A stretch of DNA of 57,629 nt from a virus. Location: the IMG/VR virus record IMGVR_UViG_3300020220_003659, positions 1-57,629 of that record. One strand, given 5' to 3'. A model generated the notes under the pieces. It worked only from the letters and a program-made list of their open reading frames with translations, made no database searches and was not told the origin of the DNA. The position numbers were made by a program, and so were the translations under genes. Positions 1 through 57,629 of the stretch are shown here, piece by piece; positions within the stretch are counted from its first letter, which is position 1, and each line of letters starts with the position of its first letter.

Positions 1-1
1 A

Positions 2-115
2 ACGAGTTTAATTCAGACCCGACATGCTTCTTTTATTCAACCAACGCCCGTCAAATCCGATATAGGCCCATATATCTTAAATGACTATTTTCAAAGAACT
101 ATAGAACAAATATAA
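2..115 (+). CDS. C-terminal end of an unidentified protein (partial)
   Basis: An open frame enters from the left edge and stops with TAA at 113-115. The 37 visible codons read like real protein, ending in NDYFQRTIEQI. A shorter open frame (stop near 84) overlaps it in another phase and looks less convincing. No family can be named from so short a piece. It would be the last gene of a forward transcription unit that ends just before the promoter-like element at 140. Confidence 0.4.
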   Translation, partial: TSLIQTRHASFIQPTPVKSDIGPYILNDYFQRTIEQI

Positions 116-139
116 TACAAAGATTTCTATTTGACAATA

Positions 140-151
140 TATTTATAAATA
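140..151 (+). promoter_or_regulatory. Candidate late promoter, TATTTATAAATA
   Basis: A palindromic TATTTATAAATA lies one base before the start codon at 153. The same TATTTAT core recurs upstream of most first genes of transcription units in this window and resembles the T4 late -10 element TATAAATA. TTGACA occurs just upstream at 131-136, but too close to serve as a normal -35 element. Confidence 0.5.
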
Positions 152-152
152 T

Positions 153-1289
153 ATGAAAAAAAGACTTCTTATAGAAAACGATATAGATGAACTAGAAGAT
201 TTTAGAAAAATTCTACTTTTAAATAAAAAAAAGTTAGATTATAATGATGTTGTTTTTTACAATTCTGAAGGTAAAGATTTTAGAGATATTATTGAAGTAA
301 CCGCGAATGGTTTATTGTTCCATTTTGATGATTTAGAAGAGTTTTTAAAGTTTTTCTTTCCTGAAACATACCAAGGAGGTTCTGATGGTGAATGGGATGC
401 AGGTAACTACGATAGAATGTATTATGGTAATTGGGACTTTTATAGTGAGTGTCAAGATAGGGCGTACGACGATTGGAGTGAGGGATATACCTTAGGTTAT
501 TTTTGTGACTCTGCAACAATGAAACTAAAACAACTTGCCGAGTTTTTAGACCCATCTACAAGTGAAGATTTCAGATTACGCCCTAACAGTCGTACATATT
601 ATTATTATGGTGGAGGTCATCTAGCAACAATACTTGATAAGTTTTTTCCTAGACTCGGTGATGAAATTGACGAGATAGTTTGTAGAGGAAAAGATCGTGC
701 AACCTCACAAGGTGCATCAGACGCGATGAAAGACACCTATTGTGATAGTTTGAAAAAATTTGGTATTGAAAATTGGGGCGGAAGAGCGGGATGTTTTAGA
801 ACCTACTTTATAAGTTGGGGAAGCCTCGTTCAAATGTATATCGATACAAGTGACTTTGAAGAACCTTTGTTAGACACAATGTTCAGAACAATTGAAAGGG
901 GTTTTGATAATCACCCACCTGAGTATTATGAGATTGAACATCATGTTTGGGATAATAAAATTTTTGAAAGTGAAACTTGCGAAAAATTGGAAGACTTAAT
1001 GGATGAGTATATTGAAAAGGCTCTTGAGGAGATTGATTCAGAATATATTAAGGTAATGAAAAAAATTGGAAGTCTTGGGTTATTCAATTTCAAAGAATTA
1101 CCCGATAAAAAACATTACCTCAGAGTTGAAAAGGTGGATCCTGAAACTCTTAAAGTGACATACAGGGTTTCAACCAAAAGACAGGGTTGGGATGCAAAAC
1201 TGGGTATATCTGATGTTGATAGTGTAATTGCAATGGCAACTCAGCCAGGTTTATTTAACCCGACTGAGTTTAGAATTGATAAGTTTTAA
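153..1289 (+). CDS. Hypothetical acidic protein, 378 aa
   Basis: I do not recognise this family. The protein has no signal peptide or membrane segment and is rich in Asp, Glu, Tyr and Trp in its first 130 residues, for example around DGEWDAGNYDRMYYGNWDF. The middle has Gly-rich and aromatic stretches (YYYYGGGH), and residues 240-320 look helical and acidic. The ATG at 153 follows a TATTTAT element directly and is the only sensible start. Its stop overlaps the end of the opposite-strand peptidase gene by 4 bp, so the two genes converge. It may be a virion or host-takeover protein, but nothing in the sequence decides this. Confidence 0.75.
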   Translation: MKKRLLIENDIDELEDFRKILLLNKKKLDYNDVVFYNSEGKDFRDIIEVTANGLLFHFDDLEEFLKFFFPETYQGGSDGEWDAGNYDRMYYGNWDFYSECQDRAYDDWSEGYTLGYFCDSATMKLKQLAEFLDPSTSEDFRLRPNSRTYYYYGGGHLATILDKFFPRLGDEIDEIVCRGKDRATSQGASDAMKDTYCDSLKKFGIENWGGRAGCFRTYFISWGSLVQMYIDTSDFEEPLLDTMFRTIERGFDNHPPEYYEIEHHVWDNKIFESETCEKLEDLMDEYIEKALEEIDSEYIKVMKKIGSLGLFNFKELPDKKHYLRVEKVDPETLKVTYRVSTKRQGWDAKLGISDVDSVIAMATQPGLFNPTEFRIDKF

Positions 1290-2320
1290 TCTAAAGAATA
1301 ACGGTTTTTTAAAATCTCATATAATTTATACCCGTCCTCATCGTCAATAAAGAAATTATTGTCATCATAAAAATCAGTAATTATAATACCATCTTTATCC
1401 TCAACAACATCAATTGATGTCAACTGATGAACTTTTTCATAAAATACATCTTTGTTTTCATATTCGAAATCAAATAGTGTTGAATTATATTTTATAGGTT
1501 CATTTTTAAATTCGTATTTTTTTAGACCTAAAGAACTAACCATATTCAATCCTGCTTGAATCGCTCTCTCAACGTCATCAATACAAACAAACTCATTTGC
1601 ACTATGCATGTTGTAGTATCCACAAGACATGTTTATACAAGAAACGTCTGATTTTTTCTTTAGTTGCATCACATCTGTATATGGGTGAGAACCTAATGTC
1701 ATTTCACAACCAAAAGCATCTTTAATGGCAGTGCAAGCCAAAGAACCAAATTCACTGTCTTTTTCGAATAAACGAACACCCGAGCATATCTCGGTAATTA
1801 AATGATCACCCGGTGCGTCATACTGACAGATGTAACCCACATCTTTTAAGAAAGACTCGTCGCACTTTGAAGATCCGTGACATCCAGTTTCTTCTGAGAC
1901 AAATAACCCAATTTTAACTTTATCAAGTTTTTCTAAAAGATTCAAACAAATGAATATCCCACATTTGTCATCTCCACCAATACCTGTTGGATTATGGTTG
2001 TTGTCATAAGCTTTTAATGCCTTTACTGGAACCGACTCGAAAATTTTTCCAAAAGTAACAGGACGATAAACTTCTACTTCTTTTACATTTATTTTCGGAA
2101 CTATATTGTGAACGGTATCTGTGTGTGCAACAAACATTGGGTAAAACTCACCAACATTCAATTCCCCCTTTGTAACATAGATATTATTGTGTTCGTCACA
2201 AGTAACTTTTGCTCCACTCATATTACCAATTATGGTAGTCAAATACTCGACCATCGTATCCTCATCATAAGTTTTGGAGGGTACAGAAAGTAACTCTTTG
2301 AATTTTTCTAAATCTATCAT
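1286..2320 (-). CDS. M20-family metallopeptidase (peptidase T-like)
   Basis: The 344-residue protein carries the zinc-site pattern of M20 di- and tripeptidases. The first ligand is in AHTDTV (H66, with D68), the bridging Asp in GGDDKCG (D117 or D118), and the catalytic and binding Glu pair in SEETGCHGS (E143, E144). D168 lies in QYDAPG and the distal His is H239 in NMHSANEFV. All expected ligands are present, so it is probably an active cytoplasmic exopeptidase on short peptides. A dimerisation domain would fall around residues 175-235. It lies downstream of a ClpC-like unfoldase on the same strand, 36 bp apart, which suggests a proteolysis pair: unfolding and degradation followed by peptide trimming. 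Peptidases of this kind are unusual in phages. The exact substrate class is not certain. Confidence 0.85.
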   Translation of the reverse strand: MIDLEKFKELLSVPSKTYDEDTMVEYLTTIIGNMSGAKVTCDEHNNIYVTKGELNVGEFYPMFVAHTDTVHNIVPKINVKEVEVYRPVTFGKIFESVPVKALKAYDNNHNPTGIGGDDKCGIFICLNLLEKLDKVKIGLFVSEETGCHGSSKCDESFLKDVGYICQYDAPGDHLITEICSGVRLFEKDSEFGSLACTAIKDAFGCEMTLGSHPYTDVMQLKKKSDVSCINMSCGYYNMHSANEFVCIDDVERAIQAGLNMVSSLGLKKYEFKNEPIKYNSTLFDFEYENKDVFYEKVHQLTSIDVVEDKDGIIITDFYDDNNFFIDDEDGYKLYEILKNRYSLD

Positions 2321-2356
2321 AGTACAAAAATACCTAAAAAAATGGTAATAAAAAAA

Positions 2357-4384
2357 TTACTTATCAACTTTCTTTCTATTTTTTTTCTTGGTCTCGATTT
2401 GGACTTTTTCATTTTCTACAATCAAATTGTAAGTTTTACCTTCCTCTAACTCATCAATCAATACTTTTTCTGAAATGAAATCCTCAATGTTTTCTTGTAT
2501 TGCCCTTTTTATTGGTCTTGCACCATATGTTTCGTCAAAACCTACTTTGGATATAAACTCAACTAAAGAATCTGAATATGTAAAAATATAATTTTTTTCT
2601 TTGACACGTTTTAATAAAATATCTAATTCTAATTTTGTAATTAAATCGATGTTTTCTTTATGGAGCGAGTTGAATATTACAACATCATCAATTCTGTTCA
2701 AAAATTCTGGTGCAAAAAACTTACTCAATTCTTTCTTTAAAACATCTCGTTTTTGTTCTTCTGCTACCGCAGAACTTGCATTACTTTTGAACCCAACTCC
2801 AGTACCGAAGTCTTGTAATTTTCTAACACCAATATTTGATGTCATAATGATTAAACAGTTCTTGAAGTTTATTTTTCGACCTAAAGAATCTGTCAAATGC
2901 CCATCATCCAACATTTGAAGAAGGGTAGAAAAAATGTCTTTATGAGCCTTTTCGATCTCATCAAACAAAATAACAGAGTATGGTTTATTTTTTACTTGTT
3001 CGGTTAATTGACCACCCTCATCGTGACCAACATATCCTGGAGGTGAACCAATCAATCTTGAGATTGTGTGTTTTTCTTGGTACTCACTCATATCTACTCT
3101 GATTAAGCTATCTTCACTACCAAAAATTTCTTTTGCTAATTGTTTTGCTAAAAAAGTTTTACCAACACCAGTAGAACCAAGAAAAATAAAAGAACCAATC
3201 GGTCTATTCGGATCCTTTATCCCAATTCTATTTCTTCTTATAGATTTAGAAATTTTTTCAACAGCATCTTTTTGTCCAATAACTTTAGAGTTTAGGTTGC
3301 CTGCTAAATTTATTAGTGATTTTTTCTCGTCAACATTTATTTTAGACACTGGTATTTTTGTCATGTTTGATACAACTTCGTAAACCAAATCTTCAGGGAT
3401 GGGTCTTTTACTACTTGTTAAAAATTGTTCAAATTTCTTTTTTTCTTCTTCTAATTTTGCCAAAACCGCTCTTTCCTTATCCCTTAATTCCGCCGCCTGT
3501 TCATAGTTTTGTTTTTTGATAACTTCAATTTTTTGACGTTTGATTTCTGAAATTTCAGATTTTAGGTCTTCGATTACTTGTGGTAATTTAATGTCAATTT
3601 GCATTCTTGATCCTACTTCATCTAAAATGTCAAAGGCTTTATCAGGGAATTCACGATCTGTAACATATCGATCTGCCAATTCAACAAACAATTTTAATGT
3701 ATTGTCGTCGTAAGTTACCTTGTGATGTTCTTCATACTTCAATTTACTTTGTTTGAGTATTTCCAAAGTCTCATCTTTTGTAGAAGGGTCAACAATTATT
3801 TTCTGAAATCTTCTTTCGAGAGCTCCGTCTTTTTCGAAACTTTTTCTGTATTCGTCTAATGTCGTCGCGCCTATACATTGAATTTCACCTCGAGACAGTG
3901 CCGGTTTAAATATATTAGACGCATCTAATGAACCTGAGCTATTTCCTGCTCCAACCATTGTGTGAATTTCGTCTATGAATATTATTATATTTGGATTTCC
4001 TTGGATTTCCTCTATTATAACCTTCATCCTTTCTTCAAATTGACCTCTGTATTTTGTACCTGCGACTAAAGCATTGATATCTAAATTCAATATTCTTTTA
4101 TCCATAAGGTTTTTTGGGCATTCACCATCGTGAATCATCATGGCAAGACCCTCAACAATTGCTGTTTTTCCACAACCTGGTTCACCAATTATAATTGGGT
4201 TATTTTTCTTACGACGAGAAAGTATTTGGGCAATTCTAATTATTTCTTTTTTTCTTCCTACAACAGGATCCAATTTTCCTTGTTCAGCAAGTTTATTTAA
4301 ATCTTTACTGAAATTGTCTAAAACAGGAGTTCCTGATTCACTTTTCTTTTTGTTCTTATCACTATCATCTACGAAATCTAACAT
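2357..4384 (-). CDS. ClpC/ClpA-like AAA+ unfoldase lacking the N-domain
   Basis: This is a two-ring AAA+ protein of 675 residues. The first nucleotide-binding domain has Walker A GEPGCGKT (about 67-74) and Walker B FIDEIH (about 137-141). A coiled middle segment contains a UVR-like AAELRDKE, as in ClpC. The second domain has Walker A GSTGVGKT (403-410), Walker B LFDE (473-476), PEFLNRID, and a sensor-2 region GARPIKRAI. The usual Clp N-terminal domain of about 140 residues is missing. A VGF tripeptide (530-532) sits where ClpC carries its ClpP-binding loop, so use of host ClpP is likely. The ATG at 4384 is preferred because the frame further upstream begins only with TTG (4423) and gives a hydrophobic tail unlike the family. 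It precedes the M20 peptidase gene. Confidence 0.93.
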   Translation of the reverse strand: MLDFVDDSDKNKKKSESGTPVLDNFSKDLNKLAEQGKLDPVVGRKKEIIRIAQILSRRKKNNPIIIGEPGCGKTAIVEGLAMMIHDGECPKNLMDKRILNLDINALVAGTKYRGQFEERMKVIIEEIQGNPNIIIFIDEIHTMVGAGNSSGSLDASNIFKPALSRGEIQCIGATTLDEYRKSFEKDGALERRFQKIIVDPSTKDETLEILKQSKLKYEEHHKVTYDDNTLKLFVELADRYVTDREFPDKAFDILDEVGSRMQIDIKLPQVIEDLKSEISEIKRQKIEVIKKQNYEQAAELRDKERAVLAKLEEEKKKFEQFLTSSKRPIPEDLVYEVVSNMTKIPVSKINVDEKKSLINLAGNLNSKVIGQKDAVEKISKSIRRNRIGIKDPNRPIGSFIFLGSTGVGKTFLAKQLAKEIFGSEDSLIRVDMSEYQEKHTISRLIGSPPGYVGHDEGGQLTEQVKNKPYSVILFDEIEKAHKDIFSTLLQMLDDGHLTDSLGRKINFKNCLIIMTSNIGVRKLQDFGTGVGFKSNASSAVAEEQKRDVLKKELSKFFAPEFLNRIDDVVIFNSLHKENIDLITKLELDILLKRVKEKNYIFTYSDSLVEFISKVGFDETYGARPIKRAIQENIEDFISEKVLIDELEEGKTYNLIVENEKVQIETKKKNRKKVDK

Positions 4385-4456
4385 ATCTATTATTTTTTTT
4401 AAAACTAACAATAAATTTACCAAAAGTCCATTGTTACAATCAATTCAAAATCTCTA

Positions 4457-4463
4457 TATTTAT
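4457..4463 (+). promoter_or_regulatory. TATTTAT element 4 bp before a start codon
   Basis: TATTTAT with only four bases (TGAT) before the ATG at 4468. If this is a -10 element, the transcript would be nearly leaderless. The same 4-bp spacing occurs before the genes starting at 5025 and 31357. Confidence 0.5.
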
Positions 4464-4467
4464 TGAT

Positions 4468-4809
4468 ATGAAAGTTTGGAAACTATTTGTTAACGATTTA
4501 CAACTTACCGAAGAATTAGAACAGGTTTATTTTGAAATCAGAAAAATCTTTCAAAGAGAAGGTTGGACGCAAAAAGATATCGAAAGACCACCATATTATC
4601 CAAATGACTTGATGTTTTTACATTCAAAATTCCAACAATTGGTTCGAGAAACAGACCGAACAATAAGAGATTATGGTTTTGATGTTGACGCACAAGAAGT
4701 TAGCAATTATATTATAAAAAAACTTAGTCACATAGATGACATAACCCCATTAAAAAAATCAAATGGCTATAACGAGCGAAATAATAAGTGGTACGACGAT
4801 ATTGAATGA
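4468..4809 (+). CDS. Hypothetical protein, 113 aa
   Basis: Not recognised. It is a small, mostly helical, charged protein with no signal or membrane segment. It starts right after a TATTTAT element, which fixes the ATG at 4468. The last 47 bases overlap the start of the KTSC gene in a different frame, so the two are probably cotranscribed. The overlap is larger than usual here, but both frames read convincingly. Confidence 0.7.
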   Translation: MKVWKLFVNDLQLTEELEQVYFEIRKIFQREGWTQKDIERPPYYPNDLMFLHSKFQQLVRETDRTIRDYGFDVDAQEVSNYIIKKLSHIDDITPLKKSNGYNERNNKWYDDIE

Positions 4810-5005
4810 GGTACAGTCGTCAAATATTGTTAGAACACAGTACGATACATTAACAAAAAAAATGATTGCCGAGTTTAAAAATGGAGTAAAATATGAGTAT
4901 GACGACGTACCACATCAAAAGTATACTCAATTCAGAATGGCACAATCACAAGGTAATTTCTTTAATACCAACATTTCAAAAGCTCATAAATACACGAAAC
5001 TATAA
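4763..5005 (+). CDS. KTSC-domain protein, 80 aa
   Basis: Residues 19-80 match the short KTSC-type domain. This includes a paired-strand pattern around YDTLTKKMIAEFKNGVKYEY, a conserved VPHQKYTQF, and a final SQGNFFNTNISKAHKYTKL that fits the usual closing region. KTSC domains are about 60 residues, are common in phages and bacteria, and sometimes occur fused to other enzymes; their role is not settled. The start codon lies inside the preceding gene, so translation is probably coupled. Confidence 0.75.
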   Translation: MAITSEIISGTTILNEVQSSNIVRTQYDTLTKKMIAEFKNGVKYEYDDVPHQKYTQFRMAQSQGNFFNTNISKAHKYTKL

Positions 5006-5013
5006 TTGGTAGG

Positions 5014-5020
5014 TATTTAT
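5014..5020 (+). promoter_or_regulatory. TATTTAT element 4 bp before a start codon
   Basis: TATTTAT followed by TAGT and the ATG at 5025. The spacing matches the elements at 4457 and 31362 (reverse). Confidence 0.5.
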
Positions 5021-5024
5021 TAGT

Positions 5025-5762
5025 ATGGATAATACCAATATCATTAAAAGTTTTAAATCTCAGGACGAACTCAATTTAAAAATTTGGCAAAAAGATGGTA
5101 AGTCATATATGATGAGACCTGACATTAGAGAAAGACTTTTGGAAGTTGCCAACCTTTTTATCGATTCATTAGGGGTTGATTTAATAATCACTGATATTAT
5201 TATGATTGGTTCTTTAGTTAATTACAACTGGTCAAAATATTCTGATATTGATTTACACGTAGTTGTTAATTTTAATCAATTTCCCGAAAACTCAAAGGAT
5301 TTGTATCTTGAATTCTTTGATCTAAAAAAAGTAGTTTTTAATCAAAAACATAATATTACAATGTTTGGGTATGATGTTGAGTGTTTTGTACAGAAAGAAG
5401 ATGAAACAACTTTTAGTAGTGGCATCTATTCTATTCTTTATGATATGTGGATGAATGAACCAAAAAAACTTGGTGTGAATAATATTGATAAAGAATTATT
5501 AAAAGACAAAGCGTCACAATGGATGAGAATAATTGATGGTGTTGTAGACAACATAGAAGATGAAAATCCTGACGAAATTAAATCTTTGGTAAAAAAATAT
5601 AAAGAAAAACTTAAGAAGTTTAGAAACTGTGGTTTGGAAAAAGATGGTGAAATGTCTTTGGAAAATTTAGTTTTTAAATTACTTAGAAGAAACGGATACA
5701 TCGAAAAACTATACGATGTTCCCACTGAAATTATAGACAAAAAACTCTCTATGAAACAATAA
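5025..5762 (+). CDS. Nucleotidyltransferase-fold protein
   Basis: The protein is 245 residues. Residues 60-80 contain the signature of the DNA polymerase beta-like nucleotidyltransferase superfamily: IGSLVNYNWS followed by SDIDLHVVV. That gives the Gly-Ser pair and two metal-binding Asp residues (D74, D76). A third carboxylate could be E119 in YDVECFV. The C-terminal half is helical and Lys-rich. Such enzymes add nucleotides to RNA, drugs or proteins, or act as toxins of the MNT/HEPN type. Nothing here identifies the acceptor. It stands alone behind its own TATTTAT element, and no HEPN partner is visible next to it. Confidence 0.8.
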   Translation: MDNTNIIKSFKSQDELNLKIWQKDGKSYMMRPDIRERLLEVANLFIDSLGVDLIITDIIMIGSLVNYNWSKYSDIDLHVVVNFNQFPENSKDLYLEFFDLKKVVFNQKHNITMFGYDVECFVQKEDETTFSSGIYSILYDMWMNEPKKLGVNNIDKELLKDKASQWMRIIDGVVDNIEDENPDEIKSLVKKYKEKLKKFRNCGLEKDGEMSLENLVFKLLRRNGYIEKLYDVPTEIIDKKLSMKQ

Positions 5763-5785
5763 ATCAATAGAAACAAAAATAATTG

Positions 5786-5804
5786 TATTTATCGATATAT
5801 TTAT
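5786..5804 (+). promoter_or_regulatory. Two TATTTAT elements upstream of the head-assembly block
   Basis: Two TATTTAT copies (5786-5792 and 5798-5804) lie 33-52 bp before the ATG at 5838, the first gene of the long forward block leading to terminase. Confidence 0.45.
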
Positions 5805-5837
5805 TAAGAAAAAATAATTTTTTAAAAATTTATAACT

Positions 5838-7352
5838 ATGTCAGGAATAAGACCTATAGGTAGTGAGAAACTTCAAGGAATGGATAAAATAAAAAGAATC
5901 ATGGAAATTGCCAGATTTAATGAAAACATTCCTCAATCTGTAAATGAAACTGCGAAATCAGAGTATAACATTACTTTGGCCGACGGTAACACATATGAAA
6001 TTGTTAGAGAAAGACAAGGATATATCATAAAGGCAACAATCAATGAATCTGAAAGTGAATACATTGAGCCGATCCGAGAGAGAAAATATTTTCAATCCTA
6101 TTCTCAAGCCCTTAAACGAATGAATTTAATGGCCAAAGAGTTAAATGAACTAAACGGAAATCAAGAAGGTATCTCACTAATTGGTGAGCAAAAAAAAAAG
6201 TTTATATTAAAAAATACTAAAAAGAAAGCGACCAATACGTCTGACGCACCGGCACCAATCGCTGAACCAACTTCTAGTACCTCGACAACACCAGATGCGG
6301 GGTCTGAATTACCACCACCACCTACGGATACAGGATCTGAATTACCACCACCAACTGCTGACATGGGTGGAGGAATTCCTCCTGCACCTTCAGATATGGG
6401 ATCGGATATGGGGGGTGAGATGCCACCAGCACCTTCGGATATGGGATCGGATATGGGGGGTGGGATGCCACCAGCACCTTCGGATATGGGATCGGATATG
6501 GGGGGTGAAATGCCACCAGCACCTTCAGATATGGGGGGTGAAATGCCTGAACCATCAAGTGATGAAGACTCAATGGGTGGTGAAGGTAAAACAAGAAAGA
6601 TGTCTGACTTAAAAAGGATTCAAATTTTGGTTGGCAAATTAGCTCAAAAAATCAGAACATTTGAAGAAAGTGATGATTTGTCTCCTAAAGACATTAAATA
6701 TATTATAAACTCAATTTTGTCGGCAATTAAAGTTGAGGCATTGGATGAAGATGATATTGAACAAATAATTTCCAAATTGGAGGGTGATGAAGAAGAAGTA
6801 AGTCAAGATGTGTCTGATGAAGAAGAAGTTGTTAATGATGGTGGTGAAATGGATGAGGAATATAGTAATTATGGAAAATCAGTTCATGATTACTTAAAAG
6901 GTGCGGTAACCTCGATGTTATCTAGTAAATTAAAAGAAGAAGATGAGTTTGGTGTAGATAACACTGAAAAAGATTTTATGAAGTTTAATGAAAAAAGAAA
7001 TAAAGACCATTCAAATATTTCATTATATGATGATGAGTCGGATACTGAGGATTTTAAAATTAGAAGAGCAATGAAAAGAAGGCCTTCCAATTCACACTAC
7101 CATTTCAATCGAGGGACCTTTAATGAGTCAAAAATTGACAAAATTTTAATAAGCTATTTTCAGGTAAACGATAATGAGGTAAACCAAAAATATTCTAACT
7201 TAGTTGAGTCCAAATTCCAAATGAACACTTTGAAAAATTTCTTGAAAAAGGCCCCAAATTCAACATACATGGGTAAAACAACAAAAGGCAACTTAATTTT
7301 CAAAGACGGTAATAAAGAAGTTAGAATAACAAAGTCGGGAACAATACTATGA
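5838..7352 (+). CDS. Putative virion/core protein with Pro-Met-Asp repeat, 504 aa
   Basis: Family not recognised. An N-terminal part (about 1-125) looks folded and basic. It is followed by a Pro/Thr/Ser linker, a 15-residue repeat rich in Pro, Met, Gly and Asp (about 181-236), a very acidic stretch (about 310-345), and a basic C-terminal domain ending in GNKEVRITKSGTIL. This alternation resembles phage scaffold or internal head proteins. It begins the operon leading to terminase. Its TGA stop overlaps the next ATG (ATGA), so translation is coupled. Confidence 0.8.
   Translation: MSGIRPIGSEKLQGMDKIKRIMEIARFNENIPQSVNETAKSEYNITLADGNTYEIVRERQGYIIKATINESESEYIEPIRERKYFQSYSQALKRMNLMAKELNELNGNQEGISLIGEQKKKFILKNTKKKATNTSDAPAPIAEPTSSTSTTPDAGSELPPPPTDTGSELPPPTADMGGGIPPAPSDMGSDMGGEMPPAPSDMGSDMGGGMPPAPSDMGSDMGGEMPPAPSDMGGEMPEPSSDEDSMGGEGKTRKMSDLKRIQILVGKLAQKIRTFEESDDLSPKDIKYIINSILSAIKVEALDEDDIEQIISKLEGDEEEVSQDVSDEEEVVNDGGEMDEEYSNYGKSVHDYLKGAVTSMLSSKLKEEDEFGVDNTEKDFMKFNEKRNKDHSNISLYDDESDTEDFKIRRAMKRRPSNSHYHFNRGTFNESKIDKILISYFQVNDNEVNQKYSNLVESKFQMNTLKNFLKKAPNSTYMGKTTKGNLIFKDGNKEVRITKSGTIL
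6378..6545 (+). repeat. 45-bp coding tandem repeat, three full and one short copy
   Basis: Three 45-bp units encode PPAPSDMGSDMGGxM and a shortened fourth encodes PPAPSDMGGEM. DNA identity between units is high, so the array is probably recent and prone to slippage. It lies in the disordered linker of the 504-residue protein. Confidence 0.9.
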
Positions 7353-7756
7353 ATTATTTAATTTACATAAATGGTATGGGACCAAATTATAAGGGTGACA
7401 ACATTTATGAATTTATTTTTTCTGAAACCTTGGAGGTTTTTGGTGAAAATTGGGAGTCTAAACCCGCAAACGGTTATCCATTACCGCCAGATATGGAATA
7501 CATAAAAAAAGTTGGAACATTAATAAATGAAGAAATTGCTTTTGATTTGGTACAAAACTCTGATGTTTTTTCAGTCATTGATTCAATGGATGGCGTTTTG
7601 GCCTTAGGGTGGGAGAAAGAAAGTGATGATAAAGATTTTTCTTTGATAAAAAGATTGGTCTTTCAATTTGGAGAGACTGAAGAGAATGTAAAAAATAAAT
7701 TATACGAAAGAGATATCGTGTTACAATTTGAAAAAGAAGTGGTGTATGAAAACTAA
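7349..7756 (+). CDS. Hypothetical protein, 135 aa
   Basis: Not recognised. It is a compact, acidic, probably alpha/beta protein with no signal or membrane segment. The start overlaps the preceding stop (ATGA) and its end overlaps the next ATG at 7746, so it is translationally coupled on both sides. The position between a core-like protein and terminase suggests a role in head assembly or packaging, by context only. Confidence 0.75.
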   Translation: MNYLIYINGMGPNYKGDNIYEFIFSETLEVFGENWESKPANGYPLPPDMEYIKKVGTLINEEIAFDLVQNSDVFSVIDSMDGVLALGWEKESDDKDFSLIKRLVFQFGETEENVKNKLYERDIVLQFEKEVVYEN

Positions 7757-8618
7757 AATAAAATTTTTATTAGACAACGGTTTAAGTAAAGATACCTTAT
7801 CTACATTAACCGAATCAAAAATTAATCTTCTTTTTGAAAAATTTAAAAAAATGAAAAAAGAAGAGGAAAAAGAAGCATTTCAAAAATCAACAATACCTTC
7901 ACAAACTGTTTTGAAAGGAAACTTAACTGATTTGGCTGCAACCGGTGTTGATGTTAAAGACGGTAATGTTAAGTATGACCAAGCAACAGGAGAAGTTACT
8001 GTAATGACCAAAGAAGGTGAAGTTACTGAAGACAAAACTGATAATGTAACAACATCAAATGCTTTAGGTAAAATTGCAACACAAGCTTACACAGGGCAAG
8101 AGGCGCCTCACGACGCTAATGACATGGCGGATGATGGTATGGACGATGATTCAGGAAATAATCGATCAATGATGGGTATGGCGGAGTCTGAAATTAATGA
8201 AAAGTTCGAGTCAAAGGCACAACAAGGTTTATTTTGGGCTCGTTGTAATAAGTGTTTATCTAAAAATTGTAAGTGGTGTAAAATGGCAAAAGAGTTCTCG
8301 GACTCAACCTCTAAAAAACAATACAAAGATATGCCCGAGAAAAAACACCCCGAAAAAACGGTAGATTATAAAAAGAAGAAGAAAACAAATGAGGATTTAC
8401 AAAGTTTTGTGGAAAACACAATAATAGAAATTTTAGAAGATCATGTTGACGCACACATGACAAAAAAAGATCTGATTGAGGCAATTCGAAAAACAAAAAA
8501 AGAAAAAGACGAATCTTTTATTATTCGTAAACCAAAAAAAGTTACTATGTTTTCAGATGAAGCACCGATGGAATTACCAATAGGTAAAATTTTTTCTATT
8601 GGTAAATCTAAAAAATAA
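7746..8618 (+). CDS. Hypothetical head-module protein, 290 aa
   Basis: Family not recognised. I take the ATG at 7746 because the longer frame begins only with TTG and would overlap more of the previous gene. The middle is acidic and Met-rich. A cluster with CNKCLSKNCKWCK (about residue 165-177) could bind a metal. The C-terminal third is strongly basic (KKKKKTNE), followed by a helical segment. It ends 5 bp before terminase, so it occupies the position of a small-terminase or packaging accessory gene. Whether it is a small terminase cannot be told from the sequence. Confidence 0.75.
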   Translation: MKTKIKFLLDNGLSKDTLSTLTESKINLLFEKFKKMKKEEEKEAFQKSTIPSQTVLKGNLTDLAATGVDVKDGNVKYDQATGEVTVMTKEGEVTEDKTDNVTTSNALGKIATQAYTGQEAPHDANDMADDGMDDDSGNNRSMMGMAESEINEKFESKAQQGLFWARCNKCLSKNCKWCKMAKEFSDSTSKKQYKDMPEKKHPEKTVDYKKKKKTNEDLQSFVENTIIEILEDHVDAHMTKKDLIEAIRKTKKEKDESFIIRKPKKVTMFSDEAPMELPIGKIFSIGKSKK

Positions 8619-8623
8619 CATTT

Positions 8624-10399
8624 ATGGCTCTGTCCAAAGAACAAGTAATGGTCGAGTATGTGAGATGTCTTAAAGACACTCCATATGCTCTTAGAACATA
8701 CCTCCAAACATACGATAACACGGTATCCAAATATGTACCTTTAGAATTATTTCCAGATCAAGTCTCATTACTACACGATTATGAAGAACACGAGGAAAAC
8801 ATCGCTTTAAAATATAGACAAGCAGGAGTCTCAACTGTAACGGCCGCTTGGATTTCCAAAAAATTAGTTTTTGCTAAAAAAACACAACCCGAAAAAATTC
8901 TAATTATCGCCAACAAACTTGATACATCTCAAGAAATGGCAAACAAAATCAGGGCCTTTATTGATCAATGGCCTACGTGGGTTGGTGCTGGTTTTGCACC
9001 TGAAAAAAATTCACAAAGACATTATAAGTTGAATAATGGTTCCGAGGTAAAGGCGGTTGCAACCTCTAAAGATGCTCTACGTGGTTTTACACCAACAATT
9101 CTTGTTTTTGATGAGGCTGCGTTTATCGAGGCCGATAATGACTTTTGGGCTGCTTGTATGGCCTCTCTATCTACTGGGGGTAAAGTAATTGTAATCTCAA
9201 CACCAAATGGTTATGACCAAATTTATTATGAAATTTACGATCAAGCTTTGAAAGGAATGAATCAATTTAAAATTTCAGAAATGTATTGGTATAGAGATCC
9301 AAGATATTCAAAAGATCTATATCTTGTACCTACAGATGATTTAGTTCATTACTTAATTAATAGAGAGGATTTTGACGAATCTGTAAACATATCTTTTGGG
9401 CATGTTGATCCATATGAAAGGGATTATTCTGAATTACAATCTTATTTTGACAAAGGTTTCAAACCTTGTTCTACTTGGTACGAAAAAATGGTTAAAAAAC
9501 TCAAGTATGATAAAAGAAAAATTAACCAAGAGTTAAATTGTGAATTTTTAGGTTCAGGGGATAACGTATTTGATAATAAAGATTTAGAATACATCAAAAA
9601 TAATTTGTTGAGTGAACCAACAGGTAAAATGATGGGAAACTCTTTATGGATTTGGAAAGAGCCTGTTGAAGGTCATAAATATGTTATGGGGGTCGACGTA
9701 TCGAGAGGTGATAGTGAAGACTTTTCATCAATACAAATTATAGATTTTGACGAAAGAGAACAAGTTTTTGAGTATGTTGGAAAAATACCTCCTGATGCTT
9801 TAGCAGAAATCGCTTATAAATGGGCAGTAATGTACAACTCATTTATTGTTGTCGATATTACAGGTGGTATGGGAATCACGACCGTTAGAAAATTACAAGA
9901 ATTGGGCTACAAAAATTTGTATATTGACGGTGTTGACACAACAAGTATTTGGTCGTATAACCCAAAAGCAATGGATAAAATTCCTGGTATAAACTTTAAT
10001 TCAAAAAGAGTTCAAATTATTGCCGCGTTAGAGGAGGCCGTTAGACATAAGTTTAAATTGAAAAGTGTTAGACTTTATAATGAGATGAATACTTTTGTGT
10101 ATGTAAATGGAAGACCTGATCACCAAAAAGGACAACATGATGACTTAATAATGGGAATTGCTATGGCAATTTACGTTGGGGAATCTTCTTTTTCTAAATT
10201 ACAAAAGGCAACAGAACACACAAAAGTAATGATAGAATCTTGGAACGTCGCATCAAATGAACAACTCACACAACAATTACAATTCAATCCTACAATGCCA
10301 AATGCAAATATGATGAATGACAGATTCAGAAATAATAATAATGGACCTTCCAAAGACGATTATATGAAATATGGTTGGCTATTTGGAACAAGAAGATAA
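8624..10399 (+). CDS. terL: Terminase large subunit (gp17-like)
   Basis: This 591-residue protein is the DNA-packaging motor and headful nuclease. The ATPase half has a Walker A-like YRQAGVSTVTAA (64-75), Walker B with catalytic Glu in LVFDEAAF (160-167), and coupling motif VISTPNG. The nuclease half shows the RNase H-like acidic triad: D358 in GVDVSRGD, D411 in VVDITGG and D506/D507 in QHDDLIMG. Length and order match T4 gp17 (610 residues). The P-loop is of the degenerate terminase type, with Arg-Gln before Ala-Gly-Val-Ser-Thr. It is the best anchor for calling this a T4-like phage. Confidence 0.97.
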   Translation: MALSKEQVMVEYVRCLKDTPYALRTYLQTYDNTVSKYVPLELFPDQVSLLHDYEEHEENIALKYRQAGVSTVTAAWISKKLVFAKKTQPEKILIIANKLDTSQEMANKIRAFIDQWPTWVGAGFAPEKNSQRHYKLNNGSEVKAVATSKDALRGFTPTILVFDEAAFIEADNDFWAACMASLSTGGKVIVISTPNGYDQIYYEIYDQALKGMNQFKISEMYWYRDPRYSKDLYLVPTDDLVHYLINREDFDESVNISFGHVDPYERDYSELQSYFDKGFKPCSTWYEKMVKKLKYDKRKINQELNCEFLGSGDNVFDNKDLEYIKNNLLSEPTGKMMGNSLWIWKEPVEGHKYVMGVDVSRGDSEDFSSIQIIDFDEREQVFEYVGKIPPDALAEIAYKWAVMYNSFIVVDITGGMGITTVRKLQELGYKNLYIDGVDTTSIWSYNPKAMDKIPGINFNSKRVQIIAALEEAVRHKFKLKSVRLYNEMNTFVYVNGRPDHQKGQHDDLIMGIAMAIYVGESSFSKLQKATEHTKVMIESWNVASNEQLTQQLQFNPTMPNANMMNDRFRNNNNGPSKDDYMKYGWLFGTRR

Positions 10400-10407
10400 T
10401 TATATGT

Positions 10408-12210
10408 ATGGGTTTAAGTTTTCGAAGAAGATCTGGAAGAATTTCTGACGGTTCAAGATTAATTGTACCAGGTCAGATAACAACTGGCGTTAAAGTATTC
10501 CCAAACTCTTTTGAATATAAAAAAGGATCGAAGAACGAAAATTTGGGGCCTGGTGTTGAACAAAAAGTTGATCCAATTAAAACTCCTTATAACCCATGTT
10601 GCTTAACAGATTTGTCATTACCTTTTCCAGGACAATCTATAGTTTATAATGGGGTTACTATAAGTGCGATTGGTTCTGGTGACCTATCTATTTATTATAA
10701 TGGTGTTTTGGGTAGTTGTTTATCGAATATAAATCAAAATCAACCACCTACAATTGCAGGAGGAAACTCAAATATACCAAATAACTCATGGGTTTACACA
10801 TTAATATTCTCAATACCCGTGAATAATGTTAAACTACATCTTTACGGAAGTAACTTTTGTACAAACCCGTTATATTGTAATGGCGCTATAGGGGCAACTT
10901 GTCAGGAAAGTTTTACATTCACTACTAACAATAATAACCTACAAATTCTTACTTGTGACTCATGTTGTTATGTTGTTAATAACAACCAAATAACTTCGGC
11001 ATATGTAAATAGTCAACAGTGTGGTACAAATATTCCTTATACAAATATAAATGGGCCGGCTAGTGATGGATATTTTGAATTTTCTAGTGTTAATAATTTT
11101 ACAACTTTGACTATTTCAGGTCAAAGTGCTCAATATTGTCTTGGGACTTCTATTTGGTTGTGCGATTTGAATACAAACCCACCTTGTATTGGTAAATGTA
11201 ACGTTTTTATTAACGCAAACAAATCAGGTTTAGAAAACATACCAAGTTTAGTCTACAGTTACAATTTAACAGCTAACACAATATTCAACATAAACCAAGA
11301 TATAACAGGTCCTTTGCCAATATCATCGGGTGACATTGCAAATAACACAAAAAATTTGTGGTTATTTGAGACGGATCCTCCCAACAGAATTTTTGAATAT
11401 GGTATAACTTTGTGTCCTTTCAGTGCGGTATTTAATAGATACATTGACACAACAGGAATTTATAAAGGATTATGTGCAACTACAATACCAAATGTGTTAC
11501 TATCATATAGTCACCCATACGTAAAACGAATTAACATATCAGGAAGTATTGCGAATGAAACAAATTTATTTTCACTACCATCAAACAGGCGACTATATGG
11601 AGACCTTATGTACGTACCCGCAACAAATAATTCAGGTGCTAAAGTAATATTTACGACTGTTTTGTTTCCTCAAGTTGGGTTTTATCCAAAATATTACATT
11701 ACTCAATATAGTTATCCAAACGGACCTATCGAAATGGAAACATCTTTATCACCACAAATTGACCTACCTGACGGTATTTTCGAAAGAAACTCAAAAATTT
11801 ATGTTATCGACTTTTACAACGGTGAATTATATTCAATTTCGATTAATCCGCCTTACCAAAGAACATATGTACAAACAATACCTTTGAGTCAATTACCCTC
11901 ATTTAAAGCAGGAGCTTCTACCGATCCAAGTTGTAATACAGTTAGGTTTCAACCAATGACACCAATATCAAGTTTTCCTGGTACAACGGCAATCCAACAA
12001 AACATTGCTTGTGAGAATTGGTCAAATCCGTCTGATAGAACTACAATATTTTTGAACCCAACAGGATTAACATTAGAGTATACAACAAGATTATACAATG
12101 ACCCTGACTTCACAGATCCAATACCTGAAGGATATTGGGTTTCGGACGGTGAAATGGTATATCAAGTGGGTGAGGATGGTTTGGTAAAAAATATTGAGGT
12201 CTGCACATGA
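10408..12210 (+). CDS. Cysteine-rich putative virion protein, 600 aa
   Basis: The ATG at 10408 is chosen; the frame extends upstream only to a TTG inside terminase. The N-terminus is basic (LSFRRRSGR). Residues about 65-255 form a beta-rich domain with CCYVV and TLTISG motifs. Close relatives of this domain occur in the proteins at 24350-25120 and 45320-49027. The C-terminal half is also beta-rich and resembles a receptor-binding or virion decoration protein. It lies between terminase and portal, where T4 has the tail sheath and tube, and resembles neither. Cysteines are frequent (CDSCC), suggesting disulfides or metal sites outside the cell. Confidence 0.8.
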   Translation: MGLSFRRRSGRISDGSRLIVPGQITTGVKVFPNSFEYKKGSKNENLGPGVEQKVDPIKTPYNPCCLTDLSLPFPGQSIVYNGVTISAIGSGDLSIYYNGVLGSCLSNINQNQPPTIAGGNSNIPNNSWVYTLIFSIPVNNVKLHLYGSNFCTNPLYCNGAIGATCQESFTFTTNNNNLQILTCDSCCYVVNNNQITSAYVNSQQCGTNIPYTNINGPASDGYFEFSSVNNFTTLTISGQSAQYCLGTSIWLCDLNTNPPCIGKCNVFINANKSGLENIPSLVYSYNLTANTIFNINQDITGPLPISSGDIANNTKNLWLFETDPPNRIFEYGITLCPFSAVFNRYIDTTGIYKGLCATTIPNVLLSYSHPYVKRINISGSIANETNLFSLPSNRRLYGDLMYVPATNNSGAKVIFTTVLFPQVGFYPKYYITQYSYPNGPIEMETSLSPQIDLPDGIFERNSKIYVIDFYNGELYSISINPPYQRTYVQTIPLSQLPSFKAGASTDPSCNTVRFQPMTPISSFPGTTAIQQNIACENWSNPSDRTTIFLNPTGLTLEYTTRLYNDPDFTDPIPEGYWVSDGEMVYQVGEDGLVKNIEVCT

Positions 12211-12230
12211 TTTCGTTTGAACTATTGAAA

Positions 12231-12237
12231 TATTTAT
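12231..12237 (+). promoter_or_regulatory. TATTTAT element upstream of the portal gene
   Basis: TATTTAT with a 21-bp spacing to the ATG at 12259, in the 48-bp gap after the preceding gene. Confidence 0.45.
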
Positions 12238-12258
12238 ATCTATAGTTAAACTTTTAAA

Positions 12259-15012
12259 ATGGAAAATAATAATCAAAATCTAACTGTTTGGCAAAGGTTA
12301 TCCCAAACTTTTGGACCTAACTCTTTGTTGGGGATGGGACAACCATCCTACAAGTTAGACAAAAAAGAGCTACTTAAAACAACAAGTAAACAAGAGTACG
12401 ACAAAGCAAAACTCCAACAACAACAATCTTTATTTCTCAGTAATCAGTGGGGTAAAATTGAAAATAATCTATACACTCAGGCGGTCTATTATGAACCAAC
12501 AAGATTGGCGGCATTTTATGATTACGAATCGATGGAATATTGTTTGGCGGGAGACACAAAAATTGCAACTCCAAATGGTTTTGTAACAATTAAAGAGTTA
12601 TCCGAAAGGGGCAAAGATTATGAGTTTATAACTTACGCCTACGATCACAATCTTAAAAAAGTAGTGCCTGCGATGGCAAGAAACGCTCATTATACTCGAG
12701 ATGAAATGACATATAAAATCACATTTGATGATGAAAGTTTTATCATTGCAACTTGGGAACACCAATTTATGAAAAGGGATGGTTCGTTTGAGAGAGTCAT
12801 GAATCTAAAATCAGGTGACTCAATGATGCCGTTTTATCGTAAATCTTTTTATAATAATCAAAAATATAATTGGGTTTACACTTGTAATTCAAAAGAAGGA
12901 CATAATGGATGGATTTCAGAACACAACTTAATTGCGGAGTGGTTTTACGATGTTAATGTAAATGATGATGAGGAAGTTCATCATGTAAATTTTGATGGTA
13001 AAAATAATTTACCTGAGAATTTACAAATAATGAAAATATCAGAACACAGATCATATCATGCTAAAATAAATAATGAAAAATTATGGTCAAATCCTGATTA
13101 TAGAAAAAAAATGTCAGAGGTTGCAAAAAGAAAAGGAAAACTAGTGTGGGGTGGAAGACGAATTGGAGATAAAAACCCTGCTTTTTTAAAAATTGGTTGG
13201 GATAATATCATCGAAACCGCAAGAAAAATAAAAACTTTGAAAGGGACCGCCAAAGAATTAAATGTTTCTTACCGAAAACTACAAAGAGATGTTGTTTCGA
13301 ACGGGTATCAAGATTGGAACACTTTTTTAACCGCATATGGAATTCAAAAATCACCATACTCAACCGCGAGGGCAAAAAATGATGTAATTAATTTAAACCA
13401 CAAAATAGTGTCAATTGAACCTCATGGTATTGTTCCTGTTTATGACTTAACGGTTCCTGGATATAAAAATTTTGCAACGGACTCGATCTTTTCACATAAT
13501 ACCCCTGAAATCTCAACCGCATTGGACATATATGCTGAAGAATCTACAACACCAAATCAAGATGGTTATGTGTTACAAGTTTATTCAGAATCAAAAAGAA
13601 TAAAATCAATATTAGTAGACCTCTTTCTTAATAGGTTGGATATCAATACAAATTTACCCATGTGGATTAGAAACATGTGTAAATATGGTGATAACTTTGT
13701 GTACTTAAAATTAGATCAAGAAAGAGGTGTTATAGGTTGTTTACAACTACCAAACATTGAGATAGAAAGGGTGGAAAGAGGTATGGAAACAAGAACTTTC
13801 TCTGCGGTTCCAAACATTAAACAAAAATCTTTAAAATTTTCTTGGAAAGAAAAAAATTCAGAATTTAACACTTGGGAGGTTGCACATTTCAGACTTTTAG
13901 GTGATGATAGAAAATTACCTTACGGAACCTCGATGTTAGAGAAAGCACGTCGTATATGGAAACAATTAGTTTTGGCTGAAGATGCGATGTTAATTTATCG
14001 TACATCAAGGGCTCCTGAAAGAAGAATATTTAAAGTTTATGTTGGAAACATGGACGACAAAGATGTGGAGGCATACGTACAAAGAGTTGCTAACAAATTT
14101 AAAAGAGAACAAATCGTTGATAATAAAACAGGAAATGTAGATTTAAGATTTAACCAAATGGCCGTTGATCAAGATTATTTTGTTCCTGTACGTGACCAAG
14201 CAGCACCTGACCCAATTACAACACTTCCAGGTGGTACAAACTTATCAGAAATTGCCGATATTGAATATATCCAAAAGAAACTTGTAACCGCACTTAGAAT
14301 ACCGAAGGCTTATTTAGGGTTCGAAGAACCTGTGGGTGATGGTAAAAACTTATCTTTGTTAGATATTAGGTTTGCAAGAACAATCAACAAAATCCAAAAA
14401 AGTGTAATTGCAGAAATGAACAAAATTGCAATTATTCACTTATTTTTAATGGGGTTCGAAGATGAGTTAGAAAACTTTACTTTATTACTTAACAACCCAT
14501 CAAAACAAGCAGATCTATTGATGATTGATGTTTGGAAAGAAAAGGTTTTATTATACAAAGATTTAGTTGCCGAAGTTCCAAAATCCATACAAGCAACCTC
14601 CGCAACCTGGGCTAAAAAACATATATTTGGTTTCTCTGATGAAGAAATTAAAGTTGATGTACAACAAATACGAATGGAAAGAGCGGTTTCTGCCGAATTA
14701 GACAACACGGCCACAATCATTACTCACACAGGTTTATTTGATAATGTTGATAAATTGTACGGAACAATTACGGGAGACACTAAACCGGCTGAAGGTGGTG
14801 AAGCACCTGAAGAAGGAGGAGGAGCCCCTCCACCACCTCCAGGACCAGCTCCTGAACCTGCACCAGGACCACCAATCCCTGAGAATGTAGAGGTAAATAA
14901 GAATCTTAAAATTTTAACAGAATCAAAAGAAGAAGAATTTTGGGATTTTGAAAAGGGAACTCAATCTTTTGGGGATCTAGATGAACAATTATCAAAACTT
15001 TTGGGTGACTAA
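12259..15012 (+). CDS. 20: Portal protein (gp20-like) interrupted by an intein
   Basis: The translated product is 917 residues; removing the intein (residues 95-414) leaves 597, close to T4 gp20 (524) plus a tail. The extein joint would read SMEY then TPEISTALDIYAEE, the conserved gp20 segment. Downstream features typical of T4-like portals include WIRNMCKYGDNFVYLK, YGTSMLEKARR, and LGFEEPVGDGKNLSLLDIRFA. The C-terminus has a Pro/Gly/Ala linker followed by an acidic tail. Portal forms the dodecameric vertex ring through which terminase packages DNA. The gene sits 48 bp behind the previous one with its own TATTTAT element. Confidence 0.96.
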   Translation: MENNNQNLTVWQRLSQTFGPNSLLGMGQPSYKLDKKELLKTTSKQEYDKAKLQQQQSLFLSNQWGKIENNLYTQAVYYEPTRLAAFYDYESMEYCLAGDTKIATPNGFVTIKELSERGKDYEFITYAYDHNLKKVVPAMARNAHYTRDEMTYKITFDDESFIIATWEHQFMKRDGSFERVMNLKSGDSMMPFYRKSFYNNQKYNWVYTCNSKEGHNGWISEHNLIAEWFYDVNVNDDEEVHHVNFDGKNNLPENLQIMKISEHRSYHAKINNEKLWSNPDYRKKMSEVAKRKGKLVWGGRRIGDKNPAFLKIGWDNIIETARKIKTLKGTAKELNVSYRKLQRDVVSNGYQDWNTFLTAYGIQKSPYSTARAKNDVINLNHKIVSIEPHGIVPVYDLTVPGYKNFATDSIFSHNTPEISTALDIYAEESTTPNQDGYVLQVYSESKRIKSILVDLFLNRLDINTNLPMWIRNMCKYGDNFVYLKLDQERGVIGCLQLPNIEIERVERGMETRTFSAVPNIKQKSLKFSWKEKNSEFNTWEVAHFRLLGDDRKLPYGTSMLEKARRIWKQLVLAEDAMLIYRTSRAPERRIFKVYVGNMDDKDVEAYVQRVANKFKREQIVDNKTGNVDLRFNQMAVDQDYFVPVRDQAAPDPITTLPGGTNLSEIADIEYIQKKLVTALRIPKAYLGFEEPVGDGKNLSLLDIRFARTINKIQKSVIAEMNKIAIIHLFLMGFEDELENFTLLLNNPSKQADLLMIDVWKEKVLLYKDLVAEVPKSIQATSATWAKKHIFGFSDEEIKVDVQQIRMERAVSAELDNTATIITHTGLFDNVDKLYGTITGDTKPAEGGEAPEEGGGAPPPPPGPAPEPAPGPPIPENVEVNKNLKILTESKEEEFWDFEKGTQSFGDLDEQLSKLLGD
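12541..13500 (+). mobile_element. Intein with HNH homing endonuclease, in frame in the portal gene
   Basis: The 320-residue insert starts with Cys (CLAGDTKIATPNG, block A) and ends in SHN with Thr as the next extein residue, a complete splice-junction set. The block B-like motif is TWEHQF. The C-terminal blocks are IVPVYDLTVPGYKNF and the terminal His-Asn. The centre carries an HNH nuclease signature (VHHVNFDGKNNLPENL) followed by helices that look like a DNA-binding NUMOD/HTH segment (about 13190-13330). All splicing residues are intact, so it should be active. The insertion point lies in the most conserved part of the portal, as is common for inteins. Confidence 0.95.
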
Positions 15013-15026
15013 TTCGAAACAATCTA

Positions 15027-15033
15027 TATTTAT
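15027..15033 (+). promoter_or_regulatory. TATTTAT element
   Basis: TATATTTATTA with TATTTAT at 15027-15033, 15 bp before the ATG at 15049. Confidence 0.45.
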
Positions 15034-15048
15034 TAAAAAAACGAAAAA

Positions 15049-15765
15049 ATGAAATTTGGTGAATTAAAATCTAAAATTGAAAAATGTCTAACTGAGTCTT
15101 ATTCTAAGAATTCAGTTAAAAAAGATCTCTTTGTATTCAAAGAGTTGGTATTAAAAAATAAAAATGTTTCAAAATTATTTTATTTATACGATGAGTTGTC
15201 TTCAAAAAAAGGATTAAACGAAGAAGTTGCAAATGAATTTGTAAACCAATCAATAACAATTTATGAAAACACAATAAATAAAATTTCTAAAAATGATTTA
15301 AAAGAACTTTCTTCATGGGTTGGTCATATCAAAACAAATAACGAATATTCAAATATCGATGACTTATTTTTAGTTGGTTTGTTGAACTTAGAATCAAAAA
15401 TAAAAAGTAAAAGAATTATAGTTGAAAACTTAAAGACAGAAGAAATCAAAAGAAATATTGAGGTTATCAACGTCCCTTTAAAATCTATGGCAAGTGTTGC
15501 AAATAAAACAATTAAATCTTATCTTTCCAATTTGAATGAAGGCGAACAAAAAGAAATTTTAAAAATTTTAAATACACCGAAAGAAAAATTGGTAGAACAA
15601 TATAATAACACAAAACAACTTGTTTTGGAAAAATTAGAGAAACAAAAAGAATCAAGCGATTTAGAAACAAAAAGAACAATTGATGAGGTTGTTAATAAAT
15701 TAATGAACGAAAATTGCGATGAGTTAAACTACTTCAAACTCAAAACTTTGTCTGAAGGTCTTTAA
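15049..15765 (+). CDS. Putative prohead core protein, 238 aa
   Basis: Not matched to a named family. It is Lys/Glu-rich and almost entirely helical, with coiled-coil-like stretches, and sits between portal and protease where T4 has core genes 67 and 68. The N-terminus (FGELKSKIEKCLTE then SYS) resembles the short targeting peptides that T4 gp21 cleaves after an L-x-E motif. It converges with the bS21 gene on the other strand and their ends overlap by 4 bp. A role as an internal core or scaffold protein is inferred from position and composition. Confidence 0.75.
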   Translation: MKFGELKSKIEKCLTESYSKNSVKKDLFVFKELVLKNKNVSKLFYLYDELSSKKGLNEEVANEFVNQSITIYENTINKISKNDLKELSSWVGHIKTNNEYSNIDDLFLVGLLNLESKIKSKRIIVENLKTEEIKRNIEVINVPLKSMASVANKTIKSYLSNLNEGEQKEILKILNTPKEKLVEQYNNTKQLVLEKLEKQKESSDLETKRTIDEVVNKLMNENCDELNYFKLKTLSEGL

Positions 15766-15950
15766 ATATTGTTTTTGTATTTTTGGATGTGAATGGCTTT
15801 TTGAAGAACCTTTCTTTTTTTAACAGATTTCTTTTCAAATTCTTTTCTCTCAAACAAAATCTTACTTTGTTTTGTTCTTATAACTTTTCCCTTCAACTCC
15901 TTGAGAGCTCGTTCAATATTTCCTTTATTGTCTACTTTTACTACTAACAT
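15762..15950 (-). CDS. rpsU: Ribosomal protein bS21 homologue
   Basis: The 62-residue protein matches small-subunit protein bS21. The N-terminal strand VVKVDNKGNIERALKELK corresponds to the conserved start with its Asn/Asp-Ile-Glu/Asp-Arg-Ala-Leu helix. It is followed by a Lys/Arg-rich second helix (RKEFEKKSVKKRKVLQKA) and a short tail. The form resembles Bacteroidota bS21 in length and in the A-x-IQK ending. bS21 binds 16S rRNA near the anti-Shine-Dalgarno end and affects initiation. It is on the strand opposite the head genes, between core protein and protease, with its own TATTTAT element. No Shine-Dalgarno is visible upstream. Phage bS21 genes are known in other large phages; the direct effect here is inference. 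Confidence 0.88.
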   Translation of the reverse strand: MLVVKVDNKGNIERALKELKGKVIRTKQSKILFERKEFEKKSVKKRKVLQKAIHIQKYKNNI

Positions 15951-15967
15951 AATTTTGATTGGTTGAT

Positions 15968-15974
15968 ATAAATA
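15968..15974 (-). promoter_or_regulatory. TATTTAT element for bS21 (reverse strand)
   Basis: Read on the reverse strand, TATATTTATATC places TATTTAT 17 bp before the bS21 ATG at 15950. Confidence 0.45.
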
Positions 15975-16027
15975 TAATAATTGATTAAAATTACTAAAAA
16001 TAAACCTATGAAGTATGAAAAAATTAC

Positions 16028-16495
16028 ATGAAAAAAGGAAAAACTTGCAAAATCAATGGATTTCGTACATTTAAGTCACTTTATGGGACTATAGATTCAC
16101 AAACATTAAAATCAATTTATTTAAATTTACAAACATGGGTAGAACCAAAAGAAGAAATAGAAAATTGGAATCGAGTAGTTTTGAACATGACAAGAAATGT
16201 TAAACATTCTGTTTACGAAAATTTAAACAAAGATTTATTCGACGACAAATTTATTGTCGATTTGGACCTAAGAACAAGTGGTCTACAATTAAAAAAGAAA
16301 TCCTTTATGAATTTAGAAATAAATTTATATCTCACAGAACCCATGGATTTCAAATCTACAAAATTAAAAAAAGTTGTAAAAAATTTGATAAAAGAGATTT
16401 ATGGGGACGTTTTCTCAAAAAATGAATACTTTAAATTTTACCTTACTAAAAATGGAAATCTTAAACTAATAAAAAAACAAACTGAAACTGTTTAG
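16028..16495 (+). CDS. Hypothetical protein, 155 aa
   Basis: Not recognised. It is basic, mixed alpha/beta, and has no signal peptide or membrane segment. Alternation such as FIVDLDLRTSGLQL and MNLEINLYLTEPMDF suggests an antiparallel sheet. Earlier ATGs at 16009 and 16016 are in other frames and stop soon, so 16028 is the start. It lies between the bS21 gene and the prohead protease. It might be a second core protein or a regulator; the sequence does not decide. Confidence 0.7.
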   Translation: MKKGKTCKINGFRTFKSLYGTIDSQTLKSIYLNLQTWVEPKEEIENWNRVVLNMTRNVKHSVYENLNKDLFDDKFIVDLDLRTSGLQLKKKSFMNLEINLYLTEPMDFKSTKLKKVVKNLIKEIYGDVFSKNEYFKFYLTKNGNLKLIKKQTETV

Positions 16496-16507
16496 TATTT
16501 ATAAATA
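16496..16507 (+). promoter_or_regulatory. Palindromic TATTTATAAATA upstream of prohead protease
   Basis: TATTTATAAATA directly after the preceding stop codon and 9 bp before the ATG at 16517. It has the same 12-bp palindrome as the element at 140. Confidence 0.5.
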
Positions 16508-16516
16508 AAATATTAG

Positions 16517-17245
16517 ATGATCGATTTAAAAATATTAGGACCAAGAGATACAGGTCGTGGAATTCTTGTTGAGTACGACGCAGGATACATAGATCCAAAT
16601 GAAAGAAGAAACTTATCGATGATTAGAGAAAATCGAGATATGTTAGACCATTCGAAACCATTTGAATTTTATGCGGTACTTCAAAAATACGATGTACCAA
16701 ATAGAAATGGAAGAATATATCCTGAAAAGATATTAAAACGAGAGGCTGAAAATTATAAGAAAATGATTCAAAAAGGAACTGCTCTTTCTGAGTTAAATCA
16801 CCCTGAGTCTTCTCTTATAGATCTAGATCGTGTATCACACGCAATTACAGATATTTGGTGGGAAGGACCTGTATTATTAGGTAAATTAAAATTACTTACA
16901 TCACCTGGGTTTCATGAAAGAGGTATTGTATCAACAAAAGGTGACTTGGCAGCAAACTACCTACGTCAAGGAGTTACATTAGGTATTTCTTCTCGTGGCG
17001 TCGGATCTCTTAAAAAAGTCGGCGAACAAAATGAAGTTCAGGATGATTTTGAATTAATTTGTTTTGACTTGGTATCATCACCATCTACACCAGGGGCTTA
17101 TTTGTTTTTGGATCCTGCGGACCGTGTTAACTTTGAAGAAAACCTCGATGAAGAAAAACAAAGACAAGTTGAGCGTCATGTTGGTGAAACTGGAAATGCA
17201 TCTCTTGACTTAATGAAAAGATTGACCGATTATTTAGATAAATAA
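16517..17245 (+). CDS. 21: Prohead core protease (gp21-like)
   Basis: The protein is 242 residues and has the herpesvirus-assemblin/T4 gp21 serine protease pattern. The catalytic His is in SELNHPE (H95), the catalytic Ser in LGISSRG (S158 or S159), and a following Asp in CFDLVSSPSTPGA (D184) could complete the triad. An N-terminal segment around VLQKYDVPNRNGRIYP is also typical. It cleaves scaffold and capsid proteins after L/I-x-E motifs during maturation and then digests itself. T4 gp21 is about the same size (212). It is followed at 7 bp by a small protein and then the scaffold gene. Confidence 0.95.
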   Translation: MIDLKILGPRDTGRGILVEYDAGYIDPNERRNLSMIRENRDMLDHSKPFEFYAVLQKYDVPNRNGRIYPEKILKREAENYKKMIQKGTALSELNHPESSLIDLDRVSHAITDIWWEGPVLLGKLKLLTSPGFHERGIVSTKGDLAANYLRQGVTLGISSRGVGSLKKVGEQNEVQDDFELICFDLVSSPSTPGAYLFLDPADRVNFEENLDEEKQRQVERHVGETGNASLDLMKRLTDYLDK

Positions 17246-17252
17246 TAAAAAA

Positions 17253-17462
17253 ATGGATGAAAAGTATTTTATAGCAAAAATTAGTACTGACATGGTAGAT
17301 AGTGAGTCAGGAAAGATAAAAAAAAAGAGAGAAGAAAAATTAGTTATAGGTTATTCACCAACAGATGTTGAAGCCAAAGTAACTAAAGTTTTTGAAAATT
17401 ACTCAATGGATTGGAGAATCACGGCAATTATTGAATCAAAAATTGATGAGGTAATTGAGTAA
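17253..17462 (+). CDS. Small protein, 69 aa, DUF4494-like
   Basis: A small protein with a beta-rich first half (EKYFIAKISTDMV), a Lys-rich turn and VIGYSPTDVEAKVTKVFEN. This arrangement resembles DUF4494 proteins known from Bacteroidota and their phages, but the match is by eye only. It is 7 bp behind the protease gene and is followed by a terminator. T4 has small core genes near this place, so it may have a head role, but this is not shown. Confidence 0.7.
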   Translation: MDEKYFIAKISTDMVDSESGKIKKKREEKLVIGYSPTDVEAKVTKVFENYSMDWRITAIIESKIDEVIE

Positions 17463-17488
17463 TATTTTTATTGGTTAATTTAAAAATA

Positions 17489-17514
17489 GGGGACAAATAG
17501 TTGTCCCTTTTTTT
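17489..17514 (+). terminator. Rho-independent terminator after the protease operon
   Basis: The stem GGGACAA-ATAG-TTGTCCC is followed by a run of seven T. It lies 27 bp after the stop at 17462. Confidence 0.85.
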
Positions 17515-17576
17515 ATGCCTTTTAATTTTTTTTTTGTTGAGAGGGGTAAAATAATAACTTTTTTTAAAAAACTTAA

Positions 17577-17583
17577 TATTTAT
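17577..17583 (+). promoter_or_regulatory. TATTTAT element upstream of scaffold and capsid genes
   Basis: TATTTAT 22 bp before the ATG at 17606, after the terminator at 17489, so it restarts transcription of scaffold and major capsid genes. Confidence 0.5.
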
Positions 17584-17605
17584 TTGAAAACCTAATAGAA
17601 AAAGA

Positions 17606-19231
17606 ATGCAAAAAAACAAAAACGTAGTTGAAGATGCTTTGTTTCAAATTAAAAATTTGGAAGAGGCTATTCAAGAAAATGCAAAAGGAATACTTCATTC
17701 TACAATGAAAGAAGAAATCAAGCAATTGGTAAAAGAATCTCTGAACGAACAAGATGACGATGAGGTTGAAACAGTTTCAGGTGACGAAACAATCAGTACA
17801 GGAGAGGAAGGTGATGATGAAATGTTAGATGACGAAGATTCATTAGAAGATGTGTCAGCAAATTTACAAATGGGTGATGAGGGTGACATTGATGATGAAG
17901 AAGTAATTAATATGACAAAAGCGCCAGATTCTGAGGTCTTAAGAGTTTTCAAGGCTATGGGACCGGATGACGGTATAATCGTACAAAAAGAAGATGATAT
18001 GATAAACATAAAAGATGGTGATAACGAATACATGATCAAATTAGCAGAAGGTGAAGAAATGTCCTTCATGGACAAATTCAAAGAGTTAGACTCAGAAGAA
18101 ATAGGTGAAGATTCTTCATTTGAAAATGATTCAAAAAAAATTTACGAAATTGAAGTTGGATCTGATGATGACGATGATGGAGATGACTTTAACATGTTCG
18201 ACGATGATGATGACGATGATGACGATGAAAATGAATATTTTTTAGAAAACGCATCGGTTGATGAATTTAGAGGAGCTAAACATAATCAGAAACAAAATAC
18301 TGAAATGAGTGAAGACGATGAAAGAACATACGAAATCGAATTTTCTGATGAAGATGATGAAGATGATGAAGATGATGATGAAGATTCTCAATTTTCTTTT
18401 GATGAAACAATGGAAGGTATGTCTGACGAAGACGACTTCAATTATCCAGAGGAAGATGATGATGATGATGATGATTTTACTTCATTGGATGATGCGATCA
18501 TGGAAGCTATCAAAAAATCTGCAAAACCTAAAGGTGTGGGAATCGGAAGTGGACCTAAATTCAAGTATGGTAAGACAACAGACTATCCAACCAAAAAACA
18601 AAAATCTGCTTTTGGTAATGATAGTGTAAAAGCTAAAGGAACTGGCAAAGCCAAATTCGAATACGATGAAGAAGTGAACATGGACGGTTACTCAGAAAAA
18701 AAACCTAAAAGAAGTGTTAAAAAGGTAGAAACTAAAGAAGCGTCAAGAACTTTAGGGGCTGGTAGATATTGGGGAAAACCAGGTTTACCAAAACCAAAAG
18801 CAGCACCAGCACATTTAAGAAAAGAATCAGTAGACAGAGAAGTTAGTTTGTTAAGAGAAAAAAATGATGAGTACAAAAAGGCTCTTGATGTTTTCAGAAA
18901 TAAACTTAACGAAGTTGCGGTATTCAATTCTAACTTGGCTTACGCAACAAGACTTTTTACAGAACACTCAACAACTAAACAAGAAAAAATCAATATCCTT
19001 AGAAGATTTGATTCTGTTGAAACTTTGAAAGAATCTAAAAATTTATACAGAACTATCAAAGACGAATTAGGATCTACTTCAAAAGGTAGCGAAACAACAA
19101 TTAAAGAATCGTTCGAAAGAAACGTAGTTAAAACTCCATCAACAGGATCCTCTACAAATCTAATCGAATCTAAGACTTATGAGAATCCTCAATTTATGAG
19201 AATGAAGGATCTTATGTCAAAACTAAAATAA
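17606..19231 (+). CDS. 22: Prohead scaffold protein (gp22-like)
   Basis: The 541-residue protein combines a short helical N-terminus, a very long Asp/Glu-rich middle (runs of Asp at about 190-290), a basic disordered part with Ala/Gly/Pro, and a helical C-terminal domain. That domain includes NSNLAYATRLFTEHSTTKQE and KINILRRFDSVETLKE, the region that matches T4-like scaffolds best. T4 gp22 is shorter (269), so the acidic part is greatly expanded here. Several L-x-E sites suit gp21 cleavage. It sits directly before the major capsid gene as in T4. Confidence 0.9.
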   Translation: MQKNKNVVEDALFQIKNLEEAIQENAKGILHSTMKEEIKQLVKESLNEQDDDEVETVSGDETISTGEEGDDEMLDDEDSLEDVSANLQMGDEGDIDDEEVINMTKAPDSEVLRVFKAMGPDDGIIVQKEDDMINIKDGDNEYMIKLAEGEEMSFMDKFKELDSEEIGEDSSFENDSKKIYEIEVGSDDDDDGDDFNMFDDDDDDDDDENEYFLENASVDEFRGAKHNQKQNTEMSEDDERTYEIEFSDEDDEDDEDDDEDSQFSFDETMEGMSDEDDFNYPEEDDDDDDDFTSLDDAIMEAIKKSAKPKGVGIGSGPKFKYGKTTDYPTKKQKSAFGNDSVKAKGTGKAKFEYDEEVNMDGYSEKKPKRSVKKVETKEASRTLGAGRYWGKPGLPKPKAAPAHLRKESVDREVSLLREKNDEYKKALDVFRNKLNEVAVFNSNLAYATRLFTEHSTTKQEKINILRRFDSVETLKESKNLYRTIKDELGSTSKGSETTIKESFERNVVKTPSTGSSTNLIESKTYENPQFMRMKDLMSKLK

Positions 19232-19256
19232 ACAATAAAAAGAAAAAAACAAAAAA

Positions 19257-21131
19257 ATGGGAGCATTATTAGAATCAGGTCTTGTTGGTAACATCGGTCT
19301 TAAGCACCTTAAAGTTATCAAAGAAGACACTATTAACAAATGGGACAGATTAGGCTTTTTAGATGGTCTAAGAGGTCACTTGAAAGAAAACGTGGCTCAA
19401 TTATATGAGAACCAAGCTTCTTACTTAATCAACGAAGCAACTTCTGACGGATCTTCAAACGGAGCGTTCGAAACAGTTGTTTTCCCGATCGTAAGACGTG
19501 TATTCTCTAAATTGTTGGCTAACGATATCGTTTCTGTACAAGCAATGAACTTACCAATCGGTAAATTGTTCTACTTCGTACCACGTATCCAAGGATACGC
19601 TAACGACGTACAAAATGATGGTGGTGGAGAACACTACGCACCTTACGGAGCACCCAATGCGGCTGCTAATCAAACACCTAACTCAGGTTATCCAGGAGCA
19701 CCTTCACCTAATTACCCTTACGGAAAAAATCTTTACGATTTATTCTACGAAGGTAATGAAGCGGCTTTAGATCCTCCAGGATTATTCGACTACTCAAAAG
19801 GTAGATGGACGGCTTGTACTACTGAAACTTCAGTACAAAAATGGGTAAACGGAGAGTTAGTTGACGCTCTTGATGATGATCCTGTATATGTAGGACCAAA
19901 CGTAAGAAAAATCTTAATGAAACTTTGTGGATTTACTTCTACAGGTGCTGGTAAACTTATCGGACCTGACGGTCAAGAAATGGACACAGAATCTTTCCTT
20001 TCTGACTTAGTTATCACAAAATTTGCAGGTTTTGTACAAGCCCCTAATTCACCATGTCCTGTAGGTTCTGGACCACTTCTTTTCAGAGTTGTGACTCAAA
20101 TCTACGGTAAAGGTATCGTTCAATACGGACAACAAACACAAACCAACTTCAATAACTTGACTTACCCTGCGACTTATAATAACAACACAGGAAACGGTGG
20201 AAACTATTGGGATATTTGTGACTCACAAGGTTGTATCTATCTTGAAGTAGACCTTTCTTGTCCAGCATGTCCTGACTGTGGTGATACTTCATTAGATGGT
20301 TACACAGGTGTAACTCTTACAGCCCTTACTTCAGGTACATCATTCCAAGCAACTTGGAGACGTTACGAAGAAATGGAATTCGAAGACAAAATTGGTGAGG
20401 TTTCTTTTGACCTTGAGTCAGTAACTGTATCTGTTACAGAAAGAAAACTAAGAGCACAATGGTCTCCTGAATTAGCTCAAGACGTTGCGGCATTCCATAA
20501 CATCGACGCTGAGGCTGAATTGACAGCATTGTTGTCAGAACAAGTGGCAGCTGAGATCGACCGTGAAATTTTACGTGACTTACGTAAAGGTGCGGCTTGG
20601 AACTTACGTTGGGATTACAACGGATGGAGAAGAATTGGTGATACCACTTCTTACACTCAAAAAGACTGGAACCAAACTTTGATTACAGCAATCAACCAAT
20701 TGTCAGCACAAATCCACAAATCTACTTTGAGAGGTGGTGCTAACTGGATCGTTGTATCTTCTGAGATTTCAGCTATTTTTGACGACTTAGAATACTTCCA
20801 CGTATCTAACGCGGCTCCTGAGCAAGATCAATACAACATGGGTATCGAAAGAGTAGGTACGTTATCAGGACGTTACCAAGTTTATCGTGATCCTTACTTC
20901 CCACCAAACCAAGTGTTGGTAGGTCACAAAGGAACATCATTGTTAGACACAGGTTACATCTACGCACCGTATGTACCTCTACAATTGACACCTACAATGT
21001 ACAACCCATTCAACTTTACACCTATCAAAGGTATTATGACACGTTACGCTAAGAAAATGGTTAACAACCGTTTCTACGGACGTATCACAGTTGATGGAGT
21101 TAGAACATTTGACTTGAGAGAATTGAGATAA
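19257..21131 (+). CDS. 23: Major capsid protein (gp23-like)
   Basis: The 624-residue protein has the T4-like capsid N-terminus (a helical region with WDRLGFLDGL), then FPIVRRVFSKLLANDIVSVQ and PIGKLFYFVPRI. The C-terminal half has ELAQDVAAFHNIDAEAEL, LTPTMYNPFNFTPIKGI and KMVNNRFYGRITVDGV. A protease site I-N-E then Ala at residue 60 parallels the gp23 cleavage after Glu65. A central Gly/Asn/Cys-rich section (about 120-365) is longer than in T4 and contains a CPACPDCGD motif that could bind metal. Codon choice is more C-ending than in the neighbours (AAC, TAC, GAC, CGT), as in highly expressed genes. A strong terminator follows 20 bp after the stop. Confidence 0.96.
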   Translation: MGALLESGLVGNIGLKHLKVIKEDTINKWDRLGFLDGLRGHLKENVAQLYENQASYLINEATSDGSSNGAFETVVFPIVRRVFSKLLANDIVSVQAMNLPIGKLFYFVPRIQGYANDVQNDGGGEHYAPYGAPNAAANQTPNSGYPGAPSPNYPYGKNLYDLFYEGNEAALDPPGLFDYSKGRWTACTTETSVQKWVNGELVDALDDDPVYVGPNVRKILMKLCGFTSTGAGKLIGPDGQEMDTESFLSDLVITKFAGFVQAPNSPCPVGSGPLLFRVVTQIYGKGIVQYGQQTQTNFNNLTYPATYNNNTGNGGNYWDICDSQGCIYLEVDLSCPACPDCGDTSLDGYTGVTLTALTSGTSFQATWRRYEEMEFEDKIGEVSFDLESVTVSVTERKLRAQWSPELAQDVAAFHNIDAEAELTALLSEQVAAEIDREILRDLRKGAAWNLRWDYNGWRRIGDTTSYTQKDWNQTLITAINQLSAQIHKSTLRGGANWIVVSSEISAIFDDLEYFHVSNAAPEQDQYNMGIERVGTLSGRYQVYRDPYFPPNQVLVGHKGTSLLDTGYIYAPYVPLQLTPTMYNPFNFTPIKGIMTRYAKKMVNNRFYGRITVDGVRTFDLRELR

Positions 21132-21150
21132 TCAATTAAAACCGATTAAG

Positions 21151-21181
21151 AAAAAAGGTCAGAGAAATCTGACCTTTTTTT
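21151..21181. terminator. Bidirectional terminator after the capsid gene
   Basis: The hairpin AGGTCAGA-GAAA-TCTGACCT is flanked by a run of A on the left and T on the right, so it can end transcription both from the capsid gene and from the opposite gene that stops at 21180. Confidence 0.93.
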
Positions 21182-21410
21182 ATTCATTACCTTTTTGTGG
21201 ATCGGTTAAAACACGAATTGATTTTGATATGACCTCAACTTCACCAATTGTATAGACATTATTTTTATATGCCAATTTAATCGCCTCAACCAAAAAAAAC
21301 AAAGCTTGATCTGAGCTCATTGATTGTAATATAACATCCAAATGTTCTTTAGTTAACAGGTCTACAGATCCAAAAAGATTTCCGTACTTTTTTATTTCTT
21401 CATTATTCAT
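21180..21410 (-). CDS. Hypothetical protein, 76 aa
   Basis: Not recognised. It is a small helical acidic protein (for example DQALFFLVEAIKLAYKN) without signal or membrane segment. It stops inside the hairpin shared with the capsid gene and starts at ATG 21410 in the 44-bp divergent gap in front of the gene at 21455. It could be a small regulator, but nothing shows this. Confidence 0.7.
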   Translation of the reverse strand: MNNEEIKKYGNLFGSVDLLTKEHLDVILQSMSSDQALFFLVEAIKLAYKNNVYTIGEVEVISKSIRVLTDPQKGNE

Positions 21411-21425
21411 TTTTATTTAGTTAGA

Positions 21426-21432
21426 TATTTAT
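21426..21432 (+). promoter_or_regulatory. TATTTAT element in a divergent gap
   Basis: TATTTAT 22 bp before the ATG at 21455, in the gap shared with the reverse-strand gene that starts at 21410. Confidence 0.45.
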
Positions 21433-21454
21433 AATATAATGTTTGTTATTCTAT

Positions 21455-23128
21455 ATGGAAAGTAATTATTCTAAAATTAAATCTGTAGATGGTTGGGTCG
21501 AGTTAAGACCTGATATTTTGATCGAGGATTATGTAAAATATTTTAAAAAAAATATTAACGAAGCCACAGGTGACAGAGTAGGTGGTGCAGGAGCATACAT
21601 ACCACCACTACAACCAGGTGAAAGAGAGTTTGTCAAATCACAGTTAGGACCTTTCAATATACCGGTGTCCAACTACAAAAGTCCGTTAGTTCAATATGAT
21701 AGTTATGATCATCATTGGGATTTAGGTAGAAAACAAATTAAAAAATTAGAAAAGGAGGCTAGAAAAGTAACTGATTACATAAAACATCATCCATACTCAA
21801 CTTTTACTGATGAAGATGGAGGGATTATTAACCAAACACCAAGCGGAAAAATCAAAAAACCACCTTTTAATTTAGAAGTAGTACCAATTGAAACAAAATC
21901 TAGAAAAATAAACGAAGTAACCACTTCAACGACGGCAGGAGAATATAGTGGCCCGCAAGAACTAGGTATGAGAAAATGGACTAAACCAGAATTAGGTCCA
22001 TATTTAGAAGACTCAAGTCATCCCGCAAATAGACAACAAAAAACAAAAACTACAAAAAACAACGTGACTAAAGTAGTTGGTGGATGGGAGCCAAGGGAAA
22101 ATTCTTTTGAGGTACCAACAAATAATGTTTCATCAAAAAAAGTAAAAAGAGTAAAACCTAATGGTGAACTTACAGACAATCCTATTGAGTGGTATAAAGA
22201 ATTTAACAAAAAGAAAGAAATTGCAAGAAAACTGGAAAAAAAATCTTTAATGGAAGATTTGGCCGTTTGGTTTGGAAAAAAGAAAAAACCAAAAGGTTCA
22301 TCTCAACCAAAAGGACCTTGGGTTGATATCTGTAGAAAAGTTGATGGAAAACATCCTCCTTGTGGAAGAAGTGATACGAGTAAAGGATCTTACCCAAAAT
22401 GTAGAGCTGCTGGTGTTGCCGGTAAAATGAGTGACTCGGCAAAGAGGTCCGCTTGTCAACAAAAAAGAAGGGCCGAAAAAAATGACACTCAATCAGGAAA
22501 AGGTCAAAAACCAGTAATGACCAGTTATAAACCAAGAAAAAATACAAATGAAAATATAAGTAGAATAATAACACTTACAGAAGCGGACATTCAAAAAATT
22601 GTAATGAGAGTTTTAAATGAACAAAAAGACCCACCCATAATTAGTCCAAATCAAACTATATCATTGACTTGTCAAAACTTTACTATCTATCAAGACAATG
22701 GTGTTGATAAAATCAAATTATTGTCAAAAGAAACTATAAATGGAAAACTTTTGACTAGTTCACAAGTAATTCAGGGGTCATCATTCCAAGACCTTGGTCA
22801 TAAAATAGGTGATGTGTACGGAAGTGGTTTTCAAGAAACATATGACGAAGAAAACGTTATGTTAAAATTTGATGTGAAAACGGATCAACCAAGTTTTGAG
22901 ATATTTGGACCCGAAACAACCGATTATGATTATAGTTTCATTGTAAAACCTGTCAATGACAAATTAAAAAGGTTATTGAGTATACAAGGGCAAGGTAAAA
23001 ATATAATTTTCAATATCAAAAGGGACCAAGAAGTTAGTTATTGTAAAATAACCAAAAATGAACCATCTAGTGAATTCCAAACGACTTTAACTACAGATTG
23101 GGGTCTTAATAATGCTCCGTTTGTTTAA
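21455..23128 (+). CDS. Putative virion protein with Cys/His-rich basic region, 557 aa
   Basis: The ATG at 21455 is chosen; upstream only a TTG remains in frame. The first 185 residues are mixed and Pro-rich; residues 190-285 are basic and disordered. A Cys-containing basic region follows with DICRKVDGKHPPCGRSDTSK and YPKCRAAGVAGK, which resembles the DUF5872-type segment seen in marine phage proteins (by eye). A short helix ITLTEADIQKIVMRVLNEQ precedes a beta-rich C-terminal domain. That helix ends like a prohead protease site, suggesting a capsid-associated role. The gene converges with the lipoprotein gene and their ends overlap by 4 bp. Confidence 0.75.
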   Translation: MESNYSKIKSVDGWVELRPDILIEDYVKYFKKNINEATGDRVGGAGAYIPPLQPGEREFVKSQLGPFNIPVSNYKSPLVQYDSYDHHWDLGRKQIKKLEKEARKVTDYIKHHPYSTFTDEDGGIINQTPSGKIKKPPFNLEVVPIETKSRKINEVTTSTTAGEYSGPQELGMRKWTKPELGPYLEDSSHPANRQQKTKTTKNNVTKVVGGWEPRENSFEVPTNNVSSKKVKRVKPNGELTDNPIEWYKEFNKKKEIARKLEKKSLMEDLAVWFGKKKKPKGSSQPKGPWVDICRKVDGKHPPCGRSDTSKGSYPKCRAAGVAGKMSDSAKRSACQQKRRAEKNDTQSGKGQKPVMTSYKPRKNTNENISRIITLTEADIQKIVMRVLNEQKDPPIISPNQTISLTCQNFTIYQDNGVDKIKLLSKETINGKLLTSSQVIQGSSFQDLGHKIGDVYGSGFQETYDEENVMLKFDVKTDQPSFEIFGPETTDYDYSFIVKPVNDKLKRLLSIQGQGKNIIFNIKRDQEVSYCKITKNEPSSEFQTTLTTDWGLNNAPFV

Positions 23129-23376
23129 TTACCAATTAAGGAAGACTCAAAAAATTTTTTTTCTTCTTCACTCATTTCAGACCAAGTATTGTATAATGCT
23201 CGTTCAAAACGACTTAATTTAGAAAGATCAATTGTTTCGTCTTGTGGATAACTTCTTGTTGTGTGTTCTTTTTGGGATTTATTTTGTAGTGATCCGTATG
23301 CATCACACGACGTTTTAGTGGTTTTACAACTTACAATAGACAAACCTAAAATTACAGATAAAATTACTTTTTTCAT
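23125..23376 (-). CDS. Small lipoprotein, 83 aa
   Basis: The N-terminus is a lipoprotein signal: MKK, a hydrophobic stretch, then the lipobox IVSC, with Cys17 as the lipidated residue. The mature part is small, polar and charged, with ERALYNTWSEMSEEEKKFF near its end. It overlaps the upstream gene by 4 bp. The size suits an outer-membrane lipoprotein such as an o-spanin or a superinfection exclusion protein. There is no inner-membrane spanin partner next to it, so the role is open. Confidence 0.8.
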   Translation of the reverse strand: MKKVILSVILGLSIVSCKTTKTSCDAYGSLQNKSQKEHTTRSYPQDETIDLSKLSRFERALYNTWSEMSEEEKKFFESSLIGN

Positions 23377-23810
23377 ATTTGATTACTTTTTTCGATTTTT
23401 AAAATTATTTCTTCATAAACTTTATCCAAAGTATTTTTGATGTTGGACTTCACCATTTTCTCGGTATTCAAACGTCTTTTTTCTACCTCCATATCATATA
23501 AATATGTAATTCTCTCATTGTCTCGTTTAGATAATACGACATCATAGTGGAAAACGTGATTTGTAATTTCAACCCTACCAAAATCCAAAACTATAAACAA
23601 ATTTAAACTTTCATTTATGATATACCGTTTGAGAGACATCGGAGCAATCATGAAATCAGAATCTTTGTGGGAAATGAGTTTGACACAAATTTTGAATGCT
23701 GTTTTTTCATGTAATTCGACTTCCTCGTAAGTTTTAAGAGCTTTTAACCTACTTAGTCTACGCAGACGTACTTGGAATCGTTTATAGAGTCTTAAAATCA
23801 ATTTTTCCAT
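23373..23810 (-). CDS. Hypothetical protein, 145 aa
   Basis: Not recognised. It is basic, with an Arg-rich start (LILRLYKRFQVRLRRLSRL), a central beta-like section and a charged helical end. There is no cleavable signal. The 3' end overlaps the lipoprotein gene by 4 bp, so the two are probably translated together. Upstream, the reverse strand has TATATTTG, resembling the Bacteroidota host -7 element TAnnTTTG rather than TATTTAT, so it may be expressed early by host polymerase; this is only suggestive. Confidence 0.7.
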   Translation of the reverse strand: MEKLILRLYKRFQVRLRRLSRLKALKTYEEVELHEKTAFKICVKLISHKDSDFMIAPMSLKRYIINESLNLFIVLDFGRVEITNHVFHYDVVLSKRDNERITYLYDMEVEKRRLNTEKMVKSNIKNTLDKVYEEIILKIEKSNQI

Positions 23811-23879
23811 AGTTAGTTGTTTATTTCTAACTACAAATATAATAAATAAATTGATTAAAAAAAAAGAAAGTAAAAAAAA

Positions 23880-24347
23880 TTAACAAAATGCCCCTGAACA
23901 CCTTCGTTTTCCGTCAAGTCCTTTAATTTTTCCTTTACAAACTTGTACGGCGTGACCATTTGAATATGCACTGGGGTACACGTCATATTTTGCTTTTGCA
24001 GAGGCAATTCCTCTAGCACAAAGTTTTGTACCTGTTTTTTTTCTACCTTCCATCATGACCATATCTTCATCATCAATATTCATGGATAGTTCCATACCAT
24101 CTCTTTTGGACTCATTCATTAAAAAATCAAAAACTTGATCCATGTTGTTTTTTGCTTCCGAAATGTGGTCTTGAGCCCAATCATGCCCGTTTTCTAAAAT
24201 AGACTCAACCATTTCGTGATCTAAATCTAATAATAAATCACACTGCCTTCTCATTTGTTCTAAATTGGAGAAGAACATATATCTTGATGATTTTTCTTCT
24301 TGAGTTTCTCTAATAACTCTTTTAATGATTGAATCTAAGTTTCTCAT
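23880..24347 (-). CDS. Hypothetical protein with C-terminal Cys/Lys motif, 155 aa
   Basis: The N-terminus MRNLDSIIKRVIRE is followed by a Thr and looks like a short targeting helix ending at a protease site. Residues 30-95 are helical and acidic. The C-terminal 55 residues (CARGIASAKAKYDVYPSAYS, then VQVCKGKIKG and RRCSGAFC) form a compact basic region with four cysteines. Similar tails occur in marine phage proteins of unknown role. It could be packaged in the head, by the N-terminal feature, but this is inferred. Confidence 0.72.
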   Translation of the reverse strand: MRNLDSIIKRVIRETQEEKSSRYMFFSNLEQMRRQCDLLLDLDHEMVESILENGHDWAQDHISEAKNNMDQVFDFLMNESKRDGMELSMNIDDEDMVMMEGRKKTGTKLCARGIASAKAKYDVYPSAYSNGHAVQVCKGKIKGLDGKRRCSGAFC

Positions 24348-24421
24348 AATTAATTATTTAATCCGTTTGGTCCGCCCAATGCCACCGCGTTTAGTTGAGT
24401 TACAGCAGTTCCGTATTCATT
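24344..24421 (-). repeat. 78-bp direct repeat, copy 1
   Basis: Identical over 78 bp to 25411-25488. It contains the last codons of one short virion-like gene, its stop and the start codon of the gene behind it. Confidence 0.97.
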
Positions 24422-25120
24422 AGTATAAACAGGATAAGGAACTTGTAATGTTACTGTGTTTCCACTACAGTCAGGAACACATAATTCATATGGTGGGGGG
24501 TTGACAGCCTCAGACTCGCCAAATGAACAAATAGCAATTGCAATTGCATTACAATTTTCCTCTAAATTAGGACCTGTTTGAATTGAGAGTGAATTGAAAG
24601 GTATATTACTTGATATTGTCACGTAACTAGCAACTGCGATTGGAGTGGCGTCACAAATAGGGTCAACATTACTCAAATTTGGACTCATCACAAATGTGTT
24701 ACCATTCAAAATCCCACAACAATTATCACAAAGACTAACGGTAACAGGACCTGTATTTGATATAAAATCCATATTTGTAAACCAATTTGGTTGTGAACCT
24801 GGTACAAATTGCCATGCCACATATATTGTGATTTCAGTAATATATGAACTAAAATACAAGTCGTGTTGAAAAATAACTGGAAGACCAGATTGACTGAATC
24901 CGCCCATTAAAATAACTTGAGTGCCAGGGTATGTAAAATCAAAATTTGGCTCAACACAAAGTGAATATGGTTGTGGCTCTAAAAATGTGGTTACAAAAGT
25001 TGTGTTTCCAGAACCTGCCACTGTAACACCGTCTATTACTACTGAGGTGTAAAAAGGGGGGAACCCGTCTTCTCCTGCTACGGTCGGTACTGAATAAACT
25101 TGTGGACAACAATTTGGCAT
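24350..25120 (-). CDS. Cysteine-rich beta-domain protein with conserved tail, 256 aa
   Basis: The protein is nearly all beta with repeated Cys pairs. Residues about 1-200 look like the beta domain in the proteins at 10408-12210 and 45320-49027: VIDGVTVAGSG, an internal SLCDNCCGILNGN, and PFNSLSIQTG occur in the same order. The last 40 residues (CVPDCSGNTVTLQVPYPV then VTQLNAVALGGPNGLNN) are shared with the protein at 25417-25782. No secretion signal is visible, so it is probably placed on the virion. The function is likely adhesion or decoration, inferred from the relatives. Confidence 0.75.
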   Translation of the reverse strand: MPNCCPQVYSVPTVAGEDGFPPFYTSVVIDGVTVAGSGNTTFVTTFLEPQPYSLCVEPNFDFTYPGTQVILMGGFSQSGLPVIFQHDLYFSSYITEITIYVAWQFVPGSQPNWFTNMDFISNTGPVTVSLCDNCCGILNGNTFVMSPNLSNVDPICDATPIAVASYVTISSNIPFNSLSIQTGPNLEENCNAIAIAICSFGESEAVNPPPYELCVPDCSGNTVTLQVPYPVYTNEYGTAVTQLNAVALGGPNGLNN

Positions 25121-25123
25121 CTT

Positions 25124-25414
25124 CTATGAAATTAATTTGTTGAATACTGTTATGTTATCATCACATGTTCTAACAATTACAGTGCTTTCGGTTACTTCTC
25201 TTGTAGGGCAACAATCAAGACAAGACTCTACAGTTGAAATTGCGAAGTGTGTAGGATCGGATAGTACTGGATTGTTGTTAACCGTACCACATAAAACATT
25301 ACCAGTGTTGTCATAAACTTTCCATATTGATCCATCAATAATTGTAAACGACCCAAAATCTACGGTCACTTCTTCTAATGGATTTTCACAGAGTGATATT
25401 TTACTATAATTCAT
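25124..25414 (-). CDS. Small cysteine-module protein, 96 aa
   Basis: A paralogue of the protein at 25417-25782: both start with a short strand, then PLxEVTVDFG, a D-x-x-GN turn (VYDNTGNVLCGTV) and a closing Cys motif (CLDCC). The arrangement parallels the six C-terminal modules of the giant protein at 49027-57198. The tail of this one (RTCDDNITVFNKLIS) lacks the conserved GGPNGLNN ending. It is 2 bp upstream of the larger beta-domain gene. A role as a small virion protein is inferred. Confidence 0.72.
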   Translation of the reverse strand: MNYSKISLCENPLEEVTVDFGSFTIIDGSIWKVYDNTGNVLCGTVNNNPVLSDPTHFAISTVESCLDCCPTREVTESTVIVRTCDDNITVFNKLIS

Positions 25415-25488
25415 AATTAATTATTTAATCCGTTTGGTCCGCCCAATGCCACCGCGTTTAGTTGAGTTACAGCAGTTCCGTATTCATT
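25411..25488 (-). repeat. 78-bp direct repeat, copy 2
   Basis: Identical to 24344-24421. In this copy it covers the end of the gene at 25417-25782 and the start of the gene at 25124-25414. Confidence 0.97.
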
Positions 25489-25782
25489 TGTCCAAACAGG
25501 ATGAGGAAAAAATAACTCTACAACATTACCATCACAATCTTTCACACACAAAGTATATTCAGGATTCACAGCCTGAGGAGTACATGCCTCGCAAGTATCA
25601 TATGGTAATAGTACTGTATAACTTGGGACACCAGGTTCTGTATTAGTCACAGTGGCACAAAAAGTGTTACCGTTTTCGTCTTGAATTGAATAAACGTCTC
25701 CAGTACTTGGGGTAATACCTCCAAAATCTACAGTAACCTCAATCAAAGGGTAACCACATATCACCATATTAAAATTTGCCAT
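25417..25782 (-). CDS. Small cysteine-module protein with conserved tail, 121 aa
   Basis: The first 85 residues form one cysteine module (VICGYPLIEVTVDFGG, DENGNTFCATV, CEACTP) resembling the gene behind it. The end (YTLCVKDCDGNVVELFFPH, then the conserved VTQLNAVALGGPNGLNN) matches the end of the 256-residue protein. So it is a mosaic of the two neighbours. It is the first gene after the 487-residue protein at 25807 and has its own TATTTAT element at 25797-25803. Confidence 0.75.
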   Translation of the reverse strand: MANFNMVICGYPLIEVTVDFGGITPSTGDVYSIQDENGNTFCATVTNTEPGVPSYTVLLPYDTCEACTPQAVNPEYTLCVKDCDGNVVELFFPHPVWTNEYGTAVTQLNAVALGGPNGLNN

Positions 25783-25796
25783 TTTAGTTTTTTATT

Positions 25797-25803
25797 ATAA
25801 ATA
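25797..25803 (-). promoter_or_regulatory. TATTTAT element (reverse strand)
   Basis: Read in reverse, GTATTTATAA lies 14 bp before the ATG at 25782, in the gap after the preceding gene. Confidence 0.45.
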
Positions 25804-25806
25804 CTT

Positions 25807-27270
25807 TTATTTTTTGTTTACGATCTGAAATTGGATTTGTTTTTTATATGTATTTGTTTGACCCATCATTTTTACCTGTATGTCAACAAAATATTCATTA
25901 GGAATTTTGTCTCTTGTGTCAAACATAAAATAGTATTCATTTGGTGTTCTATTTATGTTTGTCCAATCTTGAACTATAACTTCGGTCTGACCTTCTCGAA
26001 CGTAAACTCTATATTTGGCATCAACATTGGGTAACATCTTATTTGTTGTATATGCCTCTTTTATGATAACACCAACTTTTCTAATATCACTACTCAATAT
26101 TTTTTCATTTTGTAAAATACCGTAATACTCAAACCCAAACTTTGACGGGTCAAAAGTTGCTGTTCCTATCTGAATAGATTTTTTTATGCCGTACAAAGTG
26201 AAATCGTTAATTACATCAGGTAATGAAAATCCGTTTAATTGAATTTGTGACCAAGTATCTGTAAATTGACAAGGTACTTTATACCCCATAAAGGCCGGTA
26301 ACGTAATTTCATAAACACCTCTTGTTCTTCTACAAGAAGGTAGATTAACTAAACCTGTTATTGGATTTCCTGCCGGATCTTTAATTGTAACAAGAGGGTT
26401 TTGATCTAAATTTACAAAATCACCATCTTCATATACATAAAGATATAGTTTGTTTGCTTTACCCATAGAAAAGTAATTTCTATCATCTTCAATCAAATCA
26501 TTGTAAGTGGTTTCTAAAAATGGTTCGTAAAAAGTTTGAGTATGTCTTGTAAAAAATCCTACAGAATACATCGCATCCGTACCTGTTAAATTTTCTACTT
26601 GAGGTAAGTATGCAATTCCCCAAGTTGTTTCTTCGGGTGTTACTCCATTTAAAATATCGTTTATTTCACTTGACATATCAAATTCAATGTTTTCATCACC
26701 AAATTCAAAATGTTGTATGTCGATGATTGTAATGGCAGAAAAAGGGTATGCCCCAATGTTCATATTATTATATGTACCGGGTTCACCCCACTTATTAATT
26801 GTTGTGGTTTGATACCAATTTGATGGTCTTATTGAGTAGTTTCGATCACTTTCAATTGGATCTTTAACATCGTAAAAATCATATCCAACACCTTCGTCCC
26901 AAAGTTGTGGTGTAGTTGGGTCGTCATTCAAATATGGTACACGAAACAAAATCAAATCAAAAGAAGTTGATCTTTGTCTACCATCAGGATTAGACGTATT
27001 AAGTAAGTCCTTATCAAAATAAGAAGTGTTGGTCATCTTTAATACATGAGTCATGTATGCGTCTGCACAACTCATTGATATTGTACCGTCTAATAATTTT
27101 TCTTTGACCAAATCCAAATTAAGACCAAAGATAAATCTCGAATAACCAACAGGCTCAGAAATACCCCCATCACCGTATAAAAGTTGCATGACAGGATTTC
27201 TACCAGTGTTTACATAACTGTTTGAGAGAATAGTATTATTTTTACTATAATAGGAATTGTTTATTGACAT
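25807..27270 (-). CDS. Hypothetical virion structural protein, 487 aa
   Basis: Not matched to a named family. The protein is beta-rich and Asn/Tyr/Asp-rich, with no signal. A middle part around VTIKDPAGNPITGLVNLPSC and VYEITLPAF looks like a small beta-sandwich; a C-terminal part with KYRVYVREGQTEVIVQDW does too. Its neighbours in the reverse block are a baseplate-like OB-fold protein and the cysteine-rich proteins, so it is most likely a baseplate or tail-surface component. It has a palindromic TATTTATAAATA upstream. Confidence 0.75.
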   Translation of the reverse strand: MSINNSYYSKNNTILSNSYVNTGRNPVMQLLYGDGGISEPVGYSRFIFGLNLDLVKEKLLDGTISMSCADAYMTHVLKMTNTSYFDKDLLNTSNPDGRQRSTSFDLILFRVPYLNDDPTTPQLWDEGVGYDFYDVKDPIESDRNYSIRPSNWYQTTTINKWGEPGTYNNMNIGAYPFSAITIIDIQHFEFGDENIEFDMSSEINDILNGVTPEETTWGIAYLPQVENLTGTDAMYSVGFFTRHTQTFYEPFLETTYNDLIEDDRNYFSMGKANKLYLYVYEDGDFVNLDQNPLVTIKDPAGNPITGLVNLPSCRRTRGVYEITLPAFMGYKVPCQFTDTWSQIQLNGFSLPDVINDFTLYGIKKSIQIGTATFDPSKFGFEYYGILQNEKILSSDIRKVGVIIKEAYTTNKMLPNVDAKYRVYVREGQTEVIVQDWTNINRTPNEYYFMFDTRDKIPNEYFVDIQVKMMGQTNTYKKQIQFQIVNKK

Positions 27271-27283
27271 TTACTTTTTATTT

Positions 27284-27290
27284 ATAAATA
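27284..27290 (-). promoter_or_regulatory. TATTTAT/TATAAATA palindrome (reverse strand)
   Basis: The 12-bp palindrome TATTTATAAATA (27279-27290) lies just before the ATG at 27270. The reverse-strand TATTTAT core is 13 bp from the start. Confidence 0.5.
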
Positions 27291-28850
27291 TCAATTAAGT
27301 CGAATATTTTGATTTAAAATAGTTGCGTCTGCGTCTTGTAAGATTTTTCTAATTTCTACTAACTCAGTGCCGTCAGTTCCAATACCAATAGGAGCTTCAT
27401 TTGGGTTATGAACATGTGAACCTAAAAAGTCCACAATTTTATTTAAAAGTTTCATTAATTCTTCACCCCTAACCATAGGATCCGTTCGATCTAAGATTTC
27501 TTCTGTATATTGAAGTTGTGTTATTCCATATAAAGACTCCTGTAAATTTACTTTGTCTCCTTTAGATGGAATTTGACTTTTATGAGAAATTAAATAAACG
27601 TTATCAGCAACTAAAGATCCAAACGATACAGGTTTTGCTTTATACTCCGTTCTTTCTACGGTGTTTTCTCTAACTGTTGTTTGTTGACCAATTACACCTC
27701 TTGACCACACCAAAAAGTTTCCATATTCTGATTCTGATTGGTTCAATTTTATTTTTTGATTAAACAAAGAAACCAAATTAAAATCTGTAGCCCCTGTTGA
27801 GTTCAATTTAGTTAATGTTGAATAGTTAGGTTTTACATAAAAAGGAAATTGATTTAAAATTATATCATCGTTTGTTGGTGGGTATTGTGGATATCCGTTA
27901 ATATTAATTTTACTGTCATTTACGTTTTGAATAAACGTATTGATAATGTTCAACGAATCATTGAAATTCAACCCCGAAAAACAAATCGAGTAGTCTACAG
28001 TTGATAAGTATTGGTTAATTGGTGTGTCAAGATCAATTGTTGTTGAAAGTGCGACAGAGTTTGGAATCATAGAATAAAGGTAAATACAACCCTTATAAAA
28101 TGTGTCTCCTGTTACCGTGTTGAATGATGTAATTCCTGAAATATATTGTGACCCGTCGATTGACCACTCAATTACCTTTTTTATTTGAAGTGGTTCTTGA
28201 ATAGATTCCTCTAATGTTAGAGGTTCTAACAAAACCCTTTCTTGGTCAAATGTTGAAATTTGTAAAAATCCCCAATTTGGATTTTTTTTTGGTATGTTAA
28301 AATTAGCAGTTTGGGTTGTAATATTTTTTCCTGATCTAATTAAAACGGTATCTTTTTTCAAAACCATGTCAGTGGTACCTCTACTAAGAATTGCGTTGTC
28401 GCCTGGTTCAGGGTAAATTCCATAAACACTTGGAAGTGTAGATCCTGTAATATCCCTCAATTTGTTCGAAAGTTTCATGTACTCACCACTGGCCAATATA
28501 GACTCAGAATTATTATTAATCTCATAAGCATTGTTTTGTGGTCTAGTAATTGGTCCTTGAATATAGAATTTACTATTATTTGTTCTTTCTTTTACATTGT
28601 AATACAATAAGTGTACATACTCATCTATTTCGGGAACTTGACTAACGTAGTAAGGTATCAAAGGTAAAAAAATAAACGGGTCTTCTGAAGTCCATTTCCA
28701 TATAGATTCAGGAATTGGTTTTCCTTTTACATCCTTAGGAACCAAATCATCTTTAGTTTCATGTCGAGGAAATACCCTGAGTCTTCCTAAAAAAAGAGGA
28801 TCTTTGTTATCTAAGACATAACCAAAAAATATTAACTTATTATCAAACAT
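27291..28850 (-). CDS. Baseplate hub/spike-like protein with N-terminal OB fold
   Basis: The first 125 residues (KLIFFGYVLDNKDPLFLGRL with RVFPRHE, then VPEIDEYVHLLYYN) resemble the gp5-type N-terminal OB domain of T4-like baseplate hubs, where a short loop is followed by a strand pair. The middle is beta-rich and extended. The last 80 residues have a long helix with FLGSHVHNPNEAPIGIGTDG, resembling the His-containing part of gp5-like or VgrG-like proteins. There is no lysozyme domain of the T4 gp5 type. It overlaps a small helical gene by 8 bp. The baseplate role is by similarity and context. Confidence 0.65.
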   Translation of the reverse strand: MFDNKLIFFGYVLDNKDPLFLGRLRVFPRHETKDDLVPKDVKGKPIPESIWKWTSEDPFIFLPLIPYYVSQVPEIDEYVHLLYYNVKERTNNSKFYIQGPITRPQNNAYEINNNSESILASGEYMKLSNKLRDITGSTLPSVYGIYPEPGDNAILSRGTTDMVLKKDTVLIRSGKNITTQTANFNIPKKNPNWGFLQISTFDQERVLLEPLTLEESIQEPLQIKKVIEWSIDGSQYISGITSFNTVTGDTFYKGCIYLYSMIPNSVALSTTIDLDTPINQYLSTVDYSICFSGLNFNDSLNIINTFIQNVNDSKININGYPQYPPTNDDIILNQFPFYVKPNYSTLTKLNSTGATDFNLVSLFNQKIKLNQSESEYGNFLVWSRGVIGQQTTVRENTVERTEYKAKPVSFGSLVADNVYLISHKSQIPSKGDKVNLQESLYGITQLQYTEEILDRTDPMVRGEELMKLLNKIVDFLGSHVHNPNEAPIGIGTDGTELVEIRKILQDADATILNQNIRLN

Positions 28851-29073
28851 TTCTAGACATGTATTCTTTATGTAATAAATTATAAGTGCTTTCCAATTTA
28901 TCTAAATGTTCACTCATTTTGAGTAACATATTTTTTGTATACTCAAAGTCTTTTTGAATAAATTGTAATGCCAAATTCAAATCTTTGTTCGATGAATTTT
29001 CATAGTCATGAACAATTTCTATAATTTTTTTAGGATCAATTTTTTCCCTTTCGAATTTAAAATGATTTTCCAT
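28843..29073 (-). CDS. Small coiled-coil protein, 76 aa
   Basis: A Lys/Glu-rich, all-helical protein with a long amphipathic stretch (NMLLKMSEHLDKLESTYNLL). It overlaps the genes on both sides by 8 and 17 bp, so it is translated with them. Its place before the OB-fold protein suggests a baseplate chaperone or assembly helper; the family is unknown. Confidence 0.65.
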   Translation of the reverse strand: MENHFKFEREKIDPKKIIEIVHDYENSSNKDLNLALQFIQKDFEYTKNMLLKMSEHLDKLESTYNLLHKEYMSRNV

Positions 29074-30979
29074 ACGCTTTTTGTGGTGTTGTAGTGAATA
29101 ATGGTGTTACCGTGAGTGGACCAATCGCAACAACTGACTTACCATTTTCATCATTTTCTTTCGCAATCCCGTCTATTATTGCCGATATTGATGCAAGAAA
29201 TTTATTGGGACTTCCATCAGGCATAGGAGATGTCGGTATCCCTAATTCTTCTAATCTTTGTATTGTATTAATATAAGACCTTGTTGGGGAAGCCCCTTCT
29301 AATAGTTTTGCGGCAAACAAAAGTGGAAGTGGTATATCAGCATTTGGGTTAGCCTTAAGAGCACTAATTTTTCTTTCAATAACTAAACTTAAAATTTTTG
29401 TTAGATCATCTACAATACTTTTACAATCTCTGAAATCTTTCAATATTTTTATAGACGCCCCTAAACCAAGTAAAGTCAGTGGAAGTATCATTCTTTTGGT
29501 TTTCGTTTTTTGTTCTTTTGATATATCACTTAAAACTTCCTTTAACAATTTTTTGATATCTTTTTTTACTATTTCGAAAATTATTCTTGTGTATACCGCA
29601 CCTAATTGAGACATAAATTCAATTAAGAAAGTTTTACAGTTTTTTTGAAAATCTTCTAAGGTTGTTGTATTATCTACAAAAGATTGTGAGAGTGACTTTG
29701 CGGTTGCCATAAAAGGTAGGATTATCTTTGGGGAAAGAATTGCCGTTGCCAAAGCTTTTGGGAATTCATTAATCCACGCGTCATCATATGCCAATTTAAA
29801 CTTTTGATTAGTCACGTTGTTAATTACATTAGATGTTTGATTAATTACGTTATTTTCATTTACACCCTCATTAAAAACCAATTCACTTAACGCATCAATT
29901 ACTGCGGCCGTATTCATTGTAAGTTTTATATTGTCACATTCCTCGAATTGTAAAACCCCCAATTTTATATCAGATACTTTTTCTTCAATCAATCTCAAAT
30001 CCAAATTACTTAATTCAAAAAAGTCGTCAGATAGGTCGTCTCTTTCTGAAATTTTGGCAACACCACTAACATCAATTTCAGGAGTTTGATCGTAACATAA
30101 CCCTAATATCCTTTGTAAAATTTTTAGAAATTTTTGAAACCCTGTAATTTCACCATCACCACTTTGTTTTGAAACAGAAAAGGCACCAGTAATAATGTTT
30201 ATAAGTTGAGTGAAAACATTTAATGGATCAAACAGGTCTAAGGTATCAAAATAATCACTTAAGAATTCATCCACTGTAAGTGGGGTTGATCTGGAAGAGA
30301 ATGTAAACTTAAAAAAATTTCCTTGTACCACACCCAATGGAGTATTGTATTGTTGTACATACTCAATGTCAAAAATATTCTGTGTCGATTTACCCACATA
30401 CGGTGTACCAGCAACCACAGAAAGTGGTTGGTTTAAGTTTTGTATTCTGTTATACAACAACCTATTCATTGCAAACGGATATGAAAAGTAATTTATGTCA
30501 GGTTTTTCATAAATTAATTTTCCTAACTGTGTATCCGCACTTAACGTAAGGTAATTGAAAAAATCTATCGATTGTACTTTAATGAAAATAGGTGTGTTTG
30601 CCGGAAGAATGAAATCTGAAGAACAACCTAAAGTTTTTTTAATCGCGTCAATGAGAATTGATTTTAATTTTGGTTGTAATTCTTTTAATGATTTAATAAA
30701 AACTTTTTTTAAATAAGAATTTGTATCAGCACCACTACCATTGATTAATTTTGATAATTTAACCAACTCAGTAAAGGCGGTTTTGACATCGTCTTGGAAA
30801 TCTTGTTTTTTTTCTGACCACTCAGATAATTGAGTTTTTAGTTTGTTTTCATATTTATCAAACGAGTCAGAAACCTTTTTTTCTAATTTTTTTTGATCTT
30901 CCCTTAACTGTTTGTATATGGGAAATATTTGTGCCTCTTTATCAACTTTCTGAAAACTACTTTGAACGTCTATTGGCAT
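29057..30979 (-). CDS. Hypothetical baseplate/tail protein, 640 aa
   Basis: Not matched to a named family. It begins with about 90 residues of coiled coil (KVDKEAQIFPIYKQLREDQK), then a mixed domain (about 95-250, with LGCSSDFILPANTPIFIKVQ), then long helical parts up to residue 540. Length and helical content recall phage baseplate wedge or hub-connecting proteins. It has no signal or membrane segment. It is next to the OB-fold protein in the same reverse unit. Confidence 0.7.
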   Translation of the reverse strand: MPIDVQSSFQKVDKEAQIFPIYKQLREDQKKLEKKVSDSFDKYENKLKTQLSEWSEKKQDFQDDVKTAFTELVKLSKLINGSGADTNSYLKKVFIKSLKELQPKLKSILIDAIKKTLGCSSDFILPANTPIFIKVQSIDFFNYLTLSADTQLGKLIYEKPDINYFSYPFAMNRLLYNRIQNLNQPLSVVAGTPYVGKSTQNIFDIEYVQQYNTPLGVVQGNFFKFTFSSRSTPLTVDEFLSDYFDTLDLFDPLNVFTQLINIITGAFSVSKQSGDGEITGFQKFLKILQRILGLCYDQTPEIDVSGVAKISERDDLSDDFFELSNLDLRLIEEKVSDIKLGVLQFEECDNIKLTMNTAAVIDALSELVFNEGVNENNVINQTSNVINNVTNQKFKLAYDDAWINEFPKALATAILSPKIILPFMATAKSLSQSFVDNTTTLEDFQKNCKTFLIEFMSQLGAVYTRIIFEIVKKDIKKLLKEVLSDISKEQKTKTKRMILPLTLLGLGASIKILKDFRDCKSIVDDLTKILSLVIERKISALKANPNADIPLPLLFAAKLLEGASPTRSYINTIQRLEELGIPTSPMPDGSPNKFLASISAIIDGIAKENDENGKSVVAIGPLTVTPLFTTTPQKAYGKSF

Positions 30980-30985
30980 TTTTTA

Positions 30986-31357
30986 TTATTTATGCATTTT
31001 ATATTTGTAGTCAGAATTCGCGTCTTTTTTTAATAAATTCTGAATTGTATCATCGTCAATTTCTAAATCTGATAACGTAAAATCCTCTTCTTTTTCTGTG
31101 TTTTTTTGCCACATTTGAGCCTGTAGCTTAGAAAGAGTAAGTTTTTTTTCAACACAGTCGTTTATAATTTTTTGTTGTTTCTCAATAACAGGACCTATAA
31201 TAATCATATCTTCAGGTTCTTTCATCATTGTTAACATTTTATTTTGAATTCTAATCGCCGTGTTTTTTTGTTCAACAAGTTCATTATAGATTTCTTGCAT
31301 CAAAGACAACATTGATTCTTTTGATAAATTGATTTGTTTTTTTGATGGTCTTGGCAT
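30986..31357 (-). CDS. Helical protein, 123 aa
   Basis: Not recognised. It is a Lys/Glu-rich, nearly all-helical protein, likely coiled coil (SLMQEIYNELVEQKNTAIRI). It starts 4 bp after a reverse TATTTAT element and 11 bp downstream of the sigma-factor stop codon, so it probably begins the reverse-strand unit of baseplate genes. Confidence 0.7.
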   Translation of the reverse strand: MPRPSKKQINLSKESMLSLMQEIYNELVEQKNTAIRIQNKMLTMMKEPEDMIIIGPVIEKQQKIINDCVEKKLTLSKLQAQMWQKNTEKEEDFTLSDLEIDDDTIQNLLKKDANSDYKYKMHK

Positions 31358-31361
31358 ATCT

Positions 31362-31368
31362 ATAAATA
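31362..31368 (-). promoter_or_regulatory. TATTTAT element 4 bp before a start codon (reverse strand)
   Basis: Reverse-strand TATTTAT followed by AGAT and the ATG at 31357, the same 4-bp spacing as at 4457 and 5014. Confidence 0.5.
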
Positions 31369-32112
31369 TTATTTTTTTAAAATTTCTTGAACTAACTCAA
31401 AGTATATCTTTTTATATTTTTTCAAAGACGTTCTAATTTCCTTAGTTGATAGGTTTGTCATTTCCCTAAGCTCAAATAAAATAATGTTTTTATTGAACTT
31501 ATTGTTGTTTGAATCAGGAAATATTGTACCGTAATTTTCAAACAAATCGTGTATTGCCGAGCCTAATTTGTACTCTTGTTCATTTACATTATCATCCTCC
31601 AAAGTTTCTTTCAATTTATCTAAAAACTTTTTAATTATAACTTCAGAACCAACCTCATCTGAATCTATGTAATAGGACATGTTCATGTTATTACTGAGAT
31701 CCCCAGAAATATCTTCGTAAGAAATTTTACGATTTATTTCTTTCTGATCTTTCATAATTTGACCCATAAGGTAATTTTTACAAATAGTACCAAAGTAAGA
31801 ATAAGCCTTCTTTTCTTTAGAAGGCTTAAACTTTTCTATTTTTGTCATCAAAAAAGAATGTGTGTCATTATGAATTTCTTCATAATTCATATCCTTCCTA
31901 TACAATTTATATCTTCGGATTATGGAAGATATCATTTTGTCCAAAGGGTGTCTCAAAAACTCATTGTAAATTTTATTTCTTTCATAATCCGAATCGGTAA
32001 CTAAAAAAAGTTTGACCGCATTTTCCTCACGTTCATCGAAATAGTTGTTTGTTTTTGGTTTTCTTCCTTTCTTTTTCTTTTCTATTTGATCTGAGTAATC
32101 ATTTTCAAACAT
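31369..32112 (-). CDS. Late-transcription sigma factor (gp55-like)
   Basis: The 247-residue protein looks like a phage sigma-70-type factor of the T4 gp55 group. A conserved region around residues 50-130 has RHPLDKMISSIIRRYKLYRK and KKAYSYFGTICKNYLMGQI, which corresponds to sigma region 2 (core binding and -10 recognition). The C-terminal half is helical and has an HTH-like element (NLSTKEIRTSLKKYKKIYF). T4 gp55 (185) works with the sliding clamp to recognise TATAAATA. That this factor recognises the TATTTAT elements in this window is inference. It is flanked by a glycosyltransferase gene (1-bp overlap). Confidence 0.75.
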   Translation of the reverse strand: MFENDYSDQIEKKKKGRKPKTNNYFDEREENAVKLFLVTDSDYERNKIYNEFLRHPLDKMISSIIRRYKLYRKDMNYEEIHNDTHSFLMTKIEKFKPSKEKKAYSYFGTICKNYLMGQIMKDQKEINRKISYEDISGDLSNNMNMSYYIDSDEVGSEVIIKKFLDKLKETLEDDNVNEQEYKLGSAIHDLFENYGTIFPDSNNNKFNKNIILFELREMTNLSTKEIRTSLKKYKKIYFELVQEILKK

Positions 32113-32918
32113 TAAACAGTTTGCGGTTCATATTTTATATCTCTCTCAACATTATAAAAAGATTCTTTTTTTGCCGACTCAATCCAAAAACGGGCCTCAT
32201 CTTCGGTAATTTGATTTTGACCATTTTTGTAATTCCAAAAAATTGATCCTTCTCTAAGGTTCATATGTTTGTAACCAACTCTTGGTATGCTCATAATTTT
32301 TGAAGAGTTTTGTGTTAATCTCAAAAACAACTCATAGTTAAAAGTTAATTTTATATTTTGTTTTAAACCACCCAATCTTTCGAAAACTTCTTTTTTGAAC
32401 ACACAGCCAGAGAATTGGAAATTTTGAAAGTTTTGTAAAGTTTCATTTGTTAAAATACCAATTTCAGAAGAAATGTTTGCAGCGAAAGTCGCCTCGTTTG
32501 TAAATCCAGCAAAAACCGCTTTATCATCTACGTCTACCACAATTGGTAAAAACACATCAACTTCAGGATAATATCCCATGTATTTTTTAGAGTTTTTAAA
32601 CCAAATATTAGAGTATTCATCATCGAACTCTAACACACTTACCCAATTTGAAGTTGCTACACTTACACCATAGTTGACTTGTGATTGAAAACTTGGTGTT
32701 TGATCGTAGGAAACTAAGTTTACATTGAGATCACCAAAATCATAAGACTTTAGATGACTTTCTAAATTTGTGTCGTTACAATAAACAATTACTAGTTCAT
32801 CTACAAATTCATTTTGATACTGTACTGATTTAATACTTTTGTCAAAGAAATCCTCGAAACCAATTGCGGAAGAGGTTTTGAGTGGTAATACCACTGATAT
32901 TTTATTCACATTTTCCAT
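32112..32918 (-). CDS. Family 2-type glycosyltransferase
   Basis: A GT-A fold enzyme of 268 residues. It starts with KISVVLPLKTS, followed by a nucleotide-sugar region (DELVIVYCND), and has the metal-binding acidic motif EFDDEYS at about 97-103 in the usual place after NWVSVL. The second half has FKKEVFERLGGLKQN, the acceptor-side region of GT2 enzymes. It transfers a sugar, but donor and acceptor are unknown. It is part of the sugar cassette and overlaps the sigma gene by 1 bp. Confidence 0.82.
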   Translation of the reverse strand: MENVNKISVVLPLKTSSAIGFEDFFDKSIKSVQYQNEFVDELVIVYCNDTNLESHLKSYDFGDLNVNLVSYDQTPSFQSQVNYGVSVATSNWVSVLEFDDEYSNIWFKNSKKYMGYYPEVDVFLPIVVDVDDKAVFAGFTNEATFAANISSEIGILTNETLQNFQNFQFSGCVFKKEVFERLGGLKQNIKLTFNYELFLRLTQNSSKIMSIPRVGYKHMNLREGSIFWNYKNGQNQITEDEARFWIESAKKESFYNVERDIKYEPQTV

Positions 32919-32919
32919 A

Positions 32920-33981
32920 TTATTCTTCTATTGTTTGAAATTTATCTAATTGTATAACAAAGTTTCCTTTTCTAACTTCGAACATTCTCGAAAATAAGTC
33001 CAAGACTTCTTTCTCAAAAAATTCTTTAGTTGGTAAGGTTTTAACTGTATCCTCCATTGATTCGAACAATGTAGGATTTAAATTGTCCTCTAACCAATTT
33101 TGTATAAAATCAGAAAGTACGTCAGTGACCATCAATTTGTTGTTGATCCAAATTCCATTATTTTCATTCATCCATGAAGGAACCAAATCGGGAACCAAAC
33201 CAATTACAGGAACACCCAATTTCATTGACTCCAATGGGAATGTACCATAAGAACTTTGTTGATCTATCCATATAGAAACAAAACTTTCTTTCATTGCTTT
33301 AGCAAATTGAGCTTCTGATAGACCTCTCAAATCTCTGAAAGTAATCCATCTATATTGAGGAAATTTCGCATAAAAATGTTTTATAAGGTTTACAGTATCT
33401 CTATGTTCTCTTGTGTGAATGTTTACTATGGTTTTACTAGGAAACTGACTTTTAGTAAAATTATCAGAAATGTAAGGTGTAATTATGTCAAAAGATACGT
33501 TTCTCATACCCCCCTCTAAATACTCTTTTTGTTTTTCACTTGTGGTAATACACTTCAAAAACCCAAGGTTACTCCATGTTTGACCTGGTTGTAAAGTTTC
33601 GAAAATGTGGTCATAACACTGACTCAATACAATTTTACCACAAGGTAATTTTGTTATTTGATCCATCACAAAACCATAAAGTTCAGGAACAACAATTAAA
33701 TCGTCTGGCGATATTTCTAAATTTGTACCCTCAATCGGTTGGTGTTCAATTTCCATGTACTCTTCACCCAACCATGTAGAGACTCCAAAATAATCAGGTT
33801 TCTCGTGTAAAATTATGGAATTATATCCGTTGTCTTTAAGTGTTTTAGCCATCTGATAGATATACCTCACTGACGCTTTAGCGTTACCTTTGGTATCCTG
33901 AACTAAAAAATAAATTCGTGATTTTTTTTGTTCCATGTTAAGAATAGCCGTTTCTAATTTGGAAATCTGTTCGTTAGTCAT
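32920..33981 (-). CDS. GT-B-fold glycosyltransferase
   Basis: The 353-residue protein starts with RIYFLVQDTKGNAKASVRYI, a GT-B first strand with a Gly/Ala-rich loop. The C-terminal half has the Rossmann-type region with SSYGTFPLESMKLGVPVIGL, which contains the E-x(7)-like donor-binding pattern of GT4-like enzymes. The enzyme likely uses a nucleotide sugar and acts in the cytoplasm. It is 1 bp from the GT2 gene downstream, suggesting that they build the same glycan. Confidence 0.78.
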   Translation of the reverse strand: MTNEQISKLETAILNMEQKKSRIYFLVQDTKGNAKASVRYIYQMAKTLKDNGYNSIILHEKPDYFGVSTWLGEEYMEIEHQPIEGTNLEISPDDLIVVPELYGFVMDQITKLPCGKIVLSQCYDHIFETLQPGQTWSNLGFLKCITTSEKQKEYLEGGMRNVSFDIITPYISDNFTKSQFPSKTIVNIHTREHRDTVNLIKHFYAKFPQYRWITFRDLRGLSEAQFAKAMKESFVSIWIDQQSSYGTFPLESMKLGVPVIGLVPDLVPSWMNENNGIWINNKLMVTDVLSDFIQNWLEDNLNPTLFESMEDTVKTLPTKEFFEKEVLDLFSRMFEVRKGNFVIQLDKFQTIEE

Positions 33982-33988
33982 TTTTTAT

Positions 33989-34243
33989 TTATATTTTGTT
34001 TATTATTTTTTTGAAAAGTAATGTATTAAATGCCAACTTAAAGGGTATTGTTAGTTCACTACTTTTCATTCCCATGTTTTCATCTATCTGATCTACTTCA
34101 GTTATAATTGTTTCGATCATCATTTTTACAATTTCATATTTCACTAAATGAATTTGTGTTTCTCCTGAGGTGGGTTGTATTTGTAATTCAGAGTCTAATT
34201 TGTCTAAATCTAAATAGTAATTTTCACCTAATATTTTAATCAT
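33989..34243 (-). CDS. Hypothetical protein, 84 aa
   Basis: Not recognised. It starts with IKILGENYYLDLDKLDSELQ and continues into a helical second half (EIVKMMIETIITEVDQIDEN) without signal or membrane segment. It is 2 bp behind the HAD-like gene and 7 bp ahead of the GT-B gene, so it belongs to the same transcription unit. Confidence 0.65.
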   Translation of the reverse strand: MIKILGENYYLDLDKLDSELQIQPTSGETQIHLVKYEIVKMMIETIITEVDQIDENMGMKSSELTIPFKLAFNTLLFKKIINKI

Positions 34244-34245
34244 AT

Positions 34246-34899
34246 TTATAATATTTTTTTAATTATTTGACCAAACTCAGATAAAGAGGTAATCTCGAAA
34301 TCATTTTTTATTTCTTTGTTATAATTTGTAATAAATTTTATTACAACTTTATCTTTAGGTTTTTCTAATAATAGGGTAGGATCTGCGGTAAGTAAAATAT
34401 CAACTTCATACCACATGGATTTTCTTGTATATTCACTGAAAAAAAAGATTTTTTCCAATAAACAACCAAACTTAGAAACAAAAAACAGTGTTGCCGGTTT
34501 TGATTTACCAATTTCATTTGAAACCAACAATAATTGATTATTTTCCCTTAATTCAAAGTATATGTCATTTAATATATTAAAGGTGTTCATTTCCGTTGAA
34601 GGTGCATGTCCAAATAACTCCATTGAATATTCCTCGTACATAAAATTGAATAATTCTTCTTTGTTATTGAATGAGAAGTGTTTCATTAAATCTAAAGAGT
34701 TTACCTCAGATAGGACCCTATATTCAAAATTTGTAACTTGAGATTCAATAGGTTCAGTATTTCCTGACGAATCAATCTCATAGGTTTGTCCCATATATTG
34801 ATCTTCATCAGACTCTATTAAATATTTTTCATAAAGTTGCGTAAATTTACCAATAGTATCTCTAAGTACCCCATTAATATCAATCCCGATCCTCTTCAT
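34246..34899 (-). CDS. HAD-like protein with altered motif I
   Basis: The 217-residue protein starts with RIGIDINGVLRDT, the position of HAD motif I (normally DxDGTLxDT). The first Asp (D7) is present, but the second is Asn (N9). A motif II-like NQLLLVSNE with Ser occurs near residue 125, then KPATLFF. The second Asp normally acts as acid/base in phosphatases, so the phosphatase step may be lost or altered. The nearest functional class in phages is 5'(3')-deoxyribonucleotidase. It overlaps the PhoH gene upstream by 20 bp. Confidence 0.7.
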   Translation of the reverse strand: MKRIGIDINGVLRDTIGKFTQLYEKYLIESDEDQYMGQTYEIDSSGNTEPIESQVTNFEYRVLSEVNSLDLMKHFSFNNKEELFNFMYEEYSMELFGHAPSTEMNTFNILNDIYFELRENNQLLLVSNEIGKSKPATLFFVSKFGCLLEKIFFFSEYTRKSMWYEVDILLTADPTLLLEKPKDKVVIKFITNYNKEIKNDFEITSLSEFGQIIKKIL

Positions 34900-35614
34900 A
34901 CCTTTTTAGTATTTTTGTTATTATAGGATTTCTAACCCCATCTTTATCACCAAACTCAAAGATACCAATACCCCCGATTCCATCGAATTTGGTTATCGCA
35001 TCATACAACCCCGAATGTTTTTTGTCTTTGTATCTATCCGTTTGTTCAATATCTCCTGAAATAAAGAATTTACTATTACTTCCAATTCTTGTTAATAATA
35101 ATTTCATTTGTTTTGGTGTGGCGTTTTGAGCTTCCTCAAAAATTAAAATAGAATTATCAATTGTCATTCCTCTAATATATGCCAAAGCAAAAACCTCTAC
35201 CACCTCGGCCTCTTTTAATTTTTCTCTTGCTTCTTTACCGATAATTTTATTTAACAAATAGTAAGAAGGAAAGATATAAGGGTCTAATTTTTCTTCTAAA
35301 TTTCCTGGAAGTGCCCCTAATTTTTCTTCAGCCTCAACAGCGGGTCTTACAATAATAATTTTATCATATCCATTGTCTTCATCAAGAAGTAAATCCACAG
35401 CGGTTTTCATTGCTATGTAACTCTTACCAACACCGGCAGGTCCCGAACAAATTGTAATTTGGTTGTTAAGTAATGTTTCATAATAAACTTTTTGGTTTTC
35501 TGTGAGAAATTTACTTTTTGGTCTTTTTTTAACTACTTGGGAGATAATATCTCTTTTGTGATTTGGGGAATCTACAGACTCCTCTGTTGTGTTAATTTTT
35601 CTTCTTTGTGACAT
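34880..35614 (-). CDS. phoH: PhoH-like ATPase
   Basis: The 244-residue protein has Walker A GPAGVGKS (58-65), IIIVRPAVEAEEKLGALPG, and Walker B ILIFEEAQN with E160 and E161, plus FISGDIEQTDR (sensor/arginine region). These are the classic PhoH signatures. PhoH-family proteins are frequent in marine T4-like phages and are thought to act as RNA or nucleotide-processing ATPases; the exact role is unknown. It is the gene upstream of the HAD-like protein. Confidence 0.93.
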   Translation of the reverse strand: MSQRRKINTTEESVDSPNHKRDIISQVVKKRPKSKFLTENQKVYYETLLNNQITICSGPAGVGKSYIAMKTAVDLLLDEDNGYDKIIIVRPAVEAEEKLGALPGNLEEKLDPYIFPSYYLLNKIIGKEAREKLKEAEVVEVFALAYIRGMTIDNSILIFEEAQNATPKQMKLLLTRIGSNSKFFISGDIEQTDRYKDKKHSGLYDAITKFDGIGGIGIFEFGDKDGVRNPIITKILKRYEEDRD

Positions 35615-35617
35615 ATT

Positions 35618-36289
35618 TTAACCCCATTTTAGGTATTTATTATTGAACAGTTGAAAGTCAAATGTTCTGTATTTTGGTTTGTGTTTATGTAAAAGGTACG
35701 GAAAAGATATTTGGTCTTGTATTGACCAATAACAGTTATGAAAAAACCAATCGGTCATCAAATTATTATCTCTGTTTTTTATTAAATTTTTTGAATAAAC
35801 AAAAAATCCCATGGAATAGAAACCATAATCAACAAAGTTTGGGTCTTTAAGATAAAACTGATATTGTTCTTTTGTTCTTTCACCTTCATATCTGTCAATT
35901 AAATATGTGTTGTTTGATCTATACATTTCATTTTCTAAATACTCAAGTTCAGATTTGATGTTTTTTCTTTGTGGGTGTTTAAAGATTTGTATATCAAAAT
36001 CCCCCAACGAATCTACAACATCTTCAACAAGGTTGTTACTGACTATTTTAAATTTAGAATCGAACCAAATATAATAATCTGCAGGATTTTCAATCCAATC
36101 TAACATTTTTGGTATTTTAGCCCTTGTTCTTGGATGTAAAGATAGTGATCTTGATTCAGTATTTTGATCTGTGTAACACATGTACTCAACCTCATACTTT
36201 TTTGTGATTTGGTAAGGAAGTTGATAATTAAAATTATTGATATGATTACCAAAATCTGCAGTTACAACACGAACTTTTGGTTTTATCAT
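35618..36289 (-). CDS. Putative glycosyltransferase (DUF616-like)
   Basis: The 223-residue protein begins with VRVVTADFGNHINNFNYQLP and has an acidic donor-site motif in YYIWFDSKF at about 92-100, in place of the usual D-x-D. The end of the chain (RTFDFQLFNNKY) fits the short GT-A-type proteins of the DUF616 group. Sugar and acceptor cannot be read. It sits between PhoH and a TylF-type methyltransferase, consistent with membership in the sugar cassette. Confidence 0.65.
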   Translation of the reverse strand: MIKPKVRVVTADFGNHINNFNYQLPYQITKKYEVEYMCYTDQNTESRSLSLHPRTRAKIPKMLDWIENPADYYIWFDSKFKIVSNNLVEDVVDSLGDFDIQIFKHPQRKNIKSELEYLENEMYRSNNTYLIDRYEGERTKEQYQFYLKDPNFVDYGFYSMGFFVYSKNLIKNRDNNLMTDWFFHNCYWSIQDQISFPYLLHKHKPKYRTFDFQLFNNKYLKWG

Positions 36290-36295
36290 AATAAA

Positions 36296-37081
36296 TTAAG
36301 ATTCATTATTTTTAATCCAATAAACACCACAAACATCAATTTGATTTATTGGATCGTTAATATTTTTTTCTGTTCTATAATCGTGAGTACAAATTCTTGC
36401 ACCACCAAGACAATAGTCGTCAATTATACACACCCCTTTATCGGATAGTTTATCATAACAAGAATGAAAAACATCATGAGTCGACTCGTACATGTCACCA
36501 TCCATTCTTAAAATAGACAATTTGCCAATCTGATTATTATTTGGTAGAGTATCACTAAAGAATCCCTCCACAAAAATTACATTTTCATCTAAACAATTCA
36601 TTGATTCAAAATTTGATTTTACCTCATCGAGTGATATTGCAAGTTCGGTATACGTGTGATGAATATCTCCTCGATCCATAGGGTATTTGTCACTTGGTTT
36701 TGGCAGTCCTTGGAAAGAATCACAAACAAACACTCTCTTTTTCAAATTATAAATGTCTGAATATAGTTTCATAAAAATTGTTGCTCCCCCTTTCCAAACA
36801 CCTGTTTCAATAAAATCACCCTCAATATTGTTTTTTCTAACGTAATCTAACATGTCATGAAGATTGTTCATTCTTTTCAAACCAATCATAGTCATGGCGT
36901 CTGTGGGCCAATCTAAACCTTCAAGTCTTGCGGGGTCCATTTCTTGTGAAATTATCGAATCCACTTCCTTTTCAGATGGGTACTGATTCTTGTCTTTCCA
37001 ATTTTGGATAAAGTCCGTGTTTGAAACTCTACCGATCAAAATGTATTTGATAAATTCTATTTTTTTTCTATTGTTCATCAA
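36296..37081 (-). CDS. TylF-like O-methyltransferase
   Basis: The SAM-binding loop is DFIETGVWKGGATIF (about 89-103), followed by VFVCDSFQGLPKP, typical of macrocin O-methyltransferase TylF. A metal-site pattern LRMDGDMYESTHD appears in the second half, then ICIIDDY-like VCIIDDYCLGG. Such enzymes methylate sugar hydroxyls. It overlaps the methyltransferase gene upstream by 14 bp, so the two probably act in one pathway on glycans built by the cassette. Confidence 0.88.
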   Translation of the reverse strand: MMNNRKKIEFIKYILIGRVSNTDFIQNWKDKNQYPSEKEVDSIISQEMDPARLEGLDWPTDAMTMIGLKRMNNLHDMLDYVRKNNIEGDFIETGVWKGGATIFMKLYSDIYNLKKRVFVCDSFQGLPKPSDKYPMDRGDIHHTYTELAISLDEVKSNFESMNCLDENVIFVEGFFSDTLPNNNQIGKLSILRMDGDMYESTHDVFHSCYDKLSDKGVCIIDDYCLGGARICTHDYRTEKNINDPINQIDVCGVYWIKNNES

Positions 37082-37658
37082 TCTTATCGTTTCTTTTTAA
37101 GATAGTTAGTCCATTATTATTTGTAAATCTTTTTTCTATGACCCATTGACCATCATCTAATAACTCTTGTATTGCTGGCCAAATACCAATTTTTTCTGTT
37201 GATAAAGGTCTAACGTCTTTGTATAGTTCACCCCAACTTGGTTCATCGGTAAATTCATAACTTTCAGTGTCATGAAAAATTAAATATTTTTTTACTTTAT
37301 CTGAATGTAATGATAATTCTTCTTTTAGTTGTCCATACTTATGCCAAGTATCAATAAATAATAAATCAGTCTCTTCGATCTCAACCTCTAAAACATTTTT
37401 TTTATTGAACTTGAAATTTACGTTTTCCTTAATTGATAGATTTATTGCGTTTAAAATATTTTCTGACATATTAATGTCATAGCTAACAAACTTTTTTGGG
37501 TTTGCATGTAAAAATGCAAAAGTTGAACATCCCCATCTAGCACCCATTTCAGTAACGTGATCACATAGTTTTGCATACTCTACTAACGTATCAATATGTT
37601 CATTTATATCACCAGGAGTTAATTTGAAATTATTATAATAGTGTTCTATTGTTATCAT
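37068..37658 (-). CDS. Class I SAM methyltransferase-like protein
   Basis: This 196-residue protein has a SAM-type glycine motif VTEMGARWGCSTF, then FVSYDINMSENI, and LLFIDTWHKYGQLKEE, a pattern seen in CmcI/rhamnosyl O-methyltransferase-type enzymes. The last section has FHDTESYEF. I prefer the ATG at 37658, because it overlaps the upstream stop as ATGA; an ATG six codons further upstream is also possible. Substrate unknown; probably a sugar. Confidence 0.8.
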   Translation of the reverse strand: MITIEHYYNNFKLTPGDINEHIDTLVEYAKLCDHVTEMGARWGCSTFAFLHANPKKFVSYDINMSENILNAINLSIKENVNFKFNKKNVLEVEIEETDLLFIDTWHKYGQLKEELSLHSDKVKKYLIFHDTESYEFTDEPSWGELYKDVRPLSTEKIGIWPAIQELLDDGQWVIEKRFTNNNGLTILKRNDKIDEQ

Positions 37659-38344
37659 TTTTTTTGTGTATACCATTTATTTTTAAAATCATTAATCATA
37701 CCATCAGTCATCTGAAACTTTTTACCTGGCTCTATAAGATTATGACTTTTACTTAAAAGATGAGTAACTTTAGAGTTGGTAATTAGGGCGTGTTTTAATT
37801 TGTATTTTTGTAAAGTCAGTGCGTAGTCGTTATCTTGGTACCAAAATTTAAATTTTTCATCGAACCCATTCATTCTTTTTAATATATCCCTTTTAACAAA
37901 GATTGACCATCCGGCAATTTCATATGAAGTTCTATGACCATAGTATATTGGTGTTGTTTTTTTGAATAACTTGTGTCTGTGCCAATCATCATCCATAGGT
38001 GACATTGAAAATAATTCAGGATCTTGTTCATGAGCTTTTAACATTTCTTCTAAAAAACCTTTATGGTATATTGTATCATTGTTGGAAATTAACACCCAAT
38101 CGTTGGTAGAATGTTCTAAACCAATGTTTAAATATTTGTTGTAGTTAAATTCTTCTTGTGGTTGTATAACTTTACAAGTCTCACACCCTTCATAAACAAA
38201 TTCTTTTTCTTTGTTGGTTTCTATCAAATAGATTTGGAATTTATGTTCAGTCGAACTTTCATAAATACTTTTCATACAATTGAGATTCATTTTCTCAAAT
38301 GATGGGTCTTTAGCGTAACTTAATATTATAACATCTACTACCAT
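37655..38344 (-). CDS. Family 2-type glycosyltransferase
   Basis: A 229-residue GT-A enzyme: VDVIILSYAKD at the start, a donor-site NNDT motif after VLISN (about 89-96), and NGFDEKFKFWYQDNDYALTL. The last is the ED/QD-D-like acceptor motif of GT2 enzymes, with the catalytic acid in the form QDND. It is coupled to the methyltransferase (ATGA overlap) and lies 1 bp downstream of a second, larger glycosyltransferase gene. Confidence 0.85.
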   Translation of the reverse strand: MVVDVIILSYAKDPSFEKMNLNCMKSIYESSTEHKFQIYLIETNKEKEFVYEGCETCKVIQPQEEFNYNKYLNIGLEHSTNDWVLISNNDTIYHKGFLEEMLKAHEQDPELFSMSPMDDDWHRHKLFKKTTPIYYGHRTSYEIAGWSIFVKRDILKRMNGFDEKFKFWYQDNDYALTLQKYKLKHALITNSKVTHLLSKSHNLIEPGKKFQMTDGMINDFKNKWYTQKK

Positions 38345-38345
38345 T

Positions 38346-39866
38346 TTATCTTAAAGCATATAATTTTGAGATTATTTGTTGGGCACTTTTAGGTTCCATT
38401 AAAGGTATATCAGTTGGTACATACCCGTGTTTTTTCTTATACCATAAAGTTCCTTTTTTATAGTTTTCACTCCATTCAGGGGTTCTTGAAATTGTTGAGT
38501 TTTCAATTGAGTTTGGTATATCCGTTAAATACTCCCAGCTTTTAGGAATGTCAGCAAAGTACCAAAAAGGAGGATGAAAATTATGTTTTACCGCCTGATA
38601 TGTATGGTCAACATGTTCCCAAGCGTTTTTAAATGCAGGATCGAATAAACCAATTTTTTCAATTACAGATCTGTGATAGTATGAAAAAGCCCCAACACAG
38701 TTAGGGTAAAAAACCATTTCAATACCATCTGGATATGGAATAATCATTCTTGGATTAGGATCTCCGTCAGTATCTTTTCTTTCCGAAAGAGTTCTAAAGC
38801 CAGTTGACCCTTTCTTGTTTGCGGGACCGTGAAGCGCAAAATTTAAATGTTTAATTCCTGACAATGCTGAATGTCTGATATATTCTTTGAATACGTTTTC
38901 GTCTTGAATTAATATATCGTCTTCCATTATAAAAATGTGTTCACACCCTTGTTCCATCAAATATTTAATTGCCGTACTTTTTGCGGCCCCAACACATTGG
39001 TTTTTTTCGTGTTGGATAATTTTTGCATGTTCGGGGTAACAGTTTTCAGGGTAAGGAGTCCCATCGTTAACAATTACAAAGTTTTTAATCCACTTTGGAA
39101 CCGTAAATGCACTTTTAACTATTCTATGTGGAGAGTTATATGTCACAAGACCTAAACCAACTTTGTCAATATCCATAAAAGTTTTTTCCTCTATGGTTTT
39201 GTTCGTTGATAATCTTATCGGAAGGTCTTTATCATATTTCTTTTCAAAAAAAGTTTTATTATTTTCCCACTGATCATTGGTCATACCTATTGATTTGTGA
39301 GTGACTCTAACCATTGTTGTTACACCTAATTTAACTCCCTCTAAGTAATTTGAAAAACAGAAAGGTATTTCATAAAAGTGAAATCCTTTGAATTCTTCGT
39401 CAAAAGTTTTTTTGATTTTAGATTTATCAACAACAAAAAACAAACCGTCTAATACAACCACTTCCTTTATTTTGTTTCCTTGATCGGGTGAATAAGTGTT
39501 GGTCCATTTTTTTCCTTCATGTTTGTGAGATACTATTCCTGTCATGGATTCACGCAAAGTCCACCATCTACCATCAATCATATCGGTAGTTCCTGCGATT
39601 CCCAAAATACCATATTCTTCATTTCTTTTAAATAATTTGATAATTTTATCCCCCCAATTTTTTGTATCATACTCAATGTCATCATGACAAAAAACTACAA
39701 GATTATTTTCCGACTCATTTAGTATTTCATTATAAACTTGAGCCAAAGACTTTTCACCGTTATTAATTTTTTCTATTATTTGAACTTTTTTAATCCCACA
39801 AGATTTTCTTAAATGTTCTAAAAATTCAGGATTAGTCTTTCTTGTCGAGAATCCTATTGTTATCAT
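38346..39866 (-). CDS. Two-domain glycosyltransferase
   Basis: The 506-residue protein holds two GT-A-like halves. The N-terminal half (about 1-215) has FCHDDIEYD as its donor motif and a DGLFFVVDKSKI region. The C-terminal half (about 230-490) begins with GLGLVTYNSPHRI and has FIMEDDILIQD, a classical D-D-x-metal motif, then FKNAWEHVDHTYQAVKH. Bifunctional enzymes of this kind can add two sugars in sequence. The 5' end overlaps the small protein at 39832-40008 by 35 bp. Confidence 0.82.
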   Translation of the reverse strand: MITIGFSTRKTNPEFLEHLRKSCGIKKVQIIEKINNGEKSLAQVYNEILNESENNLVVFCHDDIEYDTKNWGDKIIKLFKRNEEYGILGIAGTTDMIDGRWWTLRESMTGIVSHKHEGKKWTNTYSPDQGNKIKEVVVLDGLFFVVDKSKIKKTFDEEFKGFHFYEIPFCFSNYLEGVKLGVTTMVRVTHKSIGMTNDQWENNKTFFEKKYDKDLPIRLSTNKTIEEKTFMDIDKVGLGLVTYNSPHRIVKSAFTVPKWIKNFVIVNDGTPYPENCYPEHAKIIQHEKNQCVGAAKSTAIKYLMEQGCEHIFIMEDDILIQDENVFKEYIRHSALSGIKHLNFALHGPANKKGSTGFRTLSERKDTDGDPNPRMIIPYPDGIEMVFYPNCVGAFSYYHRSVIEKIGLFDPAFKNAWEHVDHTYQAVKHNFHPPFWYFADIPKSWEYLTDIPNSIENSTISRTPEWSENYKKGTLWYKKKHGYVPTDIPLMEPKSAQQIISKLYALR

Positions 39867-40008
39867 TGTTTAATTCTTTTAGTTTATCCTCAAGAGTTAT
39901 TAATTTTTCTTCCATGTATTTGTTCCACCAACCATCACTACAACCAGACATAATTAACTCAACTCGAGTTCTATTAATTTCTTCTTTTATTTTTTCTATT
40001 TCTGTCAT
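39832..40008 (-). CDS. Small coiled-coil-like protein, 58 aa
   Basis: A short frame fills the gap between dUTPase and the two-domain glycosyltransferase. Its ATG at 40008 overlaps the dUTPase stop as ATGA, the same coupling as elsewhere in this block, and it ends with TAA 35 bp inside the next gene. The protein begins MTEIEKIKEEINRTR, contains SGCSDGWWNKYMEEK, and is charged and helical. It is not recognised. Confidence 0.65.
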   Translation of the reverse strand: MTEIEKIKEEINRTRVELIMSGCSDGWWNKYMEEKLITLEDKLKELNNDNNRILDKKD

Positions 40009-40598
40009 ACACCTGTAGAACCGAAACCATTTTCATTTCTGTCTTTAGATAGAATGTTCTCTATCTCAACAAACTTGATCCATTTACCACTAACTACAGG
40101 ACACAACACTGCTTGTGCAATTTTTTGTCCTTTTTCTATTTTGATTTTTTGATCAGTGGTGTTGAAAAGAATTACTTGAATTTCTCCCGTATATCCTTCA
40201 TCCACAGTTCCTGGAGAATTCAAAACAAACAATCCTTGTTTTGAAGCCAATCCACTTTTTGATCTAATTTGAACTTCGTATCCTTCAGGTATGTCCAAAT
40301 GGATTCCTGTTGGTATTAGTTTACGGTCAGAAGCATGAATCCATACATCTTCTGTTGAACATAAATCAAATCCAGAGTCTGACGTGTAAGCGTATTTTGG
40401 GTTGACCGCATCAGGATGCGACTTAGAAAATTTAAATTCCAAAGTATCTTGGAAATCATCCATATCTTTTTCTAATCCAAAAATATCAAACCCAAAATAA
40501 TCATTCAGTTGATCAAGGTCCAAATTCTCAGCATCTTCAATTTGTAAACTTTCAAACAGATCGTCCAAGTCATCTTTTTCTAAATTTTGTTCACTCAT
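40005..40598 (-). CDS. dut: dUTP pyrophosphatase
   Basis: A trimeric-type dUTPase of 197 residues. All five motifs are present: I DSGFDL (74-79), II RSKSGLA (112-118), III GTVDEGYTGEIQ (130-141), IV GQKIAQAVL (157-165), and V RNENGFGSTG (187-196). It hydrolyses dUTP and keeps uracil out of phage DNA. The first 50 residues are an acidic extension (DDLDDLFESLQIEDAENLD) not usual in the family. It overlaps the exonuclease gene by 1 bp. Confidence 0.97.
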   Translation of the reverse strand: MSEQNLEKDDLDDLFESLQIEDAENLDLDQLNDYFGFDIFGLEKDMDDFQDTLEFKFSKSHPDAVNPKYAYTSDSGFDLCSTEDVWIHASDRKLIPTGIHLDIPEGYEVQIRSKSGLASKQGLFVLNSPGTVDEGYTGEIQVILFNTTDQKIKIEKGQKIAQAVLCPVVSGKWIKFVEIENILSKDRNENGFGSTGV

Positions 40599-41323
40599 TA
40601 TTTTAAACTTTTTAATTTCATTATTGCGTCAACTAAAACGTCAACATCTTTTTCACAGTATTCGGCAATTTCTTTAAGACGATTATGACTCCAATAAGTC
40701 TCATGTACCAAACTACCGTTGATTGGTCCGTCTTTTGGTGTTGGTATGTCTAAACATGCACACATTAAATCTAAAGAACCGATCGCAGTGTAAGCTCCAT
40801 ATTGCCAAATTTCTTTTGTGTCAATGGCCTTAACTTCCCAAGGTTTAGTATCGTATGACGGGAGTATTTTAGCCGGCATGATCCCATTTACAATCATACG
40901 TTTTGCTAACATGGGGATGTCAAAGTTTTTTAAATTGTGACCACACATGTAGAAATCTAATTTGTGACAACGGTTTAAAAGGTCTCTTACATCAATTAGT
41001 AGTTTATATTCATCATCACTTGAAAAAGTTTGTTTTTTAACTTCTCCACTATCTAAAACGAACGCCATCGATACACAAACTATCTTTGCAAACTCTGGAA
41101 CTAACGCTGCCCGTTTCCTAAAAACAATGTCCATATGTTCTTCTGTCGATCTATCAGTTGCCAATTCTTTGTCTTCAGGAAATCTTTTCAAAAACCAATC
41201 AAAATATTTGTCGAATTGGTCTGCAACTCTTGGGTTAGATTTTATACACTGTTGATAGTCAGGACAACCACCAACGGTTTCAATGTCTAAAAATAAAATT
41301 TTTGTTAAAGGAATATTGACCAT
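40598..41323 (-). CDS. DEDD-type 3'-5' exonuclease
   Basis: The 241-residue protein has motif I LFLDIETVGG (D13, E15), motif II GHNLKNFDIPML (D135) and motif III EYCEKDVDVL (Y222, D226), the DEDDy set. Together these match the PolB-exonuclease-like family of stand-alone proofreading-like exonucleases. It probably acts on DNA ends during replication or repair. It is coupled to dUTPase by a 1-bp overlap. Confidence 0.88.
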   Translation of the reverse strand: MVNIPLTKILFLDIETVGGCPDYQQCIKSNPRVADQFDKYFDWFLKRFPEDKELATDRSTEEHMDIVFRKRAALVPEFAKIVCVSMAFVLDSGEVKKQTFSSDDEYKLLIDVRDLLNRCHKLDFYMCGHNLKNFDIPMLAKRMIVNGIMPAKILPSYDTKPWEVKAIDTKEIWQYGAYTAIGSLDLMCACLDIPTPKDGPINGSLVHETYWSHNRLKEIAEYCEKDVDVLVDAIMKLKSLK

Positions 41324-41325
41324 AA

Positions 41326-42540
41326 TTATTTAATTAAAGATTTGTAAAATTCAGCTCTGTTTTGTGATACTCTGTTTAGGTCATAGGTATCTTTTACCGT
41401 TTCGTATAATTTCTCACCAAGATCGGTAATCATATTTGGATTTTCGACTAATTTTTTAATGCTTTTAGCCCAATCACTATGATTTCTAAAATCTTCTACT
41501 AATAACGCATTACCGTCAACGAATTTTCCTTCTCGCATTGCATGTTTTAGGTCAATGGTATAAGGACCTACGTTTGATGCGATTATCGTTTTTTTATAGA
41601 AACCCGCCTCGATTATTTTTAGTTGAGATTTTAACCTATTAAATACGTGGTTTTTTATGGGCGCTAATGAAATATCAAACTTAGCGTAATTTCTAGCGTA
41701 AGACTCCACAGGTTTAGTCCAAACCCTGACGTAGTTTTCATTTTCAATTGCGGGAAAATCTCCATCAACAAACTTATCTAAATATTCTTTATACTCTTTG
41801 GTGATTATTTTGTAGTTGTCTGTAAAAATCTTTTCATATTGTGACCAAACAGTTTCTTCAGGTTTAATTGGTCTTTGTTTTTTTTCTCCTGTTTGTTGGT
41901 TTATTTCAGTAACCACACCTCTTGTATCAAAACCACACAAGTAATATTGAAGTTTGTTTTGAAGAGGACTTAGTTTACCCACCATCGTATCTAACAACTT
42001 TAAATCGTGTAAGTGGGATGATCCACCTAGCCAACCAACTCTAATTTTTTCTGAGGGTAATGTTGGTTCATTAAATTGAGGTTCTTTAGGATCTATTGCG
42101 TTTGGAAAAACAACTACGTTTTTATTGAACTTTCTAATTTCATGAGCAAAAAGACTTGTCGTTGTTGTTACATAATGACAAGCTTTGAGATTTGCTATAA
42201 TTTTTTGATTCATTTTAGTAGAAACAATTAATTGATGAATTGGGTGCTCTTTAGTTGGTAACCAATAGTCGTCAATATCCCCAATAACTATAACCCCTAT
42301 TTTTTTTAATTTTTCAATCAACGCCAAACATTGATCAAAGTCTTGACCAATTGACCTATGAAAATGAACAATATCATATTGTTTCCAATAATTTTCATCT
42401 TCCATTTTTGGTTCGTAATCAATATCAATTTGAAAATCTTGAGGAAAATTATTTTGTAAATTAACGTGGGGATCTACCGATCTGTATCTACCAACACCTG
42501 CCCTATCTGATGGTAAGACTAAAATTTTGATTTTTTTCAT
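41326..42540 (-). CDS. GT4-type glycosyltransferase
   Basis: The 404-residue GT-B protein starts with KIKILVLPSDRAGVGRYRSV, has IVHFHRSIGQDFD and IVIGDIDDYWLPTKE in the first domain, and in the second has VGWLGGSSHLHDL and KIIEAGFYKKTIIASNVGPY, the E-x-G/A-type donor-binding area. The pattern fits GT4-like retaining transferases. It is the first gene of the reverse block after the terminator at 42594-42618. Confidence 0.85.
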   Translation of the reverse strand: MKKIKILVLPSDRAGVGRYRSVDPHVNLQNNFPQDFQIDIDYEPKMEDENYWKQYDIVHFHRSIGQDFDQCLALIEKLKKIGVIVIGDIDDYWLPTKEHPIHQLIVSTKMNQKIIANLKACHYVTTTTSLFAHEIRKFNKNVVVFPNAIDPKEPQFNEPTLPSEKIRVGWLGGSSHLHDLKLLDTMVGKLSPLQNKLQYYLCGFDTRGVVTEINQQTGEKKQRPIKPEETVWSQYEKIFTDNYKIITKEYKEYLDKFVDGDFPAIENENYVRVWTKPVESYARNYAKFDISLAPIKNHVFNRLKSQLKIIEAGFYKKTIIASNVGPYTIDLKHAMREGKFVDGNALLVEDFRNHSDWAKSIKKLVENPNMITDLGEKLYETVKDTYDLNRVSQNRAEFYKSLIK

Positions 42541-42593
42541 TATGATTAAACAAGTTTACAAGAAATATAAACCTATTTATTGATAATATCAAC

Positions 42594-42618
42594 AAAAAAC
42601 CCACCTCAAGGGTGGGTT
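42594..42618 (-). terminator. Rho-independent terminator (reverse strand)
   Basis: The stem AACCCACC/GGTGGGTT with a short loop is followed on the reverse strand by a run of T. It ends the unit whose last gene stops at 42623. Confidence 0.88.
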
Positions 42619-42622
42619 ATAA

Positions 42623-43219
42623 TTATTTAGTTACCTTTTTAATTTTGGTGACTTTACCCTCGAATATATGATCTCCGACTCTGAATTTAAAAATGTCGTT
42701 AGATTTAGTTTCTGACTCAATTAGTAAACCATTTTCATGTAAAACATCTTCAATTACTTCCCTAATTATCTCTTTTAGACTTTCGTTATTGTTTGTAGAT
42801 TCTTGAACCAAATTTTTTATTTTAGGAATATCAGAAACTTGTTTTCCACTGGCGTCAACACTCATTAATCTAGCGGCTTTATCAACCAATTCGTTAGATA
42901 ATGTTGGCCCATTCATACCCATATTAGGTTTTTCTATTGGGTGTTCCATCATTAATTTTTTAATCTCATCGGGTAACTTAGAGTTTGCTATTTTATCCGC
43001 TGTGATTGTGGCGTTTTGTTGTTGAGGTCTCGATTGGATTTGTTGTTCTTGTAAAATATCGTTCGGTAAATTATATTTTGCATTTACAGGTTGGTAGTCC
43101 TCTAACATTGGGGTGTTGAATGATGTCTGAGGTGTTTTACCTCGTTCCATCTGATCATGTCTTTCCATAATTTTTTTGGAAACCATTAATCTTTGTATTA
43201 AATCATTTTCTGTATTCAT
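42623..43219 (-). CDS. Hypothetical protein, 198 aa
   Basis: Not recognised. The first 80 residues are polar, Gln/Asn/Pro-rich and probably disordered. A helical segment (NNESLKEIIREVIEDVLHEN, then GLLIES) is followed by a compact C-terminal beta part (DIFKFRVGDHIFEGKVTKIK). The helix ends with possible protease-type sites, which would suit a virion protein. It is the last gene of the small reverse cluster. Confidence 0.68.
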   Translation of the reverse strand: MNTENDLIQRLMVSKKIMERHDQMERGKTPQTSFNTPMLEDYQPVNAKYNLPNDILQEQQIQSRPQQQNATITADKIANSKLPDEIKKLMMEHPIEKPNMGMNGPTLSNELVDKAARLMSVDASGKQVSDIPKIKNLVQESTNNNESLKEIIREVIEDVLHENGLLIESETKSNDIFKFRVGDHIFEGKVTKIKKVTK

Positions 43220-43220
43220 C

Positions 43221-43619
43221 TTACGTATTTGTTACATTATCAAAATTGGCATTTACTACAACTCTTGCCATACTTCTATCTCCGTTAGGATTGTAATTTG
43301 GTCTGACCTCATCAAATGTTTCGGCCGTTGGTTGTAGATATGTTATTTTATCTAACCTGAACAACCTCCAACCAGGTAAAGGTTTTTCTCCTAAGTATGC
43401 CGTGTGTGATGCACCTTCATAGTCCCAAGCCCTTAGTACAGGATTTTCTCTTTTACTATAACCAAAACACACAGGTTCTATAGTTCTTAATCCTTTACCT
43501 CCAGGTTCGTCCCCATCATAATAAATTACAATTTTTTTTTTATTTCTTATCGCATCAACAACACTGTTGACAGATGCTACCTCAACGATAAGACTTCTAA
43601 AAGTATTGTAAAGTTTCAT
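43221..43619 (-). CDS. WYL-like domain protein, 132 aa
   Basis: The central part resembles a WYL domain: AIRNKKKIVIYYDG as the first strand, then TIEPVCFGYSKRENPVLRAW and WRLFRLDKITYL. This matches the usual order (IEP... and the FRLDRI-type end). WYL domains bind ligands or nucleic acid and regulate transcription factors and defence proteins, but there is no HTH here. The N-terminus MKLYNTFRSLIVE then VAS looks like a T4 targeting peptide with cleavage after L-x-V-E or similar. So it may be packaged. Confidence 0.68.
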   Translation of the reverse strand: MKLYNTFRSLIVEVASVNSVVDAIRNKKKIVIYYDGDEPGGKGLRTIEPVCFGYSKRENPVLRAWDYEGASHTAYLGEKPLPGWRLFRLDKITYLQPTAETFDEVRPNYNPNGDRSMARVVVNANFDNVTNT

Positions 43620-43906
43620 TATGCGGATGGCGTTGTGTAAGGTTTGTTGGGTTGGTACTCATTCAATTTTATTTCATTAATTCTTTCTGAGAAATCAACT
43701 TTTGACCCACCGTTTGCGGTATCCAAAAAGATTCCCGTACCCTTACCAAATTCATCACCGTCAGAAATTGCATCCTTATTAACGGCACTATATTGATTAG
43801 TGGTTAGATAATCATTTTTTACTGTAAGTCTTTTTCTTTCGATATCGGCAATTGCAGTCAAATCATTAGCGGGTTGACTAAAATCTAATCTTTCTACTTC
43901 AGGCAT
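43619..43906 (-). CDS. Hypothetical protein, 95 aa
   Basis: Not recognised. A polar, soluble, probably extended small protein with DGDEFGKGTGIFLDTANGG in the middle. Its stop overlaps the start of the WYL-like gene by 1 bp, so both are coupled. It shares the reverse cluster with unknown genes. Confidence 0.65.
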   Translation of the reverse strand: MPEVERLDFSQPANDLTAIADIERKRLTVKNDYLTTNQYSAVNKDAISDGDEFGKGTGIFLDTANGGSKVDFSERINEIKLNEYQPNKPYTTPSA

Positions 43907-43907
43907 T

Positions 43908-44378
43908 TTAAATTATTTTTTTCATTATTTGGTTTATCCTTTCGAGGTCTTCAGTAATTTTAACGTCTTGTACAAATGTGCTGTGTTCTTTTGACGGTCT
44001 ATTCATATCCGCTAACCAACCCATTTTATCTGCTAAATCCTGTTTCACATCGTCTGGCATATATTCTTTATTAACACTTTTTTTGAAGTTGTCCCCTTTT
44101 CTCATTAAATCCAATGTAGAGTCAACCCATTTTCTAACATAATCCGCACCATTCAAAATATAAGGAGCGTCTTTACCATCTCCTTGATAATTATCGAACC
44201 AATTTTTCATCCTCCCAAGTTGTTGATAGGTTACATAACCCGAATTCCTTAACTCCTCATTTCTTTTATGACCCTCAACAGAAGGATCTGAGTTTGGAAC
44301 CGTATCAAAACAAGACTGTAGGTATTCAGTTACTTCTTTTGGTAGCTCGATTGTTTTATTATAAAGGTCTTTATTCAC
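43908..44378 (-). CDS. Hypothetical protein, 156 aa
   Basis: Not recognised. A helical, charged protein with a conserved-looking core (YVTYQQLGRMKNWFDNYQGD). No signal or membrane segment. It overlaps the gene upstream by 8 bp. Position in the small cluster gives no clear function; a virion or core role is possible. Confidence 0.68.
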   Translation of the reverse strand: MNKDLYNKTIELPKEVTEYLQSCFDTVPNSDPSVEGHKRNEELRNSGYVTYQQLGRMKNWFDNYQGDGKDAPYILNGADYVRKWVDSTLDLMRKGDNFKKSVNKEYMPDDVKQDLADKMGWLADMNRPSKEHSTFVQDVKITEDLERINQIMKKII

Positions 44379-45267
44379 TTTTATTTATTTTTTTTAAAAG
44401 ATCATTTAATTCCAAACCTTGTTTGTCTGCTAACTTTTTAATTGATTGTAAATTTCTAATTAATAATTTTTCCATAACGTCGGTAGATTCATTGTCTTTT
44501 TTTGAAATAACGTCGGTGTTTTTATTTTTTTTACCTAAAATAATTTCATCAATCATTTTTTGCATTTTTCCTTTCTCTAATTCTGACAATCTTCTTTTTG
44601 ACACGCAATTTTTACAATGACCATTATTTTTGTAGTTTCGAAGTTGTTTATCGTACTCGGGATCGAATCCCATAACCTCTAATCTTTCATGTCTTTCAAA
44701 AGGATCCTCAACACCCATATCTTTTAGTATTTGGGATGCTTCCTTGTAACTTTTTGCGTCTTTTGTTTCTTCGTAACCAAATGCCTCTGATTGATCAACC
44801 TCATCAATTAAATTATCTCTTTCATCTTCAGATTCTCCGTAATATACTCGAATGAATGGGAATTGATTGGCTCTTGTCATGTGAACCGTTTGGTCAGTTG
44901 TACTTTTTGCGATCTGCCTTTGATTTAACATCGGTATGTTAGATTTCATAAATGATCCATCAGCACCCACAAACTCTTGTATCTCACCCTCTTTTTTTTC
45001 GGTTTTTTTAATTGGTTTTCTTTTTTTGAACCAATTTAATATTTTTTTTATTTGTTCTTTTGTGAACTTATATCCTTTGGTAAAAAGATTTTTTATAAAT
45101 TTTTTAACCTTTGTTAAACTTTCTTTAAGAAGTACAACTTCTTCATCACTTTTTCTTGATTCGTTTAATGTCTCTGAAACAGAAAAATACACGCTAAATG
45201 TATTACCTCTATCCTTCAAATAAAAATAATATGGCTTGTTGAAATATTCTTTCCCGAATTCTATCAT
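44371..45267 (-). CDS. Hypothetical protein with Lys-rich and Cys-pair regions, 298 aa
   Basis: Not recognised. It starts with an aromatic beta part (EYFNKPYYFYLKDRGNTF), then a strongly basic section (IKKILNWFKKRKPIKKTEKK), an acidic part and a C-terminal CKNC pair near residue 228, which could bind zinc. The ATG at 45267 is preceded by a reverse TATTTAT element and starts a unit that runs to the terminator at 42594. Confidence 0.68.
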   Translation of the reverse strand: MIEFGKEYFNKPYYFYLKDRGNTFSVYFSVSETLNESRKSDEEVVLLKESLTKVKKFIKNLFTKGYKFTKEQIKKILNWFKKRKPIKKTEKKEGEIQEFVGADGSFMKSNIPMLNQRQIAKSTTDQTVHMTRANQFPFIRVYYGESEDERDNLIDEVDQSEAFGYEETKDAKSYKEASQILKDMGVEDPFERHERLEVMGFDPEYDKQLRNYKNNGHCKNCVSKRRLSELEKGKMQKMIDEIILGKKNKNTDVISKKDNESTDVMEKLLIRNLQSIKKLADKQGLELNDLLKKINKSE

Positions 45268-45278
45268 GTCAGTTTTTT

Positions 45279-45289
45279 ATAAATAAATA
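45279..45289 (-). promoter_or_regulatory. Two overlapping TATTTAT elements (reverse strand)
   Basis: Reverse-strand TATTTATTTAT, 11-21 bp before the ATG at 45267, in the divergent gap. Confidence 0.45.
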
Positions 45290-45302
45290 CTTTGATGTAT
45301 GG

Positions 45303-45309
45303 TATTTAT
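45303..45309 (+). promoter_or_regulatory. TATTTAT element upstream of the adhesin genes
   Basis: TATTTAT 10 bp before the ATG at 45320. It supports that start over an in-frame ATG at 45299, which lies upstream of the element. Confidence 0.5.
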
Positions 45310-45319
45310 ATTTAAAAAG

Positions 45320-48300
45320 ATGGCGTATCAAAATATAAATCAATATAACTACCCCAAATTAAAATTACAACTTGTTTATGATGGACAAGACATGTCGCTT
45401 GCATCAGACGAAAAAAATTTTAATGAGGAAGTTGTTTTTTCGCCTTATTTGATTGCACAAACATACGGTAAAAAATTACCTGTATATTTTGATATTGATA
45501 ACCCATTAACATGGATTCCAAAAGAACTTACCTATAAAAATTACGATCAAACAAATATTTTTGTTTCTCAAAATTATTACGAACCTGATGGTTTAGATTT
45601 AGATTGTTTTAAAGTTGATACCGCCTGTGATATTGGTTTGACAGGAATTGACAATGGTCTTGTTAACCAAATGACAGGAAAAACCATAACTTTTACAAAC
45701 GGACTCTTTAATGATTTTCTAAAATTTCAAAGATTATATTTTGACAGACGTTTAAAAATGTTCCAAGTTACTGGATATACTGGAACTTACAACAGATTTT
45801 CTGCCATAACTCAACAAACTTTATATGAGGTTGTATCAAAAGACAACATTGCGGTTGGAAAATACCATGAATTATATGGTGGGTTTTATCAAGGATTTCA
45901 CAAACTTTTTGGATATGATTATGACATTTTACCGAATCGTGTAAACAAAGGTTGGACTGTAGAAATGTTATTAAAACCAAGGTTGTTTGAAGAATATCAA
46001 CCTGGACCTGGTGAGACCACTTTGAACGAGATCTATCCTCGAAATAAAAATATGTTTTTTTATTGGGGAACAAGAGCTGAAAATAAATTTTATCACCACG
46101 CTAATGGTAGTCCTTGGAATTATAGCGGGTACACAAGAGTAACTAGTCCATTGTATAATTGTATTGAGACATGTGCTTGTTGTAATACAGGAGTTACTAA
46201 TAGTAGATGTATTTACGTTTACCCACCAAGATCTCAAAACAATCAACATGACCCACATGTTAATTATGGTTGTAATGTTTGTAATGGAAACCCAACACCA
46301 CAATGTGGTTGTAGTTGTGGTCAGTTACCTTGTTTAGAATGTGGTTGGGAATGCCAAACCCATACTTGCGCACCTGCGTCACCAACACCAACACCAACCC
46401 CAACACCGACGACAGTACCGGTTTCTTGCGAGAATTGTGAAAATCAAATAAATTTACCATTACCAGGTAACAGTATTTCTTATGTTAGCGGGATCACAAT
46501 TTCGGCTTCAGGAAGTGGAGACATTACTACAAACGGACTACCAACAGGTTTCATTGATGATTGTGGTTTTATAAATTTACAAAACTCAATAGCTTTAGGT
46601 CAAAATGTTCCGTTCGGATCCCCTTATACATACACTTTGACTTTTAGTCAACCTGTTAATAATATTTCAATTGTTTTACTTGGATATAACATTGCTTTTG
46701 GTCCAAGTCCTACTGAATATTTCGTAATTACAACCAATACAGGTAATAATACACCTGAAATCACATTATGTTCTGGATGTTGCGCTTCAATATCAGGTAA
46801 TGTTATAACCGCTAGTAATGTTAATGGTGATTGTGTTCCTGAGACTAATAGCGGTGCGGGACAATTCAACATAAGAAATTCACAACCTTTTACATCATTA
46901 ACTATATCAGGAAATGGAGGATCTTCAGGTTCTTTAATCACAATTTGTGACCATACTCCACTTGAAATTAATAACGCTATAATAACTCAAGATGGTTATT
47001 ACTTAATAGTTGGCGATAATCAATATCTATCTTTCAGTGGATCAAATACAATTGTACCTGAAAATTTATCTGAAAATTTTTATAATGACAATTGGACTGA
47101 AGAGGTATATGTGGTCGATAAACTTGATTTCCCAAACCCAAGCCCAACGCCAACACCTACGCCAACTTTACCTCCCTATGAGTTTGTTTGTCCACCTGAT
47201 AAACCAAGTCCAACATGTAGTCCTCAAGCGAATATATGTAATAGTTGTGGTTTCCCTATTGATGATTGTGACGGTGGAACATGTAGTTCATGTGGTTGTG
47301 GATGTAATCAACCAAAACCAAACCCTTGGTCTTCGGTTGAGGATACTTGCGAAAAAGATCCAAAATACGATACCATATCTAATAATCTTGCGTTCAAATT
47401 AGGTGGAGACCCTAAAAACCCAACAATTTGTGTAAGAGTACTTAAAATAACAGGGGCATGTGAGGTGTCAGGAACTTGTGTCACTGGAGTGACTTATGAG
47501 ACAGGTTGTACTATTACTGAAATTTGTACTCCACCTATCTACCCATACTGTTTGGAAGTGAATCCTGCATGGTTAGAACTTGAACATTGGTTCCAAATAG
47601 ATGCCGTTTGGGAGAGGTATACCTATATTGAATCTTGCGATTTATTTTGGTATGGTGGTTTAGGTGTATTGACAAGAGAAGAATATCTTCAGTCTTTGGC
47701 AAACAACGCACCTTCTTTGATTGCACCTCCATATACAAATGATAGAGCGGTTGCAGAAAAAATTACATTGATTCAAATGAATAACTTGTGGTTAGAACAA
47801 GAAAAATTCAGAAGAGGTCGATTAAAAATTTATGTCAACGGTAGAAAATTCTTCACAATAGAAAATTTTGAAGAAATGATTCCAAGGGCTTTAAGTACGG
47901 ATAAGGAAAGACAACTTGGTGTACCATTTAACATGTCTTGGGGTGGAGGAACACAAGGATTACACGAGAACCTTACATTCTCTGCTTGTACGGATCTGTT
48001 AGGAAACTATATTCAAGATCCTGAATGTTTCCCAACAAACATTTTAGACCAATCTTCTTTGTCTGGTATGACTACAAATATTTTATTGGAAGAAAATTTT
48101 GGTGGTACTTTTGACGGAGGTATTTCTCAGTTTAGATTTTATGTAGAACCTTTAGGTGCTGATGAGGTAAAACACAATTTCAAGTTATTGAAGGATAAAT
48201 TTTTGATGTTTGATCCTGATTGTCCTGTTTGTGATACAGAGTTCTGTGAACCAAATGACTTTACTAGTATTGTTATACCTGTTTCGCCAACACCAACACC

Positions 48301-49027
48301 AACAACAACTCCAGCTCCTTCAGTAACACCAACACCAACACCTACTATGACCGTGACACCTACGGTCACACCAAGCCCTATTCCTGGTTTAACACCAACG
48401 CCAACACCTACAATTACAGTAACTGCAACAATTACACCTACACCAACACCTTCCGCGGCGGCAGCAAAAACATCATATCTATTCATAGAGCCTGTAACAG
48501 GAGCAACAAATATTGGTCAATGGATGTTCGACGGAGGAAGAGACTTCTTTGGATTTACAAATTATAGTCAACCTACTCAAAATGTACCATTATTTAATTT
48601 AGATATGAACAGATATGTTGACTTTACAGGATGGACTTCAGGTTTATTCCCAACAATAATAACTCAAAATGTTCCTATTTCATCTGGAGGGTTAGATTCT
48701 TTTGGGAACTCAATAGTTGCATTTAACTTCACAACAACCGAAGTTCTTGAAAATACGGTACCTGTTGATGCTTGGTATACTTGGATTATACCAGTGGCGG
48801 CTACTAATTTTGAAAGGCAAATAATAATTGATCTAAATGACAATGGAAATCCTAATCTTTTAACTGCCGTTCACACAGAAGATACAATAAATTATTATAC
48901 GTTTACGTATACAGGAACGACACTTCCGACCGCAACTTACCGTGTTTATACAACTTACCCAAGTCCGATATTTAAAATATTGAACAACAAAACTATTTAT
49001 TTTAGAGGAAACGAAGTAGAACCGTAA
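45320..49027 (+). CDS. Giant adhesin-like virion protein with nested domains, 1235 aa
   Basis: Residues about 210-222 (KGWTVEMLLKPR) and about 824-853 (RLKIYVNGRKFFTIENF) read as the first and later strands of one concanavalin/LamG-like sandwich. Between them are a Cys-rich stretch (about 282-352), a Pro-Thr linker (about 354-368), a beta domain related to those at 10408 and 24350 (about 372-548), another Pro-Thr linker (about 604-618) and a second Cys-rich stretch. A third long Pro-Thr linker (about 988-1048) leads to a C-terminal beta domain. The ATG at 45320 is preferred over 45299, because a TATTTAT element is between them. It is likely an external adhesion protein. The stop overlaps the next gene's ATG (TAATG). 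Confidence 0.82.
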   Translation: MAYQNINQYNYPKLKLQLVYDGQDMSLASDEKNFNEEVVFSPYLIAQTYGKKLPVYFDIDNPLTWIPKELTYKNYDQTNIFVSQNYYEPDGLDLDCFKVDTACDIGLTGIDNGLVNQMTGKTITFTNGLFNDFLKFQRLYFDRRLKMFQVTGYTGTYNRFSAITQQTLYEVVSKDNIAVGKYHELYGGFYQGFHKLFGYDYDILPNRVNKGWTVEMLLKPRLFEEYQPGPGETTLNEIYPRNKNMFFYWGTRAENKFYHHANGSPWNYSGYTRVTSPLYNCIETCACCNTGVTNSRCIYVYPPRSQNNQHDPHVNYGCNVCNGNPTPQCGCSCGQLPCLECGWECQTHTCAPASPTPTPTPTPTTVPVSCENCENQINLPLPGNSISYVSGITISASGSGDITTNGLPTGFIDDCGFINLQNSIALGQNVPFGSPYTYTLTFSQPVNNISIVLLGYNIAFGPSPTEYFVITTNTGNNTPEITLCSGCCASISGNVITASNVNGDCVPETNSGAGQFNIRNSQPFTSLTISGNGGSSGSLITICDHTPLEINNAIITQDGYYLIVGDNQYLSFSGSNTIVPENLSENFYNDNWTEEVYVVDKLDFPNPSPTPTPTPTLPPYEFVCPPDKPSPTCSPQANICNSCGFPIDDCDGGTCSSCGCGCNQPKPNPWSSVEDTCEKDPKYDTISNNLAFKLGGDPKNPTICVRVLKITGACEVSGTCVTGVTYETGCTITEICTPPIYPYCLEVNPAWLELEHWFQIDAVWERYTYIESCDLFWYGGLGVLTREEYLQSLANNAPSLIAPPYTNDRAVAEKITLIQMNNLWLEQEKFRRGRLKIYVNGRKFFTIENFEEMIPRALSTDKERQLGVPFNMSWGGGTQGLHENLTFSACTDLLGNYIQDPECFPTNILDQSSLSGMTTNILLEENFGGTFDGGISQFRFYVEPLGADEVKHNFKLLKDKFLMFDPDCPVCDTEFCEPNDFTSIVIPVSPTPTPTTTPAPSVTPTPTPTMTVTPTVTPSPIPGLTPTPTPTITVTATITPTPTPSAAAAKTSYLFIEPVTGATNIGQWMFDGGRDFFGFTNYSQPTQNVPLFNLDMNRYVDFTGWTSGLFPTIITQNVPISSGGLDSFGNSIVAFNFTTTEVLENTVPVDAWYTWIIPVAATNFERQIIIDLNDNGNPNLLTAVHTEDTINYYTFTYTGTTLPTATYRVYTTYPSPIFKILNNKTIYFRGNEVEP

Positions 49028-52000
49028 TGTCAGGATTATATCAAAACCCAATCACACCTATATCAGTATTAGGACCAAGTTCGGTACCTAGAATAAAACC
49101 TTTTGGCACCAATTTTAGCGTTGTAGGGGTTGGTGGATACATGGAGGTTTACAATTTAAGTGATCTTTATTTTACCGTTCCACTGTCAACAACAGGAAGT
49201 ATAGAAAACAGCGGAAATACTATTCCAATACAATTTTCAAAAGGTACAGGTTCTTCATTTTCTCCTGATGTATTAACATTAAACTCCGATAATATTTCTT
49301 CCGGTAGAAGGCGATTGGGTATGTTGGTGTACGTTTATGAAACAGATACATTTTATCAATATCATATAAACAATTATCAAACTTTATGGTCAAATGCTAC
49401 GGGATCCACAGGTCTTGGTGGACCAACTGTTGTAATATCAAATTTTGGCACCACAATAAAATCAAATTCACCAAGTGGAATTCAATTTATAAATCAATGG
49501 TTATCTAACAAAATTGAGGGTATAAGTGGTGAAACCGCATCAACTGCTGTTTGGAGGCTTTTTGGTGTGTCGGGAGCAACGGGTACAAGTGGTACTTCAG
49601 GTACTAATGGGTCGAGCGGAACTTCAGGTACTAATGGAACAAGTGGTACTTCAGGCACAAACGGAACTTCAGGTACTAACGGCACAAACGGAACTTCAGG
49701 TATAGATGGATTTAGCGGAACTTCAGGAACTAATGGTACTTCAGGAACCAACGGAACTTCAGGTATAGATGGATTTAGCGGAACTTCAGGAACTAATGGT
49801 ACTTCAGGAACCAACGGAACTTCAGGTACTAACGGTACAAATGGATCATCGGGTACTAATGGAGCTAGCGGTACAAACGGAACTTCGGGTATTAACGGCA
49901 CAAACGGAACTTCGGGTACTAACGGAACTTCAGGTACTAATGGAACTTCAGGTATAGATGGATTTAGCGGAACTTCAGGAACTAACGGAACTTCGGGTAT
50001 AAATGGGACATCAGGAACTAACGGAACAAATGGTACTAGCGGTACGAATGGAACCTCGGGAACTAACGGTACATCAGGAACTAACGGAACAAATGGTTCT
50101 AGCGGTATAAATGGCACAAATGGTTCAAGTGGAACTAGCGGAACAAATGGTACGAGCGGGACCAACGGTACATCAGGAACCAACGGAACTAGCGGTACTA
50201 GCGGTACAAATGGAACTTCAGGGACTAATGGTACTAACGGAACTTCAGGAACAAATGGAACTTCAGGTACAAATGGAACCTCAGGAACGAACGGTACAAG
50301 TGGTACTAGCGGCACCAACGGTACATCAGGAACCAATGGTACTAGTGGAACTAACGGTACATCAGGTACAAACGGAACTTCAGGAACCAATGGTACAAGC
50401 GGAACCAATGGTACAAACGGTACCTCAGGAACTAATGGGACTAATGGAACGAATGGTACATCAGGCACAAATGGTACTAGCGGAACTAACGGTACAAGTG
50501 GAACGAGCGGGTCATCAGGGACAAATGGTACTAGTGGAACTAACGGTACAAATGGAACCAGCGGAATAAATGGTACTAACGGGACAAGCGGTACCAACGG
50601 TACTAACGGAACGTCGGGAACAAATGGTACTAACGGTACTTCAGGTACTAACGGGACAAGCGGTACCAACGGTACTAACGGAACGTCAGGAACAAATGGT
50701 ACTAACGGTACTTCAGGTACTAATGGAACAAGTGGTACGAATGGAACAAGTGGAAGTTCAGGGACTAACGGGACTAGCGGTACGAATGGAACTTCCGGAT
50801 CAAGTGGTACAAACGGAACAAGTGGAAGTTCAGGGACTAACGGGACTAGCGGTACGAATGGAACATCGGGAACAAGTGGATCTTCAGGTACTAATGGTAC
50901 AAGTGGAACTAATGGAACATCAGGTACAAATGGTACTAGTGGAACAAATGGTACGAATGGAACTAGCGGTACTAATGGAACTTCAGGAACAAATGGAACT
51001 AACGGGACTAGTGGAACTAACGGTACTTCAGGAACAAATGGTACTAACGGAACTTCAGGATCAAGTGGAACCAATGGTACCAGTGGAACTAATGGTACTA
51101 GTGGGGCAAACGGAACTTCAGGAACAAATGGTACAAATGGCACTTCGGGAACAAATGGGACTTCAGGTACAAATGGTACTTCGGGAACCAATGGAACCAA
51201 TGGGACTTCAGGTACAAATGGAACCAACGGCACAAGCGGCACCAATGGGACTTCAGGAACAAACGGTACTAGTGGAACGAACGGAACTAATGGTACCTCA
51301 GGTACTAATGGAACTTCAGGAACCAATGGTACGAATGGAACAAGTGGAACTAACGGTACGTCAGGTACAAATGGGACTTCAGGGACTAACGGAACTAATG
51401 GAACTTCAGGAACCAATGGTACGAATGGAACAAGTGGAACCAACGGGACTTCAGGAACCAACGGAACAAGTGGTACGAATGGTACTTCAGGTACAAACGG
51501 AACATCAGGTTCTAGTGGAACAAATGGTACAAGCGGTTCATCAGGAACTAACGGTACTAGCGGTACAAACGGGACTAGCGGAAGTTCAGGATCTTCGGGT
51601 ACAAATGGTACATCAGGATCAAGTGGAATTAGCGGTTCTTCAGGAACTAACGGAACAAATGGAACATCAGGTTCAAGTGGTACGAATGGTACTAGCGGTA
51701 CAAACGGAACAAGTGGATCTTCAGGAACAAATGGAACTAGCGGAACTAATGGGACATCGGGTTCATCAGGAACTAATGGTACATCAGGAACTAACGGAAC
51801 TTCAGGTACAAACGGTACGAGCGGTTCGTCAGGGTCAAGTGGAATAAATGGAACTTCAGGCACAAACGGTACCTCAGGATCAAGTGGAACTAACGGTACT
51901 AGCGGTACTAATGGTACAAGCGGTTCTTCAGGAACTAATGGTACTAGTGGTACAAACGGTACAAGTGGGTCTTCAGGTACAAATGGCACATCAGGTACTA

Positions 52001-55000
52001 ACGGAACATCGGGAACGAACGGTACAAATGGAACGTCAGGAACTAATGGTACATCAGGTACTAACGGAACAAACGGCTCAAGCGGAACTGATGGAACATC
52101 TGGTACAAACGGAACTTCGGGAACAAACGGTACATCAGGAACTAATGGAACCAACGGTACATCGGGTACAAACGGAACTAATGGGACTTCAGGGACTAAT
52201 GGAACTAACGGTACTAGCGGAACGAACGGGACTTCAGGAACTAATGGTACAAATGGATCAAGTGGAACAAACGGAACTAGTGGTACGAATGGTACATCAG
52301 GAACTAATGGAACTAATGGAACAAGTGGCACTAACGGAACTTCAGGTACTAACGGAACCAATGGTACAAGTGGAACTAATGGTACAGATGGTACTAGCGG
52401 AACGTCGGGTACAAACGGAACTAATGGTACTAGCGGTACTAATGGAACGTCGGGTACAAACGGAACATCAGGATCTAGCGGTACTAATGGAAGTTCAGGT
52501 ACAAACGGAACGTCGGGTACTAATGGAACAAACGGTACTAGCGGGACAAATGGCACAAGTGGAACAAATGGAACATCGGGTGTAAATGGTACAAGTGGGA
52601 CTAATGGCACATCAGGTAGTAGTGGTACAAACGGAACATCAGGTTCAAGCGGAACCAATGGGACATCAGGTACAAATGGAACTTCAGGATCTAGCGGAAC
52701 AAATGGAACAAGCGGAACGGATGGAACAAGTGGTACATCAGGGACTAACGGAACAAGCGGAACGAATGGAACAAGTGGTTCTTCAGGAACCAATGGGACA
52801 TCTGGATCTTCGGGCACAAACGGAACTAGTGGTACAAATGGAACCAACGGGACTTCAGGAACTAACGGAACTAATGGTACCTCAGGAACAAATGGTACAA
52901 ACGGAACATCGGGAACAAATGGCACCAATGGAACAAATGGTTCAAGCGGCACGAATGGAACTAACGGTACAAATGGTACGTCCGGAACTAATGGAACCAA
53001 CGGAACATCGGGTACCAACGGTACGTCAGGTACAAATGGAACTAATGGAACAAGTGGCACTAACGGAACTTCAGGTACTAACGGAACCAACGGGACTTCA
53101 GGGACTAATGGAACAAATGGTACTTCAGGTACTAATGGATCATCAGGAACTAATGGCACAAACGGAACTTCAGGGACAAATGGGACTAACGGGACAAATG
53201 GATCAAGTGGAACGAATGGTACTAGTGGAACAAATGGAACATCAGGAACAAATGGAACTTCTGGTACAAATGGTACAAGCGGCACAAATGGAACCAACGG
53301 GACTAGTGGAACAAATGGTACATCAGGAACTAATGGTACAAATGGTTCAAGCGGAACTAATGGAACTAGCGGTAATAATGGAACTTCAGGAACAAACGGT
53401 ACTAACGGAACAAGTGGTACAAATGGAACAAATGGTACGAATGGTACTTCGGGGACTAATGGAACCTCAGGTACAAACGGAACAAACGGTACTAGCGGGA
53501 CAAATGGCACAAGTGGAACTAATGGGACAAATGGTTCAAGTGGTACCAACGGGACTTCAGGGACTAATGGAACAAGTGGTTCGTCAGGAACTAACGGTAC
53601 TAATGGAACTTCTGGATCTTCAGGTACAAATGGAACTAGCGGAACTAATGGGACATCGGGTTCATCAGGAACAAATGGTACTAGCGGTTCTTCAGGAACT
53701 AACGGTACTAGCGGATCATCAGGATCAAGTGGTACTAATGGTACTAGCGGATCATCAGGAACTAACGGAACATCAGGATCAAGCGGTACTAATGGAACCT
53801 CTGGTACAAACGGTACAAGTGGTACTAATGGAACCAATGGTACTTCGGGGACTAATGGAACAAATGGTACTTCGGGGACTAATGGTACTAGCGGAACAAA
53901 TGGTACAAATGGTACTAGTGGAACGAACGGAACAAACGGCACTTCAGGCACAAACGGGACATCAGGCACCAATGGAACTTCTGGAACTAACGGGACTAAT
54001 GGAACCAACGGTACTAGCGGAACAAATGGAACTTCAGGTACAAATGGCACGTCAGGGACTAATGGGACAAACGGAACTTCAGGGACTAATGGAACATCGG
54101 GAACAAATGGTACGAACGGTACTAGCGGGACTAATGGAACATCAGGTACAAATGGTACTTCAGGGACTAATGGGACAAACGGAACTTCAGGGACTAATGG
54201 TACCAGCGGAACTAATGGAACCAGCGGAATAAATGGTACTTCAGGAACAAATGGTACAAATGGTACTAGCGGAACCAATGGAACAAACGGAACGAATGGG
54301 ACTTCAGGAACCAACGGAACTTCAGGTACGAATGGAACAAACGGAACGAATGGTACTTCAGGAACAAATGGTACAAATGGTACAAGTGGAACTAATGGAA
54401 CTTCGGGTACAAATGGTACTAGCGGAACAAATGGTACATCAGGAACAAATGGAACTAATGGAACCTCAGGAACGAACGGTACGAATGGTACTTCAGGAAC
54501 AAATGGTACCAGCGGAACAAATGGTACATCAGGAACAAATGGAACATCAGGTACTAATGGAACAAATGGTACTAGCGGTACAAATGGAACATCAGGTACA
54601 AACGGAACAAATGGAACATCAGGTACAAACGGAGCATCAGGTACCAACGGTACTAGTGGAACGTCGGGAACAAATGGAACTAACGGAACTAGTGGTACAA
54701 ACGGAACTAGTGGTACAAACGGAACAAATGGTACCAGCGGAACAAATGGTACATCAGGTACTAATGGAACAAATGGTACTAGCGGTACAAATGGTACTTC
54801 GGGAACCAATGGAACCAATGGGACTTCAGGTACAAATGGAACCAACGGCACAAGCGGCACCAATGGGACTTCAGGAACAAATGGTACATCAGGTACTAAT
54901 GGAACAAATGGTACTAGCGGTACAAATGGAACATCGGGCACAAACGGAACCTCAGGAACAAATGGAACCAACGGTACAAGCGGTACCAATGGTACAAGTG

Positions 55001-57198
55001 GAACCAACGGAACTTCAGGTACAAACGGGACAAATGGTACTAGCGGAACTAACGGTACTTCAGGTGTTAACGGAACAAGTGGTACAAATGGAACTAGCGG
55101 AACGTCAGGAACAAATGGTACTTCAGGTGTTAACGGAACAAGTGGTACTAATGGTACATCAGGAACGAATGGAACCAGCGGAATGAATGGTACTTCAGGA
55201 ACAAATGGTACAAATGGAACTAGCGGAACAAATGGTACATCAGGAACGAATGGAACTAGCGGAACTAACGGTACTTCAGGTGTTAACGGAACAAGTGGTA
55301 CAAATGGAACCAACGGTACAAATGGATCTTCAGGAACAAGTGGTGGAGGTGGAGGTGGTTGTTTAACCGAAAATACTTTAATTGCATCAAATTCAGGTAG
55401 TTTCAATATTCGTATACAAGATGATCGTAGTACGGAATTTCTTTTTATGGGAAATTCGGAATGTGGTTGGAATGGTTGTTATTGGGACAACGGATCTTCA
55501 TTTGGTTTAGCACCAAGACCTATTAGAGGTTCGGAAAGTTGGTTTGGTGTACCTTCACCAGTTGACGTAAGATCAGGAGATAGTATTAGATTATGTGGAA
55601 ACATATATTGGGAAACCCCTTCTGAAACAAGTTATACACCTTCGTTTGTCGTTTCTTTATATTATTACCAATGTAATGATTTAGGAGACTTTATACCACT
55701 TACCTCAGTTATATCACCAACATATTATACTTGGACTTCGGATTGGTTATGTTTTGATGTTTCACATACTTTTACGGAATATAAAAATGCTTGTGATGTA
55801 TTTTTTGTTGTAGGGTTTAATATGATACAAGATAGTCCTGATGCAGCAAACCCAAGATTCACATATACATTAAATTATGAAAAAGATTGTTCAATTCCTG
55901 ATGGTGAATTTTATGTTTTAAGAAACTGTTGTGAACCTACTGTAACAGAAATTATAGTAGGAAACGGTCTTACACTTGGTACTTTTTGGAGTGACGCTCA
56001 AGGTAACTGTTGGGAAATAGAAAGTACTAGTTTCACGGCACCAAATAGTTTTAGAACATTAGTTAATAATTACGCAAGTTGTGCGGATTGTATTTCTTCT
56101 AATGAATGTCCTGATAATGCAGTTATAAGTAGTTGTTGTGTTGAGGGAGTAGAATTTGTGACAGGATCTTTAGGTTTAACAATAGGTGACACTTTTGTTG
56201 ATGATGACGGTTTATGTTGGGAAGTACTTACAGGGACAACCGCACCTGTAACTGCACCAACAATTACAATTGGAACAACTGGATATACCGATTGTGATGA
56301 TTGTGAGGTTACAAACCCTTGTCCTGAATTTTGGCTAATTGAGTCTTGTTGTAAAAATCTACCATCTGAAGTCATATCAATTCCTGCAGGAACTGTTTCG
56401 AATAGTCAAACATGGATAGACTCAGATGGATACTGTTGGGCAATTGGTAGCAAAACAAATTCATTACCAACAAATTACGACATAACTTTAGTAACACAAT
56501 ATTCGTCTGTTCGTGATTGTACGGAATGTAATGATGATAACCCTTGTCCTGAAGTTATTTACACAACAATAAGACAATGTTGTGACCCGCTTCAAGTTGA
56601 AACTTTTTCAGCATATACAACTATTTCAGTAGGTTCAATAATCCAAGATATTAATGGTATTTGTTGGGAAGTAGTCGGGTGGGCATTTACTGGAACAATA
56701 ACAATTGAACCACCTTTAGTTTTCAAAAGTTATTCTACTTGTGAAAATTGCTTAATAACGGTAAACGGATGTCCTGATTATTATTTATTCTCAGCATGTT
56801 GTGAAACAGGATTTACAGAAATTGCATACGGTGTGTTTATTACAGGTGCAACATACCAAGCATTTCCAAGTAGTAACTGTTATACTTGTGTATCTCTAAC
56901 TACTGGTACACCTACAATGAATTTTTGGTTTAGCCTGCATTTTGAATCTTGTGAGGATTGTATCGAAACATATCCATGTTCTTATGTTGAGATTTCAGAT
57001 TGTTGTGGATTATTACCCAATAAAATAGTCTATAATGATGGAAATTCTATTTTAAATGGTACTTTCTACGACAGTACAAGTGATAATTGTTGGTCTTTTG
57101 TTAGTTACACTACAGGGCCTGCAACTTTAACTTTAGGTACGATTACTCCATATCTTGATTGTGATGTATGTATTTCTTTTAACGCATGTACAGCATAG
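49027..57198 (+). CDS. Giant collagen-like fibre with six cysteine modules, 2723 aa
   Basis: The N-terminus (1-182) is beta-rich and probably attaches to the virion. Residues 183-2105 are about 640 Gly-X-Y triplets, mostly GTN and GTS with few exceptions (GID, GFS, GVN, GAS). After a Gly-Cys hinge (GGGGGGCLTENT) comes a beta domain (about 2113-2290). Residues about 2296-2723 form six tandem modules of 65-75 residues, each with a CC start, a D-x-x-G-x-CW-like motif and closing C-x-x-C plus C-P. The triplets have almost no Pro, unlike animal collagen. This suggests a long trimeric fibre with receptor-binding heads. Reverse and other-phase long frames in the repeat are mere shadows. It is coupled to the gene upstream by TAATG. 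Confidence 0.88.
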   Translation: MSGLYQNPITPISVLGPSSVPRIKPFGTNFSVVGVGGYMEVYNLSDLYFTVPLSTTGSIENSGNTIPIQFSKGTGSSFSPDVLTLNSDNISSGRRRLGMLVYVYETDTFYQYHINNYQTLWSNATGSTGLGGPTVVISNFGTTIKSNSPSGIQFINQWLSNKIEGISGETASTAVWRLFGVSGATGTSGTSGTNGSSGTSGTNGTSGTSGTNGTSGTNGTNGTSGIDGFSGTSGTNGTSGTNGTSGIDGFSGTSGTNGTSGTNGTSGTNGTNGSSGTNGASGTNGTSGINGTNGTSGTNGTSGTNGTSGIDGFSGTSGTNGTSGINGTSGTNGTNGTSGTNGTSGTNGTSGTNGTNGSSGINGTNGSSGTSGTNGTSGTNGTSGTNGTSGTSGTNGTSGTNGTNGTSGTNGTSGTNGTSGTNGTSGTSGTNGTSGTNGTSGTNGTSGTNGTSGTNGTSGTNGTNGTSGTNGTNGTNGTSGTNGTSGTNGTSGTSGSSGTNGTSGTNGTNGTSGINGTNGTSGTNGTNGTSGTNGTNGTSGTNGTSGTNGTNGTSGTNGTNGTSGTNGTSGTNGTSGSSGTNGTSGTNGTSGSSGTNGTSGSSGTNGTSGTNGTSGTSGSSGTNGTSGTNGTSGTNGTSGTNGTNGTSGTNGTSGTNGTNGTSGTNGTSGTNGTNGTSGSSGTNGTSGTNGTSGANGTSGTNGTNGTSGTNGTSGTNGTSGTNGTNGTSGTNGTNGTSGTNGTSGTNGTSGTNGTNGTSGTNGTSGTNGTNGTSGTNGTSGTNGTSGTNGTNGTSGTNGTNGTSGTNGTSGTNGTSGTNGTSGTNGTSGSSGTNGTSGSSGTNGTSGTNGTSGSSGSSGTNGTSGSSGISGSSGTNGTNGTSGSSGTNGTSGTNGTSGSSGTNGTSGTNGTSGSSGTNGTSGTNGTSGTNGTSGSSGSSGINGTSGTNGTSGSSGTNGTSGTNGTSGSSGTNGTSGTNGTSGSSGTNGTSGTNGTSGTNGTNGTSGTNGTSGTNGTNGSSGTDGTSGTNGTSGTNGTSGTNGTNGTSGTNGTNGTSGTNGTNGTSGTNGTSGTNGTNGSSGTNGTSGTNGTSGTNGTNGTSGTNGTSGTNGTNGTSGTNGTDGTSGTSGTNGTNGTSGTNGTSGTNGTSGSSGTNGSSGTNGTSGTNGTNGTSGTNGTSGTNGTSGVNGTSGTNGTSGSSGTNGTSGSSGTNGTSGTNGTSGSSGTNGTSGTDGTSGTSGTNGTSGTNGTSGSSGTNGTSGSSGTNGTSGTNGTNGTSGTNGTNGTSGTNGTNGTSGTNGTNGTNGSSGTNGTNGTNGTSGTNGTNGTSGTNGTSGTNGTNGTSGTNGTSGTNGTNGTSGTNGTNGTSGTNGSSGTNGTNGTSGTNGTNGTNGSSGTNGTSGTNGTSGTNGTSGTNGTSGTNGTNGTSGTNGTSGTNGTNGSSGTNGTSGNNGTSGTNGTNGTSGTNGTNGTNGTSGTNGTSGTNGTNGTSGTNGTSGTNGTNGSSGTNGTSGTNGTSGSSGTNGTNGTSGSSGTNGTSGTNGTSGSSGTNGTSGSSGTNGTSGSSGSSGTNGTSGSSGTNGTSGSSGTNGTSGTNGTSGTNGTNGTSGTNGTNGTSGTNGTSGTNGTNGTSGTNGTNGTSGTNGTSGTNGTSGTNGTNGTNGTSGTNGTSGTNGTSGTNGTNGTSGTNGTSGTNGTNGTSGTNGTSGTNGTSGTNGTNGTSGTNGTSGTNGTSGINGTSGTNGTNGTSGTNGTNGTNGTSGTNGTSGTNGTNGTNGTSGTNGTNGTSGTNGTSGTNGTSGTNGTSGTNGTNGTSGTNGTNGTSGTNGTSGTNGTSGTNGTSGTNGTNGTSGTNGTSGTNGTNGTSGTNGASGTNGTSGTSGTNGTNGTSGTNGTSGTNGTNGTSGTNGTSGTNGTNGTSGTNGTSGTNGTNGTSGTNGTNGTSGTNGTSGTNGTSGTNGTNGTSGTNGTSGTNGTSGTNGTNGTSGTNGTSGTNGTSGTNGTNGTSGTNGTSGVNGTSGTNGTSGTSGTNGTSGVNGTSGTNGTSGTNGTSGMNGTSGTNGTNGTSGTNGTSGTNGTSGTNGTSGVNGTSGTNGTNGTNGSSGTSGGGGGGCLTENTLIASNSGSFNIRIQDDRSTEFLFMGNSECGWNGCYWDNGSSFGLAPRPIRGSESWFGVPSPVDVRSGDSIRLCGNIYWETPSETSYTPSFVVSLYYYQCNDLGDFIPLTSVISPTYYTWTSDWLCFDVSHTFTEYKNACDVFFVVGFNMIQDSPDAANPRFTYTLNYEKDCSIPDGEFYVLRNCCEPTVTEIIVGNGLTLGTFWSDAQGNCWEIESTSFTAPNSFRTLVNNYASCADCISSNECPDNAVISSCCVEGVEFVTGSLGLTIGDTFVDDDGLCWEVLTGTTAPVTAPTITIGTTGYTDCDDCEVTNPCPEFWLIESCCKNLPSEVISIPAGTVSNSQTWIDSDGYCWAIGSKTNSLPTNYDITLVTQYSSVRDCTECNDDNPCPEVIYTTIRQCCDPLQVETFSAYTTISVGSIIQDINGICWEVVGWAFTGTITIEPPLVFKSYSTCENCLITVNGCPDYYLFSACCETGFTEIAYGVFITGATYQAFPSSNCYTCVSLTTGTPTMNFWFSLHFESCEDCIETYPCSYVEISDCCGLLPNKIVYNDGNSILNGTFYDSTSDNCWSFVSYTTGPATLTLGTITPYLDCDVCISFNACTA
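49573..55341 (+). repeat. Gly-X-Y coding repeat, about 5.8 kb (GTS/GTN)
   Basis: A 9-bp periodic coding repeat of about 641 triplets. At DNA level synonymous codons are shuffled (GGA/GGT, ACT/ACA/ACG, AAT/AAC, TCA/AGT/AGC). Longer blocks are duplicated: a 72-bp unit in tandem at 50575-50718 with one change, and a 98-bp block at 51166-51263 repeated exactly at 54784-54881. Confidence 0.97.
55912..57195 (+). repeat. Six tandem cysteine-rich coding modules
   Basis: Six diverged modules in the C-terminus of the giant fibre, starting at NCCEPTV, SCCVEGV, SCCKNLP, QCCDPLQ, ACCETGF and DCCGLLP. The fifth and sixth lack parts of the closing CP or the CWE motif. The overall order of cysteines is kept. 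Similar single modules form the small proteins at 25124 and 25417. Confidence 0.85.
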
Positions 57199-57202
57199 AA
57201 AT

Positions 57203-57234
57203 AAAAAACCTCACCTTTTAAGTTGGGTTTTTTA
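57203..57234 (+). terminator. Terminator-like hairpin after the fibre gene
   Basis: AAAAAACC is followed downstream by GGGTTTTTT with a weak middle (TCAC/GTTG), giving an imperfect hairpin with T run. It could also serve the convergent gene that stops at 57237. Confidence 0.6.
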
Positions 57235-57236
57235 TT

Positions 57237-57629
57237 TTATTTTCTATTATCAATATAAATTATGACTTCACAATACCACTCAATAAAATGTTCATTCCAT
57301 AAATCCCATTTTATATCTACACCATCTACTGAGTAAACTTCATAGTTATCAAATAGTGGTAAGATGTTATCTCTGAACCATCTGAATTTACATTTGTGAA
57401 AATTCTCATCATCTCTTAAATGAAACTCAGTAACTATTTTTGGTACAGTTTTTAAAAACTCAATGTTTGATGGTTGAAAAACATCATACTCACCTCCCTC
57501 ACAATCACATTTCAAAAAATCGATTTTTTCAATGTTATTGTCATCTAAGAATTCTTTAAAACTAAATGTTGGTACACTTTCAGAAATGTTGTCCCAACTG
57601 ATTTCTATTTTCTTTTTATCTGTAATTGC
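57237..57629 (-). CDS. FkbM-type methyltransferase, C-terminal part (partial)
   Basis: The reverse frame is open to the right edge, so the N-terminus lies outside the window; 130 codons are visible. The motif IDFLKCDCEGGEYDVF is the FkbM K-x-D-x-E-G-x-E signature with a Cys in place of the usual Ile or Val. It is followed by VPKIVTEFH, typical for the family. FkbM enzymes methylate sugars or macrolides. A long fibre gene precedes it on the other strand; a role in methylating the fibre glycan is possible but not shown. Confidence 0.85.
   Translation of the reverse strand, partial: AITDKKKIEISWDNISESVPTFSFKEFLDDNNIEKIDFLKCDCEGGEYDVFQPSNIEFLKTVPKIVTEFHLRDDENFHKCKFRWFRDNILPLFDNYEVYSVDGVDIKWDLWNEHFIEWYCEVIIYIDNRK

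Follow-up and report, generated by a model that had tools for sequence, protein, structure and literature searches.

Phage-encoded ribosomal proteins of a bS21 subfamily, antisense among head genes and lacking the Shine-Dalgarno site of Flavobacterium-type rpsU

Why would a phage keep a gene for a ribosomal protein on the opposite strand of its head genes, and is that gene controlled as the host's own copy is? The question is raised by a 57.6-kb fragment taken from an IMG/VR virus record and analyzed over its whole length (the window), in which a preliminary description made from the letters alone had placed an antisense bS21 gene, with exactly the coordinates and strand that the open reading frame list and Pfam support (Table 1). 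Genes of this kind are known from the huge phages of freshwater Bacteroidetes, with genomes of about 300 kb, TerL clades a-e, and 14 genomes from IMG/VR (Chen et al., 2022; PMC9723584), in which bS21 is transcribed late; the late expression supposed for the window gene is therefore already published for this phage group. As in those phages, the window bS21 lies on the reverse strand between two hypothetical genes within the TerL, portal, protease, and MCP genes, is Bacteroidetes-like with Tyr or His at position 54, and diverges from host bS21 in its N-terminal part. We found no difference in kind. The window is a 57.6-kb fragment, and one relative reaches 272 kb. The head-gene context had been put forward as the novelty of the locus, a claim that falls to the earlier description in PMC9723584: the window bS21 was correctly observed, but genes of its kind are already published.

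A diverged phage subfamily of bS21

The window protein passes the curated gathering cut-off of Pfam Ribosomal_S21 (PF01165; 30.4 bits against 27, E 3.2e-7), and this family is matched by all 32 phage members scanned (E 0.001 or better), certain of which score slightly under the cut-off. On the NCBIfam equivalog model TIGR00030, it scores 18.9 bits, below the cut-off of 28.95, a model that gives 53-55 bits to three host Bacteroidota bS21s and 19-31 bits to another five phage members; because of this gap, we class it in a homologous yet distinct, diverged phage subfamily and not as the host equivalog. Among solved structures it is nearest to the bS21 chains 9i5v and 7jil, of which 7jil comes from the F. 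johnsoniae ribosome. The AlphaFold2 model (pLDDT 91.5) contains both helices of the expected two-helix fold, at 12-34 and 41-61, whose lack the preliminary description had named as one observation that would tell against bS21. Foldseek searches with this model gave weak matches only, all three in organelle ribosomes, and the INPHARED phage isolate records yielded only three distant matches, to unannotated metagenomic phages of 642-735 kb. No tRNAs and no Rfam matches were found in the window.

The alignment and tree of host and phage sequences proposed at the outset place the protein on the Bacteroidota side, as do the Pfam and PDB matches, in keeping with its first characterization as Bacteroidota-like. 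A maximum-likelihood tree built from 89 bS21s joins all 35 distinct phage proteins in a single group (support 100/99) among Bacteroidota sequences. We claim only this grouping, since the alignment is no more than 64 columns long and the tree has numerous unresolved forks and long branches that come together. The window protein shares with host Flavobacterium bS21 (rpsU, PDB 7jil) the two-helix architecture and the residues of the C-terminal half (K40, S42, R46, K51, A52, Y/H54, and Q56 are common to phage and host), but differs in its sub-cut-off equivalog score, in residues 18-37, in having no extended Shine-Dalgarno (SD) site, and in being preceded by a phage promoter-like element. Position 54 is aromatic in the anti-SD-masking bS21 of Bacteroidia. 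Of the 35 distinct phage proteins, 32 carry Tyr there and 3 carry His; the window protein carries His rather than Tyr, which fits that pattern and is also found in 2 of 60 host proteins. Phage bS21 is under strong purifying selection (median pairwise dN/dS 0.09 among the 35 distinct homologues, the pairs not being independent), as already published for viral ribosomal proteins (PMC6375957), and with this value, 35 homologues, and PF01165 in 32/32, the window gene is no chance open reading frame. Two or three bS21 genes per genome occur in several members of a Bacteroidota-centered sample (G053, G104, G112, G119, G134, and G156).

The substitutions that set the phage proteins apart are clustered at 18-37 and nearly fixed across the phage group: host R18, Y19, R21, F23, D24, G27, T28, V29, and A37 are replaced by phage-specific residues. 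Such a pattern could reflect specialized ribosomes, the hypothesis of Chen et al., in which changes in the N-terminal half, close to the path of the mRNA, would give ribosomes an active preference for phage over host transcripts; PMC9723584 argues for it. The bS21 of the Pelagibacter myovirus HTVC008M is likewise phage-encoded, although it belongs to a phage of another host phylum and was apparently acquired separately; it enters E. coli 70S ribosomes and leaves in vitro GFP synthesis at about 5% (PMC6375957). A phage bS21 can thus alter output, but according to the same authors the low activity may be a heterologous incompatibility. Host mRNAs, moreover, are themselves SD-less and A-favoring (PMC6847099), which leaves no evident feature separating phage from host messages, and we consider an active preference rather unlikely.

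The head-gene block and a lineage without bS21

Table 1. Positions of bS21, its upstream elements, and the flanking head genes in the window.
Feature	Position	Strand	Evidence or remark
Terminase large subunit (TerL)	8624..10399	+	Terminase_6N 6.5e-13; phrog_2 1.6e-43
T4-type portal, interrupted by an intein with HNH-type endonuclease	12259..15012	+	Portal_T4 4.9e-74; Intein_splicing 4.4e-14; PHROG HNH families
ORF15049, 238 aa	15049..15765	+	Convergent with bS21, stop codons overlapping; conserved in relatives
bS21 gene	15762..15950	-	62 aa, ATG start, His at position 54; Pfam PF01165, PDB chains 9i5v/7jil, tree
Remainder of bS21 leader	15951..15961	-	No Shine-Dalgarno; GGAG/GAGG/AGGA absent in 25 nt
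TATATTTATATCAAC, conserved promoter-like element containing TATTTAT	15962..15976	-	Upstream of bS21
Conserved AAATAAAC	15998..16005	+	Reads GTTTATTTTT on the strand of bS21 in most relatives; also present in the lineage that lost bS21
ORF16028, 155 aa	16028..16495	+	Divergent from bS21; AF2 pLDDT 87.7
Prohead core serine protease (Peptidase_S77)	16517..17245	+	Pfam 5.2e-23
Major head protein (MCP)	19257..21131	+	phrog_138 3.5e-65

The matches to a T4-type portal, an S77 protease, and an MCP confirm what had been noticed from the letters, that bS21 sits antisense within a head block, here a T4-like one that also includes TerL. Its convergent neighbor, ORF15049, occupies the position of a T4 gp67/68-type core gene, by synteny only, and the divergent ORF16028 possibly corresponds to bS21_CN of PMC9723584. 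The fold of ORF16028 is weakly YbjN-like (Foldseek 6vu7, E 0.014, probability 0.99, TM 0.45), a resemblance too weak at this E and TM to yield any clue to function. Within ORF15049, the bS21 strand can form a terminator-like hairpin at 15144-15127; relatives do not conserve it, and we attribute it to chance.

The arrangement recurs in 77 of 80 IMG/VR loci retrieved with bS21 itself. To avoid the bias of such retrieval, we re-sampled with the protease as anchor, counting those loci that extend 1400 nt or more upstream of it, and found antisense bS21 in 61/65 relatives and no bS21 in 4/65. The head-block position is not universal, as the three exceptions among the 80 (L064, L074, and L076) carry bS21 of this phage group in different genomic surroundings, near a PhoH gene in L064. 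The conserved position fits a non-ribosomal role, raised in PMC9723584, in which this small basic nucleic-acid-binding protein would reside in the capsid or be brought in with the genome. We find this very improbable: the C-terminal residues are conserved, including aromatic residue 54, the three exceptional loci have no such head genes beside bS21, and the head genes persist in a lineage that has lost bS21.

That lineage comprises the four negative contigs (L292-L295), which count as one because a single intergenic sequence is common to all. Its protease is about 83% identical, and both ORF16028 and ORF15049 are kept; in place of bS21 there is a gap of about 150 nt that includes a terminator-like hairpin, and a possible remnant of the bS21 upstream element, TATATATCAA, is also seen. 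No other bS21 was found on the available contigs, which are fragments of up to 59 kb. A strict coupling of bS21 to both of its neighbors is refuted by these four contigs of one lineage; we did not find such a loss, with both neighbors kept, described in PMC9723584. Since the lineage seems viable, phage bS21 appears to be helpful rather than essential.

Tolerated loss also accords with an explanation in which the phage only supplies the protein: exchangeable bS21 would be topped up late, perhaps while host expression is down, so that ribosomes stay competent on SD-less mRNA with their specificity unchanged. Virus-encoded ribosomal proteins are mostly exchangeable ones (PMC6375957), bS21 is expressed together with the head genes (PMC9723584), and strong purifying selection is consistent with the same role. 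Supply alone, however, would leave the fixed phage-specific signature at 18-37 unexplained, and that nothing more is involved strikes us as quite unlikely.

Two other features of the window lie apart from this block. A 2723-aa protein (49027-57198, plus strand) contains a very long G-T-N/S tripeptide repeat, in an array at about 49585-55344, and is probably a tail fiber; the repeat is also the very likely source of the 1970-aa open frame opposite its gene, which we take for an artefact. An identical 78-nt stretch upstream of both minus-strand genes starting at 24347 and 25414 looks like a sign of local duplication.

A phage-wide promoter-like motif and a leader without Shine-Dalgarno site

Upstream of the window bS21, TATTTAT stands 24 nt from the ATG, and the longer element TATATTTATATCAAC is exact in 23/35 distinct phage bS21 leaders (57 loci), at -26 to -28. 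The nearby conserved AAATAAAC probably belongs to the leader of ORF16028. The preliminary description was right that TATTTAT is present at bS21, but the element is not special to this gene: counted within 45 nt upstream of genes against an expectation from its density, the motif precedes 100/310 genes in the 272-kb relative (6.9 expected; antisense control 35, a clear sense bias), about a third, and we therefore rejected it as a bS21-specific element. In the window, it precedes 16/53 genes (0.7 expected; antisense control 12), the high control being due in part to the overlap of the motif with its own reverse complement and to AT-rich intergenic regions. Its distribution is as for a promoter, with sites at 77/154 genes of the 272-kb relative that follow a gap or strand change versus 23/156 tightly packed genes, and makes TATTTAT a candidate phage-wide promoter-like motif. 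We call it phage-wide and not late-specific because its sites occur over the full length of the 272-kb contig. Matches to sigma-70-type promoters are no more frequent than in shuffled sequence. The main text of PMC9723584 makes no mention of promoters or motifs, and we did not find there a phage-wide TATTTAT that also precedes most phage bS21 genes.

The spacing and identity of the motif vary. In window genes 153, 4468, 5025, and 30986, TATTTAT lies at -11 to -13, and in one related genome (G001, L162-L175), the motif peaks at -11/-12, with 29 sites; transcripts starting from sites this near the start codon could be leaderless. In F. johnsoniae, most transcripts are leadered (PMC6847099). In a distant clade (L073, L075, L077, and L078-L081), the bS21 leader has no TATTTAT and instead shows a host-like TTG...TAACTTTG pattern, which suggests that the promoter class has been exchanged.

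The rest of the leader differs from that of many host copies. The survey of SD strength in phage and host that had been suggested finds GGAG, GAGG, or AGGA before the start in 0/80 phage bS21 loci (35 distinct leaders), whether 25 nt or 45 nt are considered, versus a purine-rich site of extended-SD type, by inspection, in 80/80 Flavobacterium-type rpsU leaders, a host sample that is skewed to Flavobacterium by the query and may not represent the host of this phage. An exact AGGAGG is found in 66/80 of these, and inspection shows a core of GGGGG- or GGGAGG-type in each of the others. Not every rpsU has an extended SD, as many non-Flavobacterium leaders in a wider Bacteroidota sample are without one; it occurs in many Flavobacteriales, is no strict requirement, and is absent from phage bS21. 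Phage genes generally show no SD enrichment, and their leaders are A-rich, which bears out the A-rich, mostly SD-less leaders of the preliminary description. The missing site need not, therefore, have been selected on bS21 specifically.

Its possible importance comes from the host side. In F. johnsoniae, rpsU is translated through its extended SD by ribosomes that lack bS21, and bS21 thereby autoregulates (PMC9976891). With no extended SD on the phage gene, feedback of this SD type cannot act on it. We found no statement in PMC9723584 either that phage bS21 is SD-less or that host rpsU and phage bS21 contrast in this way, and this angle on regulation is one that we did not find in the literature consulted.

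Possible consequences for host bS21 control

Taken as a whole, the observations are best explained by a phage bS21 that joins the host 30S subunit, leaves the anti-SD masked, and is produced beyond the reach of host feedback, an explanation to which we give about an even chance of being right. The basis computed here is the identity of the protein, the purifying selection on it, the residues kept in its C-terminal half and exchanged in its N-terminal half, the missing SD, and the shared promoter-like element. Counting against the explanation are the viable-seeming lineage without bS21, the many rpsU leaders outside Flavobacterium with no extended SD, His at position 54 in the window protein, its sub-cut-off equivalog score, and the general absence of SD enrichment in this phage. 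The gene would be transcribed from a TATTTAT-type phage promoter, as would its head-gene neighbors, and translated without an SD site. The product would be inserted in the 30S subunit of a Bacteroidota host, displacing host bS21, and its conserved C-terminal residues would hold the 3' tail of 16S rRNA. The anti-SD would thus stay masked and the SD-less, A-rich phage mRNAs would remain good templates, while the phage gene, having no extended SD of the host rpsU type, would escape host bS21 feedback. That phage bS21 might tune ribosomes to phage mRNAs, as first suggested for this locus, is plausible.

The consequences may go further. By filling bS21-free ribosomes, phage bS21 may switch off host rpsU, and with the host gene off and the phage copy outside the feedback, the ribosome pool would drift in one direction, toward phage bS21. 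That the phage in this way captures the feedback loop, evading SD autoregulation, masking the anti-SD, silencing host rpsU, and driving the pool to its own version, is a tentative proposal that we regard as possible but somewhat unlikely. For F. johnsoniae, rpsU reporters and bS21-depleted ribosomes exist (PMC9976891), and the difference in SD between host rpsU and the phage gene offers a direct test in this organism of why phages carry bS21 most among ribosomal proteins. Capture of the loop, if true, would mean that a virus has seized the feedback loop of a ribosomal protein.
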